Of a stretch of 64,000 nucleotides of DNA, positions 1 through 64,000 are shown one piece after another. A program made the translations under genes and the position numbers. Origin of the DNA: Arbacia lixula. Lineage: Eukaryota > Echinodermata > Echinoidea > Arbacioida > Arbaciidae. The stretch spans positions 17,924,922 through 17,988,921 of the forward strand of contig OZ022597.1 in NCBI GenBank assembly GCA_963669155.1, given 5' to 3'. Position 1 is the first letter of the stretch. Each line of letters opens with the position of its first letter. The notes under the pieces are model-generated. The model saw nothing but the letters and a program-made list of their open reading frames with translations. It had not been told where the DNA came from and did not search any database.

Positions 1-1237
1 TATGCCCTTTAAATATATACACACAACCACACTTACCTTAAACATACACACATACACAAACAGACATCCGCACATATATAAACACACTCAAAAACATAAC
101 TACACCTATGCCCATACACGAAGTGAAACTCACACACACCTACTTCTCTTTCCTTCTCTTATTTCGTCATTTCTCTCTACCTCCACCCCCTATCTCACTA
201 TTCAACTACCTCAATATCTCTCTCCCATTCCTCCCTGCCCCCCCCCCTTCCCCACATTCCCCATGCAGCTCCTTCCAAGGCTTATTGTGTAGAGATATGA
301 CAGCCCCACCCAAAAGTATTAGTGTTACCATGGAAATGATGGAGACGGGCATAGAGTACCAAAGTGTGACATCATATGAGCAGGTTGTCAAGACAAATAG
401 TTTTAAACTACGTTGGTAGAGCAAACACTAGTGATTATAGCGGGGCCTCTCATTGGGAATGCCCGACGTTAGCCCGCTAGGCACTGTCGGACTAGCGACA
501 GTCTCACTTGAGTGGTGTTATTTAGAACCAGAAGCCAGTGTAACAATGAATATGACGACCCCACTTCGACCCCGCTTCGGCGCTATTTAGAAGAGGTGCA
601 AGACAAACAAATTGCAACTACAAAGTTTCTTCTAGAGAAGTACTACCATGAATCGTATATTCTGTTCGAGGATAAGATATACCAGATGCATGCATGATCC
701 ATCAGGTGATAGGTAGAGGTTTAATGGTTTAACCGGTGTAGCCAAGTGTCTAATCGGAAACTACTCTAAACAAACAAACAAAAAACAGAGTGAAAAATAT
801 TGCCCACAATAAGAAACAGACGTGGATTTACCCATCTGTTACATAAACGTTTTTCATTGAATTCGATTGAATTGAAAGACTTGACCAATAAGGAGAGTTC
901 TCCTACCATTGCGTAATAGTTCTGGTCTGTTCTATACTATACGTGCATACGCGTCGCTATTGGCAATCGTATTTAGATGTGAACAAAGCACCTTGCCGAC
1001 ATTCCCTTTTTCCTCTCCTTTTCTTTTTTTTTAATATCTTTTCTTAACTTTCTCCTTCACTTTGCTATTTCACTCTCGCCCTATTTCCATCTCTTTCTTT
1101 ACGGTTTCTATATCTCCTTCATCATAAATCTTCTTCTTCTTCTTCTTCTTCTTCTTCTTCTTCTTCTTCTTCGTCATCGTGGTAATCATTCTTTTATTCT
1201 TCATCTCTTCCTTTTTTCTTTTCATTTCCTTCTTCTT

Positions 1238-1291
<54 letters not shown>

Positions 1292-1728
1292 CCTCTCTTT
1301 CTCTGTCATCCTTCTTATTCATCCCCCCTACTCTCCTGTGCACTTCTTTAATTTAAACATATTAATAATAACATACATTAATACTTATTTCATACCCCAT
1401 ACATCGTAGGGAAACACATGGTAGAGGTCACTTGAACTATTTGCTACTTTCTTATCCCTGTTCTGTATCATTCATGCTATGTGTGTATTTTGCGAACAAT
1501 AACGCACATAACTCCCATAGAGCATCAGTTTGTGTGGCATTGAAAGGGTTAAAGGCTTCGCAAACGATCACTGTGTTTCGTGTTTATATCTTAAATACGT
1601 TATGACCAACACTGACACATCATGTTAATAAATATCTTCTCTCACACTTCTTCGCATGCAAAAGCCATTGGTACCCCTCACATTTTCTGTGTGTCATCTT
1701 GTGCGATATATTTCTTCTTTGATTTTAG
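1..1728. other. gene-poor stretch, pyrimidine-rich with simple repeats
   Basis: No gene could be established here. The first 250 bases are CA/CT-rich and give only low-complexity reading frames. A short open stretch at about 296-419 on the plus strand looks mildly coding but has no convincing donor. A small hairpin (ACTGTCG...CGACAGT) lies near 483-502. Positions 1130-1305 hold (TTC)n, a C run and (CT)n. Confidence 0.6.
1130..1305. repeat. (TTC)n and (CT)n microsatellites with C run
   Basis: About 14 TTC units around 1131-1172 are followed, after a T/C-rich spacer, by a C run and more than 20 CT units near 1245-1285. Reading frames across it are Ser/Leu- or Arg/Glu-only and are artefacts of the repeat. 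Confidence 0.95.
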
Positions 1729-2162
1729 CTTGAGACAGCATGTGTGGAACTACATGCCCTCTGACAACAGTGAATTACTTGCCTTTTGTGGACCCTGACC
1801 TACACACTGTCTCTTTCTGTCATCTATATTCTATTGTTTTGTGTTCTTTGTTTTGTTATCGATGCATTCCTTGTTATGATGTTGTAATGATGTATGTAAT
1901 GTTACTTTATGGTCAAACAAATAATGCTAATGTTTATAAGCATTATCATGATTGTAGTAAAAAATAATATCTCTGAATCAAGAAATGATTGATTGTGTTC
2001 ACACGATATCATAAAGGTAACAAATTGTACAAAGTCTCCATATGCACATTGATATTTTCGTTTCTCAAGTGAAGGTCTACAAAGTTCGAGTGGATATGAA
2101 CGAATGTTCAACCAACTGTACATAAATTACAATGTGGTTCTGAGACCTGGAAGATCAATAAA
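1729..2162 (+). other. candidate 3' terminal exon of an unidentified gene
   Basis: A pyrimidine-rich tract ending in TTTTAG at 1721-1728 would make a fair splice acceptor. The frame entered one base later encodes 22 residues (starting LRQHVWNYMP and ending LLAFCGP) with a stop at 1796-1798, and it has non-repetitive composition. An AATAAA poly(A) signal lies at 2157-2162, followed by a T/G-rich stretch, as expected for a short last exon with a roughly 360-base 3' UTR. No homologue is recognised, and the upstream exon is not established. A weak partner around 296-417 could join in frame, but its donor is poor. Chance occurrence is possible. Confidence 0.25.
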
Positions 2163-3081
2163 TTACCTTTTGTGCTCACTGCTCTTTAAAATGCTTGTGT
2201 CTATTTGTTCAGATTGGGGCGAGTTCGGACATTTGTCTTCATTATCCCCCACCCTTCATCCCTCTGATAAATGGCAGTGATTTCTGACCTTTAAAGTGTG
2301 ACATTGCTATGTGCCCTCAGCTGGTACACGGTGTCCCATGACGTATCCTAGCCCTCGTGGATTTGAAATATATAACACGAGTAATCTAGATGAAGGCAAT
2401 CTCGTGTATTAACCGCTAATTTAGGTTGCATTACTCAGGATGCGTAGGTTCTCTAGCATTCGTTTTTTATAGGAAGCTGTACGGCGTGGCGGCTTTGTAA
2501 CGCAATGTGGCTTAATATCTCGTCAGCAACACCAGTATAAGCCTGACAACTATCTATGTGCATCACGTTTTGTTATTGATCATGTCGATATAATTGAACA
2601 ATGTTCACCCACCAGATCGTAAGTATTTTTTTATCCATAATCATGACATGATATGATGTCGTTTGCCAAGACAGATTGTTAACCCCAACTGACATGATCC
2701 CCTTCATTCCCATCTAAAGATGCGTGACATAGCTTAATTTAAATACATTTATTTTATGTATTTGGGTGGCGTTCGTATTAGACTTTTGAGGGGGGAAATA
2801 TTCTCACATAACGATTAAAATGGCGAACGATGTGTGTTGATAAGAAGGAGAAGGGTGTAAAGAACAGGAAGGTGAAGAGGATTTTTAACATGGTATCAAC
2901 AACATAGAAGAAAAAACTATAACAAAGAAGAATGATGGAGAGGCAACAAAGAGACATGAAAAGAACAACAAACAAAAACGAGGAACAATAAGGAGAGAGT
3001 AGGAAAACAAGATGAGGAGGATAAATATGATTGAAAAGGAGTAGAAGACGAAACAAAATGATTGTGACGATAATGATATTT

Positions 3082-3190
3082 GTGACAATGATGACGATGA
3101 TGAAGATGAAGATGATGATGATGATGATGATGATAAAGATGATGATAATAATGATGAGGACGATGATGATGATGATGACGATGATGGCGG
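3082..3190. repeat. imperfect (GAT)n trinucleotide repeat
   Basis: GATGAT units, interrupted by GAA, GAC and AAT variants, run through this interval. Long open frames on both strands (poly-Ser, poly-Ile, poly-Met) come only from the repeat. Confidence 0.9.
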
Positions 3191-4759
3191 AGATGAAGAA
3201 TAGGGGAAGAAGTGGGGGTGATACTCGTTGTGAAAGAACAAAGGTGTCATCCCTCATTTATCGTCCATCTTGTTTGATTGTAGTGTCACATGAATGAGGC
3301 CTGCAATCAATTATAACGCGCACATTACAGAGCATCTTACATCATAAAAGTACGACGTCATGAAGTCATACCTAAGCAATCAATCAGATCATGTCTCATG
3401 AAAATGTGCTCAAAATAGACGATTCATTGTTCCCTATAGTTGCAGGAGGTGCGGCTCTATAAACTGTGTGTATGATGTGTGCGTTTGTGTAACTGCTGAA
3501 AAAATGCGTCAATGGCGCCATAACCATGATAACGTAGCGCCCCAAAAAGCCTTTTCCTTCATGCCCCTAACATAATTATCCAGGCCTTAGTTAAACGACA
3601 CTCGGAACATTACTCTTTGCCGTACATCACTTTAGAGCTGGAGGGAGGCGAATCTGTCAACCTTTCCTGTAACGGGTAAAATGCTGCTTAATGTGATTTA
3701 AGCCTAATAGTTGTGAAAAATACACGTAAAACACGTAAAAAAATGACACTTAAAGAGTGAAATATGTTAACACATGTTTCTTCTTATAATTGAGTAGGCC
3801 TTTTTCTCGTTTTCGCAACCCTTCGATTGGGGGGGGGGGGGTAGCTTATATTGTTGGACCCAATAAATGCGTCTGACGCTAACATAATTATTTTTCTAAC
3901 TCATTTTTCAAACGGGAAAAAAGGACAAAAGGATAAAAAAAACAATACATATTGCGAATCAAGTGAGATCCAAAGCCATTTAAACTGGTGACCATCAGGT
4001 CATCATAACACATTACTGCACGTGTCCTATCAGCCATGCTGTAGTCTTTATTCCAGGCTGAGGCATATACGGGCACATAATTACCGATCCCCAAATTAGT
4101 ATCTAGACATTTGAGTCTGGAATCAGAGACTAAGCCCTGCTCAGCGGGCAAGGAAGGGTGATTGGTCTATGCTTCTAAACTTCTAAGCATGTTTCCATGC
4201 TCAGTTGCCAGTGGTTACTTTTGCTCGTTTTATCTCTTTTCCTATTCGATGTACTTTATTTCCTCAATTTCCACAATCTGCACATGACGTCAATCACAAT
4301 TCATGGATATATACAATTATAAAATCCCAATTAAACACTAATAGCCTGTTGATCACTTTTATGTTTTCAACAATTTGATTTTCACAATAGAGCTTTACAT
4401 ATGTCGTACATTATAAATTGGACTCAGATAACAATTATTTTGAAGCAAATTCTCTAGTTGTTAGTGTTCACTTGTATATCCATACCCTCCATATCCTAAA
4501 AGCGAGGCTAATCCTATCTTTTTCTCTATCAAAAGGAGGTTACTTGGCAGGTCGAAAAGAGAAGTTAGTCTTTATACCTCCAGCCCTCGCTGTTTCTAGA
4601 CACAGTTGCTAGTGCTATATCCATCTTCTCCTCGAACCGAGGTTAGCCTTAGCTATTCCTCTATCTAAAGAAGGTTGCTTGGTTAAAATGTTTACAGCAG
4701 ATACAACTGTTTACATTTCAAGCATGTCCAGCAAGATCCATCTTCCTCGATCCGCCGCC

Positions 4760-4870
4760 GTAGCCTGCTTCCCAAGCTCGTGGATATTTCTAATCTAAAC
4801 TTTACAATAAACACGTCTGGTTGAAATAGACTAATTACCCTCGTTGGCGGGGTCTTTTATGGACTGCCGA
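4760..4870. repeat. partial copy of dispersed inverted-repeat family
   Basis: The segment begins GTAGCCTGC, contains ATTTCTAATCTAAAC and ends near AGACTAATTACC...GGGGTC. It matches the left arm and centre of the fuller copies at 24885-25124, 27915-28139 and 35161-35371. The right arm is degraded. Confidence 0.5.
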
Positions 4871-5411
4871 GGTTAGGAGACGATCGTTGGTCGCATTAAT
4901 ACTAGAACGCAAATACTTGTGATAGCTGGGATGATTAATGTGTAACATTATTAAAGGTAGAATGTCGTCGTGGCCGTTTCTGTCTTCTATGAGGTAGGGT
5001 TGTTAAAGACCACCGTATACGACACGATCCGATCAGTCGTGCGATTGTAACAATAGCTGAATCGTAATCTGTAGTATGATTATTTGAAGGGAAATTGTAA
5101 GTGTAATATCTACAACATATATTTATCATGTAACCTGATCCATAAGTCTCTCAAAGTGATTGTGCACGAGCTATTCCTCTTTAGTTTAAAATCTGACAAC
5201 GGCTCCTAGACTGCTCCCTGAATGCATCACCGACTACGTCCTCATTCTTTTCAAACTCCCTGCACATGGTATAGCGCCCAGGACAAGGATCTAAGTGCAA
5301 ACAAGAATGTATTCTTTTAAACTCCAAGGTACACAGAAATGGTCGATAACTTTAATGTCACTGTAGCCATGTTAACTTTAAGATGTATTGGTGACGTCCT
5401 GCAACCCCCTC

Positions 5412-5566
5412 TACCCCCCCCCCCCATACCTTCTCCCCCTTCACACACACACACACCCATACACATACACGCACACACACATACACACATACACACACAC
5501 GCACACACAAAAACCACAACCACCACCACCACCACCACCATCACCACCACCACCACTACCACTCTG
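5412..5566. repeat. C run, (CA)n and (ACC)n compound microsatellite
   Basis: A C run at about 5416-5427 is followed by (ACAC)n with ATAC interruptions to about 5508, then (CAACCACC)n/(ACC)n to about 5560. Confidence 0.95.
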
Positions 5567-5599
5567 GCCGGCGCCCCTGCTCATGGCGCCGTATAACCT

Positions 5600-6994
5600 C
5601 CAACAGTATTAATCAATGTCTAAACGTAGGATAAATGAACGTAAATTGGTGATTTGATTGAGGGGGTGTAATATTTCAGGAGGGTAAAGGGAGTTTCTCT
5701 ATCACCCGTACATGCCATAAGGTTGAAAGTGCCGAATCAAATACATGTATTGTAAAATATATCAACTACGTATTTAATAACCTCTTGTTCAGCTTCGGCT
5801 GCTATATTACAGTAGCAAATTGTGATGTGCAGTTGAGATGGACGGAGAAGGGTTTTGTGTGGTAGAGAATATAGGAGAGTATTATGCTCTTACCGAGGAG
5901 GTGTCACTACACCAAACGTGATCCTTCTCCCATGTTCTTACTATTCATTCCCTGTTTTACATGCCCCCCTTCAGCGAATATACTCTAGAATACGTAATAG
6001 TCCTGGGCACGGTGGCAAGGGGAGGGGGAAAGAGAGGTGGCTGCGAGGTGCGGGAGAATATTATAACTCTCCATACCGCTGATGGGAAAAAAATCATCTT
6101 ATACTGCGCAGCCACGTTCGGGTTTTGTTTGCAGACATGTCTGTTTTTGGTCTTATGTATTAGTTTGTGAGACCGGAAACGGAAACGTCGCTGCGCAGTG
6201 CCTTAGGAGACGACTTTCCCCTATCTTCATATATGCGGTCTGGATGATTATTCGCGTATCATAACACATAGCCTATGGTGTATTCAAAAAAATTAAGGAC
6301 CCACTCCTAATTAAATAGGGAGGGGGGGGGGGGGGACCCCTTAATATCTCCCTTCCTACGATCGGTATTGACACAGGTGTTCGGAGCGTGGATGTGCCCC
6401 TGTCATGGCAGTCTGTCTCCGTGTCTCTTCGCTAATCATGGCGTGAAGACAGAGCTAACGTGTAATGGCTCGTTTGACCCACCTGCGTCCACGAACGCCC
6501 CGCTTTCACCCACACTAATGGGTCCTTTCACACGTGTATTTAATCGAAGTTCTTTAAAGATTGTCCGTCCCTTTTGCAAAGCGTAAAATTTGAAATCGTC
6601 TATCACGATCGTAAATTGAAGAAAGTGCGATTCAAGACCATTTCTAAAAATATAGCATGTTGAAGCTTTCTGTATATGTAAAAATTTCAGCCATTAAATT
6701 TCTTTGGAGATGATTCCTTCTATAGAACAATTTTTTTCATAATGCGTTTTATAATTTAATAAACAGATTAATCAATAAAGCAGATATTCCAACACAAACT
6801 GCTAAGAGCCTGAGGTAAAGACTATTAATAAGACGTTGTTTACATGCATTATTTGAATTTTACACTACGTATTAGTTTCAAATTATGAATATACAGCTTG
6901 CTAACATTTCTCTATATGTTTTGCCAATGTTTCGATGGTTTTGCGGTGATCTGAAAAAGGGACGGGCTCTCTTTAACCGATCTACTCCTGGGCC
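5600..6994. other. gene-free stretch
   Basis: No supported gene. Short open frames around 5855-6264 and 6368-6586 have no splice context or recognisable domain. A G run lies at 6322-6335. Confidence 0.55.
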
Positions 6995-7140
6995 ATGTTG
7001 CATATAGATTAGCAATTATTGTAACTTACCATCACCGGTAACTATCATGGCAACAAAAGAAATAATGAGAGCTCTTGGCTGTTGCCACGGTAGTTCCCAT
7101 TGATGGTAAGTTACAATAATTGTAAACATATATGCAACAT
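6995..7140. repeat. palindromic hairpin MITE, family H (copy 1)
   Basis: The element starts ATGTTGCATATA and ends TATATGCAACAT. The arms continue inward through CAATTATTGTAACTTACCAT and its reverse complement, then through GGCAAC and GTTGCC around a short loop, so the whole 146 bases can fold into one hairpin. A second copy of the same length is at 22697-22842. There is no coding capacity. It is probably a non-autonomous DNA transposon. Confidence 0.8.
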
Positions 7141-8438
7141 GACTCTGGTTATCTTACTAATGTAATGATATGTCTTTAACTGAGCCAAGAACAAACTACT
7201 CCCAAAGAAATTTTGCACAGTTCTAGAACCACTTCTAAATACATCAGATTACCAAATTATGTGTGTTTATAACGTGCAACTATTCAAATTATTCCCCCTT
7301 ACTTTAAAGTAACCTTTTCACTGTTTAACCTTTAAGAGTATATTGTTCTTGTAATTGTTTTTTTTTTTCTTTCTGCTGTTGGTCACTTTTGTTTTTAGTC
7401 CTGGAATAAAATGGAAACCATTTATTAATGAATCGCATGGAGGATCAGCAGCAACTTTTTTACAGCTGTTTTTTACATTTACCAGTGCCAGGTGTGTTTG
7501 TTGTGATAATTAGACTAAATAAAAAAAAATGATACCGGCATTTTACTGACTGTTAATGACCTGATACTCTCTAATCTCTTATTCGACAATACAACGTAGA
7601 GCACAAACACATTGAAATTGTGTATTGGTAAAGTATTCTATTCTGTAGTTAATCTCTTCTTCATATAGGTTGTGTGATGTAAACAGGATTCAGAGCATAC
7701 ACTACAACGAGTACAAATTTAAGCCTAATGATCAATGACAAAACTTGGTGCCAATTTAAGAATCCGCAAGTGACATGTATGCGCTGCATTTGAAACATAT
7801 AAAGTGGGAAATTCGGATTAGATTGTACAATGTGCATGCGCACAAAAGAGTAGCTTACCCGTTAACCGAAATGTTCAATGTGACGTTAAATATGTGTCTG
7901 AAAGACCCGTCACCTGGCGATACACCACTTTATCTACGCAACTGAATATCAGAACAGCGGTGTTTACGTATTTGCGTCGGCGTGTATCTAGCGATATGCT
8001 GCTTGTTTATGTTAACACACGATCATGATATCTCTCATTTACCATGTTAATGGTGGCAATATACATACGCGCATGCTCTACGTCTTGATCTAGATACGTA
8101 TGACGTATATGTTTTCATTACAACATGTAGGTCATAAGCCAGTCTTGTTTTGCACACCTTCTGCGCATTATATTATACTCTTTCTCATCTCAAGAGATGA
8201 CAGTTGAATGTAGAGGTTCCTAAATAATTCCACAAGTTACTATTATACGCTACTAAAATGACGCAATTTTTAGTGATCATGGGGATAACCACTAAAGGTA
8301 AGAACGTTGAGGAAACCGAGTTCTTAAACGGATTTTGTGGCATAAATCCTTAGCCCTTTGCGTGCCAGATAACCTCTTGCTCTCTGGGAGTTATGCATTC
8401 AAATAGTTAATCAGGCCACGGCCCCAAGAAAGTTCAGG
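7141..8438. other. gene-free stretch
   Basis: AT-rich sequence with a short T run near 7361-7370. No splice-supported exon or conserved reading frame was found. Confidence 0.55.
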
Positions 8439-8552
8439 GGGGCATTTCATGAAAGTTATCAGCACTGACTAAATAGTCAGTGGTGATAATTTCAGTAAAA
8501 TCCGCGGTTTTCATTGGCTGAGAGGCACTAGACAACTTTCATGAAATGCCCC
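8439..8552. repeat. short terminal-inverted-repeat element
   Basis: The left end GGGGCATTTCATGAAAGTT is repeated as the perfect reverse complement AACTTTCATGAAATGCCCC at the right end. The span is 114 bases, and a smaller palindrome (ACTGACTAAATAGTCAGT) lies inside. It is typical of a tiny non-autonomous MITE. Confidence 0.8.
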
Positions 8553-11500
8553 AAGGAAAACACTATGTACAAGACAATATCTTAAGTAGATGTGAGGTTG
8601 TTATTACGTGACTGCTTTTGCAATTTCTCATAGCAAATGAATGTAAAAAAATACGTTATAAACAGTGTTTAGTCTGTTTGAGAAACACACCGCCCACCAT
8701 ACATGAATTTAAACGAATGCCCCGTGTATAGGTATGGAGAGCCACACGTTACACACGTTAAAGAATCACAATTCCCTCTTTCAATTAACAGCAAGGTGAC
8801 AACCTAGTGGAGTGCACAGAAAGCCTATACTGGGAAACGGATGAGAGATACCCCAGAGGAGGAATTCAGCCTTCAAGCTGTATCGCACAGACATCAAGAG
8901 TGTCATACGAAACAATAGCCATAATATAAAGCTTTGAAGTATAGCGTCCAATAAAACATGGATTTTTATTGATGGGTATATGGCGGTGATATATGCCGGT
9001 GAAGATGTTCTTCTAATTTCACTTTATTCTTTCACTGATCTTTCTGCTTCACTTTCGTCAGGCCCCTTCCATTATTTGGTACCGTCAATCTCCACCATAT
9101 TGCTTCTTAGGCCTACGTTCGTAGTTCGACAAATCCATGGTTTCAGTTTATTGGAAGTTGATCCCAAACAATGTTAGGCATTCTATTGCAAGATCATGGA
9201 CAATAAAGTTCAGGAGAAAATACATATCTGGTGGTATTCTTCAAGGGTAAGTGTGCGTCATCCTTATCAAAAAAAATCTTAGTTTGAATTATAGGCTATT
9301 CCATATACAGAATCATGGAATATAATGTTTGAATTAGCTAAAATGTGAAAGTTTTTCTTGTAAGCTATATTTGTAACTTTAGGTTCCGCCTTAATACCTA
9401 AAGTGCATTGATAAACAATAGATTGATGCATATACACATGTGCATACGTAGATTGATAAATACATTAAGATAGATACATACATTCAGAGATGAACAGATT
9501 GAGAGATAGATGCAGGAATATAGAAGATAGGTAGATAGATACGCGTATATCGCATGTAGTCCCACCCCTTGCACGGCGTGTCAGCTTCCCTAGCCAGACG
9601 AGAGGATTGCAATGTTTCGCCATGAGATCATCATGGATCAGCTTACACCGAAAGGTTATGCGATCTTTCCAGCCATTATGCCTGGTACGGCTAGGCCTCC
9701 AAGGGTTCTGTCGATTCCACAGTGTCAAATAGATGCTGCAAAGTACAATGTATATACGTTATATATGACCGATGTATTTAAATACTATTCTTCTACGGCG
9801 TCTTTATACATTTCTTTGTGTTTACAATGACATTTTCAGCGCCATTGCAAACTCATGTGTGTGTGTGTGTGTGTGAGTTTTTAGGTGTATGTGATGGATA
9901 GATAGATAGATAGATAAATTAATAGATAGTTAGATATATATACTGTGTCAATGACTTTCTGCCGTGTTACCAATGTGTTATGTAATGGCTGCATTTTGCT
10001 TTGTAAAGCAGGACCCTTGAAAAGAAGAGTGTCCCAATTATTAACAGGGCTACCCTGGGTAAAAGCATATGAATTATATGTAGACAGATAGATAGACAGA
10101 TCGATCTCTAGAAAGACCATGTAGACAGATGTAACATACTGTTATATAATGATATGTTCATCATCATTAATGACCGCATGGTCAAGTCCGAACATAAAAA
10201 GTTGAGATCAACGACTTCCAGGGAAGGGTCATGCGTTTTGTCGGATATGTAGCTGCAAAAAGTCAATGCCTCATTTGAACATGTCATAAAATTTAAATGT
10301 AGGCAACGCTTGTACAGATACGGTATGACAAATGATGATGATGAATGCATCCATACGTGATAATCACTGGTAGGCTCGCTGTTATCGTGGTCATGAATGT
10401 TCGCTCCCCCGCTGCGCCCCGGGGACTGAGCACCTAGCAAACCAGGCAGCCCGGCGGGTCCCAATGAGGTTAAAACGCGCATTCACAGGCACCGGTAGAG
10501 GGGTGGGAATGGTGGTGGAGGAAAGAGGTGGATGGGGAGAGGAGGGGGAATGGAGGGGGGAGGAGGGGGAGAGGAGGGGGAATGGAGGGGGAGAGGAGGG
10601 GGAGAGGAGGGGAGAGGAGGGGGAGAGGAGGGGGAATGGAGGGGGAGAGGAGGGGGAGAGGAGGGGATATTAACACAACACAGTGATGTATACACGTATA
10701 CACATGCATACCCACAAATGTCTACATAAGAATACACAGAGCGTGACTTCTGCAGCACATGAGCATTGTACGCTTGTTTTTGATAACGCAGAGTTGTGTT
10801 AACATGATATGGGAAATGCACACGGGGTAAGTGCCGGGGGAATTCCTTCTCCACAGTGACCACGCCCCCTTCCCATAAAGGAATGGTGATCTGCCCCATG
10901 CCCTATGCAAGTCACGTGTAGGTTTTAAGTACGTTAACACATAGGAAGTTTGCCGCGACTGCTGGCAATAATATAGATTTTTCCGCTCGCTTTTGACAGT
11001 TTTGTAACTCGAAGTCATTAAGCGTGATTCAAATTTTACAACGTGCCTGCGGGTCCTTAACTTTCTCAATTTACTTTTGTATCCAATCATATGTTCGCGT
11101 TGGTGTCACGTTTTTACGAAATGTACCGTTATCTTTAATATTTGTAATTCAATTAAAAAACATACATTGGACATGCCTTGATTTAAGTAAAAAAGCAAGA
11201 ACACTTGCCTGTCCAGTATGAGAAAGTGGCTCGCCAAAGAAAAAAAGAACCGCAATTCCGCTTCTTTACGGACAGTGATATGAATTTAAAACAGAAAACG
11301 CCAAAATCGAGCGGTAAAATCTACATGTATACCATTATTCTTTTCACACGTTTTCAGCCTCTTGCTGGATGACTAAATCGCATTGTTATTTATACTGTAC
11401 GTTGCTAGTCGACACATTTTCAGGCCTTGCCGCGGCGAGACATCCGTCGCGTCAAAATCCAGGCGGCGAGCGGAAGCGGTTTATCATTACAGTGGGAACG

Positions 11501-11793
11501 TGCCTTCATCCAGCTGTTTCAGAGCTCCCCGAGGCGTCTGCCGATGCGGATAACATTTACAGCACCTGGTCGGCCAAGATGGCATATTGGGGCCGCGCAC
11601 CGAATCAGTGTTAACTGTCATGGTATAGGCAATCAACTTCTCGTAGTGTGCGGAGAAAGCGTAAAGGCATAACTGCACTATCATATCAAACGAACACATG
11701 GAGACACAATGCTGTCTGTGTGTTTAACTTGAAGTAATGATATCATAATACAACCTTCTTGCTTAGCGCATATCATTACCCTTAAGAACATTC
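8553..11793. other. gene-poor stretch with GATA and GGGGA repeats
   Basis: No gene was identified. GATA-type tracts lie at about 9468-9542, 9895-9943 and 10081-10106, a (TG)n at 9857-9874, and a purine minisatellite at 10500-10668. A GC-richer patch at 11420-11612 is open in two frames on the plus strand after an AG preceded by a T-rich tract, but I could not recognise a product. Confidence 0.5.
10500..10668. repeat. GGGGA/GGAGAGG purine minisatellite
   Basis: Repeated blocks of GAGGGGGAGAGGAGGGG and GGGGAATGGAGGGGGAGAGG run through the interval with almost no pyrimidine on the plus strand. Strings of G runs could form G-quadruplexes. Confidence 0.9.
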
Positions 11794-12054
11794 TTAAAGG
11801 GATAGTTCACCCTGAAATTATCTTTGTTTCAATAATAGCAGACACATGAAAGGTCGGATGAAATATCTAATATTGCAACTTATTGTCCGATTGGAAATTT
11901 CATTTTCACTGGTTTAAATTGATGATACATTGACACAAATGAGGAATGTGACATCAAACAAATTACATATAAACAGAAAGATACAATTATTGGACAGTAA
12001 TAAGAAACCAAAGTTATGATCTTTTAATGTTTTTGAGGTGAACTATCCCTTTAA
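11794..12054. mobile_element. TTAA-flanked inverted-repeat element (MITE), 261 bp
   Basis: The left end is TTAAAGGGATAGTTCACC and the right end is its exact reverse complement, so the element is bounded by TTAA on both sides. TTAA target duplication is characteristic of piggyBac-type elements, which supports but does not prove that class. The interior has no coding capacity, so it would be a non-autonomous derivative. Confidence 0.8.
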
Positions 12055-12264
12055 GAACATGCTTAAGTGCCTGTGCGCCGCTGGAGAGGACAACGTGAGC
12101 AGAGAAATATTTCACATGATGTGTTTAGTATCATGAATATCGTATTTTATAGAATGGGTGTCAGAATCTCTGCAATCTGATTGGTTAATTACCCGTAATT
12201 AACGTGTATTTTTTTTACTGGCAGCACGCGATATCAACACGATATCGCGATACCGAGAATTAAC

Positions 12265-12541
12265 ATGATTGATACCAATGTTGCTTACGCTAATGGCGGC
12301 ACCCACGAATCACGAGAAACTCGGATAAAAAGAGATGAAGAATTGAAACAAATTTTGGACGATTCAGACGCTTTCAGTAAGTACAAATCTAACTCAAAGC
12401 ATCGAATACTCATTGTCTACATTTAAACGCTTTGCAGAGGTGAAACACGTAAATTTGGAAGATATTTTGAACGGACAAATGGACAAACTCATGACTGAAT
12501 TCTACGCTGTCGCAGCACTGTGTGAGACGTTGCTGCGGTGA
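12265..12541 (+). pseudogene. broken recombinase-like ORF (possible Crypton / KIAA1958-type fragment)
   Basis: From ATG 12265 the frame reads MIDTNVAYANGG and continues through the acidic/basic stretch RIKRDEELKQILDDSDAF to about 12376. A +1 shift then leads into a second coding-like frame containing EYSLSTFKRFAEV and LEDILNGQMDKLMTEFYAVA, ending at TGA 12539-12541. The layout is a charged helix ending in DDSDA, then a helix with STFKRF, then 'LE-I---ELD-L---FY'. It resembles the N-terminal SAM-like part of tyrosine recombinases of the Crypton / KIAA1958 / ZMYM-associated family. I infer this from pattern only; no catalytic domain is present. It sits inside the inverted-repeat element at 12146-13011, so it is probably the remnant of that element's own gene. 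A short intron could explain the frame change, but the missing C-terminus argues for a dead copy. Confidence 0.4.
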
Positions 12542-12891
12542 TTTGCCCACTAACGTGCATTGCGGATACGTTCATTTGGGCACTCAATGCCACCCTGGAC
12601 ATTCGCAGTAAATCTGTCTTTTCTGATATGACTACGTCGTTTAAATTATTGTTATCAAATTAAAGCGTGATTAACTTGGTAGTTCTATACATGCAGACTC
12701 TATTTCTCCACTTGACATGGTCTATGGAGAAAATCATCTCATATTTTAGCTGTGTTATTTGGACACTTCTCTACGTGGAATTTCAATAATTTTTAGTCTT
12801 GGCAGATTTTGATGATTCCAATCATTGATCATGATCATTGATGATGAACATGGATCTCTGCAATCTGATTGGTCAATAACCATGCGTCCGG

Positions 12892-12958
12892 TAAAAAAAT
12901 TCATGCGTCCGGTAAAAAATTTCATGCGTCCGGTAAAATAATTTCATGCGTCCGGTAA
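12892..12958. repeat. four tandem copies of a 21-base unit
   Basis: CATGCGTCCGGTAAAA occurs four times, spaced by A/T-rich linkers of slightly different length, the last copy running into a T run. Confidence 0.9.
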
Positions 12959-13020
12959 TTTTTTTTTTTTTTTTTGATTTTTGGGGGTGTGACAATGCCC
13001 ATTCTATAAAACAGATGATA

Positions 13021-13166
13021 CGCAGGTTTATTTCGTGAGTCGGTGGAATTGTTTGCACGCGGTAACTATAGAAACTAGTCTAAACCCACTCGGCTTCGCC
13101 TCGTCGGTTTAACAGTTCCATAGTTACCTTGTGCAAACAATTCCTACCGACCCACTCATACCTGCG
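13021..13166. repeat. imperfect palindromic element directly after the 866-bp element
   Basis: The left arm starts CGCAGGTTTATTTCGTGAG and contains GGAATTGTTTGCACGCGG. The right arm contains TTGTGCAAACAATTCC and ends ACTCATACCTGCG. The two pair over most of 146 bases. There is no coding capacity. It is a hairpin MITE or a decayed TIR pair abutting its neighbour. Confidence 0.65.
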
Positions 13167-13169
13167 AAT

Positions 13170-14220
13170 CATTTGTATACTATCTCCCCTCATGCCTAGC
13201 CGGCCGTAGTGGACGTGTGTCTTATCAAACAAACAAAGAAGAGATTCCAGCAGATATTTCAAATTATCCACATATTCTGCCTGTTCACCAAGATTAGGAA
13301 AAGTATTTCACTGATGCGCGGCTACAGCTGCAACTGACCCAAACGTGTGTTTGTGTGTAGGAGGGGGGATAGGAGGATTACAAGGGAAGGGGTAAGACGC
13401 TCCGCTTTGTAAAGCAAAATTAACAAATACGACTTTTACAGAAAGGAATAGAGTATTTCGTTATGTATACAAATTGTGTGAAGGTTCAAACAGTGCATAC
13501 TGTACAACTTCTAAGCTTGTCTGATGTTTGTCCGAGTAGCAATACTTGATATATTGAGAGTGCTTTCTACCAAATGAAACTGCAGTACGAAAAACAGGTG
13601 AATGTAGTAATGCGTTCCTTCGCAGTTATATTATTGCTAAAGTTGTAAATACACCACGAAATAGCTAAGTGCGCAAAGCACTATCTGATCATGTATGTGA
13701 ATTTCATTATCGTCCACGGTATGGATTGTTAGGTAAATTAACTCTCTAATTACCATGGAGAAGTGGAATGTGTAATAATCGAAATGGCGTTACCTGGCTT
13801 CATATTGAGAAAGTTAAAGGACTGTCACCAGTCGTAATACACACGGGGAAAGTGGATGTTTATTGGCATGAACGGGTATCTAATCTGTCTTAAGAACCTA
13901 GGAGGATTTAATCTGTCTTAAGAAGCTGGGAGGACTTTATCCAGTTATCTCTCCTCACTTGATAAGATTAAGTGTCATATGAGGTTACCTCCACAGAGCA
14001 GCTCACAAACACTTTGACAAACGCGACATTTCGCACGCATTGACTATTGTACGAGTGCGTTTGATATTTTCTGAAACTTGTCATTGTGTTCGTGAATCAG
14101 CAGGAATTGCTTTATTAACCGAATTATTAATCATTGTACTGTTTGATGACAAGGAATATTACCCTCCCAATAAAGGCAAATAAACATCACCGCTTTGAAT
14201 TGTTTACAGCTAAAGAAATG
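13170..14220. other. gene-free stretch
   Basis: No supported feature. A minor direct repeat (GGATTTAATCTGTCTTAAGAA-like) occurs near 13880-13930. Confidence 0.5.
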
Positions 14221-14223
14221 TGC

Positions 14224-14339
14224 CAGTACTCTCTCTATCTCTGTCGATCTCTCTTTCTCTCTAGCTCCCTTTCCCTCGCTGTGTCTTTCTTTCTCCATCT
14301 TCCTCCCTATTCCTCTTTCTCTCTGCCTTTTTATGTCTC

Positions 14340-14378
<39 letters not shown>

Positions 14379-14591
14379 ATTTCCCTCCCTCACACTCTCC
14401 TGTAAACTTTCGTCCACCCACAATCAAGTCCATATGGAGAGTATTACCAAGCTAACAACAGTCGATGGAAAAATAAGCACATAATTGAATCACGTCGCTT
14501 CGTTTCAGTCTCACGAAAACACTCTTCACACGGTTAATGGCGGAGCCTGGAAAATAATTAGCGTCAAATACGTCAAATACCCCTTTCTCTC

Positions 14592-14626
<35 letters not shown>

Positions 14627-14635
14627 CTTTCTCTC

Positions 14636-14686
<51 letters not shown>

Positions 14687-15145
14687 CGCTCCCACTCTCT
14701 TATTCGATGCTGACAGCTTTATTGACTCTCCTGGTTTGACAATCTCCTGTTCTATGTTTACCACCGCGTCAGTGCATTGAATACCCTCTTTAACAATAAT
14801 TTGTTGGCATTACTTGTGCATTCCTATTTGATATACATTGTAATTACCTTACCCTCTTCCCCCTTCCCAACTAAAATTACGAAACCCCTGACTGATAATA
14901 CACGAAAGACAAATTGAGAATGAAAATGTCAAAAGTAATGAATGCGCTTCAAAACTATGATTGGAGGTAAGAAATATAAAGTAAAATCTCTCTGCTCGGA
15001 TAAGTTCATATCTTCATTAGCTAGCGACAAGTTCTCTCTCTCCCCCTCACACTCCTGTTCTCACTCTCCCTGCCCCGCTCTGCCCCCCCCCCCCCCCTCT
15101 CTCTCTCTCTCTCTCTGTGTTTGTATCTATATCTATCTATCTATG

Positions 15146-15190
<45 letters not shown>

Positions 15191-15223
15191 TCGTATCTAT
15201 ATCTATCTATCTATGACTCTCTC

Positions 15224-15261
<38 letters not shown>

Positions 15262-15672
15262 GCTCCCACTGTCTTATTCGATTCGATGCTGACAGCTTTA
15301 TTGACTCTCCTGGTTTGACAATCTCCTGTTCTATGTTTACTACTTCGTTTACATTGAACACCTCCTTTAACAATACTTTGTTGGCATTACTTGTGCATTC
15401 CTATTTGATATACATTGTAATTACCTTACCCTCTTCCCCCTTCCCAACTAAAATTACGAAACCCGTGACTGATAATACACGAAAGACAAATTGAGAATGG
15501 AAATGTCAAAAGTAATGAATGCGCTACAAAACTATGATTGGAGGTAAGAAATATAAAGTAAAATCTCTCTGCTCAGATGAGTTCATATCTTCATTAGCTA
15601 GCGACAAGTTCTCTCCCTCTCACTCCTGTTCTCACTCTCCCTGCCCCTCTGTTTTTTCTGCGTGCCTCCCTG

Positions 15673-15734
<62 letters not shown>

Positions 15735-15800
15735 CCTCTCTCTCTCTGTGTTTGTATCTATCTCTATCTCTCTATGATTCTCTCTCTCTCTGCCCCTCTA
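14224..15800. repeat. (CT)n blocks with a two-copy tandem duplication of about 578 bp
   Basis: Long CT microsatellites separate two near-identical unique blocks. ATGCTGACAGCTTTATTGAC occurs at 14707 and 15286. The same spacing (577-579) holds to ATGATTGGAGGTAAG at 14957 and 15534 and to the CTAGCGACAAGTTCTC block. TATCTATC runs and CT tracts flank each copy. Open frames here are poly-Ser/Leu artefacts. Confidence 0.9.
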
Positions 15801-17530
15801 TTTCTCAGCCGTTGATCTCTGCGCCCATAGTCACATTAGGCGTGCTGCCAAACATACACATTTCTATATCGCCCCACACTGTAGAATCGAGGCTAATCAC
15901 CACCCTTCAAATAGTTTAGGTGAAATATTTGTTAAAACAATTATGTGTCATGTATATAATGATGATAACGTGGAACAGGCGAGAGTGTAATATTCTGAGG
16001 AGAACGCTGACGAGTACGCCACGATTCGGCAGTCTGAAAGTTCCCACGACATGAAAAGTGACATAATCTTCTTACACCAATCCACTGACTGAGTCCTGCG
16101 ATTAATCGTGTCTCAGAGTCGTACGACTGATTGGATCGCGGCGTCTACCGTGGCCTGTACTTGTGGGGCAATAATGACATTTGTAGGTTTGGAAATCAAG
16201 ACTACGATGAATGTGGCCGCATGGATCAACGGCAGACCATCGGGGCCTTGCCTACAGCTGTTGTTTTGTCAACGGAAAGGGTCGGCAGGGATTGCACGGC
16301 AAATCCCAGGCTGGGGCGGGGAATAATGTCATATAGGTCTGCACGATTGTACCACGGAGGTCCCTAATTGTACCTACATACAGGCCCAACATGCGTGCAA
16401 GAGATGACATTATTATTACTGAAAAAAAAATAATATAAAATCAGTTGTACATCTCGGAGCAACTGTGTCATCCCAAATGCGTACCGAAGATAACATCATT
16501 ATTAGAAAACAAATATTCCTGTAAAATTACTTGTACATCTGCAACTTTGTTTGCCGTGTATAAGTATAACTAGCGACAATTACTGCTACGGGGTAGTCAT
16601 GGTAGTTAAATGGTTGGACACATATAGGGGTCGCTGGGTTTTATTTATTGAATTGAATTTGTTCAATTTATTCAATTATTGTTCCAATGTAGTATACTGC
16701 TTGAGTACGGATAAGTCCGTGGTTGTATTTATGGAGACTTAATGAAGTCACACAGGCACTTTACATTCTGGGTCTAGTACTCATAAACCTAGTCAGGTTT
16801 TCATCCTCCTCCTCCTCTCTTGGTCCGTCCGAGTAGGTGATTGAAGAAATCGAGAATGATTGGTCTACAGCAGCTGGACCCGTGTTGTACTTAACAGTTC
16901 GGATTAAACATGGACGACAGCCTGGAAGCAGGCTAGTTTTACAAACTTGGTTGCAAATATTTACCATTCCTCGAACGGATTTTGAAAGAAAAATTTGAAA
17001 AAGTGTGATTCGCTGCCTTCCCTGCTACATACATTGTGTGAGGCGTATAATGGCCACAGAGGACGACACCATTTTGTCAGGAGTCTGCTGTCGTACGGGC
17101 ACACGACTGGAAATGTGACGTCACCTCCTTGCATAAAACAAACAAACCACATGACTGGGTCCTGCGATTCTGCTAGTCGCAATGCCGCACAACGGATCGG
17201 ATCGTGTCATCTACCTTTAGGCACTATTTGTCGATAAAATGGGTTCATACAGAATATGCGAGCCAACGGCGGCATATTTATGATAATCTCATTGTACATC
17301 TGGATTACTGGATTGGAGGATTACGTCAGTTTTCCGACCTGCCTAAAGACGTAATCCACTCAACCCAAATACGTATTCTTATAGAATGGAATAAAACGAA
17401 CGGACAAGGCATTATTACATGTGTGACCTTATAGGTACTAGTGAGGTAAAAGTAGAGTCGGTAATACTTTTGTTATGTAATAAGGGAGTAGAATTAGTAG
17501 GCTGTGTGTTACTAGAAGAAGTGGTAGAAG
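15801..17530. other. gene-free stretch
   Basis: No supported gene. Two short regions (about 16085-16170 and 17150-17220) share loosely similar sequence around 'GACTG(A/G)GTCCTGCGATT', hinting at an old dispersed repeat. Confidence 0.5.
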
Positions 17531-17553
17531 TAGGACTAGCACTAGTAGTAGTT

Positions 17554-17589
<36 letters not shown>

Positions 17590-17590
17590 A

Positions 17591-17626
<36 letters not shown>

Positions 17627-17680
17627 CAGTAGTAGTAGTAGTAGAAGTAGTAGTAGTTGTAGTAGTAGTAGTAGAAGGCT
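17530..17680. repeat. (GTA)n trinucleotide repeat
   Basis: About 45 near-continuous GTA units with GCA, GAA and TTG interruptions. The poly-Val frame across it is an artefact. Confidence 0.95.
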
Positions 17681-18094
17681 GTATGTTATGACATTAATTT
17701 ATCAAAACTCATTTAAAATCGTGTTGATATCCACATCACCTATCTCTCTCATTAACGTTTATCCAAGTGAACTGAAACCGTCGCATATGCCCTTTTGGCA
17801 AGTTGGGCGTATACCAGTTGACTCCATGTGTTTGCCCATTACACCGTGTGAGTGTATTTATCAGCGGGCTACATGCTTTGACAGATTGATCAAAACGTTT
17901 AAAGGGACTCAACAACCCAAAGTCAAAGTATTGAAGATATTGGCAGCAAAATGACATCGAACGTGTTGAAAGAATCCGCATTTGTCATCAGTGATCAGGT
18001 TCACATGGATATTACTGCTATGATCGGTTCACATATTGTTTAGTTTTTCTCTATTTCGTGTTTCCATTTTCATCTTATTTGTGACCCCCTTTAT

Positions 18095-18256
18095 CATACA
18101 CATACGCACAAACACACACACATACAAACACACACATACACGAGCGCACAAACCACGCACATATACACACACACACGCGCGCGCACACATACACACACAC
18201 ACCTACACACACACGCGCGCACACATACACACACATATATATACATGCGCGCGCAT
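18095..18256. repeat. (CA)n/(CG)n alternating purine-pyrimidine tract
   Basis: ACACAC stretches alternate with CGCGCGC and ATATATA blocks, giving a long alternating purine-pyrimidine run. Such sequence is a known Z-DNA former. Open frames on both strands are His/Thr or Val/Cys artefacts. Confidence 0.9.
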
Positions 18257-18442
18257 CACCCTTCCACATTAATTTTTGTCTCCGCTTCCGAGCGTTATAG
18301 GATATTTTCAAGTAGTTATCAGCGTTATCATTATCGTTTTAAATCATTGGAAATGATGAGGAATTTAAAACGTACATAGTTGTGACATCAATAATAGGCA
18401 AGGGAAAGAAGTAGTGATGTTCATGAGCTGTAATTGTTGCAG

Positions 18443-18571
18443 AACCATTCTGATGTCATCACCAGGATCCTGGTTACAGTCAACTCCAAGGATTCCATCA
18501 CTTTGAGACGGTTCCTAGCTCCGCAGTATCCTAAATTCACTAAAATGGTATCCATAGCCATGGAAGAATAG
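18443..18571 (+). other. weak candidate coding segment, 42 codons to a stop
   Basis: After TTGTTGCAG at 18434-18442 the frame runs 42 codons from AACCATTCTGATGTC to TAG 18569-18571, with mostly pyrimidine third positions. No domain is recognised. The minus strand is also open over the same interval, so strand and coding status are undecided. Confidence 0.15.
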
Positions 18572-18619
18572 AGTACCGAAGTGTTACGTCATATGGGCAT
18601 CGTGAAAAGGATCGTGAAT

Positions 18620-18792
18620 CTATGACTGTGAGATTTGATACATGTTATCGGTAGGGTATACTGCCGATCCGTGCTGAGTTTCAAGACTTTCGTTAAAGTG
18701 ATACCCATCCTTTCCATCTTCTTCGCGCCGTCTGTAGTCGTCCTTTATATCATGTCTCTGGCCTCCCTGGCCTACTACGCCTCTGGTCCAAT
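18620..18792 (-). CDS. candidate C-terminal exon of an unidentified minus-strand gene
   Basis: Read on the minus strand from an AG at 18793-18794, one frame stays open for 57 codons to a TAG at 18622-18620. Its composition is that of a soluble tail. It begins WTRGVVGQGGQRH, passes through an acidic/basic stretch (KDDYRRREEDGKDGYHF) and ends GSAVYPTDNMYQISQS. This resembles the cytoplasmic C-terminus of a membrane protein, but I cannot name a family. The acceptor lacks a good pyrimidine tract, and the phase does not match the 21106-21189 exon directly, so an extra exon would be needed. The plus strand is also open here and would read as a hydrophobic segment (KVIPILSIFF...), so the strand is not settled. 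Confidence 0.35.
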
Positions 18793-19034
18793 CTAATTTA
18801 GTTCAGGTATTTAACTGTCAACTATTTGAACTTTGCAGCCGTGACCAGATAGCATGGTAGTCTCTATCAATGTGTCCTATGCCACGTGGTGTGTCAGCAG
18901 TGTCAGCAGTTGGGTGCAACCAAGTTGCAATGTGCTATTAAGCACAGGTGCATGACAGAAATCATACGTTCTTGCAAATATGCAGTGCGTTATATCACCA
19001 TGAATATATCAACATTGGTGAATATGTAATTTCA

Positions 19035-19124
19035 TATAGAAGAAGTAGTAGAAGTAGAAGCAGTAATAGTGGTAAACTGTAGTTTTAGAAGTAGTAGTAG
19101 TAGTAGTAGTAATAGTAGTAGTAA

Positions 19125-19165
<41 letters not shown>

Positions 19166-19179
19166 CCTAGTAGTAGTAA

Positions 19180-19211
<32 letters not shown>

Positions 19212-19212
19212 A

Positions 19213-19257
<45 letters not shown>

Positions 19258-19341
19258 AAGTAGTAGTTATGGTAGTAGTAATAGTAAATGAAGTAGTAGT
19301 AGTGGTAGTGGCAGTAAAAGTGGTGGTGGATATATGAGTAA

Positions 19342-19382
<41 letters not shown>

Positions 19383-19445
19383 ATAGTAGTAGTAGTAGTA
19401 GTAGTAATAGCAGTAGTAATAGTAGTACTAGTAGTAGTAGTGATA
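19035..19445. repeat. long imperfect (AGT)n trinucleotide repeat
   Basis: AGT units, with AAT, GGT and CCT interruptions, occupy about 400 bases in several blocks separated by short unique spacers. It is the same motif as the block at 17530-17680. Confidence 0.95.
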
Positions 19446-21100
19446 GCTGTTATGTTTTCACTGATACTATTTCCCTATTATCATAATTGTCATCATCATG
19501 AATATTGGTAAATATCATTACCACTGTCATGACGATTACGCATTTACGTCATTTATCAAGAAATCTAAGCAGTTTACATTACTGCATGTTACATACTTTT
19601 ATATATATAACTATATTTTATCTATAAATAACTTGGGAATGGAAAAAGGGTTTGTAAACACAGACTAATCCCTGCCAGAAGCGAGGTATTCGTGGCATCC
19701 CTACGAGTGTCGTTTTACGGCTCTCCAGTCCCATCTTCGTAAGACATGACCGATGTCTGAGGGAAGCATCCTTAGACATCACTCTACTGTCTCATAGTAG
19801 CATCCTTCCGCTTCCAACTCGTCTATGGCAAGCCGTTAGTGCCATCATTATGGACAACTTTACAGCTATTCGCTTGGCGAGTGTCATCCGTAGGCCCATA
19901 TGGCGGGGAATTGATGCGATCATTATGTACATCTCTGCAACTTTACGCCTACCTAGTAGATCTATAGTTGAAGATATGTAATATAGTTTAAACCAATAAA
20001 AACACAGGAAACTATACAACTACCCACCTACTCTATTTTGCCTTTAGGCGTATAGTTGACTAGTTGTAAATAATGGCAACAACGGCCGGCCATACCCGCC
20101 TGTATTCGCATAGTATGTACTGACTTGTAACAGCAAATTGACGTAAGCAAGTTTTAGCCCCAGGCCTGATATGAGCTATATCCTTATAATATAGTATAAA
20201 CATGATATATGCATATTTGACGTACTTTCGGGAAAATGTTCACTTTAACCTTAAATACTTACAAAGAACGAAGAATTTTGCAATTCTCTGACTGCATTAC
20301 TTAGGCTACCCTATTACGCATACAGATCCAAAAATGTGCTGACCTTAAATGCAAAATTTATATTTCGCAATCTATACTTTTCTTACACAAATTGGTGTAC
20401 ACATGAAAGGTTATACATAAAGATGCATCAATCTGATGTATGTACCATTCACCGTTATACAGTCCATATGAAATGACGTCTGTAAATGTATCTGTGATAA
20501 TGTTTCTGATCCATGGTTCATAGAGCGAAACGCTTTTTTTTTTTTTTGGGGGGGGGGGGGGGTTAGGGAAAGTGGTAGAAATTACGGGATCAATAACCAT
20601 GCCAGGATCATTCTCTTGGCATCACGGTTCCGTATCTCGTTTGACTTAAAGGACTATATTTTGTTTGATATATATCACGATACATGCAAGTGGAGTAAAT
20701 GACTGTTGAATTTACGCATTTCGTATACAAACACATTTATATGGTCAACATTTTTAAAGAAGAGTATTTGTATGCTTCTAAGTAAAATGTCGGTGAAAAA
20801 ATGCATTAAGTAAAGGGAGCAGTATTGAGCGAGATTCTTAACGAATCAGTTTTTATTTTACAAACCATACACATACGAACACACACATACATACACACAG
20901 ATGCGTACACGCACACATGTACACTTACACACAATCACACATTTTGCAACGAATCATCGATCATCCTTTACACATTTTGGTACGATTCTTCACTGTCACT
21001 ACGAACTGACAGTTATACCTAAATGTCAGTTCGTCGTGACAGCGACGGATTCTTCAAGATATGACGCAAAAACATGACAATATTTGCGTTACAAAGGGTA
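19446..21100. other. gene-free stretch
   Basis: No supported gene. A T run joined to a G run lies at 20534-20562, and a CA-rich tract at about 20875-20940. An open minus-strand frame at 19792-20019 has no recognised content. Confidence 0.5.
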
Positions 21101-21105
21101 CTTAC

Positions 21106-21189
21106 CTCATGATTATTTCCATTAAATCCGTTATCGTGGCTGGCTCCGTTAGTCTCCTGTTTCTCCCCTTCATTCTCTCCTTCATCTTC
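21106..21189 (-). CDS. candidate 84-bp internal exon, acidic, minus strand
   Basis: On the minus strand a strong polypyrimidine tract (TTCCTTTTCTCTCTTTTTG) and TTATCAG acceptor precede an 84-base segment, which is followed by GAG|GTAAGTAC, close to the consensus donor. In phase 0 it encodes 28 residues starting EDEGENEGEKQE and ending GNNHE: very acidic, Asn/Gly-rich, probably disordered. A second frame, shifted by one base, is also open. Exon 37458-37721 on the same strand also ends in phase 0, so they could belong to one gene with a long intron or intervening exons. That link is inference. No family is recognised. Confidence 0.45.
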
Positions 21190-22696
21190 CTGATAATCAA
21201 ACAAAAAGAGAGAAAAGGAACATCAACAATTAAAGAAGAACAAAATATTCAACAGTGTAATTATGTAATACTTTGTGGGGAATAAGTAATATTCAATTCA
21301 TTCATTCGAACGAAGGCAGGATTATAAAAGGAGTAAATTGATTTTAAAAACATTATGATGAATATCAGACTAGACGCTCCCGTCTGCTATGAGTATTTTA
21401 CTTCTATACCTATACGAGAAATATATTTCTGTTCATGGGTTTTCTTCCCCAGGAACGACACGATAATACGATACCAACAATGAAACATAAAACGTAAACG
21501 ACAAATAAGGAGTCCTAAATTGATTAGTTTTACTGGAAGCTTGTTGAAAACACATGATATATAATCTGGCCCAGTACAATATTGAGACAATCAAGAAACG
21601 GCCTCCTGTAGATTGGTCATGTTGATGGTAATATCGCTGTGCGAATAACAATACATTGCACCCCGTCCCTTCTGTCCATCTCCGTCCAACCATCACTCTC
21701 ATCATCATCATCTTCTTCTTCTTCTTCTCCATCTTAATCTTCATAATCATCATCATCCTAACCATCATCACCATCGCACGTCATCTTCAGAGGAAAGTTT
21801 AGCTGCCATAGGCTTCTTGTTCTTCGGCTTTAGTAGCAAGGGCACTATATTGTTTGATACTATTCACTTTCCCTTCATTCTGTCTCTCCTTCCATCCTTT
21901 CCATTTTCAACCATCCTTCTTTTTCCAACATGAACAGTGCGACCCTTCTCTTCATCTCCGTCATTCATCAATCTCCTAACCTGTGACACGCCAATAAATA
22001 ACATAACGATAATCCGGACGAAACATTAACTGCAAACAAGAACGACGATTAAAATCTCAACCTCCTTCAACGCAAAGCATCCAACCATTTCCAGCGTTAA
22101 CATTCCAGCATAATGATGATGTATTTCTCATCACGCGCGCGCATACCGACACATTCACGATCGTGACCTAATGTGCTCCGCGTTCAAACCTCCAATTTCA
22201 ACCCTTTACACACCAAAACCGGACCAATTCCTATGTAATTCCCACACACTTACGAGATACCAGCACCACGTGGGTGAACGTTGAAGGGTCAAAGACCGCA
22301 CGAACTCTGAGTGCTGAGTTTCACGGAACGTGCGACAGGAATATACATTTTGAAAATTAGCTCATGCTAGGCACAGGGCGAGATGTAACAGAACCCAGAA
22401 CCAACAAATCACAAAACTCCCCCGTGGGGTGTGTAGGAATCTCTGTTAACACTTCAAGTACCAGACAGGTGTCTGAAAGTTCAACTTAATACGTGTGTTA
22501 AACCTAGACTGACTGTATGGGACGCCAAGTTTAACAACATAAAATATTATTATTGATTCAATAGTATTGATTTTGTCCTCGGAATCACTATGGTCTATTG
22601 AGTTTGTTCACATAATAACTACAGAGAATTCTTGCAATCACCCACTTTTGTAATGTTGTGATGAAAATCAATGATTTTTTAGACAGCATCAGGGTA
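21190..22696. other. gene-free stretch
   Basis: Likely intronic or intergenic. A (TTC)/(ATC) pyrimidine stretch lies at about 21690-21780. Nothing else is supported. Confidence 0.45.
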
Positions 22697-22842
22697 ATGT
22701 TGCATATAGGTTTTCAATTATTGTAACTTACCATCAATGGTAACTACCATGGCAACAGCCAATGAGCTGTCATTATAGCACCTGTTGCCACGGTGGCTAC
22801 CATTGATGGTGAGTTACAATAATTGAAAACTTACATGCAACA
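22697..22842. repeat. palindromic hairpin MITE, family H (copy 2)
   Basis: It starts ATGTTGCATATAGG and ends ACATGCAACA, with inner arms CAATTATTGTAACTTACCAT and ATGGTGAGTTACAATAATTG. Length (146 bases) and architecture match the copy at 6995-7140. The central loop differs. Confidence 0.8.
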
Positions 22843-22920
22843 CGGCCCACATGATTTCGTTCGTGCCGCATAAAGTTAATCTATATTTAGTACAGGGTCA
22901 ATAAAGTTAAATCACCGGTG

Positions 22921-23099
22921 TTAAAGGGTTACTAAATTAGAAAAATAGGCTCCCACTAATCTGTGTAAAATTGTCCACTAAAAACGAACATTCGTTTGCC
23001 GCAATAAAGTCTCATTTTGACGAAAATTTGAAGAAAAAAGAACATATAGATTTACATAGATTAGTGGGAACTTATTTTTCTAATTTAGTAACCCTTTAA
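22921..23099. mobile_element. TTAA-flanked MITE, short 179-bp form
   Basis: The left end TTAAAGGGTTACTAAATTAG is mirrored at the right end, CTAATTTAGTAACCCTTTAA, so both ends carry TTAA. The arms match the 560-bp copy at 28262-28821, but the centre is deleted, so this is an internal-deletion derivative of the same family. Confidence 0.85.
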
Positions 23100-23279
23100 T
23101 ATGGGCATATATATGTAAATTACTAGTGACAAGTGCCAACAGTGTTGAATACAGAGTGCAAGCAAAGTGTGATTGCATTTAGTTTATTCGTTTGAATTGT
23201 CGACTCATCCCTGCGTTGGCATGACTTTAATTGCCTCGATCTCAACCAAATTATGTCCGTGTGTAATATGCCGAAGGGC

Positions 23280-23322
<43 letters not shown>

Positions 23323-23632
23323 TTGGGGGCGATCTCCTTGGTATTGAGTGGTATGTTTAACCCACTGTGTGGCAGACGATTCGCTGATTTATCTATTATT
23401 TTTTTACAATCGATATCGCACGATATGGATGTAATGATAGAGCCTCATGAGTTTTATCTGGTTTGAGAAATAGTCAGTCTGAATTGTTTAATTGGTTTTA
23501 CGCATCATCATTTCTGAATCAAGTACATTCAGGGTCTTCTACTTACGTTTATACTACGTATCTACGTATCTCGAGTCTCTCCGAGAGAAGAATACGGCGA
23601 TTATCGGTAAGCATCTGACACAACGGAAGGAG

Positions 23633-23693
<61 letters not shown>

Positions 23694-24172
23694 GTGTATG
23701 TGTGTGTGTGGGGGGGGGGGGGGTGGTGGCAAAGTGCTGCTAAGAAAGCTGTTTGTGACGAATCCTGGGTTATTTTCGGACTATTTTCACAGGACCCAAG
23801 GCATATGGCATAGCAGGGTGCCTAGCCACAATGACCCAGAATCTGGAACACATTCTTCGACCCTTGCTTTGTCTACATGTTTACGCTTTCTCTATATGAG
23901 CTCATGCAAGAATATGTTGATTCAAATTTCCATTGTCATGATATTATGGAAGCTAGATATGTCTAACATATAATTATGATTAATGTTTAGACGTATATAT
24001 AGAACAATAAGTTGATACAAAGATATTTGTGTAGATAGAAAGATAGACAGATAGATAGATAGATAGATAAATATATATATAGATAGATGGAAAGATAGAT
24101 AGATATATTGATGAATAGAAAGATAGATAGATACATACATAGATAGATGGATATATTGATGGATAGATAGAT

Positions 24173-24218
<46 letters not shown>

Positions 24219-24370
24219 ATGGATAGAATCATAATGGGATATGTGTACACGCAGATATGTATTAAAAATGAACATTTTTAATATGTATAGAGAGAGGGGG
24301 GAACAATGTATGTAGATAAATACCTATTGATGGATAAGGATACTCACATGCTTTGGGAGAGACAAAGAGA

Positions 24371-24401
<31 letters not shown>

Positions 24402-24884
24402 GGAGACAGACAGACAGACAGACAGACAGAGAGGGGGAGATATGACAAATACATGAAATAAATAACTATTGATGGATACGAATAGTCCAATCATATTATG
24501 TACGTAGTTTGAAAAACAAATGTTTACGAACGACACATACAAATACAAAGGCAGATCGATCGAAATGATTGACAGATAAGATAGTATATCATAGAGGGGA
24601 TGAAAGGGACGAGAGAAACATAACTTTAAGCACAGTCATGATAATCCCTATACATGCGGGATACTACAGTACTACCACACTGATTGCAAAGTTCCTCTAT
24701 TCAATGTTACACGCACATGACTGTCGGTAATGGCATGTATCACCTTGAAAACGAGATTAGACAAAGGACCCAAATCAAGTCAGACCAATTTCACAGACAT
24801 AAGCGTAACAATACCCTGTCATGAATACAAACCACTACGACATAACAGAGAGCTCTACCATTCTTTTTCTCTATCGAGACTTAA
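23100..24884. other. gene-free stretch rich in TG, GATA and GACA repeats
   Basis: No gene is seen. (TG)n tracts at 23284-23317 and 23639-23710 are followed by a G run at 23711-23722. GATA repeats fill about 24030-24225, and GA plus (GACA)n fill 24360-24432. All long frames over these are repeat artefacts. Confidence 0.7.
24030..24225. repeat. imperfect (GATA)n tract
   Basis: GATA units with AAAGATA and CATACATA interruptions run over almost 200 bases, ending in about 12 uninterrupted units at 24180-24218. Confidence 0.95.
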
Positions 24885-25124
24885 GGTAGTCTGGCTTCCA
24901 GGCGGTTGGGCATTTCTAAACTAAACAATTCAGTAAAGAGGTCTGGCTACAGTAGACTAATCATTCTTCATTTCTTTCTTCAGATGGAACCACGGATGTA
25001 TGAAGCGTACATCCTACATGGGACGAACTGAGAAATGAGGAGAATGATACAGTGACTAGTCTTAGAGTACTAGACTCTATGTTAGTTTGGATTATAAATG
25101 TCAACCGCCTGGAGGTCAGACTAC
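24885..25124. repeat. dispersed inverted-repeat family R (copy 1)
   Basis: The left arm GGTAGTCTGGCTTCCAGGCG, with GGGCATTTCTAAACTAAAC inside, is mirrored on the right by GTTAGTTTGGATT...CCGCCTGGAGGTCAGACTAC. The centre carries AGTAGACTAATCATTC. The same plan recurs at 27915-28139 and 35161-35371, with partial copies at 4760-4870 and about 29428-29460. It is non-coding and probably a MITE. Confidence 0.7.
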
Positions 25125-27914
25125 ACTCAAGGTTCAGCCAACTAACCACAATGAGCGCGAAAATCCATTCTTTACATAATTTAATGACGCATTATCAGCT
25201 CAATAAAGATGGATTGTAGCGGGTATTTTTCTGTTGATATACGGACCAGTCCCCGATGAATGTTTGATTGATATGGTATTGGTAGCGTGTAGATTGCCAT
25301 CTCGCCCATTGTAATTCAATGCTGAGTTTTAAAGGTACTATCCTTTCTTTCCGGCCAGAAAATGCGGCCTAACTTTTGATGCGTCCTTGCACAAGTAATG
25401 CACGCAAATGCCATAGAGTAGCAGTTTGTCCAGCACAAAAAGGTTTATCAAAACAATCTGCTAAGTATCAAAATCAAGGTGAAAGTAGAGTTGAACGAGG
25501 GTACAATTCCTTTCGATGGCAACTAAGAAAGAGTGTCCCGTTAGGAGCTGTTAAGCCTGAATTTTGGTCTAAGGTAAGCCGTACAGTTTAACCGTGGAGC
25601 TCCAATCATGACTGTAGCTCCACGGCTTAACATACATACAGAAGGATGTACACCGTGACGGCTCTATCATTGATCTGGGCCTCGTCTGATAAAGAGTTGC
25701 GATTGATCAGAATCCATCGCAAGTCCAATCCCCTATCTCTAATGTACAGAGTTACGATATTAATATCAATCGCAAGTCAAGTTGCGACCAATTTAACTTC
25801 TTTATACGATATGACACTGGATTGCATTACGATGTAGCTCTTGGGAATACCCATTCAGGAGCACGCGAGCGTATAAATTTGGAGATTTTAATACAAAAAA
25901 AAAACATGAACCCACCTTTAAACTAAACTGAACCTGCTAGAATGAATGAAGAGAGCTGAATAGCAGTCTTTGACCTTTGAGTTTTGATGTAGCACCATTC
26001 AAGCGGTAAACACGCAATAACATGTGATAATTTATAAGGATGAATCTTGTGTACTTTACCTGCATGGTATGCGCTATCGCACGCATTGTGCTACGAAAAT
26101 AGCCAGAAGTAACAGCTTTACTTGTAAGACTTCTTCACAAATAACAAATTGTTTACTTCTGCGCTGCACACGGGCATGTGAAATGATTAATTTCAAATTA
26201 GGGACCACGGAGGTGTAGCTAGGAACTTTTATTTGGAAGGTTATCATATCAGTATTTTATCTGGCAACGGAGAGGTTGAGTAAATCACTTATAATATCAG
26301 CACACGTAAAGAACACTGCATGCCCTTCACGTAATGTGTAAATACAGAGATTGATGATGATACGATAATTTGATTAAAAGTCAAGGGTGTTCATTGCGAC
26401 CCGATCGATCAGGGATGGGTTTGTATAAAGATGATGAGAACTGCTTAAGTCTTTACGCGCCTCTGATGAATTATTGCACAAGTGACTCACACATTTTTCA
26501 TAGAGATGTAAAAAGAGCTTAACATAATGATATAGAATTCCACGTTCCTCGTTTAACCCCAGCTATATCAGGGAAACTCACATCCCCGAGGCAATCTACC
26601 CCTTTGCTTGATTACGTAATCCTAGCTCAGTAACTAAGCATTGATTGTATGTGCCGTGGTGGAATTTTGTAAAGCCATTTAATGTTGGTTTACGCCAATG
26701 TCCCTAATAACAGCGTTGATCTAATTGAGTAACTGATAAGACTTGTGAGGTCCGAACTAGGTTTTTTAGTGCAAATGGTCTGCAGGAACAAGGCTATATT
26801 TTCAGACGACCCGGTGTTGGTTTACTCCCTTTAGTCCATAATACTAGTAACATCACTGATCTGTCTGAGTTTGAGTTATCATATGGTTATCAGAAACTCA
26901 TCTATATCTTCATCCGACCCGATAAAAAGCCATATAATGTTAATGTTACGTAACGTCTACTTAAAACCAGTTCAAACTCCGTTCAAACTCGATTTCCTAT
27001 ACTCTGAGGGGAGTAGAAAAAAGGTATTTTCTTGCGTCCATAGTTAAACGATTTATTGATCAATCTGTTAGAACAAAAACCAGAGAAAAAAGAAGTCCAT
27101 GTGGGAACATGTGGGCAACGACATCTTCTATCAGACTACCACTTGGTTTATTATAATGACCCGTTCATATGTTCTTATATAAATCCTAGTACTTAGAATT
27201 TACACACTCAAATACGCCTTAGACCTGCAATAGGTATGGATAACGAACACCTTCATTCAAACGGCCTACAACGGACCAAAACTCGTATGTAAACGGACAT
27301 TAGTCATTCTCTGATAGTTACGTACTATACTCGTCATTCTTGGGCATGTTAGAGGTATAATGACTGCGATGATCAGCTTGGGTTTTATTGGTCGTAAAAT
27401 AAGCTGGTCGGGTAATTATAATGATAGGTGAGAGGTCATTTATTGTAGGTAATCATTACCTAACGATTTAGAATCCTTAAAAATACGCAACCATGTTTGA
27501 AAAGATGACTCGTCGATCGAAAAGCAAGTTAGATCACTGCTTCAAACGGAGCTTCGATTCAGTTGTCAGGTTGTCAAGTTTGTTTATTTTTAACATCGTA
27601 CAAGACAATGTAAACGTTCGTTACAAACTTAACATTGCTCATGAATGAATCGCAATAAAATAAAAAACGTGGATGGGGGTCGAATGGGTTAGGGTTAGGG
27701 ATGGTGCCCTGACTGTCGACAGCAATATCAATAACGAGGTAGCACTATAACATTGAATATAGCGTTGATAGCGAGTTATTACATAATCATGTGCAGACGT
27801 ACACGTATATAGGTCTATCGTGAGAGCATTAATCAACTACATGTAGTTCATGATCTCGAGTGTTTATACGCAAGTCTCACTTCCTCTTTCATACACACTA
27901 CCATCATGACCATA
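25125..27914. other. gene-free stretch
   Basis: No gene is established. An open plus-strand frame at 25376-25591 ends near a consensus-like donor (TCTAAG|GTAAGC), but its upstream part overlaps a dispersed repeat. A perfect hairpin lies at 25592-25625, and an 11-base inverted repeat (TTGCGATTGAT / ATCAATCGCAA) at about 25696-25776. Confidence 0.5.
25592..25625. repeat. perfect 10-bp hairpin
   Basis: CCGTGGAGCT and AGCTCCACGG are exact reverse complements separated by 14 bases. The function is unknown. Confidence 0.7.
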
Positions 27915-28139
27915 GGTAGCCTGCCTTACAGGCTGTTCGACATATTATCTGATTCAAACTAAAAAAAAATAGATCATAATATTATCAAACTCATCACTTT
28001 ATTATTCGTTTCTTTTCTTAGTCTGTCCTTCCTGAGAGACCTGTAGAAGAAAACGAGATAGATTAGACTACGGCAGCCTGACCCCTTTATTGAACAGTTA
28101 CGATTAGAAAAGCCGAACAGACTGGAAATGAGGCTAGAC
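27915..28139. repeat. dispersed inverted-repeat family R (copy 2)
   Basis: The arms are GGTAGCCTGCCTTACAGGCTG and CAGACTGGAAATGAGGCTAG, with GATTAGACTACGGCAGCCTGA in the centre as in the other copies. A splice-acceptor-like tract on the minus strand near 28040 lies inside the repeat, so I do not treat it as an exon. Confidence 0.6.
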
Positions 28140-28261
28140 AATGAGACAAAACAAGGATGTTGCATATTCCTTACTGATGACCCATCAAGCAAATATGCGG
28201 AATTCTTCACATATGCAGACTGCTAGGCCCCAAGAATCACGACAACAATATTCTTGTAGGC

Positions 28262-28821
28262 TTAAAGGGTTACTAAATTAGAAAAATAAGTTTACACTAA
28301 TCTATGTACAATTATCCACTAAAAACGAATTTCACATTCGTTTGCCGCAATAAAGTCTCATTTTGACGAACATTTGAAGAAAAAAAACGCACGCCTCCAG
28401 TGACGTATGAGAAGTCAAAATTCCATAGACTGTACGGAAGGCAACAATAGACCATTTTCGTAATGTATTCACAACTTTCCCCCTAACTGCGTAGTAATGC
28501 GTTATTGCATTCACCTGTATCTTGTCATTCCGATTCAATGGATGGAATGCACTTTGAATCCATTAGTTGTTGCTACTCAGACAAACCTCGGACAAGCTTT
28601 GGGGTTCCCATTAGTAACGTATTGTTTGAATTGCGTGAATAAAACATTTTATTTACGCCGTTGGCAGTTATGGCATTTTGACTCCTCATACGTCACTGGA
28701 GGCGTGCATTTTTTCAAATTTTCGTCAAAATGAGACTTTAAACGAATGTGAAATTCGTTTTTAGTGGATAATTTTACATAGATTAGTGGGAACTTATTTT
28801 CCTAATTTAGAAACCCTTTAA
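28262..28821. mobile_element. TTAA-flanked MITE, long 560-bp form
   Basis: It is bounded by TTAAAGGGTTACTAAATTAG and TCTAATTTAGAAACCC-family sequence ending CCCTTTAA. The terminal arms extend about 200 bases, including TTTTGACGAA / TTCGTCAAAA and ACGCCTCCAGTGACGTATGA with its reverse complement further right. The centre is unique and has no complete transposase frame. The copy at 22921-23099 shares only the outer arms. Confidence 0.85.
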
Positions 28822-30488
28822 GGGTCATTGCATACAACACGAATTTGCAGTTGTAAAGGCCTATGTGACGTCATCTTCTTGAACAAACCCCATAACCGAC
28901 GATATGAACATGGTCTTTTGATACGGGGACAAAATTTAAAAGGTAACCAACCACATATCCATTTAAATAAGTAAAAGCCAATTAACCTAAGGTTTAACGT
29001 ATTTCTTTTGACTTCATGTTCATGTTCAAATGCACCATATACCTTTAAAAATGTGGAAGCAAAGTGGAAAAATTAAACTGATTTGATCATGTTGACGGCA
29101 TGCTTTCTATTACAACTCGGTGGGATATTTGTCGTGTCTGCGCTGCGGTGTGCGCAGCTGGATATAGCCACTCGGTTCAGCTAGACAATCGCTGTAGGAC
29201 CTACAGTCATTATTCTGACAATGTTGAAGTACGTGGAAAAATCAACGGGTGTTAAAACGTACGCTCCGACATTGGTCCTGTTTAATGAGAGACGTGTGTG
29301 TGAAATTATGGAAGGTGAGAGCCCAACATAGCATATGGACAAGAATAACATGCGACACAAAAGCTAGTTTTTGAGCACGAAAGCAAAATAAATCGGTGCG
29401 TTTGATTACAGCGTCAAGTGCAACCTGGCTTTTTACAGGCCGTTGGGCATTTCTAACAGTCTCAAAGTGAGACTATGTGCAACACAAGCCCGACCACATA
29501 GGTCAATACAAAACATGACAACATGTACGTACATACATATGGGCTCTGTACACACTGATCCCCCCCCCCCCCCACACACACACACACACACACACCCACA
29601 TCCACTCCACCCACCCCATTCCCGGCTCTCTCACATGGGGTATTAACTCTTTATAAGCCACATGTGTATTTTGCCACCCAAAATGTACGCAAGTCTCATA
29701 GCGCAGTATAGTTTATCTGACACACACTATGTTGAGGCATGAACAATGTTCTCACGAAGGTCAAAGTTTACCCAATGATCACACAGCATAGCAAGCAGGA
29801 AACGAGGCCTATAATGCCGTAGATACATGTAGAGGCTCCTACGTACGTACGACACAATCACAATCCAAGCCACTTCAACAGATTAATCTTGAAAACAGGG
29901 ACACTTCTTGTCCGTTTTGTGATAATTAATGATTAGTTGGCCTTTGTCAATATATACAGCAAAAATACAGAAAGGCCATGATACCTCCAACTTCACTTTG
30001 CATTAAAAACGGATTTTCAACCCTTGGCATGTTTTTTTTTTTTTCATCGAGTGATTTTCATATTTCTAAATATTTTAATATTGTTGATAATGTCATATTG
30101 TTACGAATTCAACGCCATTAGAACTTGATAACTGTACTGATGCAAATATTAATTCGTTGTCCACTTACATGTATGTGCGTACAAGTACACTTTTATTATT
30201 GCAAAACAAACACATTAAGGAAATAAATATTTCCAAAAATCAAATTGTATTTCAATTGTAATTGAGTTTAAAGGGGGTAATTACAAAGTATGTTTTTTGA
30301 TGAATTATGATTATCACCAGGTAACTCCGCCAAGAGGCCGCCAAAACATCTACCCAAAAATATCGATTTAGCAGTCTTGCACAGGTCTAATGTGTATCCT
30401 CGCTGTCTCCCGGTGTCTTCAGCTTTCTTTGGCAGCTTCTTCAGTACTCTTGGCTGATCTTGGCAGCTTTTAGCCGGACTTAATACCA
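28822..30488. other. gene-free stretch
   Basis: No gene is seen. A C run plus (CA)n lies at 29561-29595. A partial family-R arm lies near 29428-29460. A minus-strand frame open over about 30270-30500 runs into the neighbouring palindrome and is unassigned. Confidence 0.5.
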
Positions 30489-30645
30489 GGGTCCCATTGC
30501 ATAAAGCTTACCATTAGTGGTAACACTGCCATCAATGGTAACTACCATGGTAACACCGCTTGACAGTCAATGGAATTCAAGGCTTCCACAGAAATTTCCA
30601 TTGGTAGCGAAGTTACCACCGTTGGTAAGTTTGATGCAACAGCCC
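30489..30645. repeat. palindromic element related to hairpin family H
   Basis: It starts GGGTCCCATTGCATAAAGC and ends GTTTGATGCAACAGCCC. The inner arms have GCTTACCATTAGTGGTAAC and GTTACCACCGTTGGTAAG, and the ACCATGGTAAC core resembles family H. Confidence 0.6.
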
Positions 30646-31927
30646 ATGCACGTCTCAAACAACGACATCTCTTCCTTCCAAATTGAAATGTATACGCAAT
30701 TTTCCCAAGGTCGTGTGCACATCCTACCGATCATGTCAATTGCCCGAATATATTTCCTCTTTATCCTATAATTCCCTCTAGATCCCTAAATTACGGTGCG
30801 TCTTTTGAGCATCAAGGTGACTGGAATACCTCACTACAATAACCTGATTGACTGCATTGTATTCACATGACAATTATTTGTATCCTGTCATGTGATATTT
30901 AGCCTTCTCTCATCTTTTTTTCCAAACCACGGAGCTGTTCGGAATTGTATGTATTCAGTCCAATGACGCAAACATGGCCCTCGCACAAACCACATGGGAA
31001 CATACATGTAGTATTCATTGACATCTCCCCCGTGAAAACACAATTTGAGGTGGTGTATGTTTGCATGGTTACAATATAATATTTTGTAAATATAAAAGTG
31101 ACTCACTTATTCTATAAATTCCCAATTCGATTTATACTTAATTTGTATGGCATACATAATTCTGCCCTGTAAGCATGGTAAGTATCATTGTAAATGACAA
31201 CAAATCATAACTACCTGACTCCCATGGAGTCGCTAATGAGCTCTGATAATATTAGATGTTGTAGACAATCAATAAATAATAGAATATTTTCTGGCTTGGA
31301 GATGCTTGAACGGGGGGTGGGGAGGGGCACCTTTCCATTCAATGTCATATGAGCTGTGCTATCTTAGATATAGCTTAAATCATTGTGCTTCTGTATTTCA
31401 TAATCATGGTCGTAGTCTTTTATATGAAGAGTTCTTGTGACTTTTCTCTTTCCTCCTTGTTTCCTTTTCCACTGTTACAATGCCTGCTACTTATTTGTAC
31501 ATGTTTTGACCGTATTTGATTATGAAACAACAAAACATATAATGAAAAACATACCCTAATTACATGTTGTAATTGTTGTACATCATTATTTCACGCAGCA
31601 AACGCATGTACGTTATAACGAAGCTGATACACATTCCTTCTACAGGATCTATTAGGCTTCGCCATGCGTATGACCACATATTCCCTAATAGGTGCAGCTT
31701 AACATGCAGGTAGTCTAGATGCACCGATGTGATACATTCTTTCGAGTCACAGACTGTTTACGTTCACGTCATGGTTAGTAGATTTACACAAAAGCAGCCA
31801 GGACTGGTACGGGTTTCATAGTCATTTGGTACAACAGGTCATTTTAAGCAGTTAAGTGGTAAAATGGTTCGAATCATTTGCATGTTTGTGTATTCGGTAA
31901 TACGGCGAGTGTTACCACGCTTGCCGT
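30646..31927. other. gene-free stretch
   Basis: AT-rich sequence with no supported coding or RNA feature. Confidence 0.5.
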
Positions 31928-32275
31928 TTCATTTTCTCTTCTCTTCTTTGCCTTTCCTTCGTTCGTTTCCTACCGCCCCCCCCCCTTCTACTCCTCGACT
32001 ATTTTCTCTCCTCTTCCAGCTAATCATCTCTTTCTCGCCCCTCCCTTCTTATTTGCTCTCCTTCATTTTCTCTTCTCTTCTTTGCCTTTCCTTCGTTCGT
32101 TTCCTACCCCCCCCCCCCCTTTCTACCCCCTTTTCTATTTTCTCTCCTCTTCCAGCTAATCACCTCTTTCTCGCCCCCTCCCTCCTTATTTGCTCTCCTT
32201 ACTTTAATCTCTCCTCACCTGTACTCCCCTTATTTCATCCTTCCCTCTCTAGCTCTCTCTCTCTCTCTCTCTCTC
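31928..32275. repeat. two-copy tandem repeat (134-bp period) and (CT)n
   Basis: TTCATTTTCTCTTCTCTTCT starts at 31928 and again at 32062. Each copy continues through CTTCGTTCGTTTCCTACC, a C run and CTCTTCCAGCTAATCA. A (CT)n block follows at about 32250-32275. Confidence 0.9.
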
Positions 32276-32726
32276 TCCATCTCTTTCAACATAATTATCT
32301 CTCCTGATAAAACGTGTTCATTTCTCCATTCTTTAGGGACTTTCCACATTTAATTCCGTCCTCTTATACGTCTTTAATTTCTTTACTTCTTCGGGTGTCT
32401 TTTATCCTGTCTCCTATCTGATTTTCTTCCATTTGTATCCACTATCTCAATAGGGTCCAAGCTTCATCACATTCCCATTCTCCACTTCTCCTACTTTTTT
32501 CCTCGCTCATGTCGCTTATGTAGCAGTCCATAAACATATAAAATATCTCTCTCCGTTTTTTTTTTCCAATTCTCGCGCGTATACTACTTGTCCGCGTTGT
32601 ATTTCGAACGCGAGACTTGCCTTTTGTGTACCAATCTTATCCATTGACAAGATTGATTGAGCAAGGGATTTGTCTTGCTTGGAAGCCAGCTAACTTTTTC
32701 CATGGCTTTCTAAGTACAAATCAGCA

Positions 32727-32775
<49 letters not shown>

Positions 32776-33824
32776 AATCTCTCCCTCTCCTCCCCCAACC
32801 TCCCTCCACCACTCCTTCCCTCTCTTTATCCCTATCTCCTTCTCTATCCCTCCTTACATCTTCCCTCTCCCCCCTCCCCCAACCCTCTCCCTCCTTTGTC
32901 TGTCTGTCTGTCTGTCTGTGTGTGTGTCTCTCTCTCTCTTCCTCTCTCTCTCTCTCTTTCCCTCTCTCTCTCTCTCTTTCTCTCCCTCCCTCTCTCACTC
33001 ACCCACTCTCACTCTTTTTTAATCATGCTACAAAATAAGAGCCTTGTGCCCATTTGCGGCTTGTAAGAATGTTAACAGTCCATGCTCCGTCGCCCGCCGG
33101 ATCAGACAATTTAAAGGTACGATAGTCCTGTTATAGGTCAAACAAATAAAACTGTAAATACCACGCTTTTTTTTTTCAAAAAATGCTTTCCAACAACTTC
33201 CCTCGCAGGATTGGAACCGAAAACTTACTTTCAGCGGAATCAAAGCGATCGCTAGATTCCGAGGAGGTTTTGGACGGGTCGTTCCAAACCTACCCGTTCC
33301 TGTAGCATAGACCAGAGACCGTATAAATGTGGACCATGGTCCCTGCGAAACGACGCGTCTCAAACCTAAACAAGGATAGGTTTTCGCTTTTTCTAGAAGC
33401 TTCACTTGTGAGTTTTTATGCATTTCGGGTATGTGCTGATCCTGCCGAATTTTGTGAAATATGTAAAAAGGGATACTAACCGTCTTTAACGGTGGTACCA
33501 TGCCAAGTAAGCGTCTTTTGACCACATCACACAATTCAGCAAAACATTACCGGGCCCATGACATACCAATTTGTAAGGGACATGTCGGGATCAGTAGGCT
33601 ACTATGTATCAGCGTGGTCAGCGTGAACTTTATAGGAATCGATAATACATCATAAGCTATGTATAATATAAGCAACAACAACAATCTGAAACTGTATATT
33701 TTCGAGGAGGACCCGACTTGTAATCGATTCATATCAACCCCAAGACCTTATATAAGACGAGACCCTAGTGTCAGATTCAAGACCAATGACGTTTAACCTT
33801 TGTATTTCTATGGAGACGTGAAAT
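32276..33824. other. gene-poor stretch with CT-rich microsatellites
   Basis: (CT)n at 32730-32774 and 32925-33000, with (TCTG)n between, give only Ser/Leu or Arg/Glu frames. A 168-codon minus-strand frame at 33028-33534 has no recognisable domain or start context and I do not call it a gene. Confidence 0.6.
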
Positions 33825-34058
33825 ACATTACAGCTCAAAGAATTGACACGGGTAAGGGAAAGGGAAGAAAGGAAATGAACCGCAGATTTAAACCGCGGTA
33901 TATTTTGTCCAGTTCAGCATGAAAGTCGATGCTTTAGCCTTTTAAAGAGCATCATGTTTCATGCTGCACTGGACAAAATATACCGCGTTTCAAAACTGCG
34001 GCTCCTTCCTTTTCTTCCCTTTCCCTTTACCCATGCCAATTTCTTTGAGCTGTAGTGT
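33825..34058. repeat. 234-bp palindromic hairpin MITE
   Basis: The left arm ACATTACAGCTCAAAGAATTG continues through GGTAAGGGAAAGGGAAGAAA, CCGCGGTATATTTTGTCCAG and CAGCATGAAA. The right arm mirrors each block in reverse order and ends TTTGAGCTGTAGTGT. Nearly the whole element is self-complementary around a loop near 33940. Confidence 0.85.
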
Positions 34059-34189
34059 AAGTAAATGAAGTTTTGAAAGCTTGGTAGTGAGAGTGCTACT
34101 TGGGTTAATCTAGCACACAACATATTGTAGATAGGAACATAAATATCATAATGCCCTAAGCCTCCAAACGCGGCAGGTCAATCTTCATC

Positions 34190-34680
34190 ATCTTGCTTTC
34201 TTCATGATCTTCTCCTTCTATCAGTTCAAGATTGCTCTTTCCTCCTCTGCTCATCTTCTTCATCTCGTCTTCATCTCATAACTCTCCCCATAAACAAAAG
34301 CCCTTTCCCTTTTCACAGTCCTTTTCAGTCATTTTAAGCAATATTATTGAGTGGTAATGCGATTCCAATAATTTGCATGTTCTTGATCTTTCTTGTGTCA
34401 GTTCAAGATTGCACTTTTTCTCAGCTGCTCATCTTCTTCTCGTAACTCTCCACATAAGAAATGTCCCTTTCTCTTTTTTCACCGTCCTTTTCAGTCATTT
34501 TAAGCAGTTCAGTGCTAATATGGTTCCAATAATGTGCATGTTCTCGCTCTTTCTTACAAATATCACTTCAAGATTCATCTGTCTCATCTCCTAAACTTCA
34601 TCTCGTCTTCTTCTCAAAACTCTTATCTACCTCATCATATTTTTAACTTTCTTTCACCGTCCTTTTTGGGATGCTCTGCC
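34190..34680. repeat. three degenerate tandem copies, about 160-180 bp each
   Basis: Each copy contains a CTTTTCAGTCATTTTAAGCA-like block, then a TTCCAATAATTTGCATGTTC-like block, then TTCAAGATTGCA/TTCAAGATTCAT. Starts fall near 34200, 34376 and 34534. A related fragment lies at about 31833-31885. Confidence 0.7.
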
Positions 34681-35899
34681 AATCTACGATCGTCACCATA
34701 TGACTCCACTCTACACAGCTTTCGACAAGATAACAATTTTCACCCTGACCTAAAAATACCATCCCTGTGGCAAATTCTTCCCATTAACCCACTCTCCTTT
34801 TTGCTACTTGTTATGTTCATTCCTGCCATTTTCAACTCGTTTTCACTCCTTCATACATCTACTTACTAGTATCATCCGCACGCCCATTCACACGCACACC
34901 AACTCACACAGAAACATGCACACGCACAAACTCACACACACATACACACACGCACACCAATCCACAGACACACCCCCACGCACACTTACCCCACACCCCC
35001 ATACGCCGTCGATGATTTCTGACACACGACTCCTCTCGCGAAGCTCACAGCTGACTCGTTCACGATCAAAATAATTTCCACCTTGACCTAAAATACCAGG
35101 CCTGGTGTCGCTTTCCTCCGTCCATTCCCGGCAGGACCGGAGTTTGAAAACTGGACTAGCGTAGCCTGGCTCTCAGGCTGTTACACATTTCTGAACCAAA
35201 CTATAAAATAAAGTTTCTTGTTTTAAGACTAGTCATTGTATTATTATACTCTTTATCCAAATGTCACGGGAGCTGGAGAAGAAACGGAGAATAATTAGTC
35301 TACTGCAGCCAGACCCTCTAATGAAGAACTTTGTTTAGAACCACTAAAAGAGTCTGGAAGCAAGCCTAGACCCACGTAAAAAGTCCATTACTGGCCTTTC
35401 AGGCGCGTGCCTGTATATTATGGGTAGGTAGGGGGGGGGGGGTGGAAGGTGGGGTGGGGGTAGGAAAGAGGGAGCGGGTATAAGATTGGAAATGAGATGT
35501 TTATAATACCAGTTTTGAGGAAGAGTAAATCGATTTGAGTGTGAAAGTTATTCCACTGTATCTTATTGCCAGGTACATGTAAATGAGCAGATGCAAGGGC
35601 AAGTTGTGATGAGAAAAGACTTGACTGGAAGGGAAGGTTATGATTAGTACTGATAATACAAGTCGTAATAAACATCTCGTAACTATGTCGCTTATGCCTG
35701 ATTCTCTCGCCCCGTAGTGCTGGTGATTAAGAGAGGAGGAGACATGCTAACGAGATAAAATAAGGAGAAATAAAGAGAGGAGAAGATTAGACTGAAATAG
35801 AATAACAGAAGGATAGACAGAGAGAGGAGAGAAAAATAATAATATAGAAAATACAAGAAAGCAACATTGAGGCAGGCAGACATACAGAGATAGACATAA

Positions 35900-35931
<32 letters not shown>

Positions 35932-37457
35932 TAAGTGACAGAGAGGGTGAAAGAGTGAGGGAATGAAAACAGAACGAAAGAGATGAGGAGGGGGAAACAA
36001 TTAGCTAGAAGACGGAAGGGAAGAAGAGGAGACGCACAAAGAAAAGGGTGGATTGAGATTGAGTGAGTGAGAGGGAGGTGTGCGTGTGAAGAGAGAGAGA
36101 GGGGGAGGAGCGGGAGGGGGGGGGGGGGGGGGAGAGAGCGGGGAGACAGAAAAGGGCAGGGAAGACTGTATAATCATCTGGGCTACCACGTTCGGCGAAT
36201 GCTAACGTTACCCGAACCCACCTCAAGAACTGTTTCCACTTCCCTTAAACTCGCGCCATCTATCACGTCTACCACACAGCGTGCGCGCCAGTGTTAACGT
36301 GCCTTGAACTTGGTAAACATTCGTCTCAGTGCTATGGCATCTCAGAAGTCTTTGCAGCACAATACATTTTCACATGGCTTCATCGCAGCTTCAGCATCAG
36401 GTAATGAAGGGCACTTATGGCCAGGCCTACCTCCCCTTGAACTTTGTAAACCTTTACCGATGTGTAATGGCACCCGCCATTAGTCTTAAAGCTCCAGTAT
36501 CACTTTAAACCTACCAGCACCAACCAATCAAGGTCCCAGACCGATTTCTACACAGTGTAATGCCGCTGGGACTGAGAGGGTTAACTACTTCAGTCCCATA
36601 TAAAATGCACTGTGTTGTAATTGATACTGGACTGTCAGTGTATGGTACTAAGAGTAAGAGGGTGAACAGGGCAATCCATTGGCGCGTGTTGCAATATCAT
36701 GATAGTTTCGTAACGATGTCCCCATCTCGTGATCATTCGATTTGCTCAACACCAATTATGTTGTCTCTTGATTAAATTAATATTTCAAATGAGTTAAACC
36801 TTCGTTCATCCATTGTCTAAGACGTGTGGAAGGTGTTGATTTTCACCATCTCCTAGCTACAGTCGTTGTCGATATATCTGCTCCTTTTGTTCTCTCTCTC
36901 TCACAATTTACAAAACTTGTTTTACAAACTTTATATCATTATTTCTTCTCTTTTTAACCCTTTCTATGTGAGATGAAATACTAGTCTAAGGGTTTTGTGC
37001 GAATTACTAGTGATAAAATACACACGTGACACATATAAACTGAGTTTGTCTTATTTGAGTTTCTGTCTATCCTGCTTTCATTATCTGCAACATCGATAAA
37101 AACATTTTTTCTTCCTGTAAGATACAATTCGATACAAGAATGACGCAAGTGAGGCATCTGACGCAAATGGCGCATCTGTTCAACTCGCACACACTATGCT
37201 CATAGATTATTAAACTCCTGAACACGATCAATGCTCATTGCACTCATATTACATATAATACCACGGCCACTGGTCCATGTCAAATACAAGTAAGACATTC
37301 ATGTTCAAGGAAACGTCCACGTGAAAAACATACTTGATTTTGAGTTTCGCATGTAATCAAAGTTACGCAAAATATTCAAGATATTAATTTGTTGGGTTTG
37401 CTCACAAACCATGTTTTTGATTCGGCCAGACTCCAGAACGAATAAAGTTATACTCAC
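34681..37457. other. gene-free stretch with microsatellites
   Basis: A CA-rich tract lies at 34870-35000, a G-rich run at 35430-35460, (GACA)n at 35905-35932 and GA plus a G run at 36095-36132. If the minus-strand exon at 37458-37721 is real, this is its first intron. Confidence 0.5.
35161..35371. repeat. dispersed inverted-repeat family R (copy 3)
   Basis: The left arm GTAGCCTGGCTCTCAGGCTG is paired with AGTCTGGAAGCAAGCCTAGAC on the right. The centre includes ATTAGTCTACTGCAGCCAGA, as in copies 1 and 2. Confidence 0.7.
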
Positions 37458-37721
37458 GTCTAATACAACGATACCAGTTCCTCGACGCTTTTCCCTTTTC
37501 TTCCCGAACCTTCCGCCCTTTCCACCTTTTCCTCCTCCTCCTCCTGCACCTCCTTTCTTCTCTCTCTTCTGTCTTGCTGGTCTTCCCCCACTCGCTCCGC
37601 CAGCGGCCCCTTCCTCAGCCCCTTCCCCTCCGCCCGACGCAGCGGCGCGCTCTCGCCTCCTTGCCGCCATCCTGCTAGCGGGGCTGTTATCCATATCGTC
37701 CGCCTCACCGTTGTTCGCCAT
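37458..37721 (-). CDS. candidate first coding exon of an unidentified minus-strand gene
   Basis: ATG at 37721 is in good context (GTCATGG) downstream of a CpG-rich leader (37722-37980). The frame encodes 88 residues: an acidic start (MANNGEADDMDN), an Ala/Arg/Gly-rich middle (AARRRERAAA, then poly-Gly/Glu), a Lys/Arg/Gly-rich block (QKREKKGG, GKKREKRR) and GTGIVVLD. A near-consensus donor GAC|GTGAGT follows at 37457, in phase 0; the open frame beyond is intronic. The codons are GC-rich, unlike the surroundings, which supports real coding sequence. The protein segment looks like a disordered, nucleic-acid- or membrane-proximal basic N-terminus. No family is recognised. The presumed promoter is partly hidden by the assembly gap at 38006-38205. 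Confidence 0.55.
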
Positions 37722-38005
37722 GACAAAATTTCAATTCCTTTCCACCAGACAAAAACACTGTGCTAATTCCGACAAAGGTCCAAAAAGACGGCCGAGACGT
37801 TGTCAGGTCGGGAAGACTGGAAATTATGAGAAATTCCGCTGTCTTTCAGCCCCAAAAACAGTGAATTCCTGCTCCTGGCCTTTTACGGCCAAATTCCAAA
37901 CTGGGCGAACGAGCTAGCGCAATCTCGTGCGCAGACGACGCACGCACCCGATATAACTTCAATTCTTGAGAACGCGCGGGCCTCAGATTAAATCACGGAG
38001 GTATA
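37722..38005 (-). promoter_or_regulatory. CpG-rich leader/promoter candidate for the 37721 exon
   Basis: The stretch is richer in CG dinucleotides (CGACGCACGC, GAACGCGCGG) than the AT-rich surroundings and lies immediately upstream of the minus-strand start codon. It runs into the assembly gap, so the transcription start cannot be placed. Confidence 0.35.
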
Positions 38006-38205
38006 NNNNNNNNNNNNNNNNNNNNNNNNNNNNNNNNNNNNNNNNNNNNNNNNNNNNNNNNNNNNNNNNNNNNNNNNNNNNNNNNNNNNNNNNNNNNNNN
38101 NNNNNNNNNNNNNNNNNNNNNNNNNNNNNNNNNNNNNNNNNNNNNNNNNNNNNNNNNNNNNNNNNNNNNNNNNNNNNNNNNNNNNNNNNNNNNNNNNNNN
38201 NNNNN
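38006..38205. other. assembly gap (200 N)
   Basis: Two hundred undetermined bases. The right flank is a CAT trinucleotide repeat, which may have caused the break. Reading frames across it are meaningless. Confidence 1.
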
Positions 38206-39580
38206 GCATCATCATCATCATCATCATGCAATAATTATCACTATTTATACTTACAAGTGAATCATTGTTCAAAGATGTTTAACTTATTTGGACTATTTTT
38301 TGTCAATAATGATGATGTTAATGATAATGATGATTTCTTGTTCATCATCTGGAAATGTATTTATTGATTTCCGAACAATAATCGTTATTCGCACCAAACA
38401 CCCTATAGTACCACATTATTTGGACCCTACTACGAAGGGCCCAAGTGCGCCGGACGCAGTGGGCTGAGCCCCTTAAAGGGCTCCTTATAAGACGAAATAA
38501 AACGTATTCTTTTTTCTAAGTATACAAATATCAATGCGCATAATAAAAGCTCTAAATACAAACATTCGAATATTAAAAATAAACAATTCCCGCTCGGTTT
38601 GCTATGCGCTCCCTCACATATATAAAACTGTCATTAATTTGTTAACATTCATTTCTTTTCCTCTCGCTCCCTCGTTTATTAGTGAAGGATGCTTCCCTCT
38701 ATCAAGACGCGCGCTCGCCCACAAAAAATAAGAATGAGAGAAAGTACGAAAATAAGATGAAAAACAGAAGTACAAATGTAACAAAGATGATTATAATAAT
38801 AATATTAGCCGTCATTCTTGATAGACAAACTTTGATAAGGGCAACCTATAACATGCATTTTTCAAGCCCGCCGCTGGCAAACAGAAAGAGAGTGCGCCCT
38901 CTCCCCCCCCCCCCCCCCCCCCCACCTCCCCTCCTCTCCACCCCCCCTAAACTTAGAAGGGTTCCGGCGGCGGTCCATGGTGTGATACTTTGCATCGAAA
39001 CGGTTGTCACAAGGCCTGCCTTGCATGTGTAGTGCGTGTAATGTGTCTATCGCGCGGTGCGTACAATCAAATATACGAAGAACAACTTTACGCACGACTG
39101 CATGGTGACCCCTTCTTGTGCTAAATCAAATACCCCAATTTGTTCCTGTTAACATAGTCTTTTCCAACAATCCTAATGAAACATCGATTGTACGTCGCCA
39201 CCAAGTGGCAACAACGAATTCCCGCCAGTTCAGAAGTGCTGAAGAAGCGTCCCGGATCGGACGTGAAACTGTTCTCCGTTTCAAACCAGCAAGTCCAGAT
39301 GATCAGATTCATTTCTATTCGTAATTTGTAATTCTTCCTGGATGAATCAAAACTTACATCAGTTTACTAATGAAATTTGACAAATCATAAACTTTGTATT
39401 CAGATGTATGTTAGCAACAAGAATTTTGATTTGCAAAGGTCAGATTTCATCTAATGCTGATGGGAATTAACATCATTGAGAATCTGTTTTAGCACAAGAA
39501 AGGGTTACCAGTCTTGCGTAAAGTCATTCGTAGCTTAAGAACAGATTGATAAATCACCTCCATGCACTGCCAGGCAGTGG
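38206..39580. other. gene-free stretch left of the duplication
   Basis: A (CAT)n run follows the gap, and a C run lies at 38904-38922. No supported exon was found. Confidence 0.5.
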
Positions 39581-39589
39581 AATATGAAT

Positions 39590-39590
39590 A

Positions 39591-39672
<82 letters not shown>

Positions 39673-39712
39673 ACTTCTCCCTCTCTCTCCCACTCTCCCA
39701 CTCTCTCTGTCT
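39590..39712. repeat. (CT)n tract at the left edge of unit A
   Basis: CT microsatellite with CCC and CAC interruptions. The equivalent in unit B is at 53527-53612, where a C run interrupts it. Confidence 0.9.
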
Positions 39713-41796
39713 CGCTTTATCTCTACCGCTCTATCTCACTCTTTCAATTTCTATCTCCCTCTCTCTCCATTCTTCTTCTCTTTTATTTCTCTCTTAAACT
39801 TTCTTGTATTCCCTCTCTATATCCCCACTTTTCTCTCATAATTGTATGTAGTAAATGTACTAGCGCCAAAATCTTCATACGAAAAGATCATCCACAAAGT
39901 GTAATATTTTGCATTCTGACACACATCTACGATAGAAATAAAAATACTAAATTGTTATCTTGTGATATATTACACGGAGCAATGTCGTATAATCGATACA
40001 AATCATGAAAAACATTTTGCTTTGAGGTTTATGTCCGAAGCTCAGCTGCAAATATAATTTGTCTACTATCAACCGGAAATTAGCACCAGTCCTGGCGCAA
40101 AGGTGTGTGTGTGTGTATGTGTGTGTGTGTGTATGTGTGTGTGTGTGTGTGTGTGTGTTGAGGGGGGGGGGGGTACTAGGTTTGTTTTCGCTAACCTCAC
40201 GAGAACACGCGCCTGTCTACATAGGCATTGAGCCAACGAAGGCGTTTCGCAACATCCTAAATAAATCCCGGGGTCTTATTATATTCCCTGGGAGCCTACA
40301 ATCCATACTAATAGGTGTATTACTCTACTTGCGTGAGCAAACTACAATTACAAGATAAAGTCTAAACACGCAGTAGTGGAAATGGCTGCCATGTTTATAG
40401 GTCCCGGTCTCATTAGACATGTTTGAGTTCAACTTTATTATCAACTGAATACGATCCCTCTACGTAATCATGAAATCAGCCGAGAAAAGGACCCGTTATG
40501 ATGGCAGGATGATTCTGCCATGTTCACGGTTGTTGTCGCTGTCGCCGGTTCGGCTTCAATATATGGTTCATATAATCATTATCACTACGATCACTCACCT
40601 GAGCTCGTTATGAGCCATTGCTACATTTGTTTCCAATAAACCCCATTAAGTAGCAGTTTTGTGTTAATTGCTTCTTACTCCTCATTCCTAGAATTCCTCT
40701 CAGTGTCCAGACGTAGTTATGGTTGTAGATATGCATCAGAAGAAACAGACAACACCCAACAGCCTGGAACCAAGGCTATCCCTGGGTCATCGTGCATGTC
40801 GTCTTGATTCGCTGAGACGCAACCACAGTTTGGAACATTTCAAATCCGTCGTTGCCTTGGTTGCGCCTCCGTGCATCAAGCCACGCGGTGAGATGCATTC
40901 TTTTGTTTTAGTATCATTGCGATGCTTATCTGTGCACTAATGCCAACAAAATCGTGCTGTATTTCTTTATGAATCTAAATTTTGTTTCAGCTACCCCATT
41001 TTGAACCACAGGAATTCATTATTCGGATGGCCATAGTGGACTGGTTTCGATTTGATAACAAGCCACGAGAACAAGAACACATTTTAAATAATCAAAACGA
41101 TTTTTCGTGTTTGTTGGCATGACAGCTGATAAATTTTTGGCACACCTGACAGTTTGTCTGCTCCTGTAACTTCTCTAGTCGGCAAAACTGAAAAGAAAGA
41201 AATATGCCGAGAAATTTCCTCTCTGCCGAAAACTCTCTTCAAAAGAATTACGTGTGATATGTGTGATTCTGCTTTGCCTTATTCAACTTGTTTCTTGCAG
41301 AGTCAATTCTCTCAGCTTTATGTAGCTCACAACCGTACTCATACACTTGCTTATTACGTTACAGTGCTGCCGTGCGTTTTCTATGACCGTGATATCAGCT
41401 AACATGAACATGATGACGAAATAATGTCAGATGTTATCATGTATGTCGCAATACCATACAAGGTTCTGGATGGTACGATCGAGGTGTCACCGGAAGTATC
41501 GCGCAACAAAGACAAAAAAATGTTATGAACTGTGGTTTCCTGCACAGGAAGAAAAGCAGCACAACAGTAGCTGAGTCATACACGCGAGCCAAAAAGAAAC
41601 CATTTACCATGTTTATAAAGAGCGTTATCATGTATGTTGTATCATTTCATACTTAATGCACATCAAATGGTCGACGCTATCGTTTCAGCTGTCTTCTAGT
41701 AGTTTGACTTCGGCATCAGAGTTCGGATACTTTCATCTAAGACTAGAACTTACATAAACTTTGTGATAACGTAAACCATATAGGAGACAGTAGATC

Positions 41797-41952
41797 TTAT
41801 ATTATTCCCCTCGCGGTAATTGCACTCCTTTCTTCTTTTTTTTCTAATTGCATTGTGGAGCAAACGACCCAGCACCTGTGCTTAAATCTCTGCGTGGTAC
41901 ACGAAAGCTCAAGTTTGAAGTCGGACGAACTTTTGTAAAGTAGCTGATCAAG
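41797..41952 (+). promoter_or_regulatory. distal promoter and non-coding first exon of TRIM-like gene A
   Basis: A TATA-like TTATATTATTCCC at 41797 is conserved at 55608 (unit B) and, as TTTTATATAATGCCC, at 44133. About 150 bases on, all three copies share a leader with AAGCTCAAGTTTGAAGTC-like sequence. Here it ends in AAG|GTAAGA, a consensus donor at 41953. It could join the acceptor TTTATTTCAG|AATACACT at 45121, giving a 3.2-kb intron. The start of transcription is inferred, not seen. Confidence 0.5.
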
Positions 41953-42094
41953 GTAAGATGGCCTTCATTTGAAACAATCCTTCGTTATACTTTGACTATG
42001 ATGACGACGCGAGACACATTTCTCTTTCCGTGAGAGAGAAAGGGGTGGGTGGGGCCAGTAAAACAGTTGAAAAAAGAGAGAGGATGAGAAGAGA

Positions 42095-42132
<38 letters not shown>

Positions 42133-42311
42133 AGGATGCAGAGAGCTCCCTTTTTCTGTTCCTCCTCTGTCTCTGTCTCTGTATGTCTGTCTGTCTCTCC
42201 CTCTAACCCATTCTCTCTCTTCCCCTCTCTATCCCCCTCTCTCTCCGTCTCACCCTATTCGTCTTCTACGTCTTTATTTATTCTATATTTCTTTTATTCC
42301 CCCCCCACACA

Positions 42312-42354
<43 letters not shown>

Positions 42355-42984
42355 ACTTTCTCTCTCCATCTCTCTCTCTCCCCCTCCACTTCTCTCTCAT
42401 AGTTCTATTATATGTAGTAAATGTACGGCACCCACAATTTCATAAGATAAGAATAGGCGTACCCCAATGAAGTATTTTAAAAAGATATCAAAACTTATAT
42501 AACAATTTTGCTACCATCTAGCGCTGAGGGGGTTGGGGGGGGGGGGGGGGGGCGGGGCACTAGATTTGTGTTTGGGCTTCGTACATTTGTCCTCTCAAGA
42601 ACACATGCCTGTTTATGTAGGCATTCAGCCAACGAAGGAGTTTATCAATATCTGAAATAAATCCCCGTTTCTCATTATATTCCCTCGTAGCCTAAATCCA
42701 TACTGATAGGTGTATTATATTCCGTTATACTATGACTATGATGATTATGTTACACACATTTCTATTTCCATGAGAGAGAAAGGGGAGGTGGGCCAATTGA
42801 ACAGTTGAAAGCGAGAGAGAGGGGGGGGGGGTGATAAGAGTAAAGGGGTAGAGGGTAGAGAGGGTAAGTGAGACAGACAGGCTGACAGACAGAAATTCGG
42901 GCAGAGAGTTCCCTTTTTTTTCTGTTTCTCCTCTGTCTCCGTCTCTGTCTGTGTTTCTGCCTGTCTGTCTGTCTCTCTTCCCAC

Positions 42985-43035
<51 letters not shown>

Positions 43036-43135
43036 ACTCTCTCTCTCGCTCTTTCTCTCTCTCTCTTCAATTATCTCTATTTTTAGAACATGTAGTAAAT
43101 GTTGTTGTTGTTTGTATTTTTGTTTGTTTGTTTTT

Positions 43136-43150
43136 TGTTGTTGTTGTTGC

Positions 43151-43200
<50 letters not shown>
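43136..43200. repeat. (TTG)n repeat
   Basis: About 20 TTG/GTT units end in a T run and G run. They produce poly-Gln, poly-Val or poly-Cys frames on the two strands that are not genes. Confidence 0.95.
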
Positions 43201-44132
43201 TTTTTTGGGGGGGCGGGGTCTTTGTACATGTACCCTCCCGAGAACACGCGCCTGTCTATGTAGGCATTCAGCCAACAAAAGAGTCTATCAACATCCGATT
43301 TAAATCCCCGGGTCTCGTTAGAGTCCCTTGTAAATCAATACTAATAGGTCTTATTTTGATTTCTTATGAATTGTTTCAACAAAAGCAATGAGATAAAATC
43401 TGGAAACGCAGTAGTGGAAACGGTCTCATTTGACATGTTTGATTTCAACTTTATTATCATCTGTATACGATCCCTCTACGTAATCATGAAATCAACCGAG
43501 AAAGGGAGCCGTTATGATGACAGAATGATTCTGCCATGTTCACGGTTGCTGTTGCTGTCGCTGGTTTGGCTTCAATGAATGGACCCTTTTAATACAATAT
43601 TTTATACTATTATTACGGTTCCCGATCACTCACCTAAACTCTTTATGAGCAATTGATGCAATTCTCTCTATTTTCTGTAACCCACGAACTTACCCATACA
43701 CGGGTTTATCACGTCACAGTGCCCCCATGCGTTCTGTCTGAACTTGATATCAGAACAAATAACTTTCTATAGGCATTTAGCCAACAAAGGAGTTTATTAT
43801 CCAAACTAAATTGCTAACATAATGCCAGATGTTATAATGTATGTCGCAACATTATACAAGGTTCTGGGATGGTACGATTGAGATGTCACTGGAAATATCG
43901 CTCAATGAAGACAGGAAACATGGTATGAACTCTGGTCTCCTGCACAAGAAGAAAAACAACAGTAGCCGAGTCATACACGAGAGGCAAAACGAAGAGCGAA
44001 ATCATGTATGTTATATCATTCCATACTGAATGCACAGCAAATGGTCGACGCTATCGTTTCAATTGTTCTCTAGTAATTTGACTTCCCATGCGTTTATCTC
44101 AGACTACAACTTAGCCAAGAGAGAAAACGTAA

Positions 44133-44289
44133 ATTTTATATAATGCCCAGATGGACATAGTATTCTTCTTACTTATTTCGAATGGTACCGTGGAACTAAC
44201 GTCACAACACTCGTTCTTGAATCTTTGCGTAGTAAACAAAAGCTTAAGTTTGAAGTCGGAGAAACTGTTGTATCTGAGTAGCTAATGAA
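44133..44289 (+). promoter_or_regulatory. proximal promoter and first-exon copy of TRIM-like gene A
   Basis: This is the second copy of the module at 41797-41952, displaced by 2,337 bases. The TATA-like box (TTTTATATAATG) is better than in the distal copy. The leader AAGCTTAAGTTTGAAGTCGG is conserved, but the donor has decayed from AAGGTAAG to GAAGTAAAAT; a GT is still available at 44290. It lies at the position equivalent to unit B's single promoter, 0.83 kb before the acceptor. It may be an alternative or a dying promoter. Confidence 0.4.
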
Positions 44290-45129
44290 GTAAAATTGGC
44301 GTACTTTAATTGATTCTAATTTCTGTGTGACGACGCTGCAATGGTAGTTTACAGAAGAGACAAACGAAAGGGGAAGGGCTAGCAAGAGAAGGAGAAAGAG
44401 AGAGCGTGAGAAAAGAGAATGAGATATGAAGGGGGTAATTAAGGAGAGAGGGAGAGATTAAGAGAGATATGGGGGAGGGTGGTGACGAGAGCGTAAAAGA
44501 TTGAAATAGAGAGAAACAGAGTTGAGCGAGAGAGAGAGAGAGAGAGAGAGAGTAAAATTTGGAGGATATGGGGTGAAAGGGAAAAAGACGGGTAGAAGAA
44601 TGAAGGACGGGGAAACAAGAAGGCGGAGAGAAAAGGGGCGTAGAGGAAAGGGGGAAAATCGTTGACAATACTAAACAGATTATTTACATCAAAACATCAG
44701 TCGTAAGAGTTATGCATCATTGAACTCTGGACTGATCAATATCTCATCTTACCGCGTTCTCCTTCTTTCATCTTACTCCCTCCCTTCCTCCTCCCTCGTC
44801 TCTTTCTCCTGCTCCTTTTCCTTGTCATGTCTTCCCTTTTCTACTCTTTCCTGTTCTCATTTTTCTCCTTCGACCGCTGATGTTAGTTGGATGATGATTT
44901 AACATCTTTAAAGTGTAAAAAAACACAAACACACACGCGCACACACACACAAACATACACACAAAAAAAAAAAAAAAAAAAAAAAAATAAGTCGATTGGT
45001 TATTTTCCACCCCCCCCCCCTTCCTGTCACTCAATGTGTAAAATTGACAGTGCCACTATACAACAACTAAATCATTACGTTGTTTGACTATTTTTCCTTT
45101 TTTCATGTCTATTTATTTCAGAATACACT

Positions 45130-46992
45130 ATGGCGAGCAAACACGTCATAGACTCATCATCTCTGGAGTGCTGTCTGTGCTTCCAGATTATGACAGAACC
45201 CAAGCAGCTGAAATGTACACACACCTTTTGCAAGGACTGTTTAGTCAAATACACTGAATCTACACGAGAGAGGAACCAAATACCATGCCCAATTTGTCGC
45301 GAAGTTACTCCTTTGAAGAAAGGCGACGTCTCGGAGCTTCAGACGAACATTCCCCTGAAATCCGTGATTGAAGACGTTACATCGGGTCTCACCATATGTA
45401 CCATGTGTGATGAGAAGAGCCAATCTCCAGCGGTGTGTTTCTGCGAGGAATGTGGTGACTTCATGTGCGAAGCGTGCCTCGATGTCCACAGGATGTTCAA
45501 AAAGACAGCACGTCACGCCACGTGTACCGTAGAGGACGCTATAAGTGGGAAGTTCAAGGTTAAACGAAAGTGCACGGAACACCCACACGAAGACAAGGAG
45601 TGGGTGTGTACTACATGCACACAGTCAGTGTGCTTCAGGTGTCGCGTCATTGATCACGGTGGGCCAGATCATGAGATTGAAGATGTTACAACGTACATCA
45701 AGGCACTGACAAATAACATTCAATCTCTTCAAATCGAGATAAACGCTGTCCTTGATTCATTCCAAGGTGAGACACAGGAAATAGTGGACGTTGAACTGAC
45801 AAAAGTTGACCCCTGCGTTGACAAAATAATCATGAAAATAAACAAGGCGTATGATGATCACATCCAACAGTACAACGAGAAGCGAGGTAAGCTCATCAAA
45901 GAATGTAACACAATCAGGGACCAAATAAAAGGAGAACTGCACAAAATAAGAGACGAGCGAGAATTGAAGTTAGGATGTATCACCAGTGCTAACGACTTGA
46001 TCGAGAATGGGTTAGATACTCTGATAGAGGGACACGCGCGATCTGTCCATGATAACGTCTGTGGTAGATTACATGAAGACTTGGCTAGTGTGAATGGTCA
46101 TGATGGGGAAGACTTGAAAAGGGCAAAGGAAGTTGTGAGTCGGGCGGAATGTCTGACTTTCACCCCGTACAGGATTAATGCCGAGCACAGTCTGGGTGAG
46201 GTGAGCTACAACCATTGGCGCCTGGAGAAGAGGAATGAGGTGGCCCTCACCGGCTTGTGCGCGTACAGCTTGGCAGCTACGCGTGATGGCAAGATGGTAG
46301 TGGGATATGTGTATGGTGGTGGGGTAGATGTGTGCAGTGTGAATGGGGTACATGAGAGAAGGATGCAGGGTGAGGTTGTCCAGTGTGTGTCTGTCTTGCG
46401 TGATGGACGATATGCAGTACGTGACCGGGATGGTCACATATCTCTCTACACACAGACGTGGGAGAAATGCAAGGCATTATCGTTTCAAAGGGTTGATACA
46501 CGCGGAGGTATGGATGTCGATGGATGCGATCATATATATGTAGGGTGTGTGGATGCTAAGGTAGTACGCGTCTTTACTCCTGTTGGTGGGCCACCAATGA
46601 GGGAGATCTCTTGTCCTGGGTATGACCCCTGGACAGTCTGCACCATGAATCACAGCGAGATGCTGGTACTGAGTGATGACTCATCAGTCAGAGTGGTGGA
46701 TGGAGAGGGCAATGTGATGTATGACGTCAGCAATAAGGGCTTCAATGCGCTCGTTACTGTGCTGCGAGATGACAACATCCTGATTGGATGGAGGAAGGCT
46801 GATCGGGTGAGTGTCGATCTGTACACGAATCAGCTGAGGCTCGTCAGGAGAGTCCTCGATGATTACCCTGTCAAAGGCTCCATGCGCGGTATCAGGGAAT
46901 TCTCGACGGGGGAGATCGCTTTATGCGATCAAAACAAACTACACATCTTCCGTAAGACACCAGGCTCACTCACTGGTAAGACGAGTCAATGA
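45130..46992 (+). CDS. TRIM-like E3 ubiquitin ligase, RING/B-box/coiled-coil/beta-propeller, copy A
   Basis: Predicted cytoplasmic RING-type E3 ligase of 620 residues, encoded in one exon. The C3HC4 RING is at residues 14-56 (C14, C17, C29, H31, C34, C37, C53, C56). B-box 1 is at about 90-129 (C90, C93, C105, C108, C113, C116, H120, H129). B-box 2 is at about 148-181 (C148, H151, C160, C163, C168, C171, H176, H181). A charged coiled coil runs over about 190-345. The C-terminal 371-611 shows about six repeats of an 'A-strand, RDG/DG turn, hydrophobic strand, VxVxS' pattern, suggesting an NHL-like propeller as in TRIM2/3/56/71-type proteins. All zinc ligands are intact. The start is supported by the acceptor TTTCAG at 45116-45121, eight bases before ATG, and by the identical context in copy B. 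Function as an innate immune E3 ligase is inferred from family behaviour; the ligand is unknown. The nearest vertebrate name cannot be fixed without a search. Confidence 0.93.
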   Translation: MASKHVIDSSSLECCLCFQIMTEPKQLKCTHTFCKDCLVKYTESTRERNQIPCPICREVTPLKKGDVSELQTNIPLKSVIEDVTSGLTICTMCDEKSQSPAVCFCEECGDFMCEACLDVHRMFKKTARHATCTVEDAISGKFKVKRKCTEHPHEDKEWVCTTCTQSVCFRCRVIDHGGPDHEIEDVTTYIKALTNNIQSLQIEINAVLDSFQGETQEIVDVELTKVDPCVDKIIMKINKAYDDHIQQYNEKRGKLIKECNTIRDQIKGELHKIRDERELKLGCITSANDLIENGLDTLIEGHARSVHDNVCGRLHEDLASVNGHDGEDLKRAKEVVSRAECLTFTPYRINAEHSLGEVSYNHWRLEKRNEVALTGLCAYSLAATRDGKMVVGYVYGGGVDVCSVNGVHERRMQGEVVQCVSVLRDGRYAVRDRDGHISLYTQTWEKCKALSFQRVDTRGGMDVDGCDHIYVGCVDAKVVRVFTPVGGPPMREISCPGYDPWTVCTMNHSEMLVLSDDSSVRVVDGEGNVMYDVSNKGFNALVTVLRDDNILIGWRKADRVSVDLYTNQLRLVRRVLDDYPVKGSMRGIREFSTGEIALCDQNKLHIFRKTPGSLTGKTSQ

Positions 46993-49265
46993 AAGCCTCT
47001 ATTCACGTTGACACGTCAATGAAAATAACCTGTTCAGTATAATACTCATCGACCAACTCACACATACTGTGACACATAAGATGAGATTTAGAATATATAC
47101 GTTCAGCGAAAATTGCATTGAATTCTAACACTGCATTCTTTAACAAAAAACGAGCATCATCAGATATTATTAAAAAATTATAGTTCGACGTGATAGTTAC
47201 TACTTGCAGTACATTTTTATTTTCTGTAATTATAACCAAATACACGCAGCTTCACTTTATTTTCCTGATCCTTTGTCAACATGACTCACGCCATTAAATG
47301 TTTTTTTTTTACCTTCATTTTTTAGATCAGTTGTTGTGATGGGAGTAGAATTAAATTTTGAAAAAAAAAATATTTTCAAAATCTCTCCAAACTAAAAGAG
47401 TTAAAACAGCAATAGTTTTCCACATCTCTGAGATTTCTCTCCAGCGGAAATCGTTGTTCAACAAGACACACAAATAGTTATGATATCCAGTGTTTACTAC
47501 GAACCTTAATGTAATGTTTACGCTCGCAGTTACCCCAAATCATGAAGTACTGGTACGATTCATGTACATGTACATCAGGACATGACTGTACATACAGACG
47601 ACGCGGGAGGGCGGTATTCTAGAAATATGAACTTACTTCAGGTCTGAGTTGTTGTGCCGACGTTATAATCGAACTTTGTTCCGAACACACGTTTCTTGCT
47701 GCAGCTCTCTGAACCCTTCTCACAATGTGGATTCTTTATTTGATATAAAATGTGCGACACAATCACACCAATATATCTGTAGAGAATCATTATTCTTATG
47801 TACAGGTCTCGAATAGATCTGAATTTCGAAAATGTTCTGATTACACATTCAAGAGATTTTCTCGTTGTAGGTTTAAGCTTTCGCTTCCTGGCTCTGTGAG
47901 CTTCTTCAGACTTCTGATAAGATGTGACCTACTTCTCGTCGAAGATGAAACTGTTGCAGTACATCTATGCACATATATGATGCGTGTTGCTTTGTTGGGC
48001 AAGCAGATAACAACCAATATGCCCATGTCATGACCTATTGAAAACGAGTTGGCCAAAATCTGTCTATATTGTAGACGGCTTTGGTGCCGTTTATAACAAA
48101 CGTCATTTTAAAGAAAGTTCAAGTGAATGACATTGCAAATTTGAAGGTATGCACTACTTGAAAACTTTTTACAAACTTAAAAAGAAATGCGATTGGTTTT
48201 TCATAATCGTTGAAGTTGACTTGTTTTGAAGTTGAATCGTTTAAATTTGAGGCACGAATAGATTCATAATATGTGTGTTACATGCATATCAAGTGTGTGG
48301 AGTTTGCATCTTATCTTCCATGTGAGGTAAAAGATGTGAATTATGATCACACAGTAGGCTACATATATATAGTGTGGTTAAGGTCTTTTTTATATGTATT
48401 CAGTTGGGTTTTTTTCTTCAAAGAATGGAATGTTTTGCCAGTGATAATACATGTACTAGAATTATCTTCATGCTGTGATTTTGTTTTGTATCAATTAGAT
48501 TTGTGTGACTCCTATCTCCCAGAGATTACACTTCATCATGAGATGAATCAATGCATGATCTCATAAACAAATCAGTTTTCATAGTCTATTCAGGCTCGTG
48601 TGTGCCTGTAGCCAGTAGTCATGACAGTTAATGCCGATATTTTTTTGGTCAGACAAATCCAATTGCAATAGGCACATCTGGCAGTATAACAATGCAGTTT
48701 CGTTATAGTTTTACACTGTCGCATTTTTAGTTGTTTCGTATTGTGAAAAAATAGATCTATATATTTCGGTTGATACCGGATTGAATTTCATGAAAATGTA
48801 TAATTTCCCCATTTTGTGATTGTTTCTGTAAATGCAGTAACCATTGCTCTGCAGGGCCTGTGTCATTGTCACATGGCAAGTTTACTTTGTCCTTGATAAA
48901 ATGTGACTACAAGAAATAATGCGTTACAATGGTAATAAATCGATTGTATATGAAATGACTGAATAATTTACTAAGTAGTTTTTTTTTTCTTTCCTAGAGA
49001 GTCTCTGTTGACTTGCTAATGGGATTCTACTGTATATCACTAATTAACACGTCTTATTATGAAGAAACAAAAGGAGAAAAGAGGGTGAACATTGAATAGG
49101 AAAATATGCAAAAGAAGCGGATACCATTTTTTTCTTAGTTATCTTGGCCTTTATATTGTTTGTAAATAGCGGAATCTATCATTATTCTGTCAACATAATC
49201 GTGTTAAACGAATAAGCATTAAAAGCGGTGGGGAAATAAGAAAGAATTAACTGCGTTATAAGAAT
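46993..49265. other. 3' flank of TRIM-like copy A, non-coding
   Basis: AT-rich sequence closely matching 58393-60700 with small indels. Short frames (such as 47752-48033 and 48273-48566) are not preserved as proteins in the sister unit. On the minus strand at about 47875-47915, a block reading CTGAAGAAGCTCACAGAGCC then GGAAGCGAAAGC resembles a motif common in Penelope-like and related retroelements. Confidence 0.6.
47293..47298 (+). terminator. candidate poly(A) signal of copy A
   Basis: ATTAAA, about 300 bases after the stop codon, followed by a T run. The equivalent in copy B is the canonical AATAAA at 58691. The flanks are homologous. Confidence 0.5.
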
Positions 49266-49670
49266 TTTTATCATCAAATTCATGTTTTAGTAAAGCATAT
49301 GATCAAGTTCAATCACAATAGAATGTTGTTATTACAGTACCGTATGAAAGCAGAGTGTGAATATAATTATTATTAAAGCAAAATGTAGTAATGTTCTTAT
49401 GTCATAACATATTGTTAGTATAAATAAGTTCTAATGCAATTAAGGAAAGCACAAGGTTGATACCATTTTATCTTATCAAGGCGTATTGTTGATACGATCG
49501 AGTAATATAAAGCATTATTGTGTGATATCAAAGCATATTGTTGAGGGTCCGGTGTTATATAATGGCGCCTTGTTGATACATGAACATTGTTATATCAAAG
49601 CAAAGTATTGCTATTATGGTATCATATCAAAGCATATTATTGGTTTTATGGTGTTATATCAGAGCATTAA
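49266..49670. repeat. degenerate AT-rich tandem repeat in unit A
   Basis: Variants of ATATCAAAGCATATTGTTG recur at roughly 35-45-base spacing, separated by short linkers such as GTCCGGTGTTATAT. The sister tract in unit B is at about 60720-61113. Confidence 0.65.
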
Positions 49671-51780
49671 TACAACTTCCAGCAGCGACCCTTACTGCCA
49701 GTCAGTAAATGAGTCTAGTTTAGTAGACCAGCATACGGATATATTGTACGGTGATGCTCCACGCCCCAAAAGGGCAAACTACCATGTAGTCTGATCTTAC
49801 CAAACACAATTATGTTTCAGGTGTCTAAAGTATCCATGTGTCTGGAGACTGTGTACATGCTCTCTATATTTTCCCAAACTGGAAGGATGTTTTTTTGTTA
49901 TTACCTTGGTGCCCAGCGAGGCTTGTATACACTATTGTGAGTCTTCTCTGGATATCTATATTGAGTGGCCACAGTCCCCACATCACTTTGTATGCTACTG
50001 CGATACTTCTGAATGAACAATCACGAAGTCTCTCCAAGTCTCTAAGGATTATATTCGTCTCACTTCCTCTGAAGAACGCTTATTGCAATGATTATGAAAA
50101 GTACAGTCACAACAAGGACAGTGAGAAGTTATTGTATATATTCACATGCAATGTAAAGTAAGAAGTAAACTACTTTGTGCATATCTTTGTAAACTAAGAG
50201 AAGTGAATAGTGCACGTAATGATATGTAAATGAAGTAAGTACAGTGTACATCGTGTTTATTTACCTAACCTGTTTCTATGGTGAGAGTATCCTAATGCAT
50301 TCAAGGATGAAGTACTAGTATACTTCTCAGTACTTGTTTTCGTAATGTTAGGTTAATGATGAGACCTGTATGCAATATATACTGTCATTAATTTGATTAA
50401 CATTACTTCTTTTTTTTTTATCTTTCCCGTTCTTCATGTACTTATGTGGATATTTGCAAAAAACATTTCAGTTGATTTTGAGCTGTATATGGTCTATCAC
50501 TGAATGATCTCTTTAAATTGAAATATATATAGAGGTTCTAACAAAATGTATACGTATACTCTTGTAACAATATCGTGCTGTCAGTCCGTGAGTTGTGTAT
50601 ATTTAATTTACTACTCAGACACTACATGGACGGCGCATAGAGTATGTAAAGGGTCAACATTATTCAGGTAACACCAGCGTGCAGTGTGTGTAAACTACGT
50701 TTGTAATATTTTGATGCGATTGTTTTTGTTTACGATACAACCATTGGAAATAAGTCTGAAGCAGAATTATTGGGGATGGAGCCACAGAGTCTAAGACAAA
50801 AGGAATGTATTGAATGTGTAATGGTTGTTCATGTGGTGATTGGGGTAGCGATTTGGAAGCAGATAAAGTAAGATACATGAATGGAACTTAATCCCTATGA
50901 TATGATACTATATCATGTATATTTCTATGTAGAACCTATACATATTACTATTACCAAGTACATCCATCATGTAGGATTAATACGTTGTAGTGGCAAAGCT
51001 TGTTTGTGTATTAGAAATGGTTATTTTCACTCGCTCATTTATTAAACACTGCTAAGAACGCTTTTTAAATGTAGATAAAAATCAGCTCTGGATTTCTTTA
51101 TCATTTACAAGTGTAAATTGGAAGATTCCAATACGTGTTTTTGTTGTAAGGCAGGAAGACCGGAAGTGAGACAAAGAGGAAATGTATTGGTAGAGAGATA
51201 GAGATGGAGAGCAAGAGACAGAAAACAGATACAAGAGAAGGAAACAGGGGACTTACAGAGAGAGAGAGAGGGGGAGGGGGGTAACAAGAAATAAGGAAAA
51301 TAAAGAAGAGAAAAGAGAGATGGGAACATGTGTGTGTGTTTATTTGTGTGTGTTTGTGTGTGTGTGTGTGTGTGAGAGAGAGGGGGGGGGTGTAGAGATA
51401 GAGCTAGAAGAGGGGAAAAGTGAGAATGAGAGAGCGAGAGAAGAAAAGGGAGAAAGGGGGAGATACAATGAAAGAAGGGATCAGAGAATAATAAGACATG
51501 GCGTAAGAATGTGTGAAGAAAAAAATATACATTAAACATGTTATACACACGTGGAAGAGATACAAACAAATAGACATACATAATTATGCTCTTGCTGCCC
51601 CACCCCCCCCCCCCCTCCATCCCTCGCATAAACACCTCTCCTTTCGCACCTTCCCTCCCTTATACTCCATTACTGACAAAATCAATGCATGTTTGCATTA
51701 CAAGACAGAAACTGAATTATTGTTGTTTTACCTTTTCGCATACTAACCTAACGCTTGCATAATGCCCGAAAATTCTTTCA
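49671..51780. other. gene-free remainder of unit A
   Basis: Matches 61114-63640 of unit B. It includes GA and TG microsatellites at about 51255-51400 and one copy of a GGTAACAAGAAATAAGGAAA block at 51281 that is present three times in unit B. Confidence 0.6.
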
Positions 51781-51785
51781 CGATG

Positions 51786-52078
51786 TGTTTGTTTGCATGC
51801 GTTTGATTTCACGTAAACCTTAATTGGTTTGTTTGTGTGCTATTAGGTGAATTTAGCAAGTCATGATGACTTATGTATGGATAATTATTCTATATTTATA
51901 ATGGAATTATATAAAGAGGGCGCTGTTGCAGTTAAGTTGGTGTTGATGGTTGAGTTGATCAGCACTCGGCTAGAGTCTGTAACTGAAAGCTAGAAATTTA
52001 TATGCAAGCCTGTATGCGTAGATCTTGTCTTTACCACTCGTCTCTACCGAACCACTACAATTTGGCGCTCCGAGCAGG
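51786..52078 (+). mobile_element. LTR-like segment with possible primer-binding site
   Basis: A TATA-like ATTATATAAAGAGGGCGC at about 51906 is followed by a leader ending ...CCGAACCACTACA at 52059, then ATT and TGGCGCTCCGAGCAGG at 52063-52078. An ...ACA end followed within a few bases by TGGCGC... is the layout of a retroviral-type LTR 3' end and tRNA primer-binding site. The 5' end of the LTR is not fixed, and no gag/pol frame follows, so it would be a fragment. It is shared with unit B, so it predates the duplication. Confidence 0.35.
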
Positions 52079-52321
52079 TTCTCGTACTCTTGCCGTCAAA
52101 TATGAGTGTTAATTTAATTCATTGACACCGATCTGTGGTGAGAACCTGTTATTTTTTGTATCGACATCGAACTTCGGTAAGAAATAATTACTGAACCTAT
52201 TTTTGTCCATTGATTTGTTTATTTTTTTTTGTAACTGAACTTAGTTAATGTGTGTGTACTTTCCACTTAATAGATTGATAAGCCGCAGATGTGGACGGCC
52301 ATTTATTAATTTGCTTTATAA

Positions 52322-52900
52322 TCATATTTTCTTCGTTAGTGAATTGAAATACTGCATTTGAGGACTACGACGACAGTTGTGGGAATCGTGGACTGGTAGA
52401 CCACAAAGGGTCACCGGGCATGGAAGGCGACCGACGGACTCCCGCATCGTGGTGGGATTTTTCAGCGAAAACAACTTTCTTCGAAGAAACCTCATCTCCA
52501 TTTGGGTCAATGAAATAGTTTTCTGCGAATTTATCATGATGTAGCGATAAATCAGTATTGTTAATAAGATGAGGACAAATTGTGACAAGGCATACCAACC
52601 GATGAGATAAACAGCTCCGATGACGCGTCCATTTATAAAAATCATCGCATGGTTAATTACAGTAGATAGGCAGCTCAATGTATCCATTGCTGCTAACAGT
52701 CTGTACAACGACCTCTCAATGTCGTTGAATACATTCTCCTTTCCCAGAACGACAAATGAAAAGCTGTTTGAAGGAATTGCTATTAGTAGGAATATCAAGG
52801 AAATGCACAAATAAGCAATGGCAAATCCATCTCTCTGTATCATGTATATTTCCTGTGTTGCGTTTTCCACACTCTGTCCACTTGCTGACGATTCCATCAT
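52322..52900 (-). pseudogene. truncated rhodopsin-family GPCR (TM1-TM3 only)
   Basis: The 192-codon minus-strand frame starts with an N-glycosylation-like site (NAT, residues 13-15). Three membrane segments follow. TM1 is at about 26-52 with SNS at the conserved Asn position (N45). TM2 is at about 65-88 with LAAMD (D73 at the conserved Asp). TM3 is at about 94-122 ending YRYIMI, where R119 matches the DRY Arg. After about residue 150 the frame continues without TM4-TM7 and ends in unrelated Cys/Pro-rich sequence. Family membership is inferred from the TM spacing and these residues. Sea urchins carry large, fast-evolving, often intronless GPCR families with many pseudogenes, which fits. It could be a first exon if a splice follows, but I see no donor-acceptor pair. 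Confidence 0.45.
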
Positions 52901-53518
52901 GTTCTATGATAGGTTTTTGTTGTTGAAGAAGAACTAGAGGCTCTACAGTCATGACAGTCCCACAAAGTGACGAGTTCCTCTTAATTCGGATTATGAAGCA
53001 TATAGTGTCTGCGAAGGCGTATGTACTACCTGAAGCTGCAGATATCAGTATACCGACGCCTCGTTGACTGGCAGGGTGGAAGAGTAGGTGGCGCCCTATC
53101 GTGATATATCGCTTTCAAAAGGCTGCATACCTATCTCATGACAAGGGAACGTCTCGAAAGCTTACCAAAGATCATCATCGATCATCAGGGCCGGATCCAG
53201 GATTTATGGAAAGAAGGGGAGGGGGAGCCAGGAGACCAGCTTCCCTTTCGGTTGAGAAATGTGGCAAATATGGTTCTGTCAATTAGTACTCAACCCCGAC
53301 TCGACCACCCGCTGAAGAGAGCTGATAACCGGGCAGGGGGGAGTGGGTAGATCTAAAATATAAGAAAAATTTTAGCTACCGTTGCATATGTGGCTTTGGT
53401 CCACCAGCGTGTGTGTTTTTTTCAGGCCAGGAAATGGAAATGGGCCATCCAAACAATCTGGTAAAGGGGGAGGAGGGGGGGGGGGGGGGGGGGGAGCGGC
53501 CCTTTCGTCCCATTACTT
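52901..53518. other. spacer before unit B
   Basis: No gene is seen. GGGCCGGATCCAGGATTTAT at about 53190 and a G run at about 53478-53494 suggest old repeat material. The junction with unit B is at 53519. Confidence 0.5.
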
Positions 53519-53550
53519 AATATGAATACTCTTTCTCTCTCTCTCTTCTC

Positions 53551-53581
<31 letters not shown>

Positions 53582-53995
53582 ACTTCTCCCTCTCTCTCCC
53601 ACTCTCTCTGTCTCGCTTGATCTCTACCGCTCTATCTCAGTCTTTCAATTTCTATCTCCCTCTCTCTCCATTCTTCTTCTCTTTTATTTCTCTCTTAAAC
53701 TTTCTCATATTCCCTCTGTATATCCCCACTTTTCTCTCATAATTGTATGTAGTAAATGTACTAGCGCCAAAATCTTCATAAGAAAAGATCATCCACAAAG
53801 TGTAATATTTTGCATCCTGACACACATCTACGATAGAAATAAAAATACTAAATTGTTATCTTGTGATATATTACACGGAGCAATGTCGTATAATCGATAC
53901 AAATCATGAAAAACATTTTCCTTTGAGGTTTATGTCCGACGCTCAACTGCAAATATAATTTGTCTACTATCAACCGGAAAGTAGCACCAGTCCTG

Positions 53996-53997
<2 letters not shown>

Positions 53998-54042
<45 letters not shown>

Positions 54043-54044
54043 TG
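53998..54044. repeat. (TG)n in unit B
   Basis: About 20 TG units, corresponding to the (TG)n near 40106-40158 in unit A. The G run and following block of unit A are missing here. Confidence 0.9.
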
Positions 54045-55607
54045 GTTGTGTAACTACAATTACGAGATAAAGTTTAAACACGCAGTAGTGGAAATGGCTG
54101 CCATGTTTATAGGTCCCGGTCTCATTTGACATGTTTGATTTCAACTTAATTATCATCTGTATACGATCCCTCTACGTAATCATGAAATCAGCCGAGAAAA
54201 GGACCCGTTATGATGGCAGGATGATTCTGCCATGTTCACGGTTGTTGTCGCTCTCACTGGTTCGGCTTCAATATATGGTTCATATAATCATTATCACTAC
54301 GATCACTCACCTGAGCTCGTTATGAGCCATTGCTACATTTGTTTCCAATAAATCCCATTAAGTAGCAGTTTGGTGTTAATACTCTTCATTCCTAGAATTC
54401 CTCTCAGTGTCCAGACGTAGTTATGGTTGTAGATGTGCATCAGAAGAAACAGACAACACCCAACAGCCTGGAACCAAGGCTATCCCTGGGTCATCGTGCA
54501 CGTCGTCTTGATTCGCTGAGACGCAACCACAGTTTGGAACATTTCAAATCCGTCGTTGCCTTGGTTGCGCATCCGCGAATCAAGCCACGCAGTGTGATGC
54601 ATTATTTTGTTTTAGGATCATTGCGATGCTTATCGGTGAAAACAAAAACGTGTAAAATTTCCTTAATAATCTAATTTGTTTTTAAGTACGCCATTGTGAA
54701 CCACAATAATTCAGTTTTCGGACTGCCATAGTTGACTTGATTTGACTTGATAACAAACTACTAGAACAAGAACACATTTCAAATAATCAAAACGATTTTC
54801 CATGTTTGTTGGCATTACAGCTGATATATCTATGGCACGACTGACATTTTTCTGCTCATGTAAGTTCTCTAGTCAGCAAAATTGAAAAGAAATAATCATG
54901 CCGATAAGATTTCCTCCCTGCCGAAAACTCTCTTCAAAAGGATTACGTGTGATTTTTGTGATATTGTTTTGCCTTATTCCACTCGTTTCTTGCAGTCAAT
55001 TCTCTCGGTTTTATATAGCACACGGTCATACTCATACACTGGCATATCTAATCACAACACAATGCTGGCGTGCGTTCTCTGTTATTGTGATATTAGCTAA
55101 CATGAACATGATGACGAAATTCTGTTCAGATGTTATAATGTATGTCGCAATATCATAGAAAGGTCTTTGATGGTATGATCGAGGTGTCACCGGAAGCCAG
55201 TATCGCGCAACAAAGGCAGGAAACATGAAATGAACTCTGGTCTCCTGCACAGGAAGGGAAAACAACACAACAGTAGCTGAGTCATACACGCGAGCCAAAA
55301 CGAAACCATTTACCAGGTTTATTAAGAGCGTTACCAGGTGTTACCAGGTGTTTACGTGATTTGTATCACAGGGCTCCTTTGGAAAGCAGTCCTCGAGACT
55401 GAAAGGACTACCCTGTCTAAATAAAACGTGAAATAAAATAAAGTATGTTGTATCATTCCATACTGAAAGCATAGCAAATGGTCAACGCGATCGTTTCAGC
55501 TGTCTTCTAGTAGTTTGACTTTGGCATCAAAGTTTGGGTACGTTTATCTAAGAATAGAACTAATAGAAACCTTGTGACAACGTTAGCCAAATGAGAAACA
55601 TCAGATA
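54045..55607. other. upstream region of TRIM-like copy B, no established gene
   Basis: Matches 40335-41796. A plus-strand frame starting ATGGTTGTAGA (54423; 40719 in unit A) is open in both units, but the differences in its first 57 codons are replacements and it has no recognised domain, so it is not called a gene. Confidence 0.5.
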
Positions 55608-55763
55608 TTATATTATTCCCAGACGGACATTGTATTATTTTCTTCTTCTTTCGATTGGCACTGTGGAGCCAACGTCTCTTCACTCTTTCGTCAATCTTTG
55701 CGTTGTACAGGAAAGTTGAAGATTGAAGTCAGCAAAACCTTTACATCTAAGTAGCTAGCCAAG
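55608..55763 (+). promoter_or_regulatory. promoter and non-coding first exon of TRIM-like copy B
   Basis: TTATATTATTCCC at 55608 matches the TATA-like box of unit A. The leader ends AGCCAAG|GTAAGTT with a consensus donor at 55764. The partner acceptor TTTATTTCAG|AATACACT is at 56515, giving an intron of about 0.75 kb rich in GA and G runs. Confidence 0.55.
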
Positions 55764-56182
55764 GTAAGTTTGACGCTATTCTAAGTTGTTTTTGTTTCTG
55801 TTTGACGACGTTAGACAGTTCTTTTCCAAGAAAGAGAGAATACGAGACAAAGGGGGGAAAGAAAGGGAGGGAGATTAAGATAAAAATGTGGGGGAGTGGT
55901 GGTGACGAGAGAGAAGGATTGAAATAGAGAGAAATATATTCAGCAGAGAGTGGGATATGGGGAAAAAAGATGGCGAGTGAGAGTGCGAGTGGAAATGGGG
56001 GGAAAGAGAGGGAGTGAAAGAGGGGGGGGGGGGGGGCTGAAGGGCGAAAAAAAGAAAGACAGAGATTGGGTGAGGAAGAAAGATGAAGATGAAAGAAGAA
56101 AAATAGGAGAGAGAGAGGGGGCGACAGAACGGGATTACAGAGATAATGTTAGAGAAAGGCAGGCCAGGAGAAATTTGTTGAC

Positions 56183-56220
<38 letters not shown>

Positions 56221-56523
56221 GGAGGAGTGGTGATGAGACAGGAATGATTAAAATAGGAAAAAGAACAGTGAAGAGAGTGAGTTCAGGAGTGCGAGGGAGA
56301 ATGAGACAGTTTATAGAGAAAGGGATAGAGAAAGATGAGGGCGGAGAGAGAAGAAGGTGCAGATATTCATTTTTTCCTTCGACTGCTGATATTCAGTAAG
56401 ATGATGATTGAATGTCTTAAAGTGTTAATAACATACACACACACTCACACAAACACGCAAAAATTTATTGACTGGTTGTTTTCCACCACTTTCTGTCATA
56501 TATTTTTTATTTCAGAATACACT

Positions 56524-58392
56524 ATGGCGAGCAAACACGTGATAGACTCATCATCTCTGGAATGCTGTCTGTGCTTCCAGATTATGACAGAACCCAAACT
56601 ACTCAAATGTACCCACACCTTTTGCAAGGACTGTTTAGTAAAATACACTGAATCTACACGAGAAAGGAACCAAATACCATGCCCACTTTGTCGCGAAATT
56701 ACTCCTTTGAAGAAAGGCGACGTCTCGGAGCTTCAGACGAACATTCCACTGAAATCCGTGATTGAAGACGTTACATCGGGCGTCACCATATGTACCATGT
56801 GTGATGAGAAGAGCCAATCTCCAGCGGTGCGTTTCTGCGAGGAATGTGGTGACTTCATGTGCGAAGCCTGCATATATGGTCATGGGGTGTTCACGAAGAC
56901 AGCACGTCACATTACAGTTACCGTAGAGGACGCTCTCAGAGGGAAGTTCAAGGTTAAACGAAAGTGCACCGAACACCCACTAGAAGACAAGGAGTGGGTG
57001 TGTACTACATGCAAACAGTCGGTGTGCTTCAGGTGTCGTGTGCTTGATCACGGTGGGCCAGATCATAATATTGAAGATGTTACAACGTACATCAAAGCGC
57101 TGACAGAAAACATTCAATCTCTTCGAATCGAGATAAACGCTGCCCTTGATTCATTCCAAGGTGAGACGCAGGAAATAGTGGACGTTGAACTGCTAAAAGT
57201 TGACCCCTGCGTTGACAAAATAATCACGAAAATAAACAAGGCGTATGATGATCAAATCCAACAGTACAACGAGAAGCGAGCTAAGCTCATCAAAGAATGT
57301 AACACAATCAAGGACCAAATAAAAGGAGAACTGCACAAAATAAGAGACGAGCGAGAATTGAAGTTAGGATGTATCACCAGTGCTAACGACTTGATCGAGA
57401 ATGGGTTAGATACTCTGATAGAGGGACACGCGCGATCTGTCCATGATAACGTCTGTGGTAGATTACATGAAGACTTGGCTAGTGTGAATGGTCATGATGG
57501 GGAAGACTTGAAAAGGGCAAAGGAAGTTGTGAGTCGGGCGGAATGTCTGACTTTCACCCCGTACAGGATTAATGCCGAGCACAGTCTGGGTGAGGTGAGC
57601 TACAACCATTGGCGCCTGGAGAAGAGGAATGAGCTGGCCCTCACCGGCGCGTACGCGTGGAGCTTGACAGCTACGCGTGATGGCAAGATGGTAGTGGGAC
57701 ATGGGTTGGGTGATGGGGTAGATGTGTGCAGTGTGAATGAGGTACATGGGAGAAGGATGCAGGATGAGGATGTCAGGCGTGTGTCTGTCTTGCGTGATGG
57801 ACGATATGCAGTACGTTACTGGGATGGTCAAATATCTCTCTACACACAGACGTGGGAGAAATGCAATGCAGTATCGTTTCAAAGGGTTGATACATTCGGA
57901 GGTATGGATGTCGATGGATGCGATCATATATATGTAGGGTGTGTGGATGCTAAGGTAGTACGCGTCTTTACTCCTGTGGGTGGGCCACCAGTGAGGGAGA
58001 TCTCTTGTCCTGGGTATGACCCCTGGACAGTCTGTACCATGAATCACATCGAGATGCTGGTACTGAGTGATCGCTCATCAGTCAGAGTGGTGGATGGAGA
58101 GGGCAATGTGATGTATGACGTCAGCAATGAGGGCTTCCGTGCGCGCGTTGCTGTGCTGCGGGATGACAACATCCTGATTGGATGGGAGAAGGCTGATCGG
58201 GTGAGTGTCGATCTGTACACGAATCAGCTGAGTCTCGTCAGGAGAGTCCTCGATGATTACCCTGTCAATAACTACATGTACGTGCGCTCTATCAGGGAAT
58301 TCTCGACTAGTGAGATCGCTTTATGCGATCACCACAAACTACACATCTTCCGTAAGACACCAGGCTCACTCACTGGTGTGACGAGTCAATGA
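56524..58392 (+). CDS. TRIM-like E3 ubiquitin ligase, copy B
   Basis: Paralogue of the gene at 45130: 622 residues, same architecture, all RING and B-box zinc ligands kept. The frame is open further upstream (to 56335), but that part is intron: the acceptor TTTCAG ends at 56515 and the extra residues are repeat-derived, so the start is set at 56524. By hand alignment there are 65 replacements and a two-residue insertion (in the loop near residue 585) relative to copy A. They are concentrated at 117-139 (B-box 1 end) and in the propeller (371-617), and absent from 264-370. Same predicted role: RING E3 ligase with a variable propeller that may contact a ligand or RNA. There is no sign of inactivation. 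The poly(A) signal AATAAA is at 58691. Confidence 0.93.
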   Translation: MASKHVIDSSSLECCLCFQIMTEPKLLKCTHTFCKDCLVKYTESTRERNQIPCPLCREITPLKKGDVSELQTNIPLKSVIEDVTSGVTICTMCDEKSQSPAVRFCEECGDFMCEACIYGHGVFTKTARHITVTVEDALRGKFKVKRKCTEHPLEDKEWVCTTCKQSVCFRCRVLDHGGPDHNIEDVTTYIKALTENIQSLRIEINAALDSFQGETQEIVDVELLKVDPCVDKIITKINKAYDDQIQQYNEKRAKLIKECNTIKDQIKGELHKIRDERELKLGCITSANDLIENGLDTLIEGHARSVHDNVCGRLHEDLASVNGHDGEDLKRAKEVVSRAECLTFTPYRINAEHSLGEVSYNHWRLEKRNELALTGAYAWSLTATRDGKMVVGHGLGDGVDVCSVNEVHGRRMQDEDVRRVSVLRDGRYAVRYWDGQISLYTQTWEKCNAVSFQRVDTFGGMDVDGCDHIYVGCVDAKVVRVFTPVGGPPVREISCPGYDPWTVCTMNHIEMLVLSDRSSVRVVDGEGNVMYDVSNEGFRARVAVLRDDNILIGWEKADRVSVDLYTNQLSLVRRVLDDYPVNNYMYVRSIREFSTSEIALCDHHKLHIFRKTPGSLTGVTSQ

Positions 58393-58690
58393 AAGCCTCT
58401 ATTCACGTTGACACGTCAATGAAATAACCTGTTCAGCATAATACTCATCGACCAACTCACACATACTGCGACACATAAGATGAGATTTAGAATATATACG
58501 TTCAGCGAAACTTGCCTTGAATTGTAACACTGCATTCTTTAACAAAAACGAGCATTATTAGATATTATCCAAAAATTATAGTCTGACGTGATAGTTACTA
58601 CTTGCAGTATATTTTTATTTTCTGTAAATATAACCAAATGCACGCAGCTTCACTTTATTTTCATGATCATTTGTCAACATGACTCACGCC

Positions 58691-58696
58691 AATAAA
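58691..58696 (+). terminator. candidate poly(A) signal of copy B
   Basis: AATAAA, about 300 bases after the stop, followed by a T run. Its homologue in unit A is ATTAAA at 47293. Confidence 0.55.
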
Positions 58697-60719
58697 TTTT
58701 TTTTTTACCTTCTTTTTTTAGATCAGTGGTTGTGATGGGAATTGGATTAAATGCTAAAAAACATGATTTTATTCTCAAAATCTCTCCAAACTAAAAAAGG
58801 GTTTAAAACAGCAATAGTTTTCCACATCTCTGCGATTTCTCTCCAGCAGAAATCGTTGTTGAACAAGACACACAAATAGATATGATATCCAGTGTTTTCT
58901 ACGAACGTTATGCAATGTTTACACTCGCAGTTACCCCAAATCATCAAGTGCTGGTACGATTCACGTATCAGAACATGACTGTACATACAGACGATGCGGG
59001 AGGGCGGTATTCTAGAAATATGAACCTACTTAGGCCTGAGTTGTTGTGCCGACGTTACAATCGAACTTTGTTCCGAACACACGTTTCTTGCTGCAGCTCT
59101 CTGAACCCTTCTCACAATGTGGATTCTTTATTTGATGTAAGATGTGCGACACAATCACACCAATATGTCTGTAGATAATCAGTATTCTTATATGCAAAAA
59201 GATAATGATTTGTTTTTGTAAAGGTTTCGAATAGATCTGAATTTTGAAAATGTTCTGTTTACACGGTCAAGAGATTTTCTCATTGTAGGTTTAAGATTTC
59301 GCTTACTGGCTCTGTGAGCTTCTTTGGATTTCTGATAAGATGCGACGTACTTTTTGTCGAAGATGAAACTGTTGTTTTAGTACATCTATGCACATACATG
59401 ATGCGTGTTGCTTTGTTGGGCAGGCAGATAACAAACAACATGCCCATGTCATGACCTATTGAAAAAAGTTGGCCAAAATTATGTCTATATTGTAGACGGC
59501 TTTGATGCCGTTTATGACAAACGTAATTTTAAAGAAAGTTCAACTGTATGACATTGCAAATTGAAGGTATGCACTACTTGATAACTTTCAATATTTTTAC
59601 AAACTTAAAAAGAAATGCTATTAGTTTGTCATAATCGTTGAAGTTGACTTGTTTTGTATTAAGTTGAATTGTTTAATTTAAGGCACGAATAGATTCATAA
59701 TATGTGTGTTACAAGCATATAAAGTGTGTAGAGTTCGCATCTCATCTTCCATGTGAGGTAAAAGATGTGAATTATGATCACACAGTAGGCTACATATAGT
59801 GTGGTTAAGGTCTTTTTTTTTCTTATATATGTATACAGTTGGGTTTTTTTCTTCAAAGAAAATGATGAATGGAATGTTTTGCCAATGATAATACATGTAC
59901 CAGAATCATCTTCATGCTGTGATTTTGTTTTGTATCAATCAGATTTGTGTGACTCATATCTCCTAGAGATTACAGTTCATCATGAGATGAATCAATGCAT
60001 GATCTCATAAACAAATCAGTTTTCATAGTCTATTCAGGCTCGTGAGTGCCTGTAGCCAGTAGTCATGATAGTTAATGCCGATATTTGTTTGGTCAGACAA
60101 ATACAATTGCAATAGACGCATCTGGCGGTATAACAATGCAGTTTCGTTATAGTTTCACACTGTCGCATTTTTAGTTGTTTCGTATTGTGAAAAAAAAACT
60201 AGATCTATTTCGGTTGATACCGGATTGAATTTCATGAAAAAGTATAATTTCCCCATTTTGTGATTGTTTCTGTAAATGCAGTAACCATTGCTCTGCAGGG
60301 CCTGTGTCATTATCACATGGCAAGTTTACTTTGTCCTTGATAAAATGTGACTACAAGAAATAATGGGTTACGATGGTAAAAAATCGATTGTATATGAAAT
60401 GACTGAATAATTTACCAAGTAGTTTTTTTTTTATTTCCTAGAGAGTCTCTGTTGACTTGCTAATGAGATTCTACTGTATATCACTAGCATGTTTCAAATA
60501 AACAAAAAGAGAAAAGAGGGTGAACATTGAATAGGAAAATATGCAAAAGAGGCAGATACCATTTTTTAAAAGTTATCTTGATCTTTATATTGTTTGTAAA
60601 TAGCGGAATCTATCATTATTCTGTCAACATAATCGTGTTAAACGAATAAGCATCAAAAGCGGTGGGGGTGATAAGAAAGAATTGACTGCGTCATAAGAAT
60701 ATTTATCATAAAATTTTAG
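58697..60719. other. 3' flank of TRIM-like copy B, non-coding
   Basis: Homologous to 47299-49265. No conserved reading frame. The retroelement-like block on the minus strand (GAAGAAGCTCACAGAGCC-type) recurs at about 59290-59335. Confidence 0.6.
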
Positions 60720-61113
60720 TAAAGCATATGATTAAGTTCAATCACAATAAAATGTTATTATTACAGTGCCATATCAAGGCAGAGTGTGGATATAATTATT
60801 ATTAAAGCAAAATGTAGTAATGTTCTTATGTCATAACGTATTGTTAGTATAAATAAGTTCTATCAAAGTATGTCTATGAAATTAAGGAAAGCACATGGTT
60901 GATACCATTTCATCTTATGTGTATTGTTGATACGATCAAGTAATATAAAGCGTTATTGTCATGATTGTGTGATATCAAAGCATATTGTTGAGGGTCCGGT
61001 GTTATATATAGGCGCCTTGTTGATACATGAACATTGTTATATCAAAGCAAAGTATTGCTATTATGGTATCATATCAAAGCATATTATTGGTTTTATGGTG
61101 TTATATCAGAGCA
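60720..61113. repeat. degenerate AT-rich tandem repeat in unit B
   Basis: Same ATATCAAAGCATATTGTTG-type repeats as 49266-49670, with small insertions relative to unit A. Confidence 0.65.
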
Positions 61114-62699
61114 TTAATACAACTTCCAGCAGCGACCCTTACTGCCATTCGGTAAATGAGTCTAGTTTAGTAGACTAGCATACGGATATATTGTACGGTG
61201 GTGTTCCACACCCCAAAAGGGCAAACTACCATGTAGTCTGATCTTACCAAACACAATCATGTTTCAGGTGCCTAAAGTATCCATGTGTCTGGAGACTGTG
61301 TACATGCTCTCTATACTTTCCCAAACTGGAAGGATGTTTTTTTGTTATTACCTTGGTGCCCTGCGATGGCTTCTATACACTATTGTGAGTGTTCTCTGCA
61401 TATCTATATTGAGTAGCCACAATCCCCACCTGACTTTGTATGCTACTGCGATACTTATGAATATACAACCACGAATTTTCTCCAAGTATCTGAGGATTAT
61501 ATTCGTCTCACTTCCTCTCAAGAACACTTATTGCAATGATCATGAAATGTATAGTCGATACAAAGACGGTGAGAAGTTATTGTAGACATTCACAATGTTA
61601 AACAAGAAGAAAGCTCCTCGGTGCATATCTTTGTAAACTAAGAAAAGTGAATAGTGCACGTAATGATATGTAAATAAAGTAATTACAGTGTACATAGTGT
61701 TTATTTACCTTACCTGTTTCTATGGTGAGAGTTTCCAAATGCTTTCAAGGATGAAGTACTAGTATACTGCTCAGTACTTGTTCTCGTAATGTAAGGTTAA
61801 TGATGAGACCTGTATACAATATATACTGTCATTAATTTGATTAACATTACTTTTCTTTTCTTTTTTTTTTATCTTTCCCGTTCTTCGTGTACTTATGTGG
61901 GTATCTGCAAATAACATTTCAGTTGAATTTGAGTTGGACATGGTCTATCACTGAATTATCTTTTTAAATTGAAAGATATATAGAGGTTCTAACACGTGTA
62001 TACGTATACTCTTGTAATGATATCATTCTGTCAGTCCATGAGTTGTGTATATTTAATGTACTACTCAGACACTACATGGACGGCGCATGGAGTATGTAAA
62101 GGGTCAACATTATTCAGGCAACATCAGCGTACAGTGTATGTAAACCACGTTTGAAATATTTTGATGCGATTGTTTTGTTTATGATACAACCATTGGAAAT
62201 AAGTCGAAAGCAAAATTATTGGGGATGGAGCCACAGAGGCTAAGACAAAAAGAATGTATTGAATGTATAATGGTTGTTCCTGTAGTGATTGGGGTAGCGA
62301 TTTGGAAGCAGATAAAGTAAGGTACATAAATGGAACTTAATCCCTATGATAAATTATGACAGTATATCATGTGTATTGCGATGTAGAACCTGTACATATT
62401 ACTATAATCAAGTACATCCATCACGTGGGATTAATACGTTGTAGTGGTAAATCTTGTTTGTGTATTACAAACGCCTATTTTCACTCGCTCATTTATTAAA
62501 CACTGCTAAGAACGCTTTGTAAGTGGAGATGAAAATGAGTTCTGGATTCCTGTATCGTTTTCTTTTACAGGTGTAGACACAGGAAGATTTTAATACGTGT
62601 TTTTGTTATAAGACATATACGACCAGGAGTAAGACAGAGAGGAAAGGTGTTGGTGGAGAGATGAAGAGCAAGAGACAGATAACAGATACAAGAGAAGGA
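61114..62699. other. gene-free part of unit B
   Basis: Homologous to 49671-51240. Short open frames are not conserved between units as proteins. Confidence 0.55.
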
Positions 62700-62704
62700 G
62701 AGAG

Positions 62705-62710
62705 GAGACT

Positions 62711-62773
<63 letters not shown>

Positions 62774-62837
62774 GGGGGGGGGGGGGGTAACAAGAAATAG
62801 GAAAATAAAGAAGAGAAAATAGAGGGGGAAACAGTGA

Positions 62838-62893
<56 letters not shown>

Positions 62894-62966
62894 AAGAGGG
62901 GCAAGGGGGTAACAAGAAAAAGGAAAATAAAGAAGAGAAAAGAGAGGGGAAACAGTGAATATGTGT

Positions 62967-63022
<56 letters not shown>

Positions 63023-63098
63023 GGGGGGGGTAACAAGAAATAGGAAAATAAAGAAGAGAAAAGAGAGGGGAAACAGTGAATATGTGTGTGTGTGTGTA

Positions 63099-63136
<38 letters not shown>

Positions 63137-63270
63137 TTAGAGAGAGAGAGAGAGGGGGGTAGAGAGTGAGAGAGAAAGAGGGAGGGAGGAGAGGAGAGAG
63201 AGAGAGAGGGGTAGAGAGTGAGAGAGAAAGAGGGAGGGAGGAGGAGGAGGAGAGAGAGAGAGAGAGTAAT
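62705..63270. repeat. GA/TG minisatellite with three copies of a 121-bp unit
   Basis: GGTAACAAGAAATAGGAAAA-type blocks start at about 62787, 62909 and 63030. Each is followed by AATAAAGAAGAGAAAA, AAACAGTGAATATG, then (TG)n and (GA)n. A second GA-rich unit (GGTAGAGAGTGAGAGAGAAA) is doubled at about 63157 and 63209. Unit A has only one copy of the first block. Confidence 0.9.
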
Positions 63271-63599
63271 GGTGGGAAAGAGAGAGCGAGAGAAGAAAAG
63301 AGGAAAATGGAGGGAGATAGAAAGATAGAAGGAATCAGAGATTAACAAGACATAAGTAAATGGAGAGAGCTAAAAGTAACATTTAAGAACATTATACATG
63401 TTATCCAAACATGAAACCAATACAAACAAATATCCATACATAGGCTCTTGCTGCCCCCCCCCCACACACACACACATACACATACATACCTCTTCTTTCG
63501 CTCCGTCACTCCCTTTTTCTCCACTCCTTACAAAATCAGTTCACATTAACGACAGGAACTTAATTGAAGTCGTTCTACCTTTCCGCATAATAAGTTAAC

Positions 63600-63936
63600 T
63601 CTTACATGAAGCCCGCAAATTCGTTCACGATATGTCTGTTTGCATGTAAACCTTAGTGGGTTTGTTTGTGTGCTATTGGGTGGATGTAGCAGGTCGCAAT
63701 TTTTTTTTATACAAAAATATTGGACTTGAATTGGTTACTGTTTGGCCATAATGAATGGAATGATTTAAAGAGGGCGCTATTGCATTTAGGTCGGTGTGGA
63801 TGGTTGAGTTGATCAGCACTCGGCCAGAGTCAATAACTGAAAGGTAGAGAGAGATTTATATGCAAGCATGAATAGGTAGATTTGGCCTTTACCACGCGGC
63901 TCTACCGAACCACTGCAATTTGGCGCTGCGATCACG
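63600..63936 (+). mobile_element. LTR-like segment of unit B (degraded copy)
   Basis: Matches 51786-52078: AAAGAGGGCGCTATTGCA, a leader ending CCGAACCACTGCA, then ATT and TGGCGCTGCGATCACG at 63921. The putative primer-binding site has diverged more than the rest. Confidence 0.3.
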
Positions 63937-64000
63937 GTTTCGAACTCCTATCGTGAAATCTGGAGGTGAATTTAATTTATTGACAGCGAACTGTGGTGAG

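Follow-up and report, generated by a model that had tools for sequence, protein, structure and literature searches.

One face of a TRIM-type propeller as the site of diversifying selection in a large, tandemly duplicated echinoid gene family

Introduction

Two neighbouring TRIM-type genes, A and B, lie in a 64-kb window of Arbacia lixula DNA (G000:C22:17924922-17988921; the window is the whole stretch analysed), and they raise the question why the C-terminal propellers of two complete genes should differ by many amino-acid replacements and by hardly any silent changes. The original prediction, made from the letters of the window, read this as diversifying selection on the recognition surface of an E3 ligase. 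Here we analyse the pair together with its relatives, for which the whole 607 Mb assembly was searched, and ask where the variation lies, what maintains it and what the variable surface might recognise.

Results and Discussion

A and B are both intact and encode a RING, two B-boxes, a predicted coiled coil and a terminal six-bladed NHL-type beta-propeller (Table 1). The program-made open reading frame of B is longer and begins at 56335; we place its start ATG at 56524 because of the homology to A and the conserved acceptor-like CAG. This CAG was found 8 bases ahead of the ATG in all 12 loci inspected, a sequence pattern suggestive of a 5' UTR intron. The long helix over codons 186-297 is a low-confidence prediction in two models, and no Pfam coiled-coil model scored above cut-off in A or B. 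No B30.2 domain was found in either protein, the propeller standing in its place. TRIM45 carries a filamin domain between the coiled coil and the C-terminus, and no filamin match is present among the Pfam matches of A and B; the sources use "TRIM45-like" as a name only.

Table 1. Features of genes A and B and of the tandem duplication, in positions of the window.
Feature	Position	Strand	Description
Gene A	45130..46992	+	620 codons/aa, single coding exon; TRIM-type, C-terminal NHL-type propeller
Gene B	56524..58392	+	tandem paralogue of A, 622 codons/aa
Acceptor-like site	45114..45129	+	CAG ending at 45121, then 8 bases to the ATG of A; conserved
RING of A	45160..45309	+	codons 11-60; both A and B exceed the cut-offs of PF13445 and PF00097
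Two B-boxes of A	45397..45681	+	codons 90-131 and 145-184; two stretches match PF00643 above cut-off
Predicted long helix, coiled coil of A	45685..46020	+	codons 186-297; pLDDT mostly 51-70
Tract without any A-B difference	45919..46239	+	A codons 264-370, equal to B 57313-57633; conversion-like
Propeller of A	46216..46962	+	codons 363-611, six-bladed NHL-type; strand 363-372 closes blade 6
Propeller of B	57610..58362	+	codons 363-613; D5-A6 loop carries the two-codon insertion
Longest aligned block of the tandem duplication	45112..51382	+	partner 56506-62886, 90.0% identical
Span of the 25 clade I selected positions	46255..46932	+	codon site models

A Pfam scan of the seven other open reading frames of the 64-kb window gave nothing above cut-off. 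A 194-codon open frame runs antisense to B (57463-58047, minus strand), and A lacks a counterpart of at least 150 codons; it is probably a chance frame. Upstream of both genes lies a 300-base repeat (40340-40639, 43356-43655 and 54052-54351), its second and third copies being 97% and 63% identical to the first.

Replacement excess between A and B

Realignment of propeller codons 371-620 gave exactly the difference originally described, that is 38 replacements, 4 silent codons (485 GTT/GTG, 504 TGC/TGT, 546 CGA/CGG and 593 ACG/ACT) and one two-codon insertion, and the inverse pattern claimed for codons 1-100 was also reproduced, with 4 replacements and 9 silent changes (Fisher p 6e-5 for 38:4 versus 4:9). 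Elsewhere, replacements and silent changes number 16 and 9 in codons 101-200, 7 and 1 in codons 201-300, and 0 and 0 in codons 301-370. The silent deficit of the propeller is visible also when single base changes are counted, as 5 of 53 are silent against a site-based share of 172/747 (binomial p 0.009). By the Nei-Gojobori method pS is 0.194 and pN 0.052 over codons 1-184; the corresponding values are 0.029 and 0.084 over propeller codons 365-613, and 0.008 and 0.112 over codons 365-455. This propeller pN of 0.084 exceeds the A-B divergence in 14 of the 16 250-base windows that cover 46901-50900 (range 0.028-0.114).

A large echinoid family

With A as query, the assembly contains at least 81 matches, of which 27, counted by hand, have no break, cover nearly the full length and reach 54% identity or more; 7 further near-full-length matches stand at 31-33% identity. 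A Diadema relative used as query gave 82 matches, of which 52 run without a break for 590 or more of the 618 residues (again a hand count). The family is clustered on C22, C21, C11, C1 and C8. In the protein database 159 relatives were matched, and 119 of the 120 listed have echinoid names, one being nameless; the named relatives among the matches listed belong to Strongylocentrotus, Lytechinus and Diadema and carry mixed labels (TRIM45-like, TRIM2-like, RING finger protein 207-like). Weaker, partial matches were given by one Branchiostoma protein and one nameless protein. The Cys/His zinc-ligand columns of RING and B-boxes are invariant in 103 sequences. A and B are members of a large echinoid family of tandemly duplicated genes, TRIM-type and ending in a six-bladed NHL-type propeller.

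Selection in the propeller

Codon analysis covered A, B and 26 of the 34 loci L009-L042. Left out as broken or partial were L020 and L022-L028 (L020 and L023-L026 have no near-full open frame), and L016, which runs off frame after about codon 536, was masked from that codon. Site models were fitted with our own script, which allows single-base steps and applies a common silent rate to every site. In clade I, consisting of 11 close paralogues, M0 omega was 0.32 over codons 1-184, in line with purifying selection on the RING, 0.69 over codons 185-364 and 2.62 over codons 365-613. M2a assigned 12% of the propeller sites to an omega of about 15 (LRT M1a/M2a 295), a value that may be inflated because many codon differences at selected sites are multi-base (462/949) and because pS is raised inside selected codons (0.165, compared with 0.046 beside them and 0.040 far away). 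The raised pS may come from path counting or from multi-base mutation. No selection test was significant in clade I codons 1-184 (p 0.15-0.3), and the coiled coil gave a weak signal (M7/M8 p 0.001, M8a/M8 p 0.025, M1a/M2a p 0.08).

The older clade II (14 genes) had omega values of 0.38, 0.51 and 1.23 in the same three parts, a propeller LRT of 183 and nothing significant outside the propeller, and 16 positions are selected in both clades (p 2e-10). Two further clusters, on C11 (7 genes) and C1 (5 genes), gave propeller LRTs of 66.6 and 19.8, with whole-domain omega of 0.81 and 0.96 and fewer selected sites in each; the RING of the C1 genes gave an LRT of 11.8 that is due to a single site, in a set of five genes that includes one nearly identical pair. 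A family-wide dN/dS of 1 or less, which would count against the original prediction, was thus not what we found in the two clades, and does describe the whole domain in the C11 and C1 clusters, where few sites are selected.

Similar statistics could in principle arise with no positive selection at all, from a mutation hotspot, from multi-base mutation, or from gene conversion analysed on a wrong tree. Recombination is real by the PHI test (p < 0.001 for the RING, the coiled coil and codons 1-535 together), and the many multi-base differences and the raised pS inside selected codons count in favour of such mimicry. Against this, the A-B ratio of 38:4 needs no tree, the silent rate beside selected codons is about that found far away, and null simulations (n=24) with a new tree every 15 codons and no positive selection reached an LRT of at most 14.8 with M0 omega of 0.40-0.63. 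Moreover, all six propeller sub-windows remained significant when each was given its own tree (p <= 3e-5), and a hotspot would be blind to the face on which the selected sites cluster. We therefore regard mimicry as very improbable. Relaxed constraint after duplication, or decay of the genes, is more improbable still, to the point of being negligible: the broken copies L016, L020 and L023-L026 do fit it, but relaxation would bring omega near 1 and not above, the framework codons are conserved with variation on one face, and the 27 unbroken copies speak against decay.

Position of the selected sites

The propeller was modelled with confidence as a six-bladed NHL-type fold, and in a fold search of the predicted structure NHL folds were the best structural matches, two of them solved with RNA; in the Pfam scan no family, NHL repeats included, matched the C-terminal 256 (A) and 258 (B) residues. 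For the face test residues were grouped by whichever loop centre was closer, which put 128 of the 244 residues in the half of the D-A and B-C loops, the side that we take to be the top surface of the propeller. Strand d2 was set by hand in the main test, and the test was repeated without that stretch. Sites were called at unequal cut-offs, M8 P > 0.9 in clade I and M2a P > 0.95 in clade II, and three of the 33 clade II positions lie beyond codon 609 and were unscored.

The clade I selected codons are 376, 377, 379, 382, 394, 395, 396, 407, 418, 433, 434, 457, 458, 474, 499, 501, 502, 517, 539, 555, 583, 584, 586, 587 and 601. All except 382 and 407 belong to the D-A/B-C half (23/25, p 1e-5), as do 29 of the 30 scored sites of clade II (p 2e-8), and in either clade 2 of 243 circular shifts equal the observed count. 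For the A-B replacements the figure is 27 of 37 (hypergeometric p 0.005), equalled by 14 of 243 shifts. The selected sites reach all 12 loops of this face in clade I and likewise in clade II, the A-B replacements 10 of 12. Without the hand-set stretch the counts become 21/23 for clade I, 28/29 for clade II and 26/34 for A-B. In the smaller clusters 5 of 6 scored sites (C11, p 0.14, not significant alone) and 5 of 5 (C1, p 0.04) fall in the same half. The earlier claim that the replacements lie mostly on one face is hence only moderately borne out by A and B, and strongly once the paralogues are added; instead of an even scatter over the structure, the selected sites are restricted to one face of a confident model. 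Taken together, our results show strong diversifying selection at about 25 positions that flank the D-A and B-C loops in each of the six blades, alongside conservation of RING, B-boxes and framework.

This was further examined at the protein level with 100 of the 120 listed relatives in four groups (the Diadema group pools two species), a comparison that locates variation and gives no omega. Pairs of close paralogues in the four groups differ at 0.28-0.32 of top-half versus 0.10-0.19 of bottom-half positions, and the top half holds 24 of the 25 most variable columns in Lytechinus pictus, 23 in L. variegatus, 22 in Strongylocentrotus and 22 in Diadema, counts equalled by 2, 3, 0 and 8 of 243 circular shifts, respectively. 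Sites chosen in clade I differ at 0.51-0.56 in the other echinoids and the remaining sites at 0.15-0.22. Assembly error, named in the original prediction as a possible source of the differences, can be set aside because the same positions vary in many independent loci and in other species. The reading of the locus as diversifying selection on a recognition surface has accordingly gained support from two clades, the face test and other echinoids, and we consider diversifying selection on one propeller face to be nearly certain. Relaxed constraint, assembly error and a mutation hotspot were set aside on the strength of omega, simulations, face clustering and recurrence in other species.

Exchange of the propeller framework

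The pS between clades I and IIa drops from 0.89 in codons 1-40 to 0.04-0.08 in codons 441-600. IIa and IIb form one clade in the N-terminal tree (support 100); in the propeller tree, built from codons 441-600 without the selected ones, IIa falls among the genes of clade I, in a group of I, IIa, L018 and L019 with support 100. By these comparisons the framework was transferred between deep, ancient lineages, with gene conversion as the apparent means. Inside the propeller PHI was not significant (p 0.21 with and without the selected codons), so that exchange of this part rests on the clade comparison and the trees. Framework exchange lowers silent divergence and thereby makes the 38:4 ratio starker, and exchange alone does not push replacements above silent changes. 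The low silent count was originally taken as a mark of selection; the selection holds, and conversion of a young framework between genes and clades contributes to the low count too. As the framework was exchanged between old clades, the genes share a frame, each with its own face.

In the flanks of the close paralogues on C22, the downstream side aligns with A at 88-93% in 8 of 9 copies (L013 gave no alignment) and the upstream side at 66-85%, mostly in short stretches. Exchange thus far traced in the propeller seems to continue beyond it into the 3' flank.

Possible function and targets

The set of residues at the 25 sites is different in all 28 genes. Relative to the rest of the propeller (25 genes), Trp is enriched 5.5-fold and Tyr 3.0-fold at the selected sites, and Val, Pro and Met are rare. 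The net charge of the 25 sites ranges from -4 to +4 (28 genes), as counted on the sequence and not on the surface. One possibility is an RNA-reading face of the kind found in Brat, LIN41 and Mei-P26, with the family having diversified into regulators or sensors of fast-changing RNAs. Solved NHL propellers are known binders of host RNA, so that non-immune roles are possible; NHL domains are also the structures most similar to the A/B propeller, and the RNA of NHL-RNA complexes is bound at their top surface (PMC9070667, PMC5908797). However, the four NHL domains compared in PMC9070667 have a highly positive top patch, against which the charges counted here argue weakly, and the enrichment of Trp and Tyr also speaks against RNA. 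The face chemistry weakly favours protein, peptide or glycan targets over an RNA backbone, and we consider the RNA reading doubtful.

We propose instead that proteins of the A/B type would be cytosolic E3 ligases, as the conserved RING and B-box Cys/His residues suggest, and working E3 activity is highly probable on this ground. The propeller face would capture variable cytosolic targets, most likely pathogen or parasite proteins or other ligands; the coiled coil would oligomerise the ligase on the target, and the RING would then ubiquitinate it or start signalling. This mode of action would be like that of finTRIM or TRIM5alpha, with the propeller replacing B30.2. Each germline copy would represent one specificity, and the clusters an inherited repertoire of intracellular recognition E3s. 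A role in defence is likely, and TRIM-type E3s with a diversified propeller face forming an intracellular recognition repertoire are likewise, in our judgement, the probable best explanation overall. With slightly less confidence we favour an echinoid germline repertoire built on a propeller scaffold with about 25 variable face positions, whose cassettes would be converted between old RING/coiled-coil backbones and so spread specificities.

Selection on a recognition face says nothing of the target, and the face could be diversifying against something other than pathogens, such as products of transposons or endogenous viruses, selfish genes, germline conflict or allorecognition. The similarly selected fungal HET propellers act in non-self recognition between individuals (PMC4986451). 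The vertebrate arms-race TRIMs finTRIM and TRIM5alpha, on the other hand, are antiviral (PMC2657112), which by analogy would argue against non-pathogen targets; we consider these unlikely, if less so than RNA.

Relation to known systems

The nearest parallels in mode of evolution are the finTRIMs of teleosts and TRIM5alpha of primates, described in PMC2657112 as multigene or arms-race TRIMs with positively selected C-terminal loops. As in finTRIM, positive selection in the A/B family is concentrated in loops of the C-terminal domain, but this domain is B30.2 in finTRIM and TRIM5alpha and an NHL-type propeller here; for finTRIM the same paper reports selection also at sites just upstream of the RING (PMC2657112). 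With the TRIM-NHL proteins (TRIM2/3, TRIM71/LIN41, Brat, Mei-P26, Thin) the family has the NHL fold in common, and it is unlike them in the hypervariable face and in a C-terminal region without Pfam NHL match. The fungal HET-E/D/R (NWD) NLRs resemble it by a concerted propeller framework with few diversifying surface positions (PMC4986451); there, however, the propellers are WD40 on NLRs and near-identical repeats are shuffled, whereas in the A/B family they are NHL-type on a TRIM and the exchange is between genes. Large echinoid germline families are also known in SpTransformer/185-333, TLR, NLR and SRCR, SpTransformer being mosaic and recombining (PMC13428168); their proteins are unrelated to the A/B family. 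The words "TRIM" and "tripartite" are absent from the main text of that review of echinoid immune families (PMC13428168), and our searches of open-access literature, with most subscription journals outside their scope, gave no description of such a hypervariable-propeller family. In another study tripartite motif proteins account for 140 annotated S. purpuratus genes, and genes labelled TRIM45, a label that does not by itself place them in the A/B family, go up after UVB, 10 in phagocytes and 9 in vibratile cells (PMC13043383).

Propellers of TRIM NHL proteins are known as RNA binders; in this large family of invertebrate genes the fold appears as a hypervariable surface for recognition, in parallel to the vertebrate B30.2 arms-race TRIMs and the fungal HET propellers. 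The genes offer a ready-made collection of propeller faces on a common frame, and the roughly 25 defined positions are a starting point for asking what is recognised in the cytosol of echinoid cells. If the proposal is true, this would be an E3-coupled system of variable receptors on a propeller, encoded in the germline and working within the cell, and functionally comparable to antibody- or VLR-like repertoires.

Further copies in the genome

Several members of the family depart from the common form. L021:3860-5782 (minus strand), on G000:C22 near 15.53 Mb, is an open paralogue of 641 aa with a 21-residue insertion, which contains an Asp-Asn repeat, just before the propeller. At G000:C11:10.19-10.37 Mb 11 more distant relatives are clustered, 6 of them near full length; the other 5 match in two stretches, query residues 5-84 and 124/125-614, as if split by a short gap or an intron. 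Many partial or interrupted copies, several covering only about codons 214-620, are present at C21:7.4-9.0 Mb and C22:15.53-15.80 Mb and could possibly be conversion donors or two-exon genes. The neighbours L053 and L054 (G000:C1:708230-710200 and 697150-699130) look identical over the part of the propeller compared, a likeness that points to a very recent duplicate or conversion.
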